From positions 1 to 49,936 of the forward strand of contig CANGJU010000008.1 in the NCBI GenBank assembly GCA_947453935.1: a DNA stretch of 49,936 bases, given 5' to 3'. Below, piece by piece: positions 1-49,936 of the stretch (position 1 is its first letter; every line of letters begins with the position of its first letter). The stretch is from Bacteroidota bacterium (lineage in GTDB: Bacteria; Bacteroidota; Bacteroidia; AKYH767-A; OLB10). Below the pieces are notes generated by a model, which had not been told where the DNA came from, did not search any database, and saw only the letters and a list, made by a program, of their open reading frames with translations. A program made the position numbers and the translations under genes.

Positions 1-168
1 ACATGTCAGTATGATATTACAGGTTCTCAACCATCAGCTCCAACAGGTCTTGCATGTTACCAAACAGCAACATTCAATGGAACAACATGTCAGTATGATA
101 TTACAGGTTCTCAACCATCAGCTCCAACAGGACTTGCATGTTACCAAACAGCAACATTCAATGGAACA
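1..168 (+). repeat. Two tandem 84-bp coding repeats, plus a diverged third
   Basis: Bases 1-84 and 85-168 are the same 84-bp unit with a single visible difference (ggt versus gga in the glycine codon after PSAPT). From 169 a third copy starts (acatgtcag) and diverges after a few codons. The unit is an exact multiple of three and encodes 28 residues, so copy number can change without breaking the frame. The array probably continues to the left of the window. Confidence 0.9.
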
Positions 169-2163
169 ACATGTCAGTGGGATGTAACAGGATCACCAGC
201 TGCTGCGATTGTAACAAACGCAACAGGATGTGATAGCTATGTATGGTCAGCTAACGGTACTACGTATACGCAATCTGGAACATACAACTACTCTTCAAAC
301 TGTCAGGATTACACATTAAACTTAACGATCAACGCATCTACTACTTATTATGCAGATGTTGATAATGATGGTTATGGAGATGCAGGTAATACAACAACAT
401 CATGTAATGGAGCACCATCAGGATACATTTCACAAGCTGGTGATTGCAACGATAACAATGCGAACATCAACCCAGGAGCTACGGAATTATGTGGTAACGG
501 AATCGATGACAACTGCGATGGAAACATCGACGAAGGCTGTGGATGTACAAATCCTCCAACAGCAAATGCAGGATCAAATACAGCAGTATGTTCAGGTCAG
601 TCATTATCATTAAACGGTTCAATTGGTGGAGGCGCATCAAATGCAACATGGTCAACAAGTGGAACAGGAACATTCAGTCCATCAGCAAACGTGTTAAATG
701 CATCTTATGTACCATCAGCGGATGATATCGCAGCAGGAACAGTAACATTAACATTAACTACGGATGCGGTTGCACCATGTACAGCAGCATCAAGTTCAAT
801 AACAGTTACAATAAATCCATTGCCAACAGTTCCAGGAGCGATCAGCGGTCAAAATTCGATCTGTTATCCATTAAGTAACATCTTCACGTACTCAATTGCC
901 CCAGTAGCAGGAGCTAGCTCTTATACATGGACAGTACCAGCTGGTGTAAGCATCCAAGGAAGCGCAACAGGATCATCAATCCAGGTTAAGTTTATCGATG
1001 CATTTGTACAATTAGGAATTGTAGGAAACATCACAGTTACACCAAACAACAGCAATGGATGTGGAAGTGCAACGTCATCATCGTTAGCAATCAATGTAGC
1101 GGTATCAGCACCGGTACAGCCTTCATCAATATCAGGACCTCAGGCGGCATGTAATGGTGATATTGGAACGTATTCAGTAGCGTTAGTAGCTCGTGCAGGT
1201 GTATACAACTGGACAATGCCAACGGGCGCAACGATTATCAGTGGTGCAGGTACAAACGTAATTACAGTACAATACGGAGCAAGCTTCACAGGTGGAAATA
1301 TTTCGGTAACGGCAGGTAACCAGTGCGGAACAAGTGCAGCACGTGTACGTACAGTAACATTAAACTACTTAACAGCACCAGGGGTGATCAGCGGACCAAT
1401 CGATGGATTATGTAATGCAGCAAATGCTACTTACTCAGTAGCGTCAGTTTCAGGAGCAAGTTCATACAACTGGACAGTACCAGCGGGAGCAACAATTACA
1501 AGTGGAGCAGGAACAAATGCAATCACAGTTAGCTTCGGCGGTACATTCACAACAGGAAACGTAACAGTAGCAGCGGTTAATGGTTGCGGAATAGGAACAG
1601 CACGTAGCTTAGCAGTGAAAGCAGTACCATCACAACCGGTATCAATCACAGGTGCTACATCAGTATGTGTGAACAGTACACAAACATATTCAACAGCAAC
1701 TGTAACGGGAGCATCAAGTTATGTATGGACAATCCCAGGTGGTGGTACAATCAACTCAGGTCAAGGAACGAAAATTATTTCTATGACATATGGGCCAGTA
1801 GCATCAGCAACAGGTATCGTAACTGTTAAAGCATCTAACGCATGTGGAGTATCAGCAGTACGTGTATTAGCAGTGGTATCTACGGTATGTCCACGTGTAG
1901 GAGAAGGATCATCATTAACAATGATAGCATATCCAAATCCAACACATACAAACTTAACAGTAGAGTTTACAGCTGAACAATCACAAGATGTAAACATGAC
2001 AATGCGTGATGCATCAGGTCGCGTAGTTTATTCTGAAATGAAAGCAGTAGCTGCTGGAGCAAATGCAAATACAATTGATGTATCTTCATTCGCGAAAGGT
2101 ATCTACATGTTACAAGTTCAGTCGAACAACACAACTGAAACGTTACGTGTAATCGTAGAATAA
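1..2163 (+). CDS. Large repetitive T9SS-secreted surface protein (3' part, 5' end outside window)
   Basis: Frame 1 is open from the first base to the stop at 2161-2163, so the track ORF beginning at GTG 691 is only the tail of a longer gene. In order I see: two near-identical 28-residue repeats (TCQYDITGSQPSAPTG..) and a diverged third; a CxSYxW..NG repeat (about nt 220-340); a MopE-like putative metal-binding segment (YYADVDNDGYGD ... CGNGIDDNCDGNIDEGC, about nt 346-543); an adhesin-type domain with CSGQSLSL; four tandem PKD-like domains (about nt 826-1893) with the pattern ASSYxWTVPAG...GTNxITV; and a C-terminal T9SS type A sorting domain (YPNPT ... GIYMLQVQ, about nt 1918-2160). It is expected to be exported by the type IX system to the cell surface. 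Codon choice is strikingly biased to aca, gca, gga and tca, unlike neighbouring genes. The specific ligand or adhesion role is unknown. Confidence 0.9.
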   Translation, partial: TCQYDITGSQPSAPTGLACYQTATFNGTTCQYDITGSQPSAPTGLACYQTATFNGTTCQWDVTGSPAAAIVTNATGCDSYVWSANGTTYTQSGTYNYSSNCQDYTLNLTINASTTYYADVDNDGYGDAGNTTTSCNGAPSGYISQAGDCNDNNANINPGATELCGNGIDDNCDGNIDEGCGCTNPPTANAGSNTAVCSGQSLSLNGSIGGGASNATWSTSGTGTFSPSANVLNASYVPSADDIAAGTVTLTLTTDAVAPCTAASSSITVTINPLPTVPGAISGQNSICYPLSNIFTYSIAPVAGASSYTWTVPAGVSIQGSATGSSIQVKFIDAFVQLGIVGNITVTPNNSNGCGSATSSSLAINVAVSAPVQPSSISGPQAACNGDIGTYSVALVARAGVYNWTMPTGATIISGAGTNVITVQYGASFTGGNISVTAGNQCGTSAARVRTVTLNYLTAPGVISGPIDGLCNAANATYSVASVSGASSYNWTVPAGATITSGAGTNAITVSFGGTFTTGNVTVAAVNGCGIGTARSLAVKAVPSQPVSITGATSVCVNSTQTYSTATVTGASSYVWTIPGGGTINSGQGTKIISMTYGPVASATGIVTVKASNACGVSAVRVLAVVSTVCPRVGEGSSLTMIAYPNPTHTNLTVEFTAEQSQDVNMTMRDASGRVVYSEMKAVAAGANANTIDVSSFAKGIYMLQVQSNNTTETLRVIVE

Positions 2164-2200
2164 TTCAACCGGGATTTATCCCTGAATTACATACAACACT

Positions 2201-2236
2201 AAGAGCGGCAGCCATTCGGCTGCCGCTCTTGTTTTA
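2201..2236 (+). terminator. Strong intrinsic terminator after the T9SS protein gene
   Basis: A perfect 13-bp stem (aagagcggcagcc / ggctgccgctctt) with a four-base loop is followed by gtttta. It lies 37 bases after the stop codon and separates the surface-protein gene from the ABC transporter gene. Confidence 0.9.
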
Positions 2237-2272
2237 TACCATAACCAATAAATAATTAACTTCGGCATTGAA

Positions 2273-4021
2273 ATGAAATCGATGGAAGTTTTAAACGTAA
2301 AAGAGTTAAGCGTTTCTTTTAAAAATGGAAATGAACTATTCACAGCAGTGAATAAGATTTCCTTTTCGCTGTATTCCGGAAAAACACTTGGCATTGTAGG
2401 TGAATCAGGTTCGGGTAAATCTGTAACCTCACTAACGCTCATGCAGCTTCTTCCAAAATCAAAAGGGACTTCGATTAATGGAATAGCTTCCTTTAACTCA
2501 AAGAGTAATCAGCAGCTCGATTTAATTGCACTATCGGAAGAGGATATCCGTAAATACAGAGGAAGTGATATGGCAATGATTTTTCAAGAACCTATGACTT
2601 CGCTAAATCCTGTTTTTACCTGCGGAAATCAAGTGGCCGAAGCAATCAAGCTTCATCAAAAAGTATCATCGAAAGAAGCGCGATTAAAAACAATAGAATT
2701 ATTTAAAAAAGTAAAGCTGCCTCGTCCAGAGCAAATGTTTGATGCGTATCCTCATCAATTGTCAGGAGGACAAAAGCAACGCGTGATGATTGCAATGGCG
2801 ATATCTTGTAATCCGAAAGTGCTTATAGCAGATGAACCAACAACTGCGTTAGATGTAACGGTACAGGCCAGTATACTAGAGTTGCTAAAAGAGCTACAGC
2901 AGGAAACAGGAATGGCTATGATTTTTATTACGCATGACCTTGGAGTAATAGCACAAATAGCAGATGAAGTAGTTGTCATGTATAAAGGGAATATTGTAGA
3001 GCAAGGTCAAACTAAACAGGTACTTGAAAATCCGCTTCACCCATATACAAAAGGTTTGCTGTCGTGCCGTCCAGCAAGCAATATCAACCTAAAAAAGCTA
3101 CCTACTGTATCTGATTTTATGAAAGTGAATGAAGATGGTTCATTTTCTGAAACGGGTATAACGATTACGCAGCTACGAAATGAATTAGTTTTATCAGAAC
3201 AAGATAGAAATAATCAAAAATTAAAACTCGAAAGTCAGAATTCTATTTTGTCAGTAAATAATCTGGTTGTATCTTTTCCAACCAGTAAAAATATTTTTGG
3301 TAAAGTAACTTCCTCTTTTACTGCCGTAGATCATGTTTCGTTTGATGTACGAAAAGGAGAAACTTTAGGAGTAGTAGGTGAGTCCGGTTGTGGCAAAACA
3401 ACACTAGGAAGAGCTATTCTACGGTTAGTTAATTCATCAAGTGGTGAAGTGAATTTTGAAGGGAATAATATTCTGAAGTATTCGGATAAAGAAATGAGAT
3501 TGCTTCGTAAGAAAATGCAGCTGGTATTTCAAGATCCTTATTCGAGTTTGAATCCGCGACTCAAAATAAGTGATGCAATCACTGAACCTATGATTGTACA
3601 CGCTATTGGCTCTGGCAAGGAAGATCGATTGCACTTAGCAGAGCAATTATTGTTTAAAGTAGGATTGAATGCAGATGCACTTAATAAATATCCGCATCAG
3701 TTTTCGGGAGGTCAGCGACAACGAATTTGTATTGCCCGCGCTTTATCTGTTCAGCCATCGTTTTTAATTTGTGATGAGTCTGTTTCTGCATTGGATGTAT
3801 CAGTGCAAGCACAGGTTTTGAATTTGCTTAACGAATTGAAAGTAGAAAACAACCTGACTTATATTTTTATCTCTCACGATTTATCGGTTGTTCGCTATAT
3901 GAGTGACACGATGATTGTTATGAAGAACGGTAAGATAGAAGAAGTAGGAGAAGCAAAGGCTGTTTATGAAGATCCTCGTTCTGAGTATACCAAGAGTTTG
4001 TTATCGTCAATTCCTCATTAA
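2273..4021 (+). CDS. Double-ATPase ABC transporter protein, peptide/nickel/glutathione type (DppD-DppF fusion, YejF/GsiA-like)
   Basis: The protein carries two complete ATP-binding cassettes. The first has Walker A GESGSGKS (residues 43-50), Q-loop FQEPMTSLNP, signature LSGGQKQR (163-170) and Walker B VLIADEPTTALD. The second has Walker A GESGCGKT (369-376), Q-loop FQDPYSSLNP, signature FSGGQRQR and Walker B FLICDESVSALD. The HPYTKGLL segment after each cassette region is the oligopeptide-transporter C-terminal motif. The role is to power uptake of peptides or similar solutes from the inner face of the cytoplasmic membrane. No permease or binding-protein gene is nearby, so the partners are encoded elsewhere and the substrate is not known. 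The start could be ATG 2273 or the in-frame ATG three codons later. It is followed after 5 bases by recX, with which it is probably co-transcribed. Confidence 0.92.
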   Translation: MKSMEVLNVKELSVSFKNGNELFTAVNKISFSLYSGKTLGIVGESGSGKSVTSLTLMQLLPKSKGTSINGIASFNSKSNQQLDLIALSEEDIRKYRGSDMAMIFQEPMTSLNPVFTCGNQVAEAIKLHQKVSSKEARLKTIELFKKVKLPRPEQMFDAYPHQLSGGQKQRVMIAMAISCNPKVLIADEPTTALDVTVQASILELLKELQQETGMAMIFITHDLGVIAQIADEVVVMYKGNIVEQGQTKQVLENPLHPYTKGLLSCRPASNINLKKLPTVSDFMKVNEDGSFSETGITITQLRNELVLSEQDRNNQKLKLESQNSILSVNNLVVSFPTSKNIFGKVTSSFTAVDHVSFDVRKGETLGVVGESGCGKTTLGRAILRLVNSSSGEVNFEGNNILKYSDKEMRLLRKKMQLVFQDPYSSLNPRLKISDAITEPMIVHAIGSGKEDRLHLAEQLLFKVGLNADALNKYPHQFSGGQRQRICIARALSVQPSFLICDESVSALDVSVQAQVLNLLNELKVENNLTYIFISHDLSVVRYMSDTMIVMKNGKIEEVGEAKAVYEDPRSEYTKSLLSSIPH

Positions 4022-4026
4022 TCTTC

Positions 4027-4494
4027 ATGGAAAAAAGCAAGAAGTATATTTCTAACGCGGAAGCCTATACGAAGATTACCAAATGGTGTGCTTATCAAGA
4101 AAGAGCACAACAGGAAGTTCGAGACAAATTATACGATTTTGGTTTGCATAAAGAGGAGGTAGAACAGCTTCTTACTCGGATAATATCAGAGGGTTTTGTG
4201 AATGAAGAGCGATTTGCCATTTCATTTGCTAATGGTAAATTAAATCAGTTGGGGTGGGGTAGAATTAAAATCAGTTATGCGCTTAAAGCAAAACGCGTTT
4301 CCGACTATTGCATAAAAAAAGCATTGAAAAGTTTAGATGAAGGCAAGTATATACAGATGCTGGAAGATGCTTATTTAAAGCGCAGCAAAATGGAAAAAGA
4401 AAAACATCCTTTGAAAAGAAAATACAAATTGATTTCTTATTTGTCTAGCAGGGGATTTGAAAGAGATTTAATAGAAGAAATTATTAGAGAATAA
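4027..4494 (+). CDS. recX: Regulatory protein RecX
   Basis: The 155-residue protein has the usual RecX three-helix repeats: WCAYQERAQQEVRDKL near the start, the central GFVNEERFAISFANGKL with GWGRIKISYALKAKRVS, and a third, weaker repeat ending in YLSSRGFERDLIEEII. The family binds RecA filaments and limits RecA recombinase and co-protease activity in the cytoplasm. It lies 5 bases after the ABC ATPase gene, so it is probably expressed from the same transcript, and not next to recA as in many other phyla. Length and motif order are normal for the family. Confidence 0.9.
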   Translation: MEKSKKYISNAEAYTKITKWCAYQERAQQEVRDKLYDFGLHKEEVEQLLTRIISEGFVNEERFAISFANGKLNQLGWGRIKISYALKAKRVSDYCIKKALKSLDEGKYIQMLEDAYLKRSKMEKEKHPLKRKYKLISYLSSRGFERDLIEEIIRE

Positions 4495-4527
4495 AAAATG
4501 GTCGACAAATTTGCCGACCATTTTTTA
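4493..4527. terminator. Bidirectional intrinsic terminator between recX and the delta-60 gene
   Basis: A 12-bp perfect stem aaaaaatggtcg / cgaccatttttt with a 10-base loop. The A-run and T-run flanks make it work on both strands. It starts within the recX stop codon and serves the convergent gene that ends at 4542. Confidence 0.9.
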
Positions 4528-4541
4528 TTTAATACCGTATT

Positions 4542-6620
4542 TTATTGAATGGTGATTTTCTTAGTTAGTATTTTATCGTTATTGTTAAGCTTAATTATAT
4601 AAGTTCCTTTCGCCATTCCTTCAAGATTTAATTCTGCTTGATTATTTTTAAATTCGATTGAAGTATTTACAATTAATTTACCAGTTAAATCCATCATTTG
4701 TAAAGTTGATTTTCCTATAAATTCAGCTTGAATAGTAACTAAACTATTTATAGTAGTTGGGTTTGGATAAACAATTATTGCAGATGAATTCAATTCATTT
4801 AATCCAACTGTTCCTAATAAATTGATGGTATATGTTGGACTATTACCGCAATCATTACTTGCTTGAACATATAAAATTCCACCAGTAAATGACGAAGGCC
4901 ATGTAACACTAATACTAGTATCCGCTGATGAATAAGTAGTTCCTTGATTTGAATTTATTTGAGCTCCACTTACGTTGGTTGTCCAAGTATAAGTTGTTGC
5001 ACCTTGAGAAGCATTGATCGTGTAATTAATAGTTTGACCGAATACATTTAGATTATTACCATTAATAGCAGTGATTGCTGTAGGATATACAATAGCCAAT
5101 CCCGTTTTCTCTACGCTCGATCCGCATCCATTATTTGCTTTTACGTATAATGTAGTATTAGAAGTTAAATTTGATGGCCATGTCACATTTACAGTTAATA
5201 CAGTATCAGTAAAAGGTCCAGGAGCTCCATTAATTAATACATTCGGATTGCTTGCTCTCCAGGTATAATTATCTGCATTGGCAACAGCAGGTATTGTATA
5301 ACTTAATGTTTTACCACATACATTTAATAATTGTCCTGTTAAGCTAATTGGTGTAATTGGAGTCATACACATGCTGTCATTTAATAATCGTGTAATGATA
5401 CAATCATTTGCAGTGCCTGCTAAGGATGAACGGAAACCTGTCACGCCGACTTTACCATTAGAAAATATGCATAATCCATAAGCATCAGCGAATACGTTTG
5501 CGCCAAAAAGATGAGTTACTTTACCATTTGTTCCAAAAGTTGGATCTATTAATCCGTTAGCGTTGAATCGCGCTATCATCCAACCACGGGTAAAATTCGT
5601 TTGACCACTTGAGCCGCAAACAACAATTTTACCATCCCATTGACGAGCAATTCCAGCAAGGTATGTAATAGCACCACCACCGTTAAGCGATACATAATTC
5701 CCATTGTTAAATGAACTAGGAATAACGCCTAATGTATCTAACTTGGTAATAAAAGTTGAGACTGAATTGTTCCCTACGATATAATACTGATATCCATCAC
5801 TCAAAATAGCACTTGCTCTTGAATCTGAACCGCTGCTAAGATTAACTATACCACCTAGGGGATTTCCTGAGTTGTTAATTCTAAAAGCAATCGCACTGTT
5901 TCCTCCAGTGCTAAATGTTTTAAAACCTGCAGCTACAATGCTTCCGTCTGCTAATTGATCAATGCCGGTAATCTGATCGGTTGATGCGCCTGCATTGGTA
6001 ATTATTAACGTTCCATTTGTTCCGAAAGAAGAATCTACAACTCCGTCTGTTGTGTACTTTACTAAAGTAGAACGCTTGTTTGGTTGTCGTGAATACCCAG
6101 CCACCAATATGCTTCCATCACTCAAAACTTTTACTGAGTTGGCTGCATCTTCATTGGTTCCAAAACCATATTCAGCATATCCATTAATGCCAAAAGTGGA
6201 ATCAATTGTTCCATTTGTATTAATTCTACAGGTTATAAAGTTTGCATCTGAAACAGTAACATAAGATAATCCTGTTGCTAAAATTTTTCCATCTGATTGC
6301 AATGACATTGAATACATATAAATTGATGTACCGTATTGCATAATTGCTCTGCCGACATTTCCGAAAGAGCTATCGATAGTTCCATTTTCCTTGATATGCA
6401 TTACTACTGAAGAGGTGATGTTGTTTATACTTGCTGCACTCAAAACATACATAGAAGAGTCTTGCAATCCAGCAATACTGTAACCTAAATCGTTTACAGT
6501 ACCTGGCATATAGGTGCCAAATCCTGCATTGGCAAAGGTTAAGTCATAAGCACCTGCTTGCGAGTATGATTGCTGTTGAAGGCAAATAAAACTCAATAGT
6601 AATAGTAGTTTTTTGATCAT
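4542..6620 (-). CDS. T9SS-secreted delta-60 repeat protein with PKD-like domains
   Basis: The 692-residue protein starts with a signal peptide (MIKKLLLLLSFICLQQQSYSQ). Residues about 25-420 hold a series of delta-60 (DUF5122-type) beta-propeller repeats, recognisable by NGTIDSSFGNVG, NGTIDSTFGINGY, DGVVDSSFGTNGT and NGLIDPTFGTNGK. Two PKD-like segments follow (NADNYTWRAS..., GATTYTWTTN...), each ending in a Cys-Gly pair (NNGCGSS, SNDCGNS). The end is a T9SS type A sorting domain (IIVYPNPTT ... GTYIIKLNNN ... KKITIQ). The protein is expected to be secreted or surface-attached by the type IX system. The biological role of delta-60 repeat proteins is not established. The gene stands alone, divergent from the RluE gene and convergent to recX. 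Its codon use is ordinary for the window, unlike the T9SS gene at 1-2163. Confidence 0.9.
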   Translation of the reverse strand: MIKKLLLLLSFICLQQQSYSQAGAYDLTFANAGFGTYMPGTVNDLGYSIAGLQDSSMYVLSAASINNITSSVVMHIKENGTIDSSFGNVGRAIMQYGTSIYMYSMSLQSDGKILATGLSYVTVSDANFITCRINTNGTIDSTFGINGYAEYGFGTNEDAANSVKVLSDGSILVAGYSRQPNKRSTLVKYTTDGVVDSSFGTNGTLIITNAGASTDQITGIDQLADGSIVAAGFKTFSTGGNSAIAFRINNSGNPLGGIVNLSSGSDSRASAILSDGYQYYIVGNNSVSTFITKLDTLGVIPSSFNNGNYVSLNGGGAITYLAGIARQWDGKIVVCGSSGQTNFTRGWMIARFNANGLIDPTFGTNGKVTHLFGANVFADAYGLCIFSNGKVGVTGFRSSLAGTANDCIITRLLNDSMCMTPITPISLTGQLLNVCGKTLSYTIPAVANADNYTWRASNPNVLINGAPGPFTDTVLTVNVTWPSNLTSNTTLYVKANNGCGSSVEKTGLAIVYPTAITAINGNNLNVFGQTINYTINASQGATTYTWTTNVSGAQINSNQGTTYSSADTSISVTWPSSFTGGILYVQASNDCGNSPTYTINLLGTVGLNELNSSAIIVYPNPTTINSLVTIQAEFIGKSTLQMMDLTGKLIVNTSIEFKNNQAELNLEGMAKGTYIIKLNNNDKILTKKITIQ

Positions 6621-6687
6621 CTGATTTATGGTTTATTTATTCAAAAATATAATTTTTTTTGAAATAAATTTTGTTGCTACAATTTAT

Positions 6688-6695
6688 CACCTTTG
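6688..6695 (+). promoter_or_regulatory. Imperfect Bacteroidota -7 element upstream of rluE
   Basis: CACCTTTG matches TAnnTTTG at all but the first base and ends 4 bases before ATG 6700. No well-spaced TTG -33 element is visible. If it is used, the transcript would be nearly leaderless. Confidence 0.4.
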
Positions 6696-6699
6696 CAAC

Positions 6700-7281
6700 A
6701 TGTATAACTATTACCTATTCTACAAGCCCTATAACATCCTGTCTCAATTTACCGACGAAGGAAATAAGAAAGGCTATGGTTCACTTATTACAATTCCGAA
6801 AGATGTTTACAACGTTGGAAGGCTGGATTCAGATAGCGAAGGACTTATGATTCTTACGAATGATAAATCATTAAATCAATTATTGCTGCATCCCAAGAAT
6901 GCTCATAAGCGAACGTATTATGTGCTGGTGGAAGGTGTTGTTACGGAGAAAGCAATTCAACAATTAAGAGAAGGTGTTTCCATCACAATTGATGGTCAAT
7001 CTTACGATACTCGTCGTGCAGATGCGCGAATTATTGATACCCCTGAATTACCTGAACGCAATCCGCCAGTCCGTTTTCGTAAAACTGTAACAGATACTTG
7101 GATCGAACTAAAATTAACAGAAGGAAAAAATCGACAGGTTCGTAAGATGACAGCCGCCGTTGGATTCCCGACCTTGCGATTAGTGCGTGTGGCGATAGGA
7201 GGAATAACTATGGATGATCCAACACCAGGGAAATTGGTGGAATTAACACGTAATTTTATCATTCAAAATATGGATGTTTAA
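6700..7281 (+). CDS. rluE: 23S rRNA pseudouridine synthase, RluE type (RsuA/RluE family)
   Basis: The protein begins directly with the catalytic-domain motif YYLFYKPYNILSQF and carries GRLDSDSEGLMILTND with the catalytic aspartate (residue 43 from ATG 6700). Further conserved segments are HPKNAHKRTYYVLVEG and LTEGKNRQVRKMTAAVGFPTLRLVR. There is no S4 RNA-binding domain, as in RluE, which modifies a uridine of 23S rRNA (position 2457 in E. coli). The track start at 6628 would add a poorly conserved hydrophobic stretch that overlaps the intergenic AT-rich region. ATG 6700 matches the family start and gives 193 residues. A promoter-like CACCTTTG lies only 4 bases upstream of this ATG. Confidence 0.88.
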   Translation: MYNYYLFYKPYNILSQFTDEGNKKGYGSLITIPKDVYNVGRLDSDSEGLMILTNDKSLNQLLLHPKNAHKRTYYVLVEGVVTEKAIQQLREGVSITIDGQSYDTRRADARIIDTPELPERNPPVRFRKTVTDTWIELKLTEGKNRQVRKMTAAVGFPTLRLVRVAIGGITMDDPTPGKLVELTRNFIIQNMDV

Positions 7282-7318
7282 TTTCTTTTCTTCAATTTTG
7301 AAAACTTATTATCGAATT

Positions 7319-9373
7319 ATGAAAACAATTAAATTATTAGGGATGCTTGTTTGTTTATCAAGTATCTCCTTAGGGCAAGATGTGCTTACTCCGGAAGCTT
7401 TATGGAAAATCGGTCGAGTATCTGACCCACGTTTATCGCCCGATGGAAGTAAAGTAGTATTTGGTGTTCGCACGTTTGATATTGCTGCTAATAAAGGCCA
7501 AGGTGATTTATACATAACTAATCCTAACGGTGGCGCAGTAACTCCATTGTTAAATTCACCAGTTGATGAAAGCAGTGCTCGCTGGCGTCCCGATGGAAAG
7601 AAAATTGGTTATATGACCGCTGATGCAAATGGCGATTCTCAGTTATGGGAAATTAATCCTGATGGCACTGACAAACAGCAAATCACTTTTGTAGCGGGTG
7701 GTATTAATTGCTTCGGATATGCACCTTCTATGAATCAAATATGGTATGCTGCCGATGTAAAGCTTGATAAAAAGCCAAGTGAAATCTATCCTGATCTTCC
7801 TAAAACTGAGGGCGCTCGTATCATTGATGGTTTAATGTTTCGTCATTGGAATGCATGGCACGACTATGCTTACAGTCATATTTTTGTTGCTGGATATTCT
7901 GCTGGAAAAATTAACGGAGAATCAAAAGATATTTTACTAAATGAAAAATGGGATGCGCCAACTGGTCCTTTTGGTGGCGACGAGCAAGTAGCTTTTTCTC
8001 CGGATGGGAAAACACTTGCTTATACTTGTGAAAAGCTTTGGGGTAAGGATGATGCAATGAGTACGAATACAGAAATTTATTTGTACGATTTAACATCGGG
8101 AAAAACTACAAATCTTACCGAAGGAATGAATGGTTATGATAATGATCCTGTATGGTCGCCAGATGGTAAAATGTTATTATGGCATTCAATGGAAACACCA
8201 GGTTATGAGTCCGACAGAAATCGTTTGTTCTCTTATAACTTCACAACAAAAACTAAGAGCGAATTAAGCACTAAGTTTGATTATAATATCGATGCTGTTC
8301 AGTTTACTTCAGATAGTAAGAAGTTTTATTTTCTTTCTCCTATTAATGCAACGCATCAATTGTTTGTTTATGATTTAACAAGTCAATTTAAGTTTCCAAT
8401 TACGCAGCTTACTTTCGATCAAGCTGATTATAATGAACTAACAGTAGCGGGTATGGGTAATTCAACAAAAATTGTTACTGCCCGCGTTGATATGACAATG
8501 CCATCGGAATTGTATTCAATTAATGCTTCCGATAATAAGGTTACTAAGATTACCACTATTACAGATCCTGCATGGGCTAAATTCAAAAAGGCCACTGTGA
8601 AAAAACGCATGGTCAAAACTACCGATGGCAAAGAAGAACTGGTATGGGTTGTTTATCCTCCTGATTTCGATCCGAATAAAAAATATCCTGCATTGTTATT
8701 CTGCCAAGGAGGACCTCAAAGTGTAGTTAGTCAGTCATTCTCTTACCGCTGGAATTTTAGTTTGATGGCGGCAAAGGGTTATATCATTGTGGCTCCTAAC
8801 CGTCGCGGATTACCGTCATTTGGCGAATCATGGAATGATCAGATTCAAGGTGATTGGGGTGGACAACCAATGAAAGATTTATTGTCGGCGATTGACGATG
8901 TAAGTAATGAGCCTTATGTAGATAAAGGTCGTTTAGGTGCAGTAGGAGCAAGCTATGGTGGGTTTTCAGTATATTGGTTAGCAGGTAATCATAATAAGCG
9001 ATTTAAAACATTTATTTCGCATTGCGGAGTTTTTAATTTAGAATCTGAATTTGCTTGCACAGAAGAATTATTCTTTGCGAATCACGATTTAGAAGGTCCC
9101 TATTGGAATACGCCACAACCAAAAAGCTACAATGCTTTCTCTCCAAATCGCTTCGTAAAAAACTGGGATACTCCAATTTTAGTAATTCATAACGAGAAAG
9201 ATTTTCGTGTTCCATTAAATCAAGGGATTGAAGCATTCACAGCAGCGCAAATGAACAATGTTCCTTCTCGTTTCTTGTATTTTCCTGATGAAGGACATTG
9301 GGTGTTAAAACCACAAAACAGTATTTTATGGCAACGTGTTTATTTCGATTGGCTGGATAAATATTTAAAGTAA
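7319..9373 (+). CDS. Secreted S9-family serine peptidase (dipeptidyl-peptidase 5 / acylaminoacyl-peptidase-like)
   Basis: From ATG 7319 the protein has 684 residues and a clear signal peptide (MKTIKLLGMLVCLSSISLG). The track start at 7274 would put 15 extra residues before it. The N-terminal half has TolB/PD40-type propeller repeats (RLSPDGSKVVFG, RWRPDGKKIGYM, AFSPDGKTLAYT, VWSPDGKMLLWH). The C-terminal part is an alpha/beta-hydrolase with nucleophile Ser545 in GASYGGF, Asp628 in NEKDFRVP and His660 in DEGHW. Size and layout match the DPP5 group of Bacteroidota, which removes dipeptides from oligopeptides in the periplasm. It starts 37 bases after rluE and could be read through from it. Exact specificity is inferred, not shown. 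Confidence 0.9.
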   Translation: MKTIKLLGMLVCLSSISLGQDVLTPEALWKIGRVSDPRLSPDGSKVVFGVRTFDIAANKGQGDLYITNPNGGAVTPLLNSPVDESSARWRPDGKKIGYMTADANGDSQLWEINPDGTDKQQITFVAGGINCFGYAPSMNQIWYAADVKLDKKPSEIYPDLPKTEGARIIDGLMFRHWNAWHDYAYSHIFVAGYSAGKINGESKDILLNEKWDAPTGPFGGDEQVAFSPDGKTLAYTCEKLWGKDDAMSTNTEIYLYDLTSGKTTNLTEGMNGYDNDPVWSPDGKMLLWHSMETPGYESDRNRLFSYNFTTKTKSELSTKFDYNIDAVQFTSDSKKFYFLSPINATHQLFVYDLTSQFKFPITQLTFDQADYNELTVAGMGNSTKIVTARVDMTMPSELYSINASDNKVTKITTITDPAWAKFKKATVKKRMVKTTDGKEELVWVVYPPDFDPNKKYPALLFCQGGPQSVVSQSFSYRWNFSLMAAKGYIIVAPNRRGLPSFGESWNDQIQGDWGGQPMKDLLSAIDDVSNEPYVDKGRLGAVGASYGGFSVYWLAGNHNKRFKTFISHCGVFNLESEFACTEELFFANHDLEGPYWNTPQPKSYNAFSPNRFVKNWDTPILVIHNEKDFRVPLNQGIEAFTAAQMNNVPSRFLYFPDEGHWVLKPQNSILWQRVYFDWLDKYLK

Positions 9374-9377
9374 AAAG

Positions 9378-9409
9378 AAAACCCTGACTGTTTAGTCAGG
9401 GTTTTTTTG
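9378..9409. terminator. Bidirectional terminator between the S9 peptidase and DUF4296 genes
   Basis: Stem aaaaccctgact / agtcagggtttt (12 bp) with a 4-base loop, followed by a T-run on the plus strand and a T-rich tract on the minus strand. The right arm contains the TGA stop codon (9396-9398) of the minus-strand DUF4296 gene, so its last codons are encoded by the hairpin and T-tract region. Confidence 0.88.
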
Positions 9410-9743
9410 TGGCTGCATCTTTACTTAATTGGGTGAGCACTTCTTTGTAAAGTTCACTCATTTCTTTCGGATGATTTTTGTACCAATCAAATGTGGTAGT
9501 AAAATCTTCAGGAGCTATTTTATGTTTCTCTAAAATAAATTTATAGTTCCCGTACGCAATTGCTTTTGTACTGTCGGTATAACTAAGATTTTTAAGTTGA
9601 ATAATTGCCTCAGCATATTGTAAATCGGCTAGTAGCGGAATTAACTTTTTGCGCTGAATAAGATTGTTAGGAATTTTCTCTTGACTTTTATTGCAGGAGA
9701 TAATCGTCAAGGTACAAGCAAAAGCAATAAGTAGTTTTTTCAT
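9396..9743 (-). CDS. DUF4296-family lipoprotein
   Basis: The 115-residue protein has a lipoprotein signal with lipobox cysteine 17 (LTIISC). A small helical domain follows: NNLIQRKKLIPLLADLQYAEAI ... FDWYKNHPKEMSELYKEVL, the pattern of the Bacteroidota-specific DUF4296 family. The function is unknown; it should be anchored in a membrane facing the periplasm. Its start overlaps the pyrC stop in ATGA (9740-9743), which implies translational coupling. I recall DUF4296 genes next to dihydroorotase genes in other Bacteroidota, which suggests a conserved arrangement, not a proven functional link. Confidence 0.85.
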   Translation of the reverse strand: MKKLLIAFACTLTIISCNKSQEKIPNNLIQRKKLIPLLADLQYAEAIIQLKNLSYTDSTKAIAYGNYKFILEKHKIAPEDFTTTFDWYKNHPKEMSELYKEVLTQLSKDAATKKP

Positions 9744-11080
9744 CTTCTCGAAAAAGTTAAACGATGTCCATTAGCCATCTCGTTAAAATTCCCTTGATGA
9801 TAAATTCTATTGCCATTCACAATTGTACTGTCAATAGCACCTTTAAAAGTTGTTCCTTCAAATGGCGACCAGCCACATTTGTATAAGATATTTTCTTTTG
9901 TAACAGACGTAGTTTTATTTAAATCAACTAATACTAAATCGGCATAATATCCTTCTCTGATAAATCCTCTTTCTTCTAAATTAAAACAAGTAGCTACTGA
10001 GTGCGACATTTTCTCAACGACTTTTTCTAAAGTTATCCAGCCTTCACTCACCGCGTTCAACATAGCAGGTAGTGCATGTTGTACTAATGGACCTCCAGAT
10101 GGTGCATTTAAATATTTGTTACTTTTTTCTTCAATGGTATGAGGAGCATGGTCGGTAGCAATTACATCAATGATATTATTATTCACTGCTGCACGAATAG
10201 CATCTCTGTCGCGTTGTGATTTTACTGCAGGATTCCATTTTATAAGCGATCCTTTAGTTTTGTAATCTTCATCTGTAAAATACAAATGATGAATACACGC
10301 TTCTGCAGTGATTTTCTTATCTGCTAACGGCATGGCATTGCTGAAAAGAGATAATTCCTTTTCAGTAGAGATATGAAGAATATGTAAACGTGTTCCTTTT
10401 TTAATGGCTAATTCTGCAGCAAGTGATGAGGACAAATAACAAGCCTCTTCATCTCTGATGATAGGATGCATTTCCATAGGAATATCTTCACCGTATTGTT
10501 CTTTCGCAGCTGCAAGATTTCTTTTTACTGTTGCTTCATCTTCACAATGCACCGCAATTAGAGTAGGGGCATTGCCAAATATTCTACAAAGTACATTCGT
10601 ATCGTCTACTAGCATATCGCCCGTACTTGAACCCATAAATATTTTAATGCCACAAACATTTAAAGGATTAGTACGAACAACTTCTTCATAGTTGTGATTG
10701 GTCACACCCATAAAGAAACTATAATTAGCTAATGAACATTCAGATGCACGTTGATATTTTGCTTCTAATAATTCTTGAGTAATGGTCTGCGGATTAGTAT
10801 TTGGCATTTCCATATAACTGGTAATGCCACCAGCTACAGCAGCTTTCGCTTCTGTGTAAATTTCTCCTTTATGCGTTAATCCTGGCTCTCTAAAATGCAC
10901 CTGATCATCAATACAACCGGGTAATAAATGCAAGTGTGAAGCATCAATCTCTAAACAATTCTCCGTTACAGAAATGGACTGATCAATTTTTTCAATCCTT
11001 CCGTTTTTTATTAAGACATCGCCTCTGAAAATTTTATTTTCATTAACAATACTTGCGTTTTTTATTAGAGTTGTATTCAT
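9740..11080 (-). CDS. pyrC: Dihydroorotase (pyrimidine biosynthesis)
   Basis: This 446-residue amidohydrolase catalyses reversible cyclisation of carbamoyl-aspartate to dihydroorotate. Visible active-site segments: CIDDQVHFREPGLTHKGEI near residue 58, the lysine in GIKIFMGSSTG that is normally carbamylated, the metal-binding histidines in AVHCEDE and LHILHIS, and the catalytic aspartate in ATDHAPH. The usual HxH metal pair reads QVH here. I believe this is common in Bacteroidota members of the family, but I cannot check it. The gene lies 10 bases after fumC and overlaps the DUF4296 gene by 4 bases, in a probable prfB-fumC-pyrC-DUF4296 operon. Confidence 0.92.
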   Translation of the reverse strand: MNTTLIKNASIVNENKIFRGDVLIKNGRIEKIDQSISVTENCLEIDASHLHLLPGCIDDQVHFREPGLTHKGEIYTEAKAAVAGGITSYMEMPNTNPQTITQELLEAKYQRASECSLANYSFFMGVTNHNYEEVVRTNPLNVCGIKIFMGSSTGDMLVDDTNVLCRIFGNAPTLIAVHCEDEATVKRNLAAAKEQYGEDIPMEMHPIIRDEEACYLSSSLAAELAIKKGTRLHILHISTEKELSLFSNAMPLADKKITAEACIHHLYFTDEDYKTKGSLIKWNPAVKSQRDRDAIRAAVNNNIIDVIATDHAPHTIEEKSNKYLNAPSGGPLVQHALPAMLNAVSEGWITLEKVVEKMSHSVATCFNLEERGFIREGYYADLVLVDLNKTTSVTKENILYKCGWSPFEGTTFKGAIDSTIVNGNRIYHQGNFNEMANGHRLTFSRR

Positions 11081-11090
11081 AATAATAATG

Positions 11091-12494
11091 TTATGACGGT
11101 AATTCGCCCACCATCGTTAAAGGATCAACCCACTGATCAAATTCTTCAGCAGTTACATAACCTAATTCAATAGCAGTTTCTTTTAATGTTTTACCATTGC
11201 GATGTGCTGTTTGTGCAATCTCAGCCGCTTTGTAATATCCAATATGTGTATTCAACGATGTAACTAACATCAATGAATTATTCAGGTTGTTTTTAATGTT
11301 CGCTTCAATCGGTTCAATACCAACTGCGCACTTATCATTAAACGACATACAAACATCTCCAATCAAACGAGCAGAATGTAGGAAGTTATAAATCATTACA
11401 GGCTTAAATACATTCAGTTCAAAATGTCCTGTAGCACCTCCAATATTAATTGCAACATCATTACCCATTACTTGTGCAGCTACCATGGTCATCGCTTCGC
11501 ATTGTGTAGGATTTACCTTGCCTGGCATAATAGACGAGCCTGGTTCGTTATCAGGAATAAATAATTCACCAATACCGCAACGTGGTCCGGATGCTAATAA
11601 ACGAATATCATTTCCAATTTTCATCAAGCTTACAGCAACTGTTTTTAATGCACCATGCGATTCAACAATTGCATCGTGAGCTGCTAATGCTTCAAATTTA
11701 TTTTCTGCTGTTATAAATGGTAATCCAGCAAGTTCTGCAATGTTCATAGCAACATCCTCAGCATATCCTTTCGGAGTATTTATTCCTGTTCCTACTGCTG
11801 TTCCTCCTAAAGCAAGCTCAGCTAAGTGATGTAGTGTATGCTCAATTGCACGAATACCGTGGTCTAGCTGTGACACATAGCCGCTAATTTCTTGTCCTAG
11901 GGTTAATGGCGTAGCATCCATCAAATGCGTACGACCAATTTTCACTACATGCATGAATTCTTTCGACTTTGCTTTTAATGTATCACGTAAAGTACGTAAG
12001 CCCGGTAACGTTACATCCATCAAAATTTTATAAGCTGCAATATGCATCGCAGTAGGGAAGGTATCGTTTGATGATTGTGATTTATTTACATCATCATTCG
12101 GATGTACCGCTTTCTTTTCATCCATCAATGATCCACCTTGCATTACATGCGCACGATAAGCAACAACTTCGTTCACATTCATATTGCTCTGTGTTCCTGA
12201 CCCTGTTTGCCATACAACTAATGGAAACTGATCGTCTAATTTTCCCTCTAGTATTTCATCACACACTTTTCCAATCAACGCACATTTATCAGCTGTTAAA
12301 ACACCTGCATTCATATTCGTAATTGCAGCAGCTTTTTTCAAAATAGCAAATGCTTTGATAATTTCCTTCGGCATTTTATTGATATCCTGTGCAATTTTAA
12401 AATTCTCAATAGAGCGTTGTGTTTGCGCTCCCCAATAAACATTAGCTGGAACCTGCACTGTTCCCATTGTGTCTTTTTCTATTCTGTATTCCAT
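11091..12494 (-). CDS. fumC: Fumarate hydratase class II
   Basis: The 467-residue protein begins [26 protein letters not shown] and contains [32 protein letters not shown] and the superfamily signature [15 protein letters not shown]. It also has the C-terminal motif [17 protein letters not shown]. These are diagnostic for the iron-independent class II fumarase, which hydrates fumarate to malate in the TCA cycle. Length is typical. It sits 35 bases downstream of prfB and 10 bases upstream of pyrC on the same strand, so it is probably the second gene of that operon. Confidence 0.95.
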
Positions 12495-12529
12495 TTTATG
12501 TATGATTTATTCTTTTATTTATGTTGATT

Positions 12530-13613
12530 TTATTCTGCGTATTCCATTAAGTAAGCTTTGATGAATTCATCAATCTCTCCATCAAGTACAGCTCCTGTAT
12601 CAGAAGTTTCATAATCGGTACGTACATCTTTCACTAATTTATAAGGATGTAATACATAACTTCTAATCTGACTTCCCCATTCAATTTTTTTCTTTGAACT
12701 TTCAGTCGCTGCTTTAGCTTCGTTGCGTTTTCTTATTTCAAGCTCGTATAATTGAGAACGTAACATTTGCATTGCTCGCTCTTTATTTCCTCCTTGCGTA
12801 CGCTCTACCTGACAAATAACAACAATACCCGTTGGATGATGTGTGAGCTGTACTTTGGTCTCGACTTTATTTACATTTTGTCCACCCGCACCACCAGAAC
12901 GAGATGTCTGGATTGATATATCCGCATCCTTAATTTCAATATTGATTTCATCATCAATCAAAGGGTAAGCATATACCGATGCAAACGAAGTATGTCTTTT
13001 TGCGTTCGCATCAAACGGCGATATACGAACTAAACGATGAACGCCATTTTCACTTTTCAAATAACCATAAGCATAGGCCCCTTCAATTTCATACGTTGCA
13101 GATTTAATTCCTGCACCATCACCATCTAGGTAATCTATTTCAGTTACTTTAAATTTATGTCGCTCTGCCCAACGTAAATACATACGCAGTAACATCGAAG
13201 CCCAATCCTGACTTTCAGTTCCGCCGGCACCAGAGTTAATCGTAAGCACAGCGCTTAGTCGATCTTCTTCTCCACTTAACATGTTTTTGAATTCAAGATC
13301 TTCCAGCAATTTTAATGTTTGCTTATATGAAGCGTCCACCTCATCTTCTGTAGCTTCACCTTCTTTGTGAAAATCAAAAAGTACTGTTAAGTCATCAACT
13401 GCCGATTGAACTTCTTTAAAAGCGTTGGTCCAGTCTTTTTTAAGATTGATATTTTTTAAAATTTGCTCCGCGCGTTTAGGGTCATTCCAAAAATCGGGAG
13501 CGTGAGTTAATTGCTCTTCCTGAGCTATTTGTTGAAGTCGGTTATCGACGTCAAAGATGCCTCCTCAGAGCATCTGTTCTATCAGAAAGGTCTTTTAATT
13601 GCTCTATAATCAT
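12530..13613 (-). CDS. prfB: Peptide chain release factor 2 with programmed +1 frameshift
   Basis: Translation starts at ATG 13613-13611 ([12 protein letters not shown]...), reaches CTT TGA at 13556-13551 after 20 codons, and continues in the +1 frame from GAC at 13552 ([14 protein letters not shown]...) to the stop at 12530, giving about 360 residues. The slippery site CTTTGAC is preceded three bases earlier by AGGAGG (13565-13560), the same arrangement as in E. coli prfB. High RF2 ends synthesis at the TGA, and low RF2 favours the shift. The domain that enters the ribosomal A site shows the SPF anticodon-like tripeptide ([10 protein letters not shown]) and the GGQ motif ([12 protein letters not shown]). 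The track ORF 12530-13339 is only the C-terminal three quarters. It is probably the first gene of the prfB-fumC-pyrC-DUF4296 operon. Confidence 0.95.
13550..13565 (-). promoter_or_regulatory. prfB frameshift signal (internal SD plus CTTTGAC)
   Basis: On the minus strand the sequence reads AGGAGG-CAT-CTT-TGA-C. It combines a strong Shine-Dalgarno-like hexamer, a 3-base spacer, a slippery CUU codon and an in-frame UGA in a weak C context. This is the classical autoregulatory +1 frameshift module. SD-like sequences are otherwise rare in this window. Confidence 0.93.
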
Positions 13614-13620
13614 AATGCGG

Positions 13621-13628
13621 CAAAATTA
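13621..13628 (-). promoter_or_regulatory. TAnnTTTG promoter element of prfB
   Basis: TAATTTTG on the minus strand matches the Bacteroidota -7 consensus and ends 7 bases before the prfB ATG. A TTG lies about 15 bases upstream, a little closer than the usual spacing. Confidence 0.55.
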
Positions 13629-13682
13629 GCCAATTAAGACGCACAAATAGCTGTCGATTGTTAAACTTTTGTATTATTTCAA

Positions 13683-13713
13683 AAAAAGAGGCCACCTTTA
13701 CGATGACCTCTTT
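13683..13713 (-). terminator. Intrinsic terminator after the OmpA-family gene
   Basis: On the minus strand, stem aaagaggtca / tggcctcttt (one G-U pair) is followed by a run of Ts. It lies 11 bases past the stop codon of the OmpA-family gene and isolates it from prfB downstream. Confidence 0.85.
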
Positions 13714-13723
13714 AAATTATTTT

Positions 13724-15079
13724 TTAACGATTTACTTTAAACTCCACTCGTCGGTTTTTCGCTTTGTTTTCTTCGGTATCGTTAGGTACCAGTGGACGAG
13801 TATCACCAAAGCCTTGTGCAGTTAATCGCTTTTCATCAATGCCTTTAATCACTAAGTATTTTTTAATTGTATTTGCTCTGCGTTGCGATAAATCCATATT
13901 CTTAGCAGCATCACCAGTGTTATCGGTATGTCCTGCAATTTCTAAAGTATAATTAGGATTTTTCTTCATTAACTCAGCCACTTGATTTAATGCATCGCTG
14001 TAATTGTTTTGAATAACATCTTTTCCTAACTCGAAATAAACATTGTCTGCTTTTTCCATAATTGCTACCTGGTCTTTTTCATAAGGGCAGCCTTTGTTCT
14101 CAATTGGGCCTGCAACATCAGGACATTGATCAACATTGTCGGCTAATTTGTCGCCGTCTTTATCAGGGCATCCTTTCATGCTGATATCCCCTTTTTCAGT
14201 AGGACATAAGTCATCAGCATCCGTAATACCATCTCCATCTTGATCAGGGCAACCTTTCATAGCAATTACTCCAAATACATCCGGGCATTTATCATCAGCA
14301 TCTGCAATACCGTCTTTATCTTTATCAGGACAACCTTGCGTTGCAGCAGTTCCCTTTACATCCGGACATTTATCAACTGCGTCTAAAATTCCATCTCCGT
14401 CACGGTCTAAAGGACAACCATGCTCGTCAACAGCTGTCCCCTTTGGCGTCTTCGGACAATTATCTTCTTTATCAGGCACGCCATCTTTATCACTATCTTT
14501 TAGTAACCCGAAGTTTTTTGTAACTCCAATGCTATGCATCAAATAAGAATCATTGTCGTTTCTTACTTCATAGTCGCGGTTATCATGGTCAGTATATAAA
14601 ACCGTTTCAGATAAATAAACATTCCATAACTCGTTTATGCGATAACGAACACCAGCCCCAAAGGGGAAGCAAAAGTCTGTTCCTTCAACGACTTCCTTAC
14701 CGCTTAATTTGTGAAAACCAATTCCTCCTTGAGCAAAAGGAGATAATACGTTCTTATCTGTATTTAAAAGATATAATCGAACTTCGGCATTCCAAGCAAT
14801 TTGATTTGCTTTAAATCCTTTGCCTAAATTTTCTCTATAGCCTACAGATCCAAATGAAAGGTTTGAAATAAAGTCGACATTGGGAGTAATATAATGACTG
14901 TAATTAAAGCCAAAATGCGCATGAGAAGCCTGGCCTTTGCCGAAGAATCCCTGTCCTAAGTCTCCATTGTATTGAGATAACCCAATAAATCCTCCAATTG
15001 CCTGAGGACGTTTAGCAGTTTGTGAGAACGCTAACATAGATGTTAGTGTCAAGAAACAAACGATCATTAATTTTTTCAT
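13724..15079 (-). CDS. OmpA-family outer membrane protein with thrombospondin type 3 (calcium-type) repeats
   Basis: From ATG 15079 the protein has 451 residues. It has a signal peptide (MKKLMIVCFLTLTSMLAFSQ), an N-terminal outer-membrane beta-barrel-like region (residues about 25-195), and then five or so Asp-rich repeats of the type DxDxDGxxDxxDxCP (DSDKDGVPDKEDNCP, DRDGDGILDAVDKCP and so on) likely to bind calcium. The C-terminal OmpA peptidoglycan-binding domain shows VYFELGKDVI, LEIAGHTDNTGD and LSQRRANTIKKYL ... NRRVEFKVNR. It probably links the outer membrane to the cell wall. The track start at 15136 falls inside the -33 promoter box, so 15079 is preferred. Confidence 0.92.
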   Translation of the reverse strand: MKKLMIVCFLTLTSMLAFSQTAKRPQAIGGFIGLSQYNGDLGQGFFGKGQASHAHFGFNYSHYITPNVDFISNLSFGSVGYRENLGKGFKANQIAWNAEVRLYLLNTDKNVLSPFAQGGIGFHKLSGKEVVEGTDFCFPFGAGVRYRINELWNVYLSETVLYTDHDNRDYEVRNDNDSYLMHSIGVTKNFGLLKDSDKDGVPDKEDNCPKTPKGTAVDEHGCPLDRDGDGILDAVDKCPDVKGTAATQGCPDKDKDGIADADDKCPDVFGVIAMKGCPDQDGDGITDADDLCPTEKGDISMKGCPDKDGDKLADNVDQCPDVAGPIENKGCPYEKDQVAIMEKADNVYFELGKDVIQNNYSDALNQVAELMKKNPNYTLEIAGHTDNTGDAAKNMDLSQRRANTIKKYLVIKGIDEKRLTAQGFGDTRPLVPNDTEENKAKNRRVEFKVNR

Positions 15080-15103
15080 CTTGTTTTTATTAATTGCGGG
15101 GAG

Positions 15104-15136
15104 CAAAGGTAAAATTGCCTTTGATATAAACCTCAA
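15104..15136 (-). promoter_or_regulatory. Bacteroidota promoter of the OmpA-family gene
   Basis: On the minus strand, TTG (15136-15134) is followed after 22 bases by TACCTTTG (15111-15104), a full match to TTG-N17-23-TAnnTTTG. The start codon at 15079 is 24 bases further on. Confidence 0.7.
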
Positions 15137-15191
15137 ATTATGAGATAATATTCATATTTCGTTGCTATTTTTTATTTGATGTCATTTGTTA

Positions 15192-15199
15192 TAACTTTG
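15192..15199 (+). promoter_or_regulatory. -7 promoter element for the metH riboswitch transcript
   Basis: TAACTTTG matches TAnnTTTG exactly and lies about 33 bases before the riboswitch P1 stem. TTG triplets are present upstream, but none at ideal spacing. Confidence 0.55.
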
Positions 15200-15231
15200 C
15201 CTCGCGTTCTTAATAATAACTATTCAACAAA

Positions 15232-15337
15232 GCAATTATCCAGAAAGGTGGAGGGACTGAGCCCTATGATACCTTGGCAACCCTTGAAAGAGAAGGTGCC
15301 AATTCCTGATTCAATTCATTTGAAAAAAGATAACTGC
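15232..15337 (+). ncRNA. SAM-I (S-box) riboswitch controlling metH
   Basis: The core reads gaaaggtggagggactgag, then ccc and a variable stretch, then ggcaaccc. The second half reads aaggtgccaattcctg. These match the conserved S-box core (GGAGGGACTGxxCCC...GGCAACC...GGTGCCAATTCC). P1 is formed by gcaattatc (15232-15240) and gataactgc (15329-15337) with one mismatch. It senses S-adenosylmethionine. High SAM should stabilise P1 and allow the downstream terminator, shutting off methionine synthase. Confidence 0.93.
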
Positions 15338-15365
15338 CGAAAGATTTCTAAATAAAAGTACATGT

Positions 15366-15402
15366 AAATCTCTTCCGGCTATCCTGAAGAGATTTTTTAT
15401 TT
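15366..15402 (+). terminator. Riboswitch expression-platform terminator
   Basis: Stem aaatctcttc / gaagagattt (10 bp) with a 10-base loop is followed by a T-rich run just before metH. The left arm and loop (aaatctcttccggc) can instead pair with gccgaaagattt at 15336-15347, which overlaps the 3' side of P1. This gives a plausible antiterminator, so P1 plus terminator and antiterminator are mutually exclusive. Confidence 0.88.
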
Positions 15403-15413
15403 TATAACCATTG

Positions 15414-18400
15414 ATGAAAATGAGTAAGAGTATAGAAAGTGATTTAAAACAACGTATTCTCGTTATTGACGGGGCTATGGGTACAATGATTCAGCGCTAT
15501 AAGCTAGAAGAGGCTGATTACCGAGGCGAGCGATTTGCTAATTGGGCAAGTGATGTTAAGGGCAATAATGAATTGCTGAACTTAACGCGTCCTGATATCA
15601 TCAAAGCAATCCATTTAGATTATTTGAATGCAGGTGCGGATATTATTGAAACTAATACTTTTTCGGCACAGGTAATATCTATGGCCGATTATAACATGGA
15701 AGCTCTTTCTTATGAGTTAAATGTGGAAGCTGCAAAATTAGCAAGACAAGCAGTTGATGAATATTATGCAGCTAACGGTAATGAATATACGAAGTATGTT
15801 GCTGGTGCTATTGGTCCAACTAATCGTACGGCCTCTATTTCGCCGGATGTGAATGATCCAGGCTATCGCGCCGTAACTTTTGATATATTGGTTAATGCTT
15901 ATGCAGAGCAAGTAAAAGGGTTGATAGAAGGTGGTGTTGATTTATTATTGATTGAAACAATATTTGATACGCTGAACGCGAAGGCTGCATTATATGCTAT
16001 TCAACTGGTGCAAGAAGAAAAAGGTGTTGAGTTACCAGTTATGATTTCAGGAACTATCACTGATGCTAGTGGAAGAACTTTAAGCGGACAAACAGTGGAA
16101 GCATTTTTAACTTCGCTTTCTCATGTAAACTTGTTAAGTATCGGATTAAATTGTGCATTGGGTGCAAAAGAAATGCGTCCTTATCTAAAAGAACTTTCTG
16201 ATAAAGCACCATTCTTTATTTCTGCTTATCCTAATGCAGGGCTACCCAATCAGTTTGGTGGCTACGATGAAACGCCGCATGCAATGGGACATCAGATCAT
16301 TGATTTTCTAAACAGCGGATTCTTAAATATAGTTGGTGGATGCTGTGGTACTACTCCAGATCATATTGCTGAAATTGCGCGTATAGCCTCAACCGTTAAG
16401 CCTCGTGTGCGTCCTGAGCGTGACCATTTATTACACCTTAGCGGACTAGAAGCAGTGACGTTGCGACCTGAAAGTAATTTCATGAATGTAGGGGAGCGTA
16501 CAAACGTTACCGGTAGTCGTAAGTTTGCTCGTCTTATTGCTGAAGAAAATTATGAAGAAGCATTATCCATTGCCCGCGATCAGGTAGAAGGAGGAGCGCA
16601 AGCAATTGATGTAAACATGGATGAAGGGATGCTCGATTCTGAAAAGGCAATGGTGAAATTCTTAAATCTGATTGCTGCCGAGCCCGATATTTCAAAGCTT
16701 CCAATTATGATTGACTCTTCGAAGTTTCATGTTATAGAAGCAGGATTGAAATGTGTGCAAGGGAAGAGTATCGTTAATTCCATTTCATTAAAAGAAGGAG
16801 AAGAAATTTTTATTGCGCAAGCAAAAACTATTTTGCGTTATGGCGCTGCCGTTATAGTAATGGCCTTTGATGAAGTGGGTCAGGCAGATTCATTACAACG
16901 CAGAATTGAAATTTGTGAACGAGCGTACCGTATTTTGGTAGATAAAGTAAAATTTCCTCCTCAGGATATCATCTTTGATCCGAATATTTTTCCTGTTGCA
17001 ACAGGAATGGAAGAACATCGTCGTAATGCACTCGATTTTTTCGAAGCTACTGCATGGATAAAAGAGAATTTGCCTTATTCAAAGGTGAGTGGAGGAGTAA
17101 GTAATGTTTCGTTTTCTTTTAGAGGGAATGATCATGTTCGTGAAGCTATTCATGCTGCGTTCTTGTTTCATGCCATCAAACATGGAATGGACATGGGAAT
17201 TGTAAATCCTGGACAATTGCAGGTGTATGACGATATTGATAAAGAACTTTTATTGCGAGTAGAAGATGTGTTATTTGATAGAACAGATGATGCCACTGAA
17301 AACTTAATCAATTATGCTGAGCAAATTAAAGGGGCTGGTAAAAAGGTAGAACGAGAAGTCCTTTGGCGAAACGAAAGTTTAGTAGAGCGAATTAAATATT
17401 CGCTCGTGAAAGGTGTTGTTGATTTTATTGATGCTGATATGGAAGAGGCTCGATTGAAGTATGATAAAGCCTTGCATATTATTGAAGGTCCATTAATGGA
17501 CGGGATGAATGTAGTAGGTGATTTATTCGGCGAAGGAAAAATGTTTTTACCCCAAGTAGTGAAGAGCGCACGTGTGATGAAAAAAGCAGTAGCGTATTTG
17601 TTGCCTTATTTAGAAGCAGAAAAAACGAGTGCAAGTTCAAAGGCAGGAAAAATTTTAATGGCTACTGTGAAAGGGGATGTGCATGATATTGGGAAAAATA
17701 TTGTAGGGGTTGTTATGGCTTGTAATAATTATGATGTGGTTGATATTGGTGTGATGGTTCCGTGTGATAAGATATTAGCAGCAGCTATCGAACATAATGT
17801 TGATGCAATTGGGTTAAGCGGATTAATTACTCCTTCACTCGATGAAATGGTGCATGTAGCAAAAGAGATGGAACGTACAGGAATGAAAATACCATTAATG
17901 ATTGGAGGTGCTACAACATCGAAAGTGCATACTGCTGTTAAAATTGCGCCGCATTACAGTGGACCTGTCGTGCATGTGAATGATGCTTCGCGAAGTGTTC
18001 CTGTATTAGGATCACTTTTATCAAACGATTTAAGAGAAAATTTTATGAAAGGTGTTTCTGATGATTATTCAAGAATCAGAACACAGCATGAAAATGCAAA
18101 TAATCAAAACAAGTTTATTTCGTTACAAGAAGCGCAACAAAACAAAGTCAAGATTGATTGGGAAAAGCAAGTTGTTGTAGCTCCGAAAAAATTAGGAACA
18201 CAGATTTTAGAAAATTATCCGTTGGATAAATTAGTTCCTTATATCGACTGGACACCATTCTTCCATAGCTGGGAGATGAGGGGCTCTTATCCAAAAATTT
18301 TAGAGGATAAAGAAAAAGGTGTTGAAGCAAAAAAATTATTTGATGATGCGCAAGCAATGCTTGATAAAATTATCAATGAAAAATGGTTGCAGGCAAATGC

Positions 18401-19082
18401 GGTGATTGGATTGTTTCCTGCAAATGCTATTGGAGATGATATCGAAGTCTATACAGATGAAAACAGAAATGAACTACTGACTAAATTTCATACGTTACGA
18501 CAGCAGACATTAAAACCAGAAGGTCATCCGAATATTGCATTGAGCGATTATGTTGCTCCAAAGTCTTCTAGTGTGAATGATTATGTAGGCGCATTCGCAC
18601 TTACTGCAGGACAAGGAATTGATAGCAAAGTAGAGGAGTTTGAAAAAAATCATGATGACTACAGCGCAATTATGCTGAAAGCATTGGCAGATCGATTAGC
18701 AGAGGCCTTTGCAGAACATTTACATGAGCGTGTGAGAAAAGAATATTGGGGTTATGCGAGCGAAGAACAGTTTTCTAATCAGGAATTGATACAAGAACAC
18801 TATAAAGGTATCCGACCAGCACCTGGTTATCCTGCTCAACCTGATCATACAGAAAAAAATCAGTTGTTTGAATTATTAAAAGCATCGGATGCAACTGGTA
18901 TTACATTAACAGAAAGTTTAGCGATGTTGCCAACGGCCAGTGTTTGTGGATTGTATATCGGAAATGAAAATGCGCAGTACTTTGGACTAGGGAAAATTAA
19001 TAAAGAGCAGGTGGAGGACTATGCCAAGCGAAAAGGGATGGATACGGAAGTAGTGGCGAAATGGCTTGCTCCAGTATTATAA
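15414..19082 (+). CDS. metH: Cobalamin-dependent methionine synthase (full-length)
   Basis: About 1222 residues, the full multidomain enzyme that transfers a methyl group from methyltetrahydrofolate via cobalamin to homocysteine. Domains in order: homocysteine-binding barrel ([11 protein letters not shown] at the start; zinc cysteines in [10 protein letters not shown] near residue 308 plus an upstream Cys in IGLNCALG); pterin-binding barrel ([14 protein letters not shown] ... [13 protein letters not shown]); cobalamin cap and B12 domain with DVHDIG (His about 756, the axial ligand); and the C-terminal SAM-dependent reactivation domain with [14 protein letters not shown]. The track start is TTG 15411; ATG 15414 or ATG 15420 is more likely. 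It is preceded by a SAM-I riboswitch and terminator, so expression falls when SAM is high. Confidence 0.97.
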
Positions 19083-19101
19083 TTGAAAATTGAGATAAAA
19101 T

Positions 19102-19132
19102 AAAAAAGGTTCGGAATTTCCGAACCTTTTTT
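19102..19132. terminator. Bidirectional terminator between metH and the small lipoprotein gene
   Basis: Perfect stem aaaaaaggttcgg / ccgaacctttttt with a 5-base loop (aattt). It is symmetrical for the two convergent genes. Confidence 0.93.
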
Positions 19133-19153
19133 ATTTATTAGAACTGAATCTAA

Positions 19154-19351
19154 TTAAATACCTGTTGTTGAAGCAGCAGTTTCAGTAGAAGCTGTAGCGT
19201 CAGTAGACTCAGTAGCTGGCATTTCAGTAGCAACTTCTTCAGTAGCAGTTACTTCTTCAGTAGCAGTAGCTTCTTCAGTTTTTGCTCCACCGCAAGATGA
19301 TAATGCAACAACGAAAGTTGCAACAGCAAAGAATGTGAATAATTTTTTCAT
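19154..19351 (-). CDS. Small Ala/Thr/Glu-rich lipoprotein
   Basis: A 65-residue protein with a clear lipoprotein signal (MKKLFTFFAVATFVVALSSC, lipidated Cys20, then GG). The remaining 45 residues are low complexity, mostly A, T, E and S, in imperfect ATEEV units. There is no recognisable domain. It has its own terminator and a divergent promoter region shared with the sigma-factor gene. It could be an abundant envelope lipoprotein; the function is unknown. It is convergent to metH. Confidence 0.8.
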   Translation of the reverse strand: MKKLFTFFAVATFVVALSSCGGAKTEEATATEEVTATEEVATEMPATESTDATASTETAASTTGI

Positions 19352-19566
19352 TTTGTTTGTTTTTGATTTTGGTTAAACTTACTGCTTAATACCCCAATTA
19401 AATTTTAGTAACCCAATTTTTTCTCGATTTTTTGAAATATTTCTTAAATTATTGAAAATCAATATTAAAAATTGAAACTGAATGCGGGTTACTACAAAAT
19501 AATTGCGGACATTTGCTTTTAGTAAGGGTTACCTTTTACAATAAAACGAATTAAAGACAAACCAGC
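19352..19566. promoter_or_regulatory. Divergent intergenic region with repeated GGGTTAC heptamers
   Basis: This 215-bp AT-rich spacer between the small lipoprotein and the sigma-factor gene holds GGGTTAC at 19486-19492 and 19526-19532, exactly 40 bases apart. The inverse GTAACCC is at 19408-19414. These could be recognition sites for a regulator or for the adjacent sigma factor itself. This is an observation only; no standard TAnnTTTG element was found in front of the sigma gene. Confidence 0.35.
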
Positions 19567-20163
19567 ATGAATCAGGTTCAACCTGTTGCCGAAATTCAAG
19601 TATTGGAACTGCTCCAGGCAGGTGATGATAAAACACTTAAACTAGTTTATCGTCAGAATTACCAAACTGTTGTAAGTTTCATTTTAAATAACGGCGGCTC
19701 CCTGCAGGAAGCGAAGGATACTTATCAGGAAACAATTATTGTTTTTTGTGAGAAACTAAAGCAGGATGGATTTGAGTTAAACTGTAGCATTAAAACGTTC
19801 TTGTATTCAATTGGTCGCCGCCTTTGGCTGAAACAGCTAAAACGTAAATCGCGTTTTACAACCGAGGAGTTGAATGATAGTGAAGACTATCTTCCCTTCG
19901 AAGAAGATAAAACCGATGAACGCGAAGAGCAATTCTACGCAATGAATCAAGCTCTTGAACAATTAGGCGAACCGTGTAGATCTATTCTCAAAGACTTTTA
20001 CATCAATGGTAATAGTATGGAAGAGATCACACAGAAGTTTGGATATACAAATGCTGATAATGCAAAGAATCAGAAGTATAAATGTTTGAAAAGGCTCAAG
20101 AAGAGTTTTTTCGAAGTCTTTAATAACGGATTAGTAACCAATGAAGAACTCCAGAGAGATTGA
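19567..20163 (+). CDS. Sigma-70 family (ECF-type) RNA polymerase sigma factor
   Basis: The 198-residue protein has the two-domain ECF layout. Region 2 is at residues about 25-100 (LVYRQNYQTVVSFILNNGG, AKDTYQETIIVFCEKL, IKTFLYSIGRRLWLKQLKRK). A short acidic linker follows (NDSEDYLPFEEDK), then region 4 at about 125-190 (QLGEPCRSILKDFYINGNSMEEITQKFGYTNADNAKNQKYKCLKRLKK), the helix-turn-helix that reads the -35 box. It would redirect RNA polymerase to a stress or envelope regulon. The gene overlaps the next gene by 23 bases. That gene encodes a membrane protein with an anti-sigma-like N-terminus and a periplasmic protease, so the pair probably forms a sensing unit. Confidence 0.92.
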   Translation: MNQVQPVAEIQVLELLQAGDDKTLKLVYRQNYQTVVSFILNNGGSLQEAKDTYQETIIVFCEKLKQDGFELNCSIKTFLYSIGRRLWLKQLKRKSRFTTEELNDSEDYLPFEEDKTDEREEQFYAMNQALEQLGEPCRSILKDFYINGNSMEEITQKFGYTNADNAKNQKYKCLKRLKKSFFEVFNNGLVTNEELQRD

Positions 20164-21241
20164 TGAGATTATTGAAAGGTACTGTTTCGGGGAATTAACT
20201 CCCGAGGAGCTTCGTATTTTTGAGCAGTGGTTAGAAAATGACCCTCAATTATCAGCATCAGTAAATGATTTTTTATCACTTAAAAATGCGTTTGAAAATT
20301 ACCGCGAACGCTTAGCACTAAAAAAGAAAATAGAACGTATTCACGAAGAAGTTGAATATGATTTATTCAATGCACCTGCACCTTTAAAAGTTGTGAAGTC
20401 GGCTAGGGCTTCAAGAGTAATTTTCGGAAAAGAGCGCAGTTATTTTTCAATCGCAGCGGCTATCAGCATCTTCTTATTAAGTGCTGTTTCATTGTCACTA
20501 TGGATATTTGGAAATGGTTCTTCAAAAAATCAAAATGCCTACCGCGAATTACGTCGTGAGGTAGAAAAGATTAAGAAGAATCAGAAAGAAATCATCAAAG
20601 GAATCAATGCCGATGATGTGAAAGGTGATTTAAAACAATTTACAGGAACAGGTTTCGCAATTACAAAGAATGGTTATGTATTAACTAGCTATCACGTTGT
20701 TCAGGATGCTAAACAAATTTATATCAGCAACGAGTCTGTTGGTCAGTTGCAGGCAGAAGTTGTTTATTCTGATAAATCACTTGATTTAGCAATGCTGAAA
20801 GTAAAAGAAGACAGCTTCCCAGGATTTAAAGAAATTCCGTTTGCTCTAAAAAAATCAATATCTGATCCAGGTGAAAAGGTGTTTACACTTGGTTTCCCTC
20901 GCGAAGATTTAGTATTTGGTGATGGATCTATCAGTTCGTACACCGGTTTCGAAGGTGATACAACCGCTTATCAGATAAGTATTCCAGTTAACCCAGGTAA
21001 TTCTGGCGGACCATTATTCGATAATCAGGGTAATTTAATAGGAATTATCAGTGGTAAAAATGAATCAGCAGAAGGTGCTTCCTTTGCTGTTAAGTCTAAA
21101 TGGATAAGCGACTATATCAATTCTAGAAATGATGACAACGCTGTCCTTTTACCAACTAATAAATTATTAATTGGTGTTGATCGAGCAACTCAAATTAAAC
21201 GACTCAAAGAAGTAGTTTTTATGGTCAGAGTTTTCAATTAA
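20141..21241 (+). CDS. Membrane-anchored anti-sigma-like / trypsin-like (S1C, HtrA-type) serine protease fusion
   Basis: 366 residues. Residues 1-75 look like the cytoplasmic part of an anti-sigma factor (IIERYCFGELTPEELRIF, then QWLENDPQ). Residues 101-123 are one transmembrane helix (YFSIAAAISIFLLSAVSLSLWIF). Residues 133-155 are a charged, coiled-coil-like linker. Residues 165-330 are a trypsin-like domain with His185 (TSYHVV), Asp215 (KSLDLAMLK) and Ser288 (NPGNSGGPLF). No PDZ domain follows; the tail is a short conserved-looking segment (QIKRLKEVVFMVRVF). The predicted topology is N-in, with the protease in the periplasm. ATG 20141 lies inside the sigma-factor gene (23-base overlap), implying coupled translation. 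The inferred role is to hold the sigma factor at the membrane and link its release to a periplasmic signal. The protease could act on itself or on another protein. Confidence 0.85.
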   Translation: MKNSREIDEIIERYCFGELTPEELRIFEQWLENDPQLSASVNDFLSLKNAFENYRERLALKKKIERIHEEVEYDLFNAPAPLKVVKSARASRVIFGKERSYFSIAAAISIFLLSAVSLSLWIFGNGSSKNQNAYRELRREVEKIKKNQKEIIKGINADDVKGDLKQFTGTGFAITKNGYVLTSYHVVQDAKQIYISNESVGQLQAEVVYSDKSLDLAMLKVKEDSFPGFKEIPFALKKSISDPGEKVFTLGFPREDLVFGDGSISSYTGFEGDTTAYQISIPVNPGNSGGPLFDNQGNLIGIISGKNESAEGASFAVKSKWISDYINSRNDDNAVLLPTNKLLIGVDRATQIKRLKEVVFMVRVFN

Positions 21242-21262
21242 GAATATCAAAAAAAACATAAT

Positions 21263-21290
21263 AAGCGGGTCTCATAAAGCCCGCTTTTTT
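21263..21290 (+). terminator. Intrinsic terminator of the sigma/protease operon
   Basis: Stem aagcgggt / gcccgctt (one G-U pair) with an 8-base loop is followed by a run of Ts, 21 bases after the protease stop codon. Confidence 0.85.
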
Positions 21291-21329
21291 ATTGCCCTAA
21301 CTTTAACAATTTATATCAAACCCTTTACT

Positions 21330-21337
21330 TAACTTTG
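21330..21337 (+). promoter_or_regulatory. -7 promoter element of the TolC/HlyD operon
   Basis: TAACTTTG matches TAnnTTTG exactly and ends 19 bases before the ATG at 21357. No well-placed TTG is seen upstream. Confidence 0.5.
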
Positions 21338-21356
21338 CGAGCAAATAATTTTAATT

Positions 21357-22790
21357 ATGAATGTTAGTTATCGGTCGTTTTATTTGTTGCTGCTTTTGTT
21401 GCTCCTATATCCGATAAGCGGTTTTTCGCAAAAGCAATGGAGTTTGCAGGAATGTGTCGATTATGCAGTGCAACACAACCTCTCCGTAAAGCAACAGTTT
21501 ATTGCTACGGTATCGCAAGAGAATGCAGTAAATCAAAGTTTCTATTCTTTTTTCCCTACGTTGAATGCATCAGGAAGCGGAAGTTTTAATTGGGGACGAT
21601 CAGTAGATCCTTTTTCTTATCAATTCTATAACACCGAAATTAAATCGATAAATCCATCGTTAAGTTCCAACGTAACCATTTTTAATGGATTTCAATTGCA
21701 AAATACACTCAAACAAAGCAAGCTGAATTTTATGGCAGGTCAAAACGACTTAAAGAAAATTCAAAATGATATTTCGTTGAGTGTCGTTTCTGCATACTTG
21801 CAATTTTTATATACCAAAGAACAACTTAAATTAACACAGGCAAGAGTAAATGAATCTCAACGCCAGCGCGACAGAACAAAAGCTATGACCGATGCTGGTG
21901 TTATGACACAAGGCAATTTACTGGATGCCGAATCGCAATTAGCAAATGAAGAACTAAATAACATAACGGCCGAAAATCAAAATACAATTGCGCGTTTATC
22001 GCTTGCTCAATTACTCGAATTAGATAGTATAGCCAACTTCGATATTGTTACACCGCAAGTAGATATTCCAACGTCGTCGGTATTGAATTCGACGGCAGAT
22101 GAGTTGTTTCAGTTGGCATTATCACACTTACCAGAAATCAAAAGCGCAACATTCAAAGAAGAAAGTGCATTAACATCAGTAAGCATTGCAAGAGGAAGTT
22201 ATATGCCTCGTTTAACAATGTTTGGATCATTGTCGACAGGTTATTCCAGTACTGCTCGTAATGCTAATGGGGAGCCTTTTTTCTTAGGTTATTTCCCAAC
22301 TGGGTATGTTACTACTTCGGGAGAGAATGTTTTAGCGCCAGTGTCTATCACTGATTATGTAAAAACTCCTTTGTCAACGCAATTTGATAACAACATTACC
22401 AAGGCGGTTGGGGTAAGTTTGAGCATCCCCATCTTCAATGGTTTTTCTTCGCGCTATAGAGTTAGTAACGCAAAATTGAATTTGTTATCTGCTGAAACAA
22501 GTTTACAACAATCAAAAAATACAGTTTTTAAAAGTGTGCAACAAGCGGTGACTGATGCAAATGCTGCTCAGAAGAAATTTCAAGCGCTTACCAAAAGTGT
22601 AACCGCGCTTAATGAAGCGTATATGTATGCCGAGAAAAGATATAATGCAGGCTTGACAAGTTCGCTGGAGTTTCTAACGGCTACGAATAACCTAACTCGT
22701 GGTAAGGTAGAGTTGCTACAAGCAAAGTTTGATTTGATATTTAAAATTAAAGTACTTGATTTTTATGCAGGCAATCCGCTTGCATTCTAA
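21357..22790 (+). CDS. TolC-family outer membrane efflux protein
   Basis: 477 residues with a signal peptide (LLLLLLLLYPISGFSQ) followed by WSLQECVDYAVQHNLSVKQQ, the typical opening of TolC-like proteins. The two duplicated outer-membrane efflux repeats are recognisable: KQSKLNFMAGQNDLKKIQNDISLSVVSAYL in the first half and ISIPIFNGF-type text with TEKRYNAGLTSSLEF-like helices in the second (here VSLSIPIFNGF and AEKRYNAGLTSSLEFLTA). It forms a trimeric channel across the outer membrane and periplasm for export. It is the first gene of an apparent operon with a HlyD-type adaptor 12 bases downstream. The pump that would complete the tripartite system is not in the window. Confidence 0.93.
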   Translation: MNVSYRSFYLLLLLLLLYPISGFSQKQWSLQECVDYAVQHNLSVKQQFIATVSQENAVNQSFYSFFPTLNASGSGSFNWGRSVDPFSYQFYNTEIKSINPSLSSNVTIFNGFQLQNTLKQSKLNFMAGQNDLKKIQNDISLSVVSAYLQFLYTKEQLKLTQARVNESQRQRDRTKAMTDAGVMTQGNLLDAESQLANEELNNITAENQNTIARLSLAQLLELDSIANFDIVTPQVDIPTSSVLNSTADELFQLALSHLPEIKSATFKEESALTSVSIARGSYMPRLTMFGSLSTGYSSTARNANGEPFFLGYFPTGYVTTSGENVLAPVSITDYVKTPLSTQFDNNITKAVGVSLSIPIFNGFSSRYRVSNAKLNLLSAETSLQQSKNTVFKSVQQAVTDANAAQKKFQALTKSVTALNEAYMYAEKRYNAGLTSSLEFLTATNNLTRGKVELLQAKFDLIFKIKVLDFYAGNPLAF

Positions 22791-22802
22791 CATATTTATT
22801 GT

Positions 22803-24110
22803 ATGAAAAAGAAAATAGGAATTGCGGTTGTTATAATAATTATTGGACTGGTCATAGCTAAAAAGGCAGGATGGATTGGATCAAACGATGCGACGAAGGT
22901 CAGCGTTGAGTCTGCCGCTAAGCGTGATATCGTAGAAACGGTTTCTGCAAGCGGAAAAGTACAGCCTGAAAAAGAAATTAAAATTACAGCCGATGTATCT
23001 GGTGAGATAGTAGAGCTTTATGTGAAAGAAGGTGATGTTGTAAAAAAAGGAACCTTGCTTTGTAAAATAAATCCTGAAATTTATTTATCAAGTTTAGATC
23101 GAGCTCAAGCAGCCGTTAATGGATCGGTAGCAAATTTATCAAGTAGTAAATCACGATTAGCACAAGCCGAATCGCAATTGCAAAAAGCAGAGTTAACATT
23201 TAATCGTAATAAAAAATTATACGATGATAAAGTAATTTCTTCTCAAGATTTCGAATCAATCAAGTCGGCATATGAAGTTGCTAAAGCAGAAGTAGATGCA
23301 GCACGAATGGCGATTGCTTCATCTGAATTTACAATCAAAAGCTCACAAGCGAGTTTGAAAGAATCTAAAGAGAACTTAAACAAAACAAATATCTATGCTC
23401 CGGTTGATGGAACAGTTTCTAAGTTGAGTAAGGAAAAAGGAGAGCGTGTTGTAGGAACAAATATGATGGAAGGAACTGAGATCATGCGTTTGGCAAACCT
23501 AAATGAAATGGAAGTGAGTGTTGATGTAAGTGAAAGTGATATCGTACGCGTTTCAAGAGGAGATACTGCCGAAATAGAAATTGATGCATATCTTGGAAGG
23601 AAGTTCAAAGGAGTAGTAACTGAAGTTGCTAATTCTGCCTCTGTATCTGGTGTTCAATCTACCGATCAGGTAACAAATTATACTGTTAAAGCAAGAATTT
23701 TACGTGAGTCGTATCAGGATTTGTTAGAGGGTAAGTCCATCGACTTTAGTCCGTTTCGCCCTGGAATGTCAACTACAATTGATATTATCACTAATCGTGT
23801 TGCAAGTGTTTTATCTGTTCCAATTGCAGCTGTTACCACACGCGATACATTAAAATCTGACAGCAAAAAAGTTGCTGAAGTCTCGAATTCAAAAGTGAAA
23901 GAATGTGTATTTGTTGTTGCCGAAGGGAAAGTGAAAATGAAATTTGTAAAAACAGGTATTCAGGATAATATGAATATTCAGATTTTAGAGGGAATAACTG
24001 ATGCAGATCAAGTGGTAACATCTCCTTTCAGAGCAATTTCGAAATCATTGAAAGAAGGAGATGTTGTTAAGGTTGTACCTAAAGAAGAGCTTTTTGCTAC
24101 CGAAGAATAA
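22803..24110 (+). CDS. HlyD/MacA-family periplasmic adaptor subunit
   Basis: 435 residues: a short cytoplasmic N-terminus, one membrane helix (IGIAVVIIIIGLVIAKKAG), then a lipoyl/barrel-sandwich half-motif (ASGKVQPEKEIKITADVSGEIVELYV). A long alpha-helical hairpin rich in A, S, K and Q follows (residues about 95-195), then the second half-motif (NIYAPVDGTVSKLSKEKGERV), a beta-barrel domain and a membrane-proximal domain. This is the membrane-fusion adaptor that links an inner-membrane pump to TolC. It follows the tolC-like gene by 12 bases and overlaps tsaB by one base (TAATG). An ABC permease of MacB type would normally follow in related genomes, but is absent here. Confidence 0.92.
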   Translation: MKKKIGIAVVIIIIGLVIAKKAGWIGSNDATKVSVESAAKRDIVETVSASGKVQPEKEIKITADVSGEIVELYVKEGDVVKKGTLLCKINPEIYLSSLDRAQAAVNGSVANLSSSKSRLAQAESQLQKAELTFNRNKKLYDDKVISSQDFESIKSAYEVAKAEVDAARMAIASSEFTIKSSQASLKESKENLNKTNIYAPVDGTVSKLSKEKGERVVGTNMMEGTEIMRLANLNEMEVSVDVSESDIVRVSRGDTAEIEIDAYLGRKFKGVVTEVANSASVSGVQSTDQVTNYTVKARILRESYQDLLEGKSIDFSPFRPGMSTTIDIITNRVASVLSVPIAAVTTRDTLKSDSKKVAEVSNSKVKECVFVVAEGKVKMKFVKTGIQDNMNIQILEGITDADQVVTSPFRAISKSLKEGDVVKVVPKEELFATEE

Positions 24111-24790
24111 TGATTTTACATATTGAAACAGCAACCGATATTTGTTCTGTTGTTTTAGCAGACAATGGATTTATTGTTGCCGAGAAAACATCTGAACCTA
24201 TTCGCGATCACGCTTCTTCACTTGCTGTTTACATTGATGAAATTTTAAAGGAAAGCGGAGTAAAGCCTTTCGATCTTAAAGCAGTTGCTGTAAGCAAAGG
24301 GCCAGGAAGCTATACCGGATTACGTATTGGAGTTTCAACAGCAAAAGGATTATGTTATGCATTGAATATTCCACTTATTGCCATTGCAACTACCAAGTCG
24401 ATGGCTCAACTCTTTTATTTGAATAATCCTGATTATAACGGCTATGTAGTACCGCTTTTGGATGCTCGACGTATGGAGGTGTATGGAGCAGTTTATAATG
24501 CACAATTAGATGAAGTTAATCCGATAGTGGCAGAAATTTTACATACAGATAGTTTTTCATTTCAGTCAGCATTAAACTATACGCTAGTTGGAAGTGGAGC
24601 TGCTAAGTCGAAAACTTTTTTTGAAAGTAAATCGAATGTTGTCGTTGATGAGGCCTTTTCAGTTTCAGCTATTGGCTTGGTAAAACCAGCATTAAAAGCA
24701 TATCAGGAAAAGGCATTTGAAGATGTTGCTTACTTTGAACCTTTTTACTTAAAAGATTTTGTAAGTCCGCATTTTAAATCGGAAAACTAA
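24110..24790 (+). CDS. tsaB: tRNA threonylcarbamoyladenosine biosynthesis protein TsaB
   Basis: 226 residues with the ASKHA-fold opening ILHIETATDICSVVLADNG and the signature AVAVSKGPGSYTGLRIGVSTAKGL. TsaB is the non-catalytic partner of TsaD in making t6A at position 37 of ANN-decoding tRNAs in the cytoplasm. The start codon overlaps the stop codon of the adaptor gene by one base, so translation is probably coupled, although the functions are unrelated. Length is normal for the family. Confidence 0.93.
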   Translation: MILHIETATDICSVVLADNGFIVAEKTSEPIRDHASSLAVYIDEILKESGVKPFDLKAVAVSKGPGSYTGLRIGVSTAKGLCYALNIPLIAIATTKSMAQLFYLNNPDYNGYVVPLLDARRMEVYGAVYNAQLDEVNPIVAEILHTDSFSFQSALNYTLVGSGAAKSKTFFESKSNVVVDEAFSVSAIGLVKPALKAYQEKAFEDVAYFEPFYLKDFVSPHFKSEN

Positions 24791-24852
24791 AAAATGTTTG
24801 GGTTGTTGTAAGTTTTAGTATTTTCAAACGACTAATCTGAAAACTAACAGCT

Positions 24853-25515
24853 ATGAAACAGTATTTAATCAGTTTAGCAGGAGCCATTCTATTTATGGCT
24901 TGTACTAACCCTGGAAAAGGGAATCAAAAAAAATCTGAAGAATTAAACAACAATCAAAAAAGTAAAGTTATGGAAACAAAAAATTTAGATACCGCTACAT
25001 TCGGTGGAGGATGTTTCTGGTGTGTTGAAGCTGTTTATCAGCAATTAAATGGTGTCGTTTCTGTTGCCAGTGGTTATTCAGGTGGGCAACGTGCGAATCC
25101 CACTTACGAGCAGGTTTGCAGTGGTGCTACCGGTCATGCAGAAGTAATCCAAATTGTTTATGATACAACTAAATTATCTTTTGATGAGTTGTTAGAGGTG
25201 TTCTGGACAGTTCACGATCCAACTACTTTAAATCGCCAGGGTGCCGACGTAGGTACGCAATATCGTTCAGTCGTTTTTTATCATAACGAACATCAAAAGG
25301 AAACAACAAATTCCTACATTGAAAAATTAAATGCCGAACATGCTTTTAATAATCCTGTTGTAACCGAAGTAAGTCCGTTTACTACTTTTTATAAAGCCGA
25401 AGATTATCATCAGAACTACTACAATGAAAATCAAAATCAGCCTTATTGCTCATTGGTAATTCAACCCAAAGTAGAGAAATTTAAAAAGGTATTTGGTGAT
25501 AAATTAAAAAAATAG
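24853..25515 (+). CDS. msrA: Peptide-methionine (S)-S-oxide reductase, lipoprotein form
   Basis: The N-terminus is a lipoprotein signal (AGAILFMAC, lipid-modified Cys17) followed by a Lys/Asn-rich linker. From about residue 45 the MsrA domain begins: ATFGGGCFWCVEAVYQQLNGV with the catalytic Cys of the GCFWC motif, then SGYSGGQRANPTYEQVCSGATGHAEV, and DYHQNYY near the C-terminus. It reduces methionine-S-sulfoxide in oxidised proteins. The lipidation signal puts it in the periplasm or on the outer membrane, so it would repair envelope proteins. It is a single gene with its own terminator. Confidence 0.94.
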   Translation: MKQYLISLAGAILFMACTNPGKGNQKKSEELNNNQKSKVMETKNLDTATFGGGCFWCVEAVYQQLNGVVSVASGYSGGQRANPTYEQVCSGATGHAEVIQIVYDTTKLSFDELLEVFWTVHDPTTLNRQGADVGTQYRSVVFYHNEHQKETTNSYIEKLNAEHAFNNPVVTEVSPFTTFYKAEDYHQNYYNENQNQPYCSLVIQPKVEKFKKVFGDKLKK

Positions 25516-25537
25516 TCTCGGAAAAGGACTATGCTGA

Positions 25538-25569
25538 AAAGGGGGGCATAAAAACTCCCCTTTATTTTT
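25538..25569 (+). terminator. Intrinsic terminator after msrA
   Basis: Stem aaaggggg / tcccctt(t) (8 bp including a G-U pair) with a 10-base loop and a T-rich flank. It reaches the stop codon of the convergent lhgO gene. Confidence 0.78.
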
Positions 25570-26789
25570 TAATTAATCTTGAAATGCTGTTTAGCCATTT
25601 CTGTAACCGCACTTCCTATTGCTAAACAGGCCGTTGCTGCTGGTGATGGCGCATTTAAAACATGCAATGCATTATCGCTATGCACAATTTTAAAATCGTC
25701 TATCATTTGACCCGTAGAATCCAATGCCATTGCACGTACACCTGCTCTTCCAGGAACAATATCTTCCATCTTTAATTCAGGAATCAAGCGTTGTAGTCTT
25801 TGCAGGAATAATCGTTTGCTAAATGCTCTGCGGTATTCATCTAATCCGAATTGCCAATGCTTGAAAAATAATTTCCAAGTGCCACCATAACTTAGTGCAT
25901 CAACTGTATCTGCTAAATTGAAATCTGTTTTACCATATCCTTCACGCTTAAAAACAAACACTGCATTAGGACCACATTCTGTTGGGTGGTTAATCATACG
26001 CGTGAAATGCACGCCTAAAAATGGGAACTGCGGATTAGGTACAGGATAAATCAAATGCTTTACTTTATGTTTTGCTTCTTCCGTTAATTCATAATAATCA
26101 CCTCTAAAGCCAACAATTTTCATATCCAGATCAACACCATCTTTTTTAGCAATACGATCAGTTTGTAGTCCTGTGCAATTAACAATATAATCTGATGTAA
26201 AATTGCCTTTCGGAGTAACAACCGTTGTTTTACCATCTGCTTTTATAAAGGCGGTTACTTCATGTTCGAGCGCCACCTTGCTTCCAGGAAATTTCTGTTC
26301 GATTAAATCAGCAAGCACTTTACAAACTCCAACAAAATCTATTATGCCAGTACATCCAACACGAATTCCTTCAATGCCCGCACAATAGGGTTCAATTTCT
26401 TTGATTTTATCTGCTGAAATCAACTCAATGTCTTCAACACCATTTTGCAATCCGTGATTAAACACTTTGTGCATATGAGGTAATTCAGACGGGTCGGTTG
26501 CAACAATTAGCTTCCCACAAATGTCGTGGGCAATGTTATGTTCTTTTGCAAATGCAACAAGCTCTCTTCTACCATCGACACAATTTTTTGCTTTGTAACT
26601 TCCCGGCTTGTAGTAAATACCTGAGTGAATTACTCCTGAGTTTCTTCCCGTTTGATGATAAGCGACGGCGTTCTCTTTTTCAAGAACTAATATTTTCAAA
26701 TCAGGTCGGTGCAGATTTAACTTGTAGGCTGTCGATAATCCAACAATTCCTCCTCCGATAACAATAATGTCGAAGTGCTTATTTTCCAT
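25569..26789 (-). CDS. lhgO: L-2-hydroxyglutarate oxidase
   Basis: 406-residue FAD-dependent oxidoreductase of the DAO fold. The N-terminal dinucleotide-binding motif is IIVIGGGIVGLSTAYKL (glycines 12-17), followed by QTGRNSGVIHSGIYY, which is typical of LhgO. GVHFTRMI and PGRAGVRAMA near the C-terminus also fit. The enzyme oxidises L-2-hydroxyglutarate to 2-oxoglutarate at the membrane and returns carbon to the TCA cycle. It is a single gene on the minus strand, with a TAnnTTTG element only 4 bases before the ATG. Length is normal. Confidence 0.92.
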   Translation of the reverse strand: MENKHFDIIVIGGGIVGLSTAYKLNLHRPDLKILVLEKENAVAYHQTGRNSGVIHSGIYYKPGSYKAKNCVDGRRELVAFAKEHNIAHDICGKLIVATDPSELPHMHKVFNHGLQNGVEDIELISADKIKEIEPYCAGIEGIRVGCTGIIDFVGVCKVLADLIEQKFPGSKVALEHEVTAFIKADGKTTVVTPKGNFTSDYIVNCTGLQTDRIAKKDGVDLDMKIVGFRGDYYELTEEAKHKVKHLIYPVPNPQFPFLGVHFTRMINHPTECGPNAVFVFKREGYGKTDFNLADTVDALSYGGTWKLFFKHWQFGLDEYRRAFSKRLFLQRLQRLIPELKMEDIVPGRAGVRAMALDSTGQMIDDFKIVHSDNALHVLNAPSPAATACLAIGSAVTEMAKQHFKIN

Positions 26790-26793
26790 GCAA

Positions 26794-26801
26794 CAAATGT
26801 A
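26794..26801 (-). promoter_or_regulatory. TAnnTTTG element of lhgO
   Basis: TACATTTG on the minus strand is an exact match to the -7 consensus and ends 4 bases before the lhgO ATG, which would give a leaderless or nearly leaderless transcript. No clear -33 TTG at the normal spacing. Confidence 0.5.
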
Positions 26802-26940
26802 ATACGTACAACTTTAACTTCCGAAGTGAAAACCATTTTATTATCTCTGCGTAAAACCACACCTCTGTGTTAATAAATAGCTACCGAACTAATTATTTAA
26901 TACTAAATGAGACGTAAATTTGTTTATTCTATTGTCTTTT

Positions 26941-28161
26941 ATGCGACTACTTAGCCGACTTGTCTTACTTTTATTTTTTCCTGTGGTTTCGTTTGCAGGT
27001 ATTGCGGATAATCCACTTTTAGGAATAAAATCATCTGCAATGGGTGGTACAATTACAAGTATTGGTTTCGATGGAAGTGCTGCTTTTTATAATCCTGCAA
27101 CTATGACTTTTTTGAAAAAGAATTATTTAAACCTCGGTTTAAATTATAACTCCCCGAAAACACTATTTTTAATGAACACAGGTGAAAAATATTATTCATC
27201 AAAATCGGGTTTATTACCAATTAGCTTGTATGGAGTTTATAAATTTACTGATAAAGTGGATTTAGGACTCGCTATAAATAATCCCTTCCAAAATAATATT
27301 TCATGGGATAAGAATTGGGCAGGTAAATACATCTGTATTTCTAATAAAACAAATGTTCAGAATATTCAACCTGCAATTTCATATCGTGTGAATAATAAAT
27401 TTTCTGTTGGAGGAGGATTGATGTTTGCTTTTTACCATCATCAGGTTTCAAGAGCGCTGAATTATGAAAACGCCAGCGGAGATGTAATCATGAATTACGA
27501 ATTAAAAGGTACAGCATTAGGATTAAATCTCGGATTAAACTATAATGATAAAAAATGGCATTTCGGTTTTGCTTTACGCAGTGGACTAAACTATAAAAAT
27601 GCAAAAGGAGAAGCAACACTCGAAAATGCCCCTTCCTCGTTATTGGCTAATGGTGTATTGCCATCTTCAAATTCTGAGGTAACAGCAAATATTAAATTAC
27701 CGTCTGTTGTTTCATTAGGCGCAGCTTATGAGCTCGACCAAAACTGGTTAGTTACAATGGATATGAATATTTACAATTGGGCTAATATAGATTCATTAGA
27801 AATTAAAGTTTCAAATTACCAACAATATAATTTTAGTATTAACCAAGACTTGGCGGGATCTTATGCCATTAGATTTGGAGCACGTTACAATTACTCAAAA
27901 AAACTGATTTTGCGAGGAGGATTTGCATTTGATTTAGCTCCCGTATTAAACACTTATGTTCATCCCGCTTATCCAGAATACAATAAATTCATTTATACCT
28001 GTGGTGCATCATATCATCTGAAAAAATCATTTTCAGTAGACGCATTCGTAGGTTATTCAGACATTAAAGAACGAAAAGAAACAAAAAACATTAATAATTT
28101 TAACGGAACCTATAAGGCTAACGCATTTATTGGTGGTATCGGATTGAACTATGAATTTTAA
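26941..28161 (+). CDS. OmpP1/FadL-family outer membrane transport protein
   Basis: From ATG 26941 the protein has 406 residues. The track uses TTG 26920, but the signal peptide MRLLSRLVLLLFFPVVSFAG begins at 26941. The family motif is near the N-terminus: AMGGTITSIGFDGSAAFYNPATMTFL, where NPA is the hallmark of FadL proteins. The remainder is a beta-barrel pattern with alternating aromatic residues and ends in the aromatic C-terminus NYEF. It would admit long-chain fatty acids or other hydrophobic molecules across the outer membrane. Its last 11 bases overlap the downstream lipoprotein gene, so the two are probably co-translated. Confidence 0.9.
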   Translation: MRLLSRLVLLLFFPVVSFAGIADNPLLGIKSSAMGGTITSIGFDGSAAFYNPATMTFLKKNYLNLGLNYNSPKTLFLMNTGEKYYSSKSGLLPISLYGVYKFTDKVDLGLAINNPFQNNISWDKNWAGKYICISNKTNVQNIQPAISYRVNNKFSVGGGLMFAFYHHQVSRALNYENASGDVIMNYELKGTALGLNLGLNYNDKKWHFGFALRSGLNYKNAKGEATLENAPSSLLANGVLPSSNSEVTANIKLPSVVSLGAAYELDQNWLVTMDMNIYNWANIDSLEIKVSNYQQYNFSINQDLAGSYAIRFGARYNYSKKLILRGGFAFDLAPVLNTYVHPAYPEYNKFIYTCGASYHLKKSFSVDAFVGYSDIKERKETKNINNFNGTYKANAFIGGIGLNYEF

Positions 28162-29497
28162 TTGGAAAATAATAGCAGTCGCATTAATCACTTCGATTGT
28201 ATCTTGCAAGCCTGATTTAAATGAGCCCAGATACACGAGTGGTCAGGCTGATTTTTCTCGATTTGTTTCAATTGGAGATGATTTTGGTGCAGGTGTTTCC
28301 GATGGGGCTTTAACCCGCAACGGGCAGCTATCAGCAGTACCTTATTTATTAGCAACCAAGTTTCAATTAGCAGATGGTGGAGATTTCACGCAGGCTTTAA
28401 TGCAGGATGGTAATGGAGCAGGGTATAATTTTATCAGTAATTCTTTAACAGGCTCAATTTATTTATCGTCTTATACTAATTGTCAGAATAAGACATCATT
28501 AAAAATTCTAAATAATACATTTGATAATAGAAGTTTTGATTGGTTAGGTGCTAATCATTATAATAATTATTGTATTCCAGGATTGAAATCGTTTCAAACA
28601 TATAGTCAGTTCACTGGCAAATCCTATCCTGCTGGAAATTTGTTTTATCATCGTATGGCTTCTGATACAGGTGTTTCAGGATTGTCATCTACGGTGCTTG
28701 GTGATGCTCAATATTTGAATCCCACTTTTGTAATGGTTTGGATTGGCGCATCAGACGTTTACAACTATGCGTTTTCTGGAGGTATAGGCGAGGTAGGAGG
28801 TTTAACCCCGTTCGATATAACTCCTGTGGATACTTTCGAAGCTGCCATCAGTTATATATTTAATGGGTTAATAGGTAGTGGCCAAAAAGGAATAGTAGTT
28901 AATATACCCGATTTGCAAGACATTCCTTACTTTAATTCTTTGCCCTATAATGGGTTGAAATTAACTGCTCAACAGGCAAGTGATTTAAATGCTATTTCTC
29001 CTCCAGGAATTAGTTTTTCAGAGGGTAATAACGCATTAGTAATAACTGAGCCAACAGGAGGAATCATACGACAAATAAAGCGAGGGGAGTATATTTTGAA
29101 TGTCATTAATGCTGATTCGATTACCTGTGGTGGCTGGGGAACGCCTCAAAAACCAATTCCTGCTAATTATGTATTAGATAGTTTAGAAGTAAGTAAAATT
29201 GATAATCGTATAGCTATTTTTAATTCTGATTTGAGAACAGCTGCTAACAGTAAGGGTTTTGCATTCTTCGATTACAATCGTTTTATGGCTAATTTGAAAA
29301 ATGGTTATTCATTTAGCGGGGTATCTGCAACGTCAAATATGTTTTATGGCGGAGCGGTGTCGTTAGATGGATATCATCTCACACCAAGAGGTTGCGCTAT
29401 GGTTGCTAATGAATGTATTAAGTCAATAAATGCTAAGTATAAAAGCAATCTTCCATTGATTAATACAGTCGATTATAGTGGCGTCTTGTTCCCATAA
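28151..29497 (+). CDS. SGNH-hydrolase-like lipoprotein with altered catalytic blocks
   Basis: 448 residues with a lipoprotein signal (ALITSIVSC, Cys19). The architecture follows the Bacteroidota SGNH/GDSL lipoproteins that accompany FadL genes: block I FSRFVSIGDDFGAGVSDGAL, block III VWIGASDVYNYAFSGG, central NIPDLQDIPYFNSLPYN, block V LDGYHLTPRGCAMVANE. In active relatives block I has Ser (IGNSL/IGDSL) and block III has Asn (GNND). Here they read GDD and GASD, while the block V Asp and His remain. This suggests a binding protein or pseudoenzyme, not an esterase. It overlaps the FadL gene by 11 bases and probably works with it at the outer membrane. Confidence 0.82.
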   Translation: MNFNWKIIAVALITSIVSCKPDLNEPRYTSGQADFSRFVSIGDDFGAGVSDGALTRNGQLSAVPYLLATKFQLADGGDFTQALMQDGNGAGYNFISNSLTGSIYLSSYTNCQNKTSLKILNNTFDNRSFDWLGANHYNNYCIPGLKSFQTYSQFTGKSYPAGNLFYHRMASDTGVSGLSSTVLGDAQYLNPTFVMVWIGASDVYNYAFSGGIGEVGGLTPFDITPVDTFEAAISYIFNGLIGSGQKGIVVNIPDLQDIPYFNSLPYNGLKLTAQQASDLNAISPPGISFSEGNNALVITEPTGGIIRQIKRGEYILNVINADSITCGGWGTPQKPIPANYVLDSLEVSKIDNRIAIFNSDLRTAANSKGFAFFDYNRFMANLKNGYSFSGVSATSNMFYGGAVSLDGYHLTPRGCAMVANECIKSINAKYKSNLPLINTVDYSGVLFP

Positions 29498-29502
29498 CTT
29501 TT

Positions 29503-29528
29503 AATGGAATAATTCCTTCCATTTTTTC
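29503..29528 (+). terminator. Intrinsic terminator after the FadL/SGNH pair
   Basis: Stem aatggaa / ttccatt with a 7-base loop followed by TTTT, 5 bases after the stop codon. The stem is short but well placed. Confidence 0.65.
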
Positions 29529-29551
29529 GATGATATTAAGAGGTTAAACTT

Positions 29552-29559
29552 TATCTTTG
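29552..29559 (+). promoter_or_regulatory. -7 promoter element of sucAB
   Basis: TATCTTTG matches TAnnTTTG exactly, 28 bases before the sucA ATG. The -33 position is not well defined. Confidence 0.5.
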
Positions 29560-29587
29560 CGCTTGTATAATCAGGCGTTTAATCAAA

Positions 29588-32326
29588 ATGAGTCAACATA
29601 GTATTATCGGAAATATTTCTCCAGAGTTAATGGATGAAATGTATCGTCAGTATCTGAGCAATCCAGATAGTGTAGATGCAAGCTGGAAACAATTTTTTTT
29701 AGGGTTTGATTTTGCCCGTGCCCGCTTTGGTGATGAAACTGATGTGGTTCCCGAAAAAGTAAATAAGGAATTTAAAGTTATAAACCTGATTAATGGGTAT
29801 CGCTCTCGAGGACACCTTTTCACAAAAACAAATCCTGTTCGCGAAAGAAGAAAATATCAACCTACTTTAGCAATAGAAAATTTCGGACTTGAACAGTCTG
29901 ATATGGAAACAGTTTTTTCAGCTGGGCAAGAATTAGGAATTGGTCCAGCTAAGCTAAAAGATATTATTGCTCACCTAGATGAAACATATTGCCAGAGTGT
30001 AGGTGCAGAGTATAAATACATCCGTAATCCTGAGGTTATTAAATGGCTTCAGTCGAGAATGGAAAGCTCTAAAAATCGTCAGGCGTTTTCTATCGAAGAG
30101 AAAAAGAGAATCCTTCATAAATTAAATGAAGCAGTTGCATTTGAAAATTTCTTACATACTAAATTTACAGGACAAAAGCGTTTTTCATTGGAAGGAGCAG
30201 AGTCTGCTATTCCTGCGTTAGATGCAGTGATTGATTCAGGAGCTGAGTTAGGCATCAAGGAGTTTGTTATCGGGATGGCGCACCGTGGAAGATTAAATGT
30301 GCTTGCTAATATTCTAGGTAAAAGTTATGAAGATATTTTTTCTGAATTTGAAGGAAAAGAATTTGATGCAAATGCTTTTAATGGTGATGTAAAATATCAT
30401 TTAGGTTTCTCTACAGATGTTGAAACAATGCATAAGAAGAAAGTGCATTTGAGTTTAACGCCAAACCCATCTCACCTCGAAACAGTTGATCCGATTGTTG
30501 AAGGAATTGTACGCGCTAAATTAGATGAAACCCCTGATTACACAGTAAACAGTATTGCACCAATTTTAATTCATGGTGATGCAGCTATTGCTGCGCAAGG
30601 AATCGTTTATGAAGTAATTCAGATGTCGTTGCTGAAAGGTTATTCTACAGGTGGAACCATTCATCTTGTAATTAATAATCAAGTAGGATTTACGACTAAC
30701 TATACGGATGCCCGTTCAAGTACGTATTGTACGGATATCGGAAAAGTAACATTGTCTCCTGTATTCCATGTGAATGGTGATGATGTTGAAGCGTTGATTT
30801 ATACGATTCGTTTAGCTATGGAATATCGTCAGACTTTCCATCAGGATGTGTTTATTGATATTTTATGTTACCGTAAATACGGACATAACGAAGGGGATGA
30901 ACCAAGATTTACGCAGCCTTTGTTGTACAAAGAAATTGCAAAGCATTTAAATCCTCGTGAGATTTATAATCAGAAGTTGTTATCAGAGGGAATTGTTGAG
31001 GCTAACCTTGCGAAGGAAATGGAAAAGTCGTTCAAAGACCTATTGCAAAGCAACCTTGATAATTCAAAGCTTCGTGAGAAAACAAAGGTGACACCTTTCA
31101 TGGAAGGCCGATGGTCAGAATATCGTTTAAGTACTCCTTCCGATTTTGATCAGTCGCCAAAAACAGCAGTCGATAAAAAAACGATAGTTGCTATTGCAGA
31201 AAAAATAACCTCGCTTCCTTCCGACAAAAAATTCTTCAATAAAATTGTTCGTCTCTTCGACGACCGTAAGCAAATGATGAAAGAGCCTGGTCGCCTAGAT
31301 TGGGCAATGGGTGAATTACTTGCTTATGCAACATTGATGAATGAAGGCTATCCCGTTCGCGTGAGTGGTCAGGATGTTGAGCGTGGTACATTTTCCCATA
31401 GGCATGCCGTTATACGCTTAGAAGATTCTGAAGAGCAGTATGTACCTTTAAACAACATTTCTGATAAGCAAGCACCGTTTTATATTTATAACTCGTTATT
31501 GAGTGAGTATGGTGTACTCGGATTTGAATATGGTTATTCATTTGCATCTCCTGATTCATTAGTTATCTGGGAAGCACAGTTTGGTGATTTTGGTAATGGA
31601 GCTCAAATTATCATCGATCAGTATTTAAGCAGTGCCGAAGACAAATGGCGCCGCATGAACGGATTGGTAATGTTGTTACCACATGGTTACGAAGGACAAG
31701 GGGCAGAGCATAGTAGTGCACGTTTAGAGCGTTTCTTACAATTATGTGCTGAACATAACATGCAAATAGCTAATTGTACAACCCCCGCTAATTTCTTTCA
31801 CTTGTTGCGCCGTCAGATGCATCGCGATTTTAGAAAACCATTAGTAGTATTTACTCCTAAGAGCTTATTGCGTCATCCAAAATGTGTTTCTGAAATTGCT
31901 GAATTAACCAATGGAGGATTCCAGGAAGTAATTGATGATGCTAAAGCAACTGCAAAATCTATACGCCGAGTTGTGTTCTGTTCTGGTAAAGTGTATTACG
32001 ATTTGTTGGAGCGTCAGGAAGCAGATAAAGAAAGTGGAGTAGCGGTAGTTCGTGTTGAGCAATTATATCCTTTCCCGCAAAAACAACTAGATGCAATTGT
32101 AGCGAAATATAAAAATGCAGCAGAATTAGTTTGGTTGCAAGAAGAGCCTGAAAATATGGGTGCTTGGTCGTACTTATTACGCACTTGGACCAATGTTGAT
32201 TTGAAATTAATTTCGCGTGATGCATGTGCGAGTCCTGCAACAGGTTCGCATAAACAACACGATAAAGAACAGCATGCACTTATTGAAAAAGCATTTGCAA
32301 AATCAGAAATACCAGTATTAATTTAA
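29588..32326 (+). CDS. sucA: 2-oxoglutarate dehydrogenase E1 component
   Basis: 912 residues. Key segments are an N-terminal E1-specific region (ELMDEMYRQYLSNPDSVDASWKQFF, thought to contact E2), FVIGMAHRGRLNVLANILGK, the thiamine-diphosphate and magnesium region CYRKYGHNEGDEPRFTQPL, and SGQDVERGTFSHRHAVI in the transketolase pyrimidine domain. The C-terminal domain contains WLQEEPENMGAW and ends in the KAF..PVLI type tail. It decarboxylates 2-oxoglutarate and passes the succinyl group to the lipoyl arm of E2 in the TCA cycle. The E2 gene follows 36 bases downstream; the E3 gene is not in the window. Confidence 0.97.
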   Translation: MSQHSIIGNISPELMDEMYRQYLSNPDSVDASWKQFFLGFDFARARFGDETDVVPEKVNKEFKVINLINGYRSRGHLFTKTNPVRERRKYQPTLAIENFGLEQSDMETVFSAGQELGIGPAKLKDIIAHLDETYCQSVGAEYKYIRNPEVIKWLQSRMESSKNRQAFSIEEKKRILHKLNEAVAFENFLHTKFTGQKRFSLEGAESAIPALDAVIDSGAELGIKEFVIGMAHRGRLNVLANILGKSYEDIFSEFEGKEFDANAFNGDVKYHLGFSTDVETMHKKKVHLSLTPNPSHLETVDPIVEGIVRAKLDETPDYTVNSIAPILIHGDAAIAAQGIVYEVIQMSLLKGYSTGGTIHLVINNQVGFTTNYTDARSSTYCTDIGKVTLSPVFHVNGDDVEALIYTIRLAMEYRQTFHQDVFIDILCYRKYGHNEGDEPRFTQPLLYKEIAKHLNPREIYNQKLLSEGIVEANLAKEMEKSFKDLLQSNLDNSKLREKTKVTPFMEGRWSEYRLSTPSDFDQSPKTAVDKKTIVAIAEKITSLPSDKKFFNKIVRLFDDRKQMMKEPGRLDWAMGELLAYATLMNEGYPVRVSGQDVERGTFSHRHAVIRLEDSEEQYVPLNNISDKQAPFYIYNSLLSEYGVLGFEYGYSFASPDSLVIWEAQFGDFGNGAQIIIDQYLSSAEDKWRRMNGLVMLLPHGYEGQGAEHSSARLERFLQLCAEHNMQIANCTTPANFFHLLRRQMHRDFRKPLVVFTPKSLLRHPKCVSEIAELTNGGFQEVIDDAKATAKSIRRVVFCSGKVYYDLLERQEADKESGVAVVRVEQLYPFPQKQLDAIVAKYKNAAELVWLQEEPENMGAWSYLLRTWTNVDLKLISRDACASPATGSHKQHDKEQHALIEKAFAKSEIPVLI

Positions 32327-32362
32327 AATATAACGTAGCGCACCTACGAAAAAAATAAAATT

Positions 32363-33598
32363 ATGGCAGTAGAAATAAAAGTTCCTTCCCCAGGTGAGTC
32401 GATTAGTGAAGTACAAATTGCACGTTGGATTAAAAACGATGGTGATTATGTTGAAAAAGACGAAGAGATTGCAGAAATTGATTCTGATAAAGCAACGCTT
32501 ACATTAGTTGCTGAAGCGGATGGTGTTTTAAAAACATTAGCTAAAGAAGGTGAAACAATAGCTGTTGGATCAGTGGTTGCTTCAATCGATACATCAGCTA
32601 AAGCTCCAGTAAAGAAAGAAACTAAGAAAGCAGAACCTGCAAAGGTAGAAGCAGTAGCAGCACCAGTAGTAGCTGTAGCCGCAAGTGCAAAAGATTCATA
32701 TGCTAACGGACATCCAAGTGTAGCAGCTAAAAAGATGATGGACGAAAATAATATCGCCCCAAATCAGGTAGCTTCATCAGGAAAAGATGGTAGAATAACA
32801 AAAGGCGATGTGGTAAATGCAATGACGAATGGAACGCCACGTTTAGCAATGCCAACGCATGAAATATCTCGTGATCAGAAGCGTGAGAAAATGACAATGT
32901 TGCGCAAGAAAGTTTCTGAACGATTAGTTTCAGTAAAGCGTAATACAGCCATGCTAACTACTTTCAACGAAGTAGATATGAGTGCTGTAATGAATTTAAG
33001 AAAGCAATACAAAGATGCATTTAAAGAAAAACATGGAATTGGATTAGGCTTCATGAGTTTCTTTACAAAGGCAGTTACAGAAGCACTTCAGGCATTCCCT
33101 GCTGTGAATGCACAAATAGATGGAGATGAAATCGTATATCACAACTATTGCGATGTAGGTATTGCCGTTAGTGCTCCAAAAGGTTTGATGGTTCCTGTAA
33201 TTCGCAACGCTGAGGCATTAACCCTAGCTGAAATTGAATCGACAATTGCTACGCTTGCATCTAAAGCACGCGACGGAAAAATTACTATTGATGAAATGAA
33301 TGGCGGTACATTTACAATTACTAACGGCGGTGTATTTGGGTCAATGATGTCAACGCCTATTATTAATCCTCCTCAAAGTGCAATCTTAGGTATGCATAAT
33401 ATTGTTGAGCGTGCAGTGGTGGTGAATGGAAAAGTAGAAGTACGACCAATTATGTATCTGGCGCTTTCATATGATCATCGTATCATCGATGGCCGTGAGT
33501 CGGTGGGATTTTTAGTTAAGGTTAAACAAATGATAGAAGACCCTATTAAATTGATGACAGGCGGAACCGATCCTCTGAAAATATTATTAGGTGTATAA
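32363..33598 (+). CDS. sucB: Dihydrolipoyl succinyltransferase (2-oxoglutarate dehydrogenase E2)
   Basis: 411 residues. The lipoyl domain occupies residues 1-78, with the lipoylated lysine predicted at position 43 (IDSDKATL). An Ala/Lys/Pro/Val-rich linker follows. The peripheral subunit-binding domain is at about 116-155 ([20 protein letters not shown] ... [12 protein letters not shown]). The catalytic acyltransferase domain has [21 protein letters not shown] and the active-site motif [10 protein letters not shown] near the C-terminus. It is made from the same transcript as sucA and forms the core of the complex. There is no E3 gene nearby, as usual where E3 is shared with other complexes. 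Confidence 0.97.
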
Positions 33599-33603
33599 TT
33601 TAT

Positions 33604-33631
33604 AAAGGCTCTTCAAAAAGGGCCTTTTTTA
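33604..33631 (+). terminator. Intrinsic terminator of sucAB
   Basis: Stem aaaggctct / agggccttt (one wobble pair) with a 6-base loop followed by Ts, directly after sucB and next to the end of the convergent nfu gene. Confidence 0.82.
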
Positions 33632-34261
33632 TTCTGCAACTGCAATTACCTCGTGCACTTCAGGAAGCATTTGCTTTAATAAGTTTTCAATGCCCGATTT
33701 CAACGTAACTGTTGAAGAGGGACATCCACTGCACGCCCCTTTTAAAACAACGCTTACTGTTCCGTTATCAAACGATTTAAAATGAATTGCACCACCATCA
33801 CTTTCTACGGCTGGCTTTACATATTCTTCTAAAAGTTCAGTAATCTTTTTTTCTAATTCAGGCGATGAAGGAATAGATGGTCTTTCTTTCGTTTCTGCTA
33901 CTACCTCGTTTACTTTGACCTCTACTTTTTTTGAAGATGCAGGAACGTGCTCAGCATCAAATGGAGATCCAATAAATAAGGGTTCGCCCGACATTAAATA
34001 ACCACGAATAAATTCTCGAATGATATTGGTAACATCAAACCAGTCAACATCTGATTCTTTGTTTAGCGTTATGAAATTACTTGTGATAAAAACTTTGTTA
34101 ATCCCACTGAAAGAAAATAATGAAACGGCCATCGGGCAATTCACCGCAGCTTCTTTCGATTCGTATTCTACAACACCACCTTCCAAAAGGTTTATGTTAG
34201 CTACGAATTTCATACTATTAGGATTTGGCGTAAGTTCAGCGTAAATATTAATCGGTGTCAT
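33629..34261 (-). CDS. Nfu/NifU-family iron-sulfur carrier protein
   Basis: 210 residues in two parts. The N-terminal Nfu_N-type domain (residues 1-90) contains TPNPNSMKFVANINLLEGG, typical of this module. The C-terminal NifU domain (about 130-205) has DGGAIHFKSFDNGTVSVVLKGACSGCPSSTVTLKSGIENLL with the CxxC pair that holds a bridging [4Fe-4S] cluster between two subunits. It acts as a late carrier delivering Fe-S clusters to target enzymes in the cytoplasm. A TAACTTTG promoter element (34288-34281, minus strand) lies 19 bases before the start. Confidence 0.92.
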   Translation of the reverse strand: MTPINIYAELTPNPNSMKFVANINLLEGGVVEYESKEAAVNCPMAVSLFSFSGINKVFITSNFITLNKESDVDWFDVTNIIREFIRGYLMSGEPLFIGSPFDAEHVPASSKKVEVKVNEVVAETKERPSIPSSPELEKKITELLEEYVKPAVESDGGAIHFKSFDNGTVSVVLKGACSGCPSSTVTLKSGIENLLKQMLPEVHEVIAVAE

Positions 34262-34280
34262 AATTTTTCTAGGTAGTACG

Positions 34281-34288
34281 CAAAGTTA
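34281..34288 (-). promoter_or_regulatory. -7 promoter element of nfu
   Basis: TAACTTTG on the minus strand matches TAnnTTTG exactly. It is in the divergent spacer between nfu and the LuxE-like gene, 19 bases from the ATG. Confidence 0.5.
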
Positions 34289-34364
34289 AACAACGCAATT
34301 TGTGTTTGGTTCACTTTCTTGTAAATTTAATTCAAACAATACTTATTGTAACTTCGCCCTTGGA

Positions 34365-35348
34365 ATGAGCTACCAACCAGAAAACTGTTTTACCATTTCA
34401 TCAGAGGATGAATTTAATGACTGTGCATTGGCCACTTTTCACTATCAGGCGGATAACGTTTTAGTTTATCAGCAATATATGCAGTTGTTGGGTATTAATC
34501 CTTTGGACGTTCATCACTATTCTCAAATACCTTTTCTTCCAGTTTCTGTTTTTAAATCTAAGTCGATTATTTCGGCACAGCAAATACCAGAAATTATTTT
34601 TACCAGCAGTGGCACAACAGGTATGATTACCTCGCAGCATCAGGTTGCCAAAGTTGATTTATATGAACAAAGTTTTAATCGGTGCTTTGAAATGTTTTAT
34701 GGGCCCGTTCATGACTATTGTATCATTGGATTATTGCCTGCTTATTTAGAGCGCAGCGGATCAAGCCTCGTTTACATGGTTGATCAGCTGATAAAGAATA
34801 GCAAACATATTAACTCAGGATTTTATTTAAATCAATATGCGGAGTTGCAGCTGTTGCTACAACAACTGAAAACGCAAAAGCAAAAAACAATTCTGATTGG
34901 TGTTACATTCGCTTTGTTGGATATGGCAGAAAATTTTTCGGTCGATTTCCCAGAGTTAATTGTGATGGAAACAGGAGGCATGAAGGGCCGGAGGAAGGAA
35001 ATTGTTCGCGAAGAATTACATCAGGTACTAACAAAAGGTTTTGGTGTAGAAAAGATTCATTCAGAATATGGAATGACAGAACTTTTGTCGCAGGCGTATT
35101 CAAAAGGTAATGGATTATTTAAGTGTCCTCCTTGGATGAAAATATGTATCCGTGAAATTAATGATCCGAAGCAACTGGTAAATGATGGTATAACTGGCGG
35201 GGTTAATATTATTGACTTGGCAAATTATTTTTCATGTTCCTTTATTTCAACGCAGGATTTAGGCAAAATTCATCCCGATAATCAGTTTGAAATAGTGGGG
35301 CGTTTTGATAACGCAGATTTACGTGGTTGTAATTTATTGGTTCAGTAA
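34365..35348 (+). CDS. LuxE/acyl-protein synthetase-like adenylating enzyme
   Basis: From ATG 34365 the protein has 327 residues. The track start at 34302 runs into the divergent promoter region. The P-loop-like adenylation motif IIFTSSGTTGM, the YGMTELLSQAY segment (A5-type motif), a metal- or substrate-lid DLANYFSCSFISTQDLGKI and C-terminal EIVGRFDNADLRG place it in the adenylate-forming superfamily, near LuxE acyl-protein synthetases. It activates a carboxylate, probably a fatty or amino acid, with ATP; the acceptor is unknown. Related short LuxE-like proteins occur widely in Bacteroidota outside any lux operon. It has no functional neighbours. A near-consensus TAACTTCG lies 8 bases before the ATG. 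Confidence 0.8.
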   Translation: MSYQPENCFTISSEDEFNDCALATFHYQADNVLVYQQYMQLLGINPLDVHHYSQIPFLPVSVFKSKSIISAQQIPEIIFTSSGTTGMITSQHQVAKVDLYEQSFNRCFEMFYGPVHDYCIIGLLPAYLERSGSSLVYMVDQLIKNSKHINSGFYLNQYAELQLLLQQLKTQKQKTILIGVTFALLDMAENFSVDFPELIVMETGGMKGRRKEIVREELHQVLTKGFGVEKIHSEYGMTELLSQAYSKGNGLFKCPPWMKICIREINDPKQLVNDGITGGVNIIDLANYFSCSFISTQDLGKIHPDNQFEIVGRFDNADLRGCNLLVQ

Positions 35349-35378
35349 AAATCTACTATAATTTAGACTCATTTCATC

Positions 35379-35408
35379 TTGTAAATAGATTGGTTTAAGT
35401 TACATTTG
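35379..35408 (+). promoter_or_regulatory. Full Bacteroidota promoter of the cytochrome-oxidase cluster
   Basis: TTG (35379-35381), 19-base spacer, TACATTTG (35401-35408): a complete match to TTG-N17-23-TAnnTTTG. The ATG of cyoE is at 35416, only 7 bases after the element. Confidence 0.72.
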
Positions 35409-35415
35409 CGCTCGC

Positions 35416-36306
35416 ATGGAAAACACGTTGCCTGCATCAAATACCTTGGAACTAAAACAAAAACTTCGCGATTATTCACAGCTCACAAAAATGAGACTTG
35501 CTACGCTAGTGGTTTTCTCTGCGGCAATGGCCTTTATGACAGCACCTGGTGAAGTTGATTTTGTCAAAATGGGATGGTTGGTTTTAGGTGGATTTTTAGT
35601 GACAGGCTCTGCCAACGGATTTAATCAGGTGATGGAGCGGGAGCTTGATAAGTTAATGGACAGAACTAAATCAAGACCATTACCCTCAATCAGAATGGGC
35701 GTTAACGAAGCATTAATGGTATGTATAGTTACGGGCTTAGTAGGGGTTTTTATTTTATGGTATTATACGAATCTGGCAAGTGCAGTTTTAGGACTCTTAG
35801 CTATTTTACTTTATACATTAGTTTATACACCTATGAAGCGTAAGTCGCCAATAGCAGTGTTTATTGGAGCGGTACCTGGGGCTATTCCTCCTTTATTAGG
35901 ATGGATTGCTGCAACAGGAAACTTTAATACGGCTGCATTGTTATTATTTGCGATACAGTTTTTATGGCAGTTCCCGCACTTTTGGGCAATTGCGTGGGTG
36001 ATGGATGACGATTATAAAAAAGCTGGATTTAATTTATTGCCAACAGGGAAGAGAGATAAAGGATCTGCCATGCAAACGGTTTTATATACGATAAGCCTTG
36101 TTCCCGTTGCAGTTATGCCATGGGTATTTGGTGTTTCAGGATGGCTTTCGTTAGTGCTCATGCTTGCAGTAACATTTTACTTTCTGTTTCAGGCAGTGCA
36201 GTTATACAGAGATTGCACAATTGAGTCGGCCAGAAAATTAATGTACGGGTCATTCTTCTATCTTCCAGTAGTTCAAATAGCAATGGTAATTGATAAAATA
36301 GGTTAA
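35416..36306 (+). CDS. cyoE: Protoheme IX farnesyltransferase (heme O synthase)
   Basis: 296 residues of the UbiA prenyltransferase family with about eight or nine membrane helices. The first Asp-rich motif is NGFNQVMERELDKLMDRTKSRPLP and the second is WVMDDDYKKAGFNLLP. It adds a farnesyl group to heme B in the cytoplasmic membrane, making heme O for terminal oxidases. It is the first gene of a run of oxidase genes with spacings of 3-46 bases, with its own strong promoter just upstream. Confidence 0.95.
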   Translation: MENTLPASNTLELKQKLRDYSQLTKMRLATLVVFSAAMAFMTAPGEVDFVKMGWLVLGGFLVTGSANGFNQVMERELDKLMDRTKSRPLPSIRMGVNEALMVCIVTGLVGVFILWYYTNLASAVLGLLAILLYTLVYTPMKRKSPIAVFIGAVPGAIPPLLGWIAATGNFNTAALLLFAIQFLWQFPHFWAIAWVMDDDYKKAGFNLLPTGKRDKGSAMQTVLYTISLVPVAVMPWVFGVSGWLSLVLMLAVTFYFLFQAVQLYRDCTIESARKLMYGSFFYLPVVQIAMVIDKIG

Positions 36307-36309
36307 TCT

Positions 36310-36891
36310 ATGGAAAATACAATCTCACAAAACACAAACGGAACAGAACCGATGATTCCTACACAAAAAATATTATTGTGGATAGCATTAGCAGGTATCA
36401 TCATGTTTTTTGCAGCTTTGATGTCGGGCTATATTGTCCGTCAGGCAGAGGGTAATTGGCTGGTATTTGAAATCCCATCCATGTTTTATGTTTCAACGGT
36501 TGTCATTCTTTTAAGTAGTTTGACAATGGAATTGTCTAAGTCGGCAATCAGAAAGGATGAGAATAAAAAGGCTTACCAGTATTTAGCTTATACATTAGCA
36601 TTAGGGTTAGTTTTCGTTGTTTGTCAGTTTATGGGCTGGAACCAACTAGTTGCAAATAACATCCATTTTTCTGGCGGAAATCCATCGGAATCATTCTTTT
36701 ACGCGATGTCGGGTTTGCACCTTGCCCATTTATCCTTTGGAGTAATAAGCATGTTGGTAACAACATATAAAGCAAAAAAGAACCGCTATTCTGCGAAAAA
36801 TCACTTGGGAATTTCACTTTGTGCCATATATTGGCACTTTTTAGATTTTCTTTGGTTGATTTTATTTGTATTTTTGGCGCTCTTTAGATGA
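36310..36891 (+). CDS. Heme-copper oxidase subunit III family protein (short form)
   Basis: 193 residues, about five membrane helices. Conserved features of subunit III are visible: ALMSGYIVRQAEGNW in the first helices, QFMGWNQL, FFYAMSGLHLAHLSFGVISMLV and the final AIYWHFLDFLWLILFVFLALF. It stabilises the catalytic subunit of the terminal oxidase in the cytoplasmic membrane. It starts 3 bases after cyoE. A second, longer subunit III follows, which is normal in Bacteroidota. Confidence 0.9.
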   Translation: MENTISQNTNGTEPMIPTQKILLWIALAGIIMFFAALMSGYIVRQAEGNWLVFEIPSMFYVSTVVILLSSLTMELSKSAIRKDENKKAYQYLAYTLALGLVFVVCQFMGWNQLVANNIHFSGGNPSESFFYAMSGLHLAHLSFGVISMLVTTYKAKKNRYSAKNHLGISLCAIYWHFLDFLWLILFVFLALFR

Positions 36892-36933
36892 AATTTAGAT
36901 AATCTTTAAACTTTAAAACACTCTAACTACCGT

Positions 36934-37785
36934 ATGGCTGCAGAAGCTACACTTAACAACGAAAACTCTAACTCCAAACCTTGGGGTGGAGGAGTTTCTC
37001 CATTTGGAATCAGCTGGGGAAAAATGATGATGTGGTTCTTCCTTGTGTCGGATGCATTTACATTCTCCAGTTTAATTATTGCGTATGGTGCATTTCGTCA
37101 CCGTCATACTCAGGTGTGGCCTACTGCGAATGATGTGTTTACGCATTTTCCGTTTGTTCACGAACACTTGCCTTTGGCTTATGTAGGGTTAATGACCTTC
37201 ATCCTTATCATGAGTTCGGTAACAATGGTATTAGCTGTTGATGCAGGGCATAGAAGAGATAACCGCAGTGTTGCTATCTGGATGGGATTAACTATTATCG
37301 GCGGATTTATGTTCGTTGGTTCTCAGGCATGGGAGTGGTATAATTTCATTACAGGTACACCAAAAGGAGCTTTAATTACAAACATGGGTGAGATTTACCG
37401 TTTCCCAGAAAATGCTCCTAGCTTACATGCGCACACACATACTGCAATTCCTGATTGGGCATTAATTTCTCCTGATCATAAAGTTATTTCTGATAAAGCT
37501 GAAGTAGAAAGAATTAAATCGATTTCAAAACCTATCAAAGGTGCAAACCTTGTTAATAACGAATACGGACATCCGTTGTTTGCAGATTTCTTCTTCTTTA
37601 TTACGGGATTCCATGGGTTCCACGTATTTAGTGGGGTTGTAATTAACCTGATTATCTTCTTTAATGTTCTAAGCGGAGTTTATTCTCGTCGTGGTCATTA
37701 TGAGCATATTGAAAAAACAGGATTATATTGGCACTTTGTCGATTTAGTTTGGGTATTCGTATTTACCTTCTTCTACCTGGTTTAA
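36934..37785 (+). CDS. Cytochrome c oxidase subunit III (long form)
   Basis: 283 residues with membrane helices beginning FGISWGKMMMWFFLVSDAFTFSSLI. The conserved segment GSQAWEWYNFI is followed by a hydrophilic insertion of about 80 residues (NMGEIYRFPENAPSLHAHTHT ... LVNNEYG) that contains several His. It ends with the canonical FFFITGFHGFHVFSGVVINLI and GLYWHFVDLVWVFVFTFFYLV. It is part of the terminal oxidase in the cytoplasmic membrane. The insertion between helices is larger than in mitochondrial-type subunits. It follows the short subunit III by 42 bases. Confidence 0.93.
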   Translation: MAAEATLNNENSNSKPWGGGVSPFGISWGKMMMWFFLVSDAFTFSSLIIAYGAFRHRHTQVWPTANDVFTHFPFVHEHLPLAYVGLMTFILIMSSVTMVLAVDAGHRRDNRSVAIWMGLTIIGGFMFVGSQAWEWYNFITGTPKGALITNMGEIYRFPENAPSLHAHTHTAIPDWALISPDHKVISDKAEVERIKSISKPIKGANLVNNEYGHPLFADFFFFITGFHGFHVFSGVVINLIIFFNVLSGVYSRRGHYEHIEKTGLYWHFVDLVWVFVFTFFYLV

Positions 37786-37815
37786 TTATTCAAAATCTTA
37801 AAAAGGAAATTAGTC

Positions 37816-38187
37816 ATGAGCGAACATCATAATCACGAAATGCACGGTTATTATACCGGCGACATTCATAATCAGTTTGTACCTGAACATTACGATCCTA
37901 AAAATCGTTCTGTTATCTGGAAAACGTTCTGGATTTTATTAATCATTACAATTGCAGAAGTAGCTATTGCATTTACAAGTATTTCTAAAGAAGTGCTAAT
38001 GGTTATTTTCATTACACTTACAGTAGTGAAGGCATACTTTATTGTTGCTTTCTTTATGCACTTGAAGCATGAGAAATTATCATTGGCGTATTGCATTTTA
38101 TTACCATTTATTCTAATTGTTTATTTAATAGCAATGTCGTTGACAGAAGCAAATTACTTAAACCTTTGGGATTTGATCTTTAAATAA
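37816..38187 (+). CDS. Cytochrome c oxidase subunit IV family protein
   Basis: 123 residues: a His-rich soluble N-terminus (MSEHHNHEMHGYYTGDIHNQF) and three membrane helices (TFWILLIITIAEVAIAF, EVLMVIFITLTVVKAYFIVAFFMHLKHEK, AYCILLPFILIVYLIAMSL). The second helix with KAYFIVAFFMHLKHE is the signature of prokaryotic subunit IV (CyoD/COX4-pro type). It is an accessory oxidase subunit with an assembly role. It lies between subunit III and the SCO copper chaperone. Confidence 0.9.
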   Translation: MSEHHNHEMHGYYTGDIHNQFVPEHYDPKNRSVIWKTFWILLIITIAEVAIAFTSISKEVLMVIFITLTVVKAYFIVAFFMHLKHEKLSLAYCILLPFILIVYLIAMSLTEANYLNLWDLIFK

Positions 38188-38189
38188 GA

Positions 38190-38879
38190 GTGAAAAAATT
38201 CTGGATCTTATTCGGTTTATTGGCTGTCCCTTCCATCGCGTATTTGTATCTGCAAACAGGGAAAAACAATTTTAAACCACTCGAAATTTTAGGTCCGATA
38301 GAAGTAATTTCAAAAACCGTTGATGGTCGTCAGGTAAACGATACTGTTTATCACACTATCAACGGTTTTTCGCTTTTAAATCAGGATAGCGTTGTTGTTA
38401 CTGATTCGATTTTCAAAGGTAAAATTCATATTGCGAATTTTATGTTTACTACCTGCGGATCAATTTGTCCTAAAATGTCTAATGAAATGATGCGTGTTCA
38501 ACATGCATTTGAAAAAGATACCGATGTGGTTATTGTTTCTTACACGGTAGATCCAGAGCATGATACTCCATCTATTCTTAAAGAATATGCATTTAAGCAT
38601 AAGGCAATTACCAATAAATGGTTCTTTCTGACAGGAGACAAAAAAACAATCTATGACTTAGCTCGTAACTCGTATTTTCTGGTTGCTGGTGAAGGTGATG
38701 GCGGCCCTGAAGATTTTATTCATTCAGAGATGTTTACGCTTATAGATAAAGATGGTAGAATTCGTGGAGGAAAAGATAAGAAAGGAAATATGCTTACATA
38801 CGACGGCACTAACATTTTAGATGTAAACAGATTGATTGAAGATATTGATGTGCTGAAACGCGAATACAACAAACAATAA
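38190..38879 (+). CDS. SCO1/SenC-family copper chaperone for cytochrome oxidase
   Basis: 229 residues, starting at GTG 38190 two bases after the subunit IV stop. A single N-terminal membrane anchor (FWILFGLLAVPSIAYLYL) is followed by a thioredoxin-like domain. The copper-binding cysteines lie in FMFTTCGSICPKMSNEM and the distal histidine in EDFIHSEMFTLIDKDG. It delivers copper to the CuA site of oxidase subunit II on the periplasmic face. This fits the position inside the oxidase cluster. Confidence 0.92.
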   Translation: MKKFWILFGLLAVPSIAYLYLQTGKNNFKPLEILGPIEVISKTVDGRQVNDTVYHTINGFSLLNQDSVVVTDSIFKGKIHIANFMFTTCGSICPKMSNEMMRVQHAFEKDTDVVIVSYTVDPEHDTPSILKEYAFKHKAITNKWFFLTGDKKTIYDLARNSYFLVAGEGDGGPEDFIHSEMFTLIDKDGRIRGGKDKKGNMLTYDGTNILDVNRLIEDIDVLKREYNKQ

Positions 38880-38914
38880 ATAATAATACTTGTTTTAAAG
38901 AAAATCCAACTAAT

Positions 38915-39457
38915 ATGTTCTCTAATTTATCCGAAAAAACAGTATTCCGAATTGTACTCTCATTATCGGTAGTAGTTTTTTTAGTAGTAGTATTGCTTAA
39001 TCAAAAAGTACTGCCTCGCCCAGAAGTATTACCTGCATTCGCAACGTTTTTACCTAAGCTAAATGCAATTATCAATGCAGCATGCACAATTCTTTTAATC
39101 CTTTCGTATCGTGCAATCAGAAGAAAAGACATCGCAACTCATAAACAATTAAACCTACTTACATTTTGTTTGTCTGCATTATTCCTTGTCTCATATGTAG
39201 CTTATCATTGGATGGCCGATGAAACAAAATTCCCTCTTGACAATCCATTAAGAACTGTATACCTTGCAATACTTATCTCTCACATTATATTAGCAGCAAT
39301 CGTATTACCGTTGGTGTTGATTTCTTTCTGGTACGGATTAAACAATAAGGTAGAACAGCATCGTAAGTTAACTCGCTTTTCATTTCCAATCTGGTTGTAT
39401 GTAACAACAACAGGTGTCATCGTTTATTTTATGATTTCACCTTATTATTCGTTTTAA
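38915..39457 (+). CDS. DUF420 membrane protein (YozB/CtaM-like oxidase assembly factor)
   Basis: 180 residues and about five membrane helices (IVLSLSVVVFLVVVLLNQ, LNAIINAACTILLILSYRAIRR, LNLLTFCLSALFLVSYVAYH, VYLAILISHIILAAIVLPLVLISFW, FPIWLYVTTTGVIVYFM). Conserved histidines are in KDIATHKQLN, VAYHWMAD and LISHIILA, plus VEQHRKLTR. The DUF420 family includes CtaM of Gram-positive bacteria, needed for maturation of heme-copper oxidases. Its place right after SCO supports the same role here. Confidence 0.88.
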   Translation: MFSNLSEKTVFRIVLSLSVVVFLVVVLLNQKVLPRPEVLPAFATFLPKLNAIINAACTILLILSYRAIRRKDIATHKQLNLLTFCLSALFLVSYVAYHWMADETKFPLDNPLRTVYLAILISHIILAAIVLPLVLISFWYGLNNKVEQHRKLTRFSFPIWLYVTTTGVIVYFMISPYYSF

Positions 39458-39499
39458 TTATTGCAAATAAAAATTGTAGTCCGTAAATTTGATTTCACT

Positions 39500-39739
39500 A
39501 TGAAAAAAGCAATTCTTATTATCGCCTTATTGATTAATTTCTCTGTTATCACAGAAGTTAGCGCGCAATGTTCTATGTGCCGACAAGCAGCAGAGTCAGG
39601 AATTAAAAAAGGAGAGGTACAAGGACGAGGACTAAACAAAGGGATTTTATTTTTGATGGCCATTCCTTATGTATTAGGAGGCACCGCATTTATTATCTAT
39701 AAAAAGAATAAACGAAAGCAAACTACAATTGAACAATAA
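39500..39739 (+). CDS. Small CxxC membrane protein of the oxidase cluster
   Basis: From ATG 39500 the protein has 79 residues. The track uses TTG 39461, but the signal peptide begins at 39500. It has a signal peptide (KKAILIIALLINFSVITEVSAQ), then CSMCRQAAESGIKKGE with a CxxC pair at the mature N-terminus, a Gly-rich link and one membrane helix (GILFLMAIPYVLGGTAFIIY) with a basic tail. Similar small proteins follow DUF420 in other Bacteroidota, by my recollection. It could be a thiol or metal-handling accessory in oxidase assembly; this role is inferred from position only. Confidence 0.75.
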   Translation: MKKAILIIALLINFSVITEVSAQCSMCRQAAESGIKKGEVQGRGLNKGILFLMAIPYVLGGTAFIIYKKNKRKQTTIEQ

Positions 39740-39743
39740 AATT

Positions 39744-39770
39744 AAAGTCGGTTAATCCCGACTTTTTTTA
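39744..39770 (+). terminator. Intrinsic terminator ending the oxidase cluster
   Basis: Stem aaagtcgg / ccgacttt with a 6-base loop and a run of seven Ts, 5 bases after the small CxxC gene and just before the AlkD-like gene. Confidence 0.85.
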
Positions 39771-39774
39771 TACC

Positions 39775-40452
39775 ATGAAAAAAGAAACAAAAGCTGCCTT
39801 AGAAAATTTAGTATTGACTTTTCAAAAAAATGCAGACGCATATCAAGCGGAAAGAATGAAAGCCTATATGCGAAACATGTTCGATTTTTATGGCTTGCAA
39901 AAAGCTAAGCGTGCTGAATTGGCAACTCCTTTTTTGAAAGAGCTTGTTGCATCATCCGAAGAAAATATCGATGAAATAGTAAAGTTTTTATGGCAGCAAC
40001 CTCATCGCGAATGCCAGTATGTTGCGATGGAATATATTATGAAGGTTCATAAAAAATGGACACCAGAGACATTGTTATTATTTGAATACATGATTGAAGA
40101 AAAATCATGGTGGGATACAGTAGACTTCGTAGCTTCATCATTAGTAGGAAAGTTGCTTCAAAAGTATCCGAAGCTGGTCATGCCTTCTGTTGAGAAGTGG
40201 GATAACGAAAATCTATTTTGGTTTCATCGCACAACGCTGATTTTTCAATTGAAATATGGTGCTAAGACTGATCAGCATTTGTTGTTCGCTCAATGCGAAA
40301 AATACCTGAGTTCCAAAGAGTTTTTTATGCAAAAGGCCGTTGGCTGGGCACTCAGGCAATACAGTAAATTCAACCCCGAAGCAGTACGTAGATTTGTTTA
40401 TGCCCGTCAACTGTCAACAGTAAGCCTTCGCGAGGCAAAGAAATATCTGTAA
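39775..40452 (+). CDS. AlkD-like DNA alkylation repair protein (HEAT-like repeats)
   Basis: 225 residues, all alpha-helical. The conserved pattern of the family is visible: MRNMFDFYGLQKAKRAEL near the start, WQQPHRECQYVAMEYI, EEKSWWDTVDFVASSLVG with the catalytic-region Trp/Asp, NLFWFHRTTLIFQLKY, and FMQKAVGWALRQYSKFNPEAV. AlkD removes alkylated bases such as 7-methylguanine without flipping the base. The ATG lies inside the end of the preceding terminator region, so its promoter is not evident and some read-through from the oxidase operon may occur. Confidence 0.9.
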   Translation: MKKETKAALENLVLTFQKNADAYQAERMKAYMRNMFDFYGLQKAKRAELATPFLKELVASSEENIDEIVKFLWQQPHRECQYVAMEYIMKVHKKWTPETLLLFEYMIEEKSWWDTVDFVASSLVGKLLQKYPKLVMPSVEKWDNENLFWFHRTTLIFQLKYGAKTDQHLLFAQCEKYLSSKEFFMQKAVGWALRQYSKFNPEAVRRFVYARQLSTVSLREAKKYL

Positions 40453-40470
40453 AATATCAGTATTTTATTT

Positions 40471-40502
40471 TTGCAGTGTAAAGAGTAGGGTTTGTATCTT
40501 TG
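40471..40502 (+). promoter_or_regulatory. Full Bacteroidota promoter of trhO
   Basis: TTG (40471-40473), 21-base spacer, TATCTTTG (40495-40502): a complete match to the consensus. It overlaps the track start codon TTG 40492, so that start cannot be right; the ATG at 40510 is 7 bases after the element. Confidence 0.72.
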
Positions 40503-40509
40503 CCTTGTT

Positions 40510-41586
40510 ATGCTTCACAATAAATACGATAAAGCTACGCTGCAAAAGAAATTAGACAGCGAAAATTTCAAACGAATTACGCTTTCATTTTATCGTTATG
40601 TATATATTGATAACCTGGAGATGTATCGTGCCGACTTATACCGTCGCATGGAGGAGTTGGAAATTCTTGGACGAGTGTATGTGGCAAATGAGGGAATTAA
40701 TTCGCAAATCAGTATTCCTGAACATAACTTCGAAGCGTTTAAAAATTTGCTTGAAAGCGATGCGCATCTGAAATCAATGCCATTAAAAATTGCAGTAGAA
40801 GATAATGGTAAGTCATTTATTAAATTAATTGTTCGCATACGTAAGAAAGTTGTTGCAGATGGTTTAGATGATAATACATTTGATGTTACAAATGTTGGTA
40901 AGCATTTGAATGCTGAAGAGTTTAATAAAGCACTCGAAGATCCTAACGCAATTGTGATTGATATGCGTAATCACTATGAAAGTGAAGTTGGCCATTTTGA
41001 AAAAGCTTTGCTGCCAGAGTCTGATACTTTTAGAGATTGCCTGCAGATGGGTCTTGATATGGTGGAGGATAAAAAGGACCATAAGATATTGTTGTATTGC
41101 ACAGGTGGTATTCGCTGTGAAAAAGCAAGTGCATGGTTTAAGCATCACGGATTTGATGATGTAAACCAGTTGCATGGTGGTATTATTAATTATGCGCAAG
41201 AGATAAAAGAGAAAGGTATTCCTTCTAAATTTATTGGAAAAAATTTCGTGTTTGATGACCGTTTAGGGGAGCGTATTACAGATGATATTATTTCTACTTG
41301 TCATCAATGCGGACAACCTTGCGATGATCATACAAATTGTGCTAACGACGATTGTCATTTACTCTTTATTCAGTGTAATGATTGCAAAGAAAAGATGAAA
41401 GGTTGTTGTACACCACAATGTTTAGAAATTGCACAGCTACCCATCGTTGAGCAACGTAAATTGAGAAAAGGAAAAATTAAAACAGATACTCTTTCCGTTT
41501 ATAGAAGTCGACTGCGTCCCGACTTAAAACAGATTTTGAAATATGATCATGAGTTAGCAAAATCGACGAATACAAATAGCAACTAA
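40510..41586 (+). CDS. trhO: tRNA uridine(34) hydroxylase TrhO (YceA, rhodanese domain)
   Basis: 358 residues from ATG 40510. An N-terminal acylphosphatase-like region ([16 protein letters not shown]) precedes the rhodanese domain (residues about 130-240) with [21 protein letters not shown] and the active-site loop [17 protein letters not shown] (catalytic Cys). The C-terminus is a cysteine-rich region ([14 protein letters not shown] ... [12 protein letters not shown]) that probably binds zinc. The enzyme oxygenates U34 of tRNAs to 5-hydroxyuridine. It is a single gene with its own promoter and terminator. Confidence 0.93.
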
Positions 41587-41618
41587 TTATCTTTTAAGAC
41601 TAAATAAAATCGTTTTTG

Positions 41619-41652
41619 AAAATCCGTATCACTGATGCGGATTTTTGTTTTC
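41619..41652 (+). terminator. Intrinsic terminator after trhO
   Basis: Stem aaatccgtatc / gatgcggattt (11 bp, one G-U) with a 3-base loop, followed by ttgttttc. Confidence 0.85.
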
Positions 41653-41726
41653 ATGAAATAACTAAGCGTTTGTAATTGAATATAAACGGTTAATAACCGA
41701 ATAATTATTTTCTATCTACTAATTTT

Positions 41727-41776
41727 ACCGCGGTCCCGAGGTTTTCTCGGGATTCGGTGGGGCTGCTGTCCCCCCA
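41727..41776. other. GC-rich structured element (two hairpins), possible intergenic repeat or small RNA
   Basis: The sequence accg-cgg-tcccgag-gtttt-ctcggga-tt-cggt folds as an interrupted hairpin: a perfect 7-bp inner stem and a 4-bp outer stem. It is followed directly by gggg-ctgctgt-cccc, a second small hairpin. It stands out from its AT-rich surroundings. There is no T-run, so it is not a usual terminator. Family unknown. Confidence 0.5.
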
Positions 41777-41996
41777 TGGTATTGAGTGCTGACTTTTGAG
41801 CAGTTTTAATTACTTAAAACTAATAGTCTTTAAAATTCTGAGTTTTTAAATTACTAATGCTTCTAAACTAATAGTCTAGTTTTATATCCCAAATTTATTT
41901 CTACTTAACTCCCTTATTGCGAGCTTTTAAAGTCTCATAATTTTTGATTTGTCAATAACTTAGAAAGTAATACTCGGGAAATTGACATTTGGATTG

Positions 41997-42004
41997 TATA
42001 TTTG
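41997..42004 (+). promoter_or_regulatory. -7 promoter element of recJ
   Basis: TATATTTG matches TAnnTTTG exactly, 29 bases before the recJ ATG. TTG at 41982 is closer than the usual spacing. Confidence 0.45.
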
Positions 42005-42033
42005 TAATTGCCTCAAATATATAGTCAAAAGAA

Positions 42034-43776
42034 ATGGAAAAAAGATGGGTGTTATTGCCTACAGGAAATTCGGAAACCATCCAAAAGTTGGCGGGGGAGT
42101 TGAATATCCATCCCATTTTAGCGCAGTTATTAGTGCAGCGTGGAGTAAATACATTTGATGAGGCTAAGCATTTTTTCAGACCTTCTTTGAGTGACCTACA
42201 TGATCCTTTTTTAATGAAGGATATGGATAAGGCGGTCGAGCGAATTTCCACTGCTATTTTAAATAAAGAGAAGATTCTTGTTTATGGCGATTATGATGTG
42301 GATGGAACTACAGCTGTTTCGTTGGTCTATACTTTTTTGCATAATCAATATGTTAATGTTGAATACTACATTCCGGATCGATATAAGGAAGGATATGGGA
42401 TTTCATTGCAAGGAATCGACTATGCCAAAGAACATGGTTTTAACCTGATTATTGCACTCGATTGCGGAATAAAAAGTATTGATAAGATTGAATACGCTAA
42501 TAAATTAGGTGTCGATTTTATTATTTGCGATCACCATCGACCAGGAAGCGAGCTTCCCGATGCAGTAGCTGTTCTAGATCCTAAACGTGCCGATTGTGAA
42601 TACCCTTATAAAGAATTAAGCGGTTGTGGAGTAGGGTTTAAGTTAATACAGGCAATAGCTCAGCAAAAAGGAATTCAGTTTGATGATTTAACACAGTACC
42701 TCGATTTGGTGGCTGTGTCTATTGCTGCTGATATTGTACCGATTACAGGCGAGAACAGAATTCTTGCATTTTACGGATTGAAATTGTTGAATGAAAATCC
42801 TCGTCCAGGATTCAAAGCAATACTAGAACTAAGCAATTTTAAGAAAGACGAAATAACAGTTAACGATGTTGTGTTTTTAATTGCACCACGCATTAATGCT
42901 GCAGGCCGAATTGAATCTGGAAAGAGTGCTGTGGAACTGTTAGTTTCAAAAAATGATAATGTTGCCGGATTACTTGGCGATGGTATCAATGAACATAATT
43001 TGAAGCGTAAAGATTTAGATGCAAGTATTACCGAACATGCGCTTCAGCTTATTGAAGAAAGTGAAGATCATAAATATCGTAAGTCAACAGTGTTGTATAA
43101 TTCTGCCTGGCATAAAGGCGTGATTGGTATTGTGGCTTCACGTTTAACAGAAAAGTACTACCGACCTACAATCGTACTAACAAAAAGTAATGATGAAAAT
43201 AATATGGTGTCGGGGTCAGCACGCTCGGTGAAAGATTTTGATGTTTATAATGCTATTGAAAGTTGTAGCGATTTGTTAGAGCAGTTTGGTGGACATATGT
43301 ATGCGGCAGGATTAACAATGAAAGAAGAGAATGTGCCAGCGTTTATTGAACGCTTCGAAGAAGTGGTGTCGTCAACAATAGAAGACAGAATGCTCGTGCG
43401 TGAAGTAGAAATCGATGCTGAATTAAATCTGAACGATATCAATCAGAAGTTTTTTAATATATTGAAACAGTTTGCGCCATTTGGCCCTGGTAATATGTCG
43501 CCTATTTTTAAATCATCTAACTTGCGCGATAACGGCAGAGGTAAAGTAGTTGGTAACAATCATCTTAAATTAACGCTTGTTCAGCATGAAGATTATGAGT
43601 CTACTTTTGATGGTATCGCATTTCAATTAGGACATCATCATCCGCAAGTAGAACAACAAGATGCTTTTGAAATAGTATATCACATTGAAGAAAATAACTT
43701 CAACAACCGTACAACCCTTCAGTTGAATATAAAAGATCTGAAGTTTGTTAAATCGGATGTGATGGCCAAAGTTTAA
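42034..43776 (+). CDS. recJ: Single-stranded-DNA-specific exonuclease RecJ
   Basis: 580 residues of the DHH phosphoesterase superfamily. Motifs in order: I VYGDYDVDGTTAV, II LIIALDCGIKS, III FIICDHHRPGSELPDA (DHH), IV DLVAVSIAADIVPI, then the DHHA1 domain with GVIGIVASRLTEKYYRP, GSARSVKDFDVYNAIE and FGGHMYAAGLTMK, and a C-terminal OB-like domain with FAPFGPGNMSPIF. It degrades single-stranded DNA 5' to 3' in recombination and mismatch repair. The last 29 bases overlap the end of the convergent DUF6268 gene. Confidence 0.96.
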   Translation: MEKRWVLLPTGNSETIQKLAGELNIHPILAQLLVQRGVNTFDEAKHFFRPSLSDLHDPFLMKDMDKAVERISTAILNKEKILVYGDYDVDGTTAVSLVYTFLHNQYVNVEYYIPDRYKEGYGISLQGIDYAKEHGFNLIIALDCGIKSIDKIEYANKLGVDFIICDHHRPGSELPDAVAVLDPKRADCEYPYKELSGCGVGFKLIQAIAQQKGIQFDDLTQYLDLVAVSIAADIVPITGENRILAFYGLKLLNENPRPGFKAILELSNFKKDEITVNDVVFLIAPRINAAGRIESGKSAVELLVSKNDNVAGLLGDGINEHNLKRKDLDASITEHALQLIEESEDHKYRKSTVLYNSAWHKGVIGIVASRLTEKYYRPTIVLTKSNDENNMVSGSARSVKDFDVYNAIESCSDLLEQFGGHMYAAGLTMKEENVPAFIERFEEVVSSTIEDRMLVREVEIDAELNLNDINQKFFNILKQFAPFGPGNMSPIFKSSNLRDNGRGKVVGNNHLKLTLVQHEDYESTFDGIAFQLGHHHPQVEQQDAFEIVYHIEENNFNNRTTLQLNIKDLKFVKSDVMAKV

Positions 43777-44692
43777 AATCACTTCGAGTGATTAGTCTAA
43801 CGGCAGCCCCTATCCTAATAAAATAATTTTCTGCTGGATGATAGCTGGATTTATTATCACTACCAGCAGCTTTAAATTCGTATAGCCTATTTACCGATTG
43901 GCCACCTTCTACTAAGAATACAATACCGATTTTCTGATCCTTGTTAATCAGATAATAATTCAAATAAAGTTTTACGTGCCCTTCTTTGTCGCGAAAGTAA
44001 GAATGGTAACCTTCGCTATACGACTCTTCAATTCCTCGAAAAGCAAATCCTGCATGAACTTTATTAAAAGAAACATCTACGTTAGCTGAATTAGGTAATA
44101 GTCCCCAACAGTAAATATTCTTGGACGCTTTCCATTCAAAACCTAGGAGCGGTAAAAAGTTATTTCCCCAACACTCGCGATTATAATAAAGCCCGCCTTT
44201 TAATTTGAATTTAGCATTGTAGGTTTTTGTGTAAAGAAAGGCTCCACCCAACTGGTCGGTGTACTTTCCAAAGCTTCTTTCATATACTTTATTTTGACGA
44301 TAAACTAATGTTGCACTTATGCTGTTTTGATTTTCAAATTTATAGATGAATGTTAAAGGAAGTGCATAGGAAATATAATGTTGATGAAATCGACTGTAAG
44401 CTGTTGTGGTTGTGTTCCCGTTTTGTTGTGTCGTTAAGGTGCTATCACTTTGCTGATAAATTTTATTATTTATCTCAGGACTAATCAATAATAGTTTTTT
44501 ATCGCTTAGCTTTAATGGGGCGTTAAATAGGTAAGACTTCCATTCGTGATTAACCTTGAATTCATCTTTGCCTTTATATAATTTCGAAATAGATGTTTGA
44601 GCGTATTGTATATTCAGTAAATCAATAAATGGTTGTGAAAAAGCATCGCTGCTAAGAAATATGTAAGTTAAAACAAGTATAAGTTTGCGCAT
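43748..44692 (-). CDS. DUF6268-like outer membrane beta-barrel protein
   Basis: From ATG 44692 the protein has 314 residues; the track start at 44722 adds ten residues before the signal peptide (MRKLILVLTYIFLSSDAFSQ). The body is rich in alternating aromatic and polar residues, consistent with a beta-barrel: HQHYISYALPLTFIYKF, NSISATLVYRQNKVYE, FKLKGGLYYNRECWGNNFLPLLGFEWKAS. I assign it tentatively to the Bacteroidota DUF6268 family; function is unknown. Its 3' end overlaps recJ by 29 bases in the opposite direction. There is no other gene in its unit. Confidence 0.65.
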   Translation of the reverse strand: MRKLILVLTYIFLSSDAFSQPFIDLLNIQYAQTSISKLYKGKDEFKVNHEWKSYLFNAPLKLSDKKLLLISPEINNKIYQQSDSTLTTQQNGNTTTTAYSRFHQHYISYALPLTFIYKFENQNSISATLVYRQNKVYERSFGKYTDQLGGAFLYTKTYNAKFKLKGGLYYNRECWGNNFLPLLGFEWKASKNIYCWGLLPNSANVDVSFNKVHAGFAFRGIEESYSEGYHSYFRDKEGHVKLYLNYYLINKDQKIGIVFLVEGGQSVNRLYEFKAAGSDNKSSYHPAENYFIRIGAAVRLITRSDFKLWPSHPI

Positions 44693-44776
44693 CTGTCGAA
44701 GATAAAAATAATGTAAATACATGCGAACTATTTAGTATGTAGTTTTTTAGTATCATTGTTGAATAATAATTGCTTT

Positions 44777-45595
44777 ATGATTCGAGTATTTATTTCATCA
44801 ATAATTACAGCACTCCGCTACCAAGGAAATGTAATTACGCGAATGGAATTGTTTACTAAACTATTTTCGCTTTCTCTTTTGCGCAAAACAGAAAAATCCC
44901 GCGACAAAGAGGTTGCAACCAGCATTTTTGGAAATAAATTTTATGCGTTTAGTTATCATACATTGAATTACTTAATCAGAGAGATATTTGTTAACGATGA
45001 ATATCAATTTAAAAATTCAAATGCCAATCCTTTAATCATTGATTGTGGCGCCAACATTGGGATGTCTGTATTGTACTTTAAACGTTGTTATCCTCAATCG
45101 ACCATAATTGCCTTTGAACCAAATCCCACTACTTATAGTTTGCTCGATAAAAATGTAAAGTCGTTTGAATTAAAAAATGTCACGTTGCATAATCTTGCTT
45201 TAGCTAATTCTGTAGGTAGTATCCCGTTTCATTTTAACGATGATAAAGGAACGCTTACGGGATCTATTCAATCGAACCGAGGTGGTAAACGAGTAGTAGA
45301 AGTTAAATGTGAAAAGCTATCAAGTTTTATTAATGAGTTGGCGCAGGTCGATTTGATAAAAATGGATGTGGAAGGTGCTGAATTAAAAATTGTGGAGGAC
45401 CTGATGCAGTCTGGTGCTATTTCAAAAGTAAAAGAGTTGATAGTTGAATATCATCATAACATACCTGGAGAAAATAATTCACTTTCACACTTTCTGAAAA
45501 TGTTTGAGCAGGCAGGTTTTGATTATAGTATTCGCACTGGTTTTTCATCGCTGGGTGTAATGCAAGATGTGTTGTTACATTTGTATAGAAAATAA
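44777..45595 (+). CDS. FkbM-family methyltransferase
   Basis: About 272 residues from ATG 44777; the track uses TTG 44756. The SAM-binding Rossmann motif is LIIDCGANIGMSVLYFKRCYP, followed by IIAFEPNPTTYSLLDKNV, and the family-specific VDLIKMDVEGAELKIVEDL. The substrate is probably a sugar or lipid hydroxyl in surface polysaccharide, as is common for the family, but no glycosyltransferases are adjacent. The gene is divergent from the DUF6268 gene and upstream of an EamA transporter, 45 bases apart. Confidence 0.88.
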   Translation: MIRVFISSIITALRYQGNVITRMELFTKLFSLSLLRKTEKSRDKEVATSIFGNKFYAFSYHTLNYLIREIFVNDEYQFKNSNANPLIIDCGANIGMSVLYFKRCYPQSTIIAFEPNPTTYSLLDKNVKSFELKNVTLHNLALANSVGSIPFHFNDDKGTLTGSIQSNRGGKRVVEVKCEKLSSFINELAQVDLIKMDVEGAELKIVEDLMQSGAISKVKELIVEYHHNIPGENNSLSHFLKMFEQAGFDYSIRTGFSSLGVMQDVLLHLYRK

Positions 45596-45640
45596 TTTTT
45601 TCACGCATCAATTATTAAATGATAAACGTAGCTTCACGCC

Positions 45641-46498
45641 GTGAAAAGTAAGTTTATTACTCCTGGTGTAAAGTACATGCTGCTCTCCACTTTTTGGTTT
45701 GCACTCATGAATGTAATGGTGAAAAAACTTTCTTACCTGCCATCTATGGAGTTGGTTTTTTTTAGATGCACCGTTGCGAGTATTATCGGATTTACATTAT
45801 TAAAAAATCAAAATATTTCATGGATTGGGACAAACCGCAAGTTGCTTTTTTTACGAGGCTTGTTTGGGACAATTGCACTTTATACTTTCTTTTTAACATT
45901 GAAGCATATGCCTATTGGAACCGCGGTTACTATTCAGTATTTGTCGCCGGTTTTCACAACTATTTTTGCTGTATATATACTTCGTGAAAAAGTAAAGCCC
46001 ATTCAATGGTTGTTTTTTCTCATATCATTTATTGGGGTATTGGTTATTAAAGGATTTGATGCCCGTATAAGTGGAACTATGCTAGCAGTAGGATTGTTTT
46101 CGTCAGTTTTTTCTGCACTCGCTTATAATATGGTTCGATCACTGAAACAAAAGGAGTATCCGTTAGTTGTAGTACTCCATTTTCAATTGTTCGGTGCTGT
46201 TGCAGGTGCTGTTTTTACGTTGTTCGATTATCAAGCTCCAATTGCATTTGATTGGATTTATATTTTACTGATTGGGATAGTAACTCAATTAGGTCAGTAT
46301 TACCTTACCAAATCGCTGCAGGCCGAAAAGATTGCTAAAGTTTCTATTCTTAATTACCTCGGAATTATTTACGCCTTGTTTTTTGGATGGTGGCTCTTCG
46401 ATGAGCACCAGCACCTTAGTACTTTAATCGGTATTTTATTGGTTGTAGGAGGCGTTGTGATTAATATTTTAATCGCAAATAAGAAAAACCCTATCTGA
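45641..46498 (+). CDS. EamA/DMT-family transporter
   Basis: 285 residues with about ten membrane helices in two homologous EamA halves: MLLSTFWFALMNVMVKKLSYLPSMELVFFRC opens the first, and MLAVGLFSSVFSALAYNMVRSLKQKEYPLVVVLHFQLFGAVAGAV the second. It ends in a basic tail (ANKKNPI). The family moves metabolites, often amino acids or drugs, across the cytoplasmic membrane; the substrate cannot be deduced. The start is GTG 45641 (VKSKFITPGVKYML); ATG 45677 is possible but would trim the first helix lead. Confidence 0.9.
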   Translation: MKSKFITPGVKYMLLSTFWFALMNVMVKKLSYLPSMELVFFRCTVASIIGFTLLKNQNISWIGTNRKLLFLRGLFGTIALYTFFLTLKHMPIGTAVTIQYLSPVFTTIFAVYILREKVKPIQWLFFLISFIGVLVIKGFDARISGTMLAVGLFSSVFSALAYNMVRSLKQKEYPLVVVLHFQLFGAVAGAVFTLFDYQAPIAFDWIYILLIGIVTQLGQYYLTKSLQAEKIAKVSILNYLGIIYALFFGWWLFDEHQHLSTLIGILLVVGGVVINILIANKKNPI

Positions 46499-46657
46499 TT
46501 TCCCTATTCAGCACTCATAATTGCCTGCTCAACAACTATTGATTGCAGGAGTACGGTGGATGCCTTTACTTTACGAATAGCAAATTAATGCTAATCAATT
46601 TAGTCTTATCTAATCGTTCTTTATACAGAAAAGTTCAGAGGCTTTTCAAAGCGTGGA

Positions 46658-46690
46658 ATAAAGCGACCCCCCGAAGGTCGCTTTATTATT
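46658..46690 (+). terminator. Intrinsic terminator before ileS
   Basis: Stem ataaagcgacc / ggtcgctttat (11 bp) with a 7-base loop followed by a T-rich stretch. The rest of the 217-bp spacer between the EamA gene and ileS holds nothing else I can recognise. Confidence 0.85.
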
Positions 46691-46695
46691 TTCAG

Positions 46696-46703
46696 TAATT
46701 TTG
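46696..46703 (+). promoter_or_regulatory. -7 promoter element of ileS
   Basis: TAATTTTG matches TAnnTTTG exactly, 12 bases before the ileS ATG and directly after the terminator hairpin. No TTG at -33. Confidence 0.45.
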
Positions 46704-46715
46704 CACCTCTGTATC

Positions 46716-49700
46716 ATGGCTAAATATCCCGAACACAAACAACTAAATTTGCCTGCTGTAGCTGATGATGTGCTTCAGTATTGGCAAGATAAAAGCATTT
46801 TTGAACGCTCTGTATCGGAGCGCGAAGGTAAACCTGCGTATACTTTCTACGAAGGACCACCATCTGCAAACGGATTACCTGGTATTCACCACGTAATGGC
46901 TCGTAGCATAAAAGATATTTTTTGTCGCTATAAAACACAAAAAGGATTTCAGGTAAAACGCAAAGGCGGATGGGATACTCATGGATTGCCAATTGAAATC
47001 AGCGTTGAGAAAACACTAGGAATTACTAAGGAAGATATCGGTAAGAAAATTTCTATTGAAGATTATAATAAAGCCTGCCGCAAGGAGGTGATGAAGTATA
47101 AGTCGGTATGGGATGACCTTACCCGTAAAATGGGGTATTGGGTCGATCTTGAATCCCCGTACATTACGTTCGAAAATAATTACATCGAAACTTGCTGGCA
47201 TTTACTGAATGAGCTTTACAAAAAAGATTTACTCTACAAGGGTTATACAATCCAGCCTTATTCGCCAGCTGCTGGTACAGGATTAAGTTCGCATGAATTA
47301 AATCAGCCGGGCACTTACAAAATTGTAAAAGACACGACGGTGGTTGCGCAGTTTAAAGCCATCGAAAATGATACGAGTAAGTTTTTATTTGAGAAGGCAA
47401 ATGCTCCGGTTTATTTCCTTGCCTGGACAACTACTCCATGGACACTTCCTTCAAATGCCGCACTTGCAGTAGGCGCAGATATTACCTATATATTAGTTAG
47501 AACATTTAATCCCTATACTTTCGAACCTGTTTGTGTAGTACTCGCAAAAGAGTTATTCTCGAAACATTTCAATCCGAAGAATGCGGAGCTGGTGCTTGAA
47601 GAATATCAGCAAGGCAATAAAGCGATTCCGTTTAAGGTGATTGATGAGTTTAAAGGGAAAGCCCTTCAGGATATTTCTTACGAGCAGTTAATGGCCTATG
47701 TGCAACCGGAGGGAAATGCGTTTCGTGTTATTACTGGCGACTTCGTTTCTACCGAGGATGGAACAGGTATCGTGCATATTGCACCAACGTTCGGTGCCGA
47801 CGATTTTCGTGTAGCAAAACAACATAATGTACCAGCAATCATGGTACAGGATGAGAACGGTAAGGCAGTTCCGTTAGTTGATAAGCAAGGTCGCTTCGTT
47901 GAAGAGGTATCAGACTTTGCGTTGGAATACGTGAAGGAAGAATATCTCAACGAAACAGAAAAAGAAGAGGCACTTGTAAAGCAAGGTCGCGATAAATATT
48001 TGTCTGTTGACGAGCGTATCTCTATTAAATTAAAAGGTGAAAATAAGGCATTCAAAGTAGAGCGTTACGAGCATACTTACCCACATTGCTGGAGAACCGA
48101 TAAACCTGTTTTATATTATCCACTCGATTCGTGGTTTATAAAAACTACCGCTTGTAAAGAGCGAATGATTGAACTCAATAAAACCATCAACTGGAAGCCT
48201 GAAAGTACAGGTACAGGTCGTTTTGGTAATTGGTTAGATAATCTTGTTGATTGGAATTTATCTCGCTCGCGTTACTGGGGAATTCCTTTGCCAATCTGGC
48301 GTAGCGAAGATGGAGAAGAAAAATGCATTGGCTCAATTGAAGAGCTGAAAAAGGAATTAGATAAAGCAGTAGCAGCAGGTGTAATGGATGCTGATAAAAT
48401 GAAAGCGTTAAACCCTGATAGCCCTGAATTCGATTTACACCGACCATATGTAGATCATGCTGTGTTGGTGTCATCTACAGGATTACCAATGCATCGCGAA
48501 CCAGATTTAATTGATGTTTGGTTTGATAGCGGTGCTATGCCGTATGCACAATGGCATTTTCCATTCGAGAATAAAGAAATATTTGAAAAAGCATTTCCGG
48601 CAGATTTTATCGCAGAAGGGGTTGATCAAACACGTGGATGGTTCTTTACGCTACATGCGATTGCAGTTATGTTGTTTGATAGTGTTGCATTTAAAAATGT
48701 TGTATCAAACGGATTAGTGCTGGATAAAAACGGCAATAAAATGTCGAAGCGTTTAGGCAATGCGGTAGATCCTTTTGAAACATTAGAAGCTTATGGTCCT
48801 GACGCAACACGCTGGTATATGATCAGCAATGCGCAACCATGGGATAATTTAAAATTCAATGCTGAAGGAATTGGTGAAGTACAGCGAAAATTCTTTGGTA
48901 CACTTCATAACACGTATTCTTTCTTTGCACTCTATGCAAATATCGATGGATTTAATTTTTCTGAAAAAGAAATTCCGTTGGAAGAACGAACAGAATTGGA
49001 TCGTTGGGTATTGTCATTGTTGAATTCGTTGATAGTGGATGTGGATGACTGTTATAACGACTACGAACCTACTAAAGCTACACGCTTGATTACTGATTTT
49101 GTTACTGAGCATTTAAGTAATTGGTATGTTCGTTTAGGTCGCCGTCGTTTCTGGAAAGGAGATTATTCATCAGATAAAATAGCGGCTTATCAAACGTTAT
49201 ATACATGTCTTGATACAATAGCTCGTTTGATGGCTCCAGTAGCTCCGTTTTATGCCGATCGTTTATTCCGTGATTTAAACTTTACTTCGGGAAAGGATAA
49301 AAATGAAAGTGTTCATCTGGCTGATTTCCCTGTGAGTGATGCTACTATCATCAATAAAGAGCTTGAAGCACGCATGCAATTGGCGCAGGATATTTCTTCA
49401 ATGGTATTAGCTTTAAGAAAGAAAGTCAATATTAGAGTGCGTCAGCCATTACACCGAATTATGATTCCTGTAAGTGATCAAGATTACAAAAATCGTATTG
49501 AAGCAATTCGCGATTTAGTATTAAGTGAAGTGAATGTGGAGGAGCTGGAGTATATGTCGGAGGATAATTCCATTTTGATAAAAAAGGTAAAACCAAACTT
49601 CAAGGCACTTGGACCAAAAATCGGAGGACTTATGAAGCAGTTGGCAGTAACGGTAGGAGAACTTAGTCAAGAGCAAATAGCACACTTGGAAAGAGAAGGG

Positions 49701-49936
49701 ATGTTGCCTTTACATTTCGGTGAAGTTATCTTTGATTTATTGTTATCGGATGTGGAAGTGTTAAGCGAAGATATTCCTGGTTGGCAGGTAGCTAATCAAG
49801 GCCGTTTGACCGTTGCATTAGATATTACAATCACAGAAGACTTGAAAGAGAAAGGGTTAGCTCGTGAAGTGATTAATCGTATTCAAAATCTCCGTAAGGA
49901 TAATGGCTATGAAGTAACCGACCGAATCACGGTTAA
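46716..49936 (+). CDS. ileS: Isoleucyl-tRNA synthetase (3' end outside window)
   Basis: The frame from ATG 46716 stays open to the last base (1073 codons), so the ORF track, which needs a stop, missed it. The class I signature region reads YEGPPSANGLPGIHHVMARSIKD, where the usual HIGH/HYGH tetrad appears as GIHH. The second catalytic motif is DKNGNKMSKRLGN. Editing-domain segments (AWTTTPWTLPSNAALAVG, TGDFVSTEDGTGIVHIAPTFGADD) and the anticodon-binding region (LNSLIVDVDDCYNDYEPTKATRLI) are normal. It resembles the eukaryote-like type 2 IleRS. It charges tRNA-Ile with isoleucine in the cytoplasm. The window ends within the C-terminal domain. Confidence 0.95.
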   Translation, partial: MAKYPEHKQLNLPAVADDVLQYWQDKSIFERSVSEREGKPAYTFYEGPPSANGLPGIHHVMARSIKDIFCRYKTQKGFQVKRKGGWDTHGLPIEISVEKTLGITKEDIGKKISIEDYNKACRKEVMKYKSVWDDLTRKMGYWVDLESPYITFENNYIETCWHLLNELYKKDLLYKGYTIQPYSPAAGTGLSSHELNQPGTYKIVKDTTVVAQFKAIENDTSKFLFEKANAPVYFLAWTTTPWTLPSNAALAVGADITYILVRTFNPYTFEPVCVVLAKELFSKHFNPKNAELVLEEYQQGNKAIPFKVIDEFKGKALQDISYEQLMAYVQPEGNAFRVITGDFVSTEDGTGIVHIAPTFGADDFRVAKQHNVPAIMVQDENGKAVPLVDKQGRFVEEVSDFALEYVKEEYLNETEKEEALVKQGRDKYLSVDERISIKLKGENKAFKVERYEHTYPHCWRTDKPVLYYPLDSWFIKTTACKERMIELNKTINWKPESTGTGRFGNWLDNLVDWNLSRSRYWGIPLPIWRSEDGEEKCIGSIEELKKELDKAVAAGVMDADKMKALNPDSPEFDLHRPYVDHAVLVSSTGLPMHREPDLIDVWFDSGAMPYAQWHFPFENKEIFEKAFPADFIAEGVDQTRGWFFTLHAIAVMLFDSVAFKNVVSNGLVLDKNGNKMSKRLGNAVDPFETLEAYGPDATRWYMISNAQPWDNLKFNAEGIGEVQRKFFGTLHNTYSFFALYANIDGFNFSEKEIPLEERTELDRWVLSLLNSLIVDVDDCYNDYEPTKATRLITDFVTEHLSNWYVRLGRRRFWKGDYSSDKIAAYQTLYTCLDTIARLMAPVAPFYADRLFRDLNFTSGKDKNESVHLADFPVSDATIINKELEARMQLAQDISSMVLALRKKVNIRVRQPLHRIMIPVSDQDYKNRIEAIRDLVLSEVNVEELEYMSEDNSILIKKVKPNFKALGPKIGGLMKQLAVTVGELSQEQIAHLEREGMLPLHFGEVIFDLLLSDVEVLSEDIPGWQVANQGRLTVALDITITEDLKEKGLAREVINRIQNLRKDNGYEVTDRITV

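Follow-up and report, generated by a model that had tools for sequence, protein, structure and literature searches.

A FadL-linked lipoprotein of the SGNH family without catalytic Ser and oxyanion Asn is a candidate non-catalytic partner of its outer membrane channel

The 49,936-nucleotide stretch of DNA analyzed here (the window), which is the entire contig of an uncultured Bacteroidota genome of 80% completeness, encodes a FadL-type outer membrane channel followed by an overlapping gene for a lipoprotein of the SGNH hydrolase family that has lost both its catalytic Ser and its oxyanion Asn. The reading that we favor, with a probability of roughly 0.55, is that the two products form a channel and surface lipoprotein pair in which a former esterase has been kept as a non-catalytic lid or binding partner of FadL. 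The pair bears on how FadL-type channels at the Bacteroidota surface receive insoluble substrates, and no paper pairing FadL with an SGNH lipoprotein was found in the open-access literature.

The FadL-lipoprotein gene pair

The features of the pair, with their coordinates in the window and the evidence used to place them, are the following.

26941..28161, forward strand: gene for a FadL/TodX-type outer membrane channel of 406 aa when read from the likely ATG, the TTG ORF beginning at 26920 (Pfam Toluene_X)
26998..27015, forward strand: N-terminal tip of the predicted mature FadL, GIADNP for the common GGFQxN (linked-FadL alignment)
28151..29497, forward strand: SGNH-family lipoprotein gene without catalytic Ser and oxyanion Asn (ORF, Pfam, alignment)
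28205..28225, forward strand: lipobox Cys19 and KPDLNE with two acidic residues, resembling the Bacteroidota lipoprotein surface-export signal (sequence)
28280..28282, forward strand: Asp44 codon, catalytic Ser column of block I (alignment)
28571..28582, forward strand: block II, Cys141 (a Gly in intact members) through Gly144, the oxyanion Gly column (alignment)
28751..28753, forward strand: Ser201 codon, oxyanion Asn column of block III (alignment)
29366..29377, forward strand: block V Asp406-Gly-Tyr-His409, kept (alignment)

The lipoprotein gene starts with an ATG, encodes 448 aa and shares exactly 11 bases (28151-28161) with the FadL-like ORF, an overlap that an earlier note on this DNA had reported. 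The gene upstream of fadL (25569-26789) lies in the opposite orientation, and fadL and the lipoprotein gene therefore look like a short operon starting with fadL. Translation of fadL probably begins at the ATG at 26941 rather than at the TTG at 26920, since relatives start there and one of them has a stop inside the TTG extension. Elsewhere in the window, a SAM riboswitch (RF00162, 83.2 bits) was identified at 15233-15336 of the forward strand, ahead of a large ORF (15411-19082).

The lipoprotein matches the Pfam model Lipase_GDSL (PF00657) at 7e-6 and 26.8 bits, above the curated cut-off of 23.6, and the same model is matched by all 14 members of set A1 at E ≤ 0.01. Besides this family membership, it shares with SGNH/GDSL hydrolases the block order I-II-III-V and the residues Gly144, Asp406 and His409, but it departs from them in its length of about 448 aa with long insertions, in being a lipoprotein encoded in a FadL operon and in lacking the catalytic Ser and the oxyanion Asn. 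The lipobox reads IVSC, and CKPxLDEP is the family consensus after its Cys. Surface exposure of Bacteroidota lipoproteins was judged by the presence of at least two acidic residues just after the lipobox Cys; the six residues following Cys19 (KPDLNE) contain two, and the lipoprotein is accordingly predicted to reside at the cell surface.

Catalytic-site residues of the lipoprotein

At the five catalytic-site columns the window lipoprotein reads D-G-S-D-H, as opposed to the textbook S-G-N-D-H. In an alignment of 95 homologues, Asp44 (block I, IGDDFGAG) occupies the Ser column and Ser201 (block III, WIGASDVY) the oxyanion Asn column, in agreement with the earlier note, which had read GDDF in place of GDS or GNS and GASD in place of GNND. 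The oxyanion Gly144 of block II (NYCIPGLKS) is present, and so are Asp406 and His409 of block V (SLDGYHLT), the DGYH pair that had been described as retained. Although residue assignment rests on sequence alignment, the columns are sure, because the homologues are nearly gap-free at the catalytic blocks and 29 of the 95 carry the textbook S-G-N-D-H (motifs GNSL or GDS, GNND-like, and DGVH). Only the window clade has Cys141 (28571-28573), which is close to the oxyanion Gly; nearly all other members have Gly at this position.

Asp44 and Ser201 are invariant in the five species of the window clade (the window and four close species), so that the Ser-to-Asp and Asn-to-Ser changes, whose fixation had been raised as a question, are fixed in a clade. 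Within it, the lipoprotein has pairwise dN/dS values of 0.05-0.15 and FadL has values of 0.08-0.30; lipoprotein dS is 1.2-2.1 in nine of the ten species pairs. With such ratios, and with dS above 1 in most pairs, the lipoprotein is functional and under strong purifying selection, not decaying; chance, sequencing error and pseudogene decay were ruled out by the dN/dS values together with the presence of D44 and S201 in five species. In the sequence comparison within the window clade, no substitute Ser is conserved near block I: residues 31 to 101 contain no invariant Ser, and two relatives have Ala in place of Ser40. A nearby alternative Ser acting as nucleophile was ruled out on these grounds.

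In the SGNH lipase of S. rimosus, replacement of Ser, Asn or His by Ala abolished activity each time (PMC10779480), which makes ester hydrolysis by the SGNH mechanism very unlikely in a protein with the sequence found here. The protein might still be a hydrolase with a rebuilt site, in which either Asp44 or Ser201, the latter with His409, would serve as nucleophile, but we regard this as distinctly improbable. Asp is the nucleophile of haloalkane dehalogenases, which have another fold, and Asp406 and His409 are kept across the window clade. Moreover, pNP esters are substrates of a fungal GDSL-like lipase that lacks the usual Asn and His, although that enzyme still has its Ser nucleophile (PMC11372007). 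Ser201 already occurs in relatives that keep Ser44 (L012, L013, L074, L084) and thus did not arise as a replacement nucleophile. The blocks are also widely altered, with 15-18 of 43 conserved block positions changed in the window clade versus 2-5 in intact proteins of this family, and relative L006 has lost the oxyanion Gly too, with Ser in place. Clade-specific changes were not significantly enriched in the active-site blocks (9/43 versus 10/103, p 0.10).

Recurrent loss of the catalytic residues

Among the 23 family members, just 3 retain the complete set of five catalytic-site residues. On a careful 30-row tree, built without the catalytic columns, the Ser column changes at least four times: in L015 (to Asp), in L016 and L017 (to Gly), in L022, L023 and L027 (to Gly), and in the window clade (to Asp). 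On a quick tree of all 95 rows the minimum numbers of changes, which like all such tree counts give no direction, are 11 for Ser, 11 for Asn and 8 for His. Since the SGNH superfamily as a rule has S, N and H, losses are the natural reading of these changes. The lipoprotein is still selected after its catalytic residues have been lost, an indication that the FadL-linked lipoprotein has a further, non-catalytic task, and the automatic label 'GDSL lipase' is mechanistically wrong for many of these proteins. In two separate clades (L022, L023, L027, L083, L093), a Gly in the Ser column is accompanied by Tyr in the His column, in what looks like compensating packing of the pocket.

A precedent comparable in kind is the C-terminal SGNH-type domain of Oskar, whose catalytic residues are disrupted and which is probably inactive (PMC2848206). 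Unlike the window protein, however, Oskar is an animal germ-plasm protein with no lipoprotein or channel context.

Conservation of the gene pair

The genomes compared are mostly metagenome assemblies. Both genes were found in 23 of 24 genomes of the same family and are adjacent in all 23, with FadL identity falling to 26-40% across the adjacent family pairs; the 11-base overlap recurs in L012, L013 and L021. The next gene in the window, sucA, neighbors the pair in just 15 of the 23 family genomes, and the link to FadL therefore outlasts general gene order. The joint absence of FadL and the SGNH lipoprotein from genome G017 was discarded as evidence of coupling, because sucA is missing there too.

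Across the class, a homologue was detected in 67 of 198 sampled genomes, and a FadL gene lies directly upstream of about 52 of the 95 homologues examined. The pairing of an SGNH lipoprotein with FadL, which the earlier note had proposed to compare across other Bacteroidota by alignment, thus holds for all 23 family genomes that carry both genes and for roughly half of the homologues examined in the class. Relatives with intact S-G-N-D-H occupy the same FadL operon in the class. A search of viral contigs returned no relatives of the lipoprotein.

These data bear on the alternative that the lipoprotein acts independently of FadL, as a pseudo-esterase that binds glycans or lipids alone, the two genes being operon partners merely by descent. 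The existence in class relatives of a large clade of broken SGNH proteins without an adjoining FadL gene speaks in its favor, but it is quite unlikely given the 23/23 adjacency, maintained while FadL identity drops to its lowest values and other neighbors are lost, and given that both genes accelerated jointly on one branch.

Joint change of both partners

For the window clade, the stem branch measures 0.81 in the lipoprotein and 1.45 in FadL, versus 0.23 and 0.28, respectively, for the sister clade (G003 and G004). For control genes of the same genomes, the corresponding values for the window and sister clades are 0.52 and 0.33 (BamG) and 0.15 and 0.14 (sucA). Both partners are thus accelerated on one stem branch, and the controls much less so. 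The replacement of the FadL tip GGFQxN by GI[AGN]DNP falls on this same accelerated branch, the sister clade keeping GGFQ in the linked-FadL alignment, and from the acceleration and the tip swap it follows that the two proteins were remodeled in concert. The high-affinity site and transport activity of E. coli FadL depend on its first three residues, of which Phe3 is part of the ligand pocket wall (PMC7728783). Family-wide, the association of broken SGNH with a lost FadL tip yields a raw Fisher p of 0.003 that is not tree-corrected, and a tree-aware test of the same association, with too few independent pairs, was not significant; a family-wide link of broken catalysis with tip loss is therefore suggestive only.

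The FadL partner and comparison with known systems

The window FadL matches Pfam Toluene_X at 1.4e-47 and 162.6 bits (cut-off 29.7). It resembles FadL/TodX channels (PF03349) in its barrel family, in the NPA plug motif, which is kept, and in its normal N-terminal length, and differs from them in the loss of the GFQ tip, replaced by GI[AGN]DNP, and in having a predicted surface lipoprotein partner. The genome carries two acyl-CoA dehydrogenase genes, which makes fatty-acid use by the source organism possible.

A FadL-fold barrel with a surface lipoprotein is also found in the Bacteroidota BamG-BamH pair, and the window pair could by analogy be a structural or assembly module without a ligand, similar to BamG-BamH or to BamG2-BamH2 of B. 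thetaiotaomicron. BamG, of FadL fold, binds the surface lipoprotein BamH, and BamG2-BamH2 is a putative operon (PMC12578637). The window FadL also shows weak similarity to the BamG model. At 58.8 bits, however, this similarity is far below the NCBIfam BamG equivalog cut-off of 250, and the genome has a separate, true BamG above that cut-off (365 bits, contig C9). The N-terminal tail of the window FadL lacks the BamG lengthening, being as long as in other operon-linked FadLs and shorter than that of the BamG encoded elsewhere in the genome. The nearest solved chains are transport channels, the P. aeruginosa FadL-type 3dwo and TodX, with no BamG chain among them, and the lipoprotein is unrelated in sequence to the chains of the solved-structure set and matches no BAM subunit in it; the PDB set searched includes Bacteroidota BamG chains, and BamH was assumed to be in the same entries. 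The scores, the separate BamG, the tail and the PDB matches rule out identity with BamG and BamH, and a BAM-like structural or assembly module is an unlikely account of the pair.

SusCD shares with the window pair the gene order, with the gene for an outer membrane channel preceding that for a surface lipoprotein, and the proposed logic of capture, but the window pair consists of a FadL-type barrel and an SGNH-family lipoprotein instead of SusC and SusD.

Proposed function of the pair

Under the favored reading of a channel with a non-catalytic lid or binding partner, the ancestor was most likely a surface esterase feeding FadL, as family membership and gene order indicate: an active SGNH enzyme beside the channel would have freed acyl chains for it, given that the operon of class relatives still encodes the textbook enzyme. 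The Ser-to-Asp and Asn-to-Ser changes of the window clade would have ended ester hydrolysis by the SGNH mechanism, and the lipoprotein would have been retained as a lid or binding protein that offers a pocket but no catalysis. At the cell surface, this cap may use the former active-site pocket to take up a hydrophobic ligand and hand it to FadL, or it may gate FadL, whose N-terminal ligand-site tip would have been rebuilt on the same branch as the lipoprotein. The retention of Asp406 and His409, for which a pure scaffold would have no use, counts against this reading. The earlier note had suggested a pseudoenzyme that serves FadL as a surface lipid-binding or gating partner. The loss of Ser and Asn, its fixation in a clade and the old, strict coupling of the gene to that of FadL support this suggestion in part; inactivity of the protein is probable, and its surface location, contact with FadL, ligand binding and gating we infer.

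More tentatively, many Bacteroidota may combine a FadL channel with a dedicated lid of SGNH descent in a two-part uptake system distinct from SusCD and BAM, in which the lid has become a pseudo-esterase independently in several lineages, accompanied in the window clade by corresponding changes to the ligand site of FadL. A conserved operon that exists in intact and repeatedly inactivated versions provides a natural experiment for separating the hydrolytic role from that of channel partner.

Relatives outside the FadL operon

The large broken SGNH clade of the class relatives (L050, L057, L062-L064, L067-L069, L071-L073 and others) is characterized by the motifs GG[DN]F, GMED and DGYHPN; its members are mostly unlinked to FadL and often lie near an Mrp/NUBPL-type ATPase gene. 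Columns 44, 201 and 409 meet in the active site of the SGNH fold, and Asp or Asn44, Glu201 and His409 co-occur in most members of this orphan clade, where the acidic residues and the His could form a metal site. Reuse of the site as a metal pocket, formed by residue 44 and His409 with Glu201 in the orphan clade, is highly improbable as an explanation of the window protein: the window clade has Ser201, which leaves only Asp44 and His409 of the three, and several other broken members lack the His.

Intact SGNH lipoproteins are also found directly behind TonB-dependent receptor genes (L094:2472, L097, L098, L108), suggesting partner exchange between outer membrane channels; because intact members follow these receptors as well, the lipoprotein family pairs with outer membrane channels more generally.
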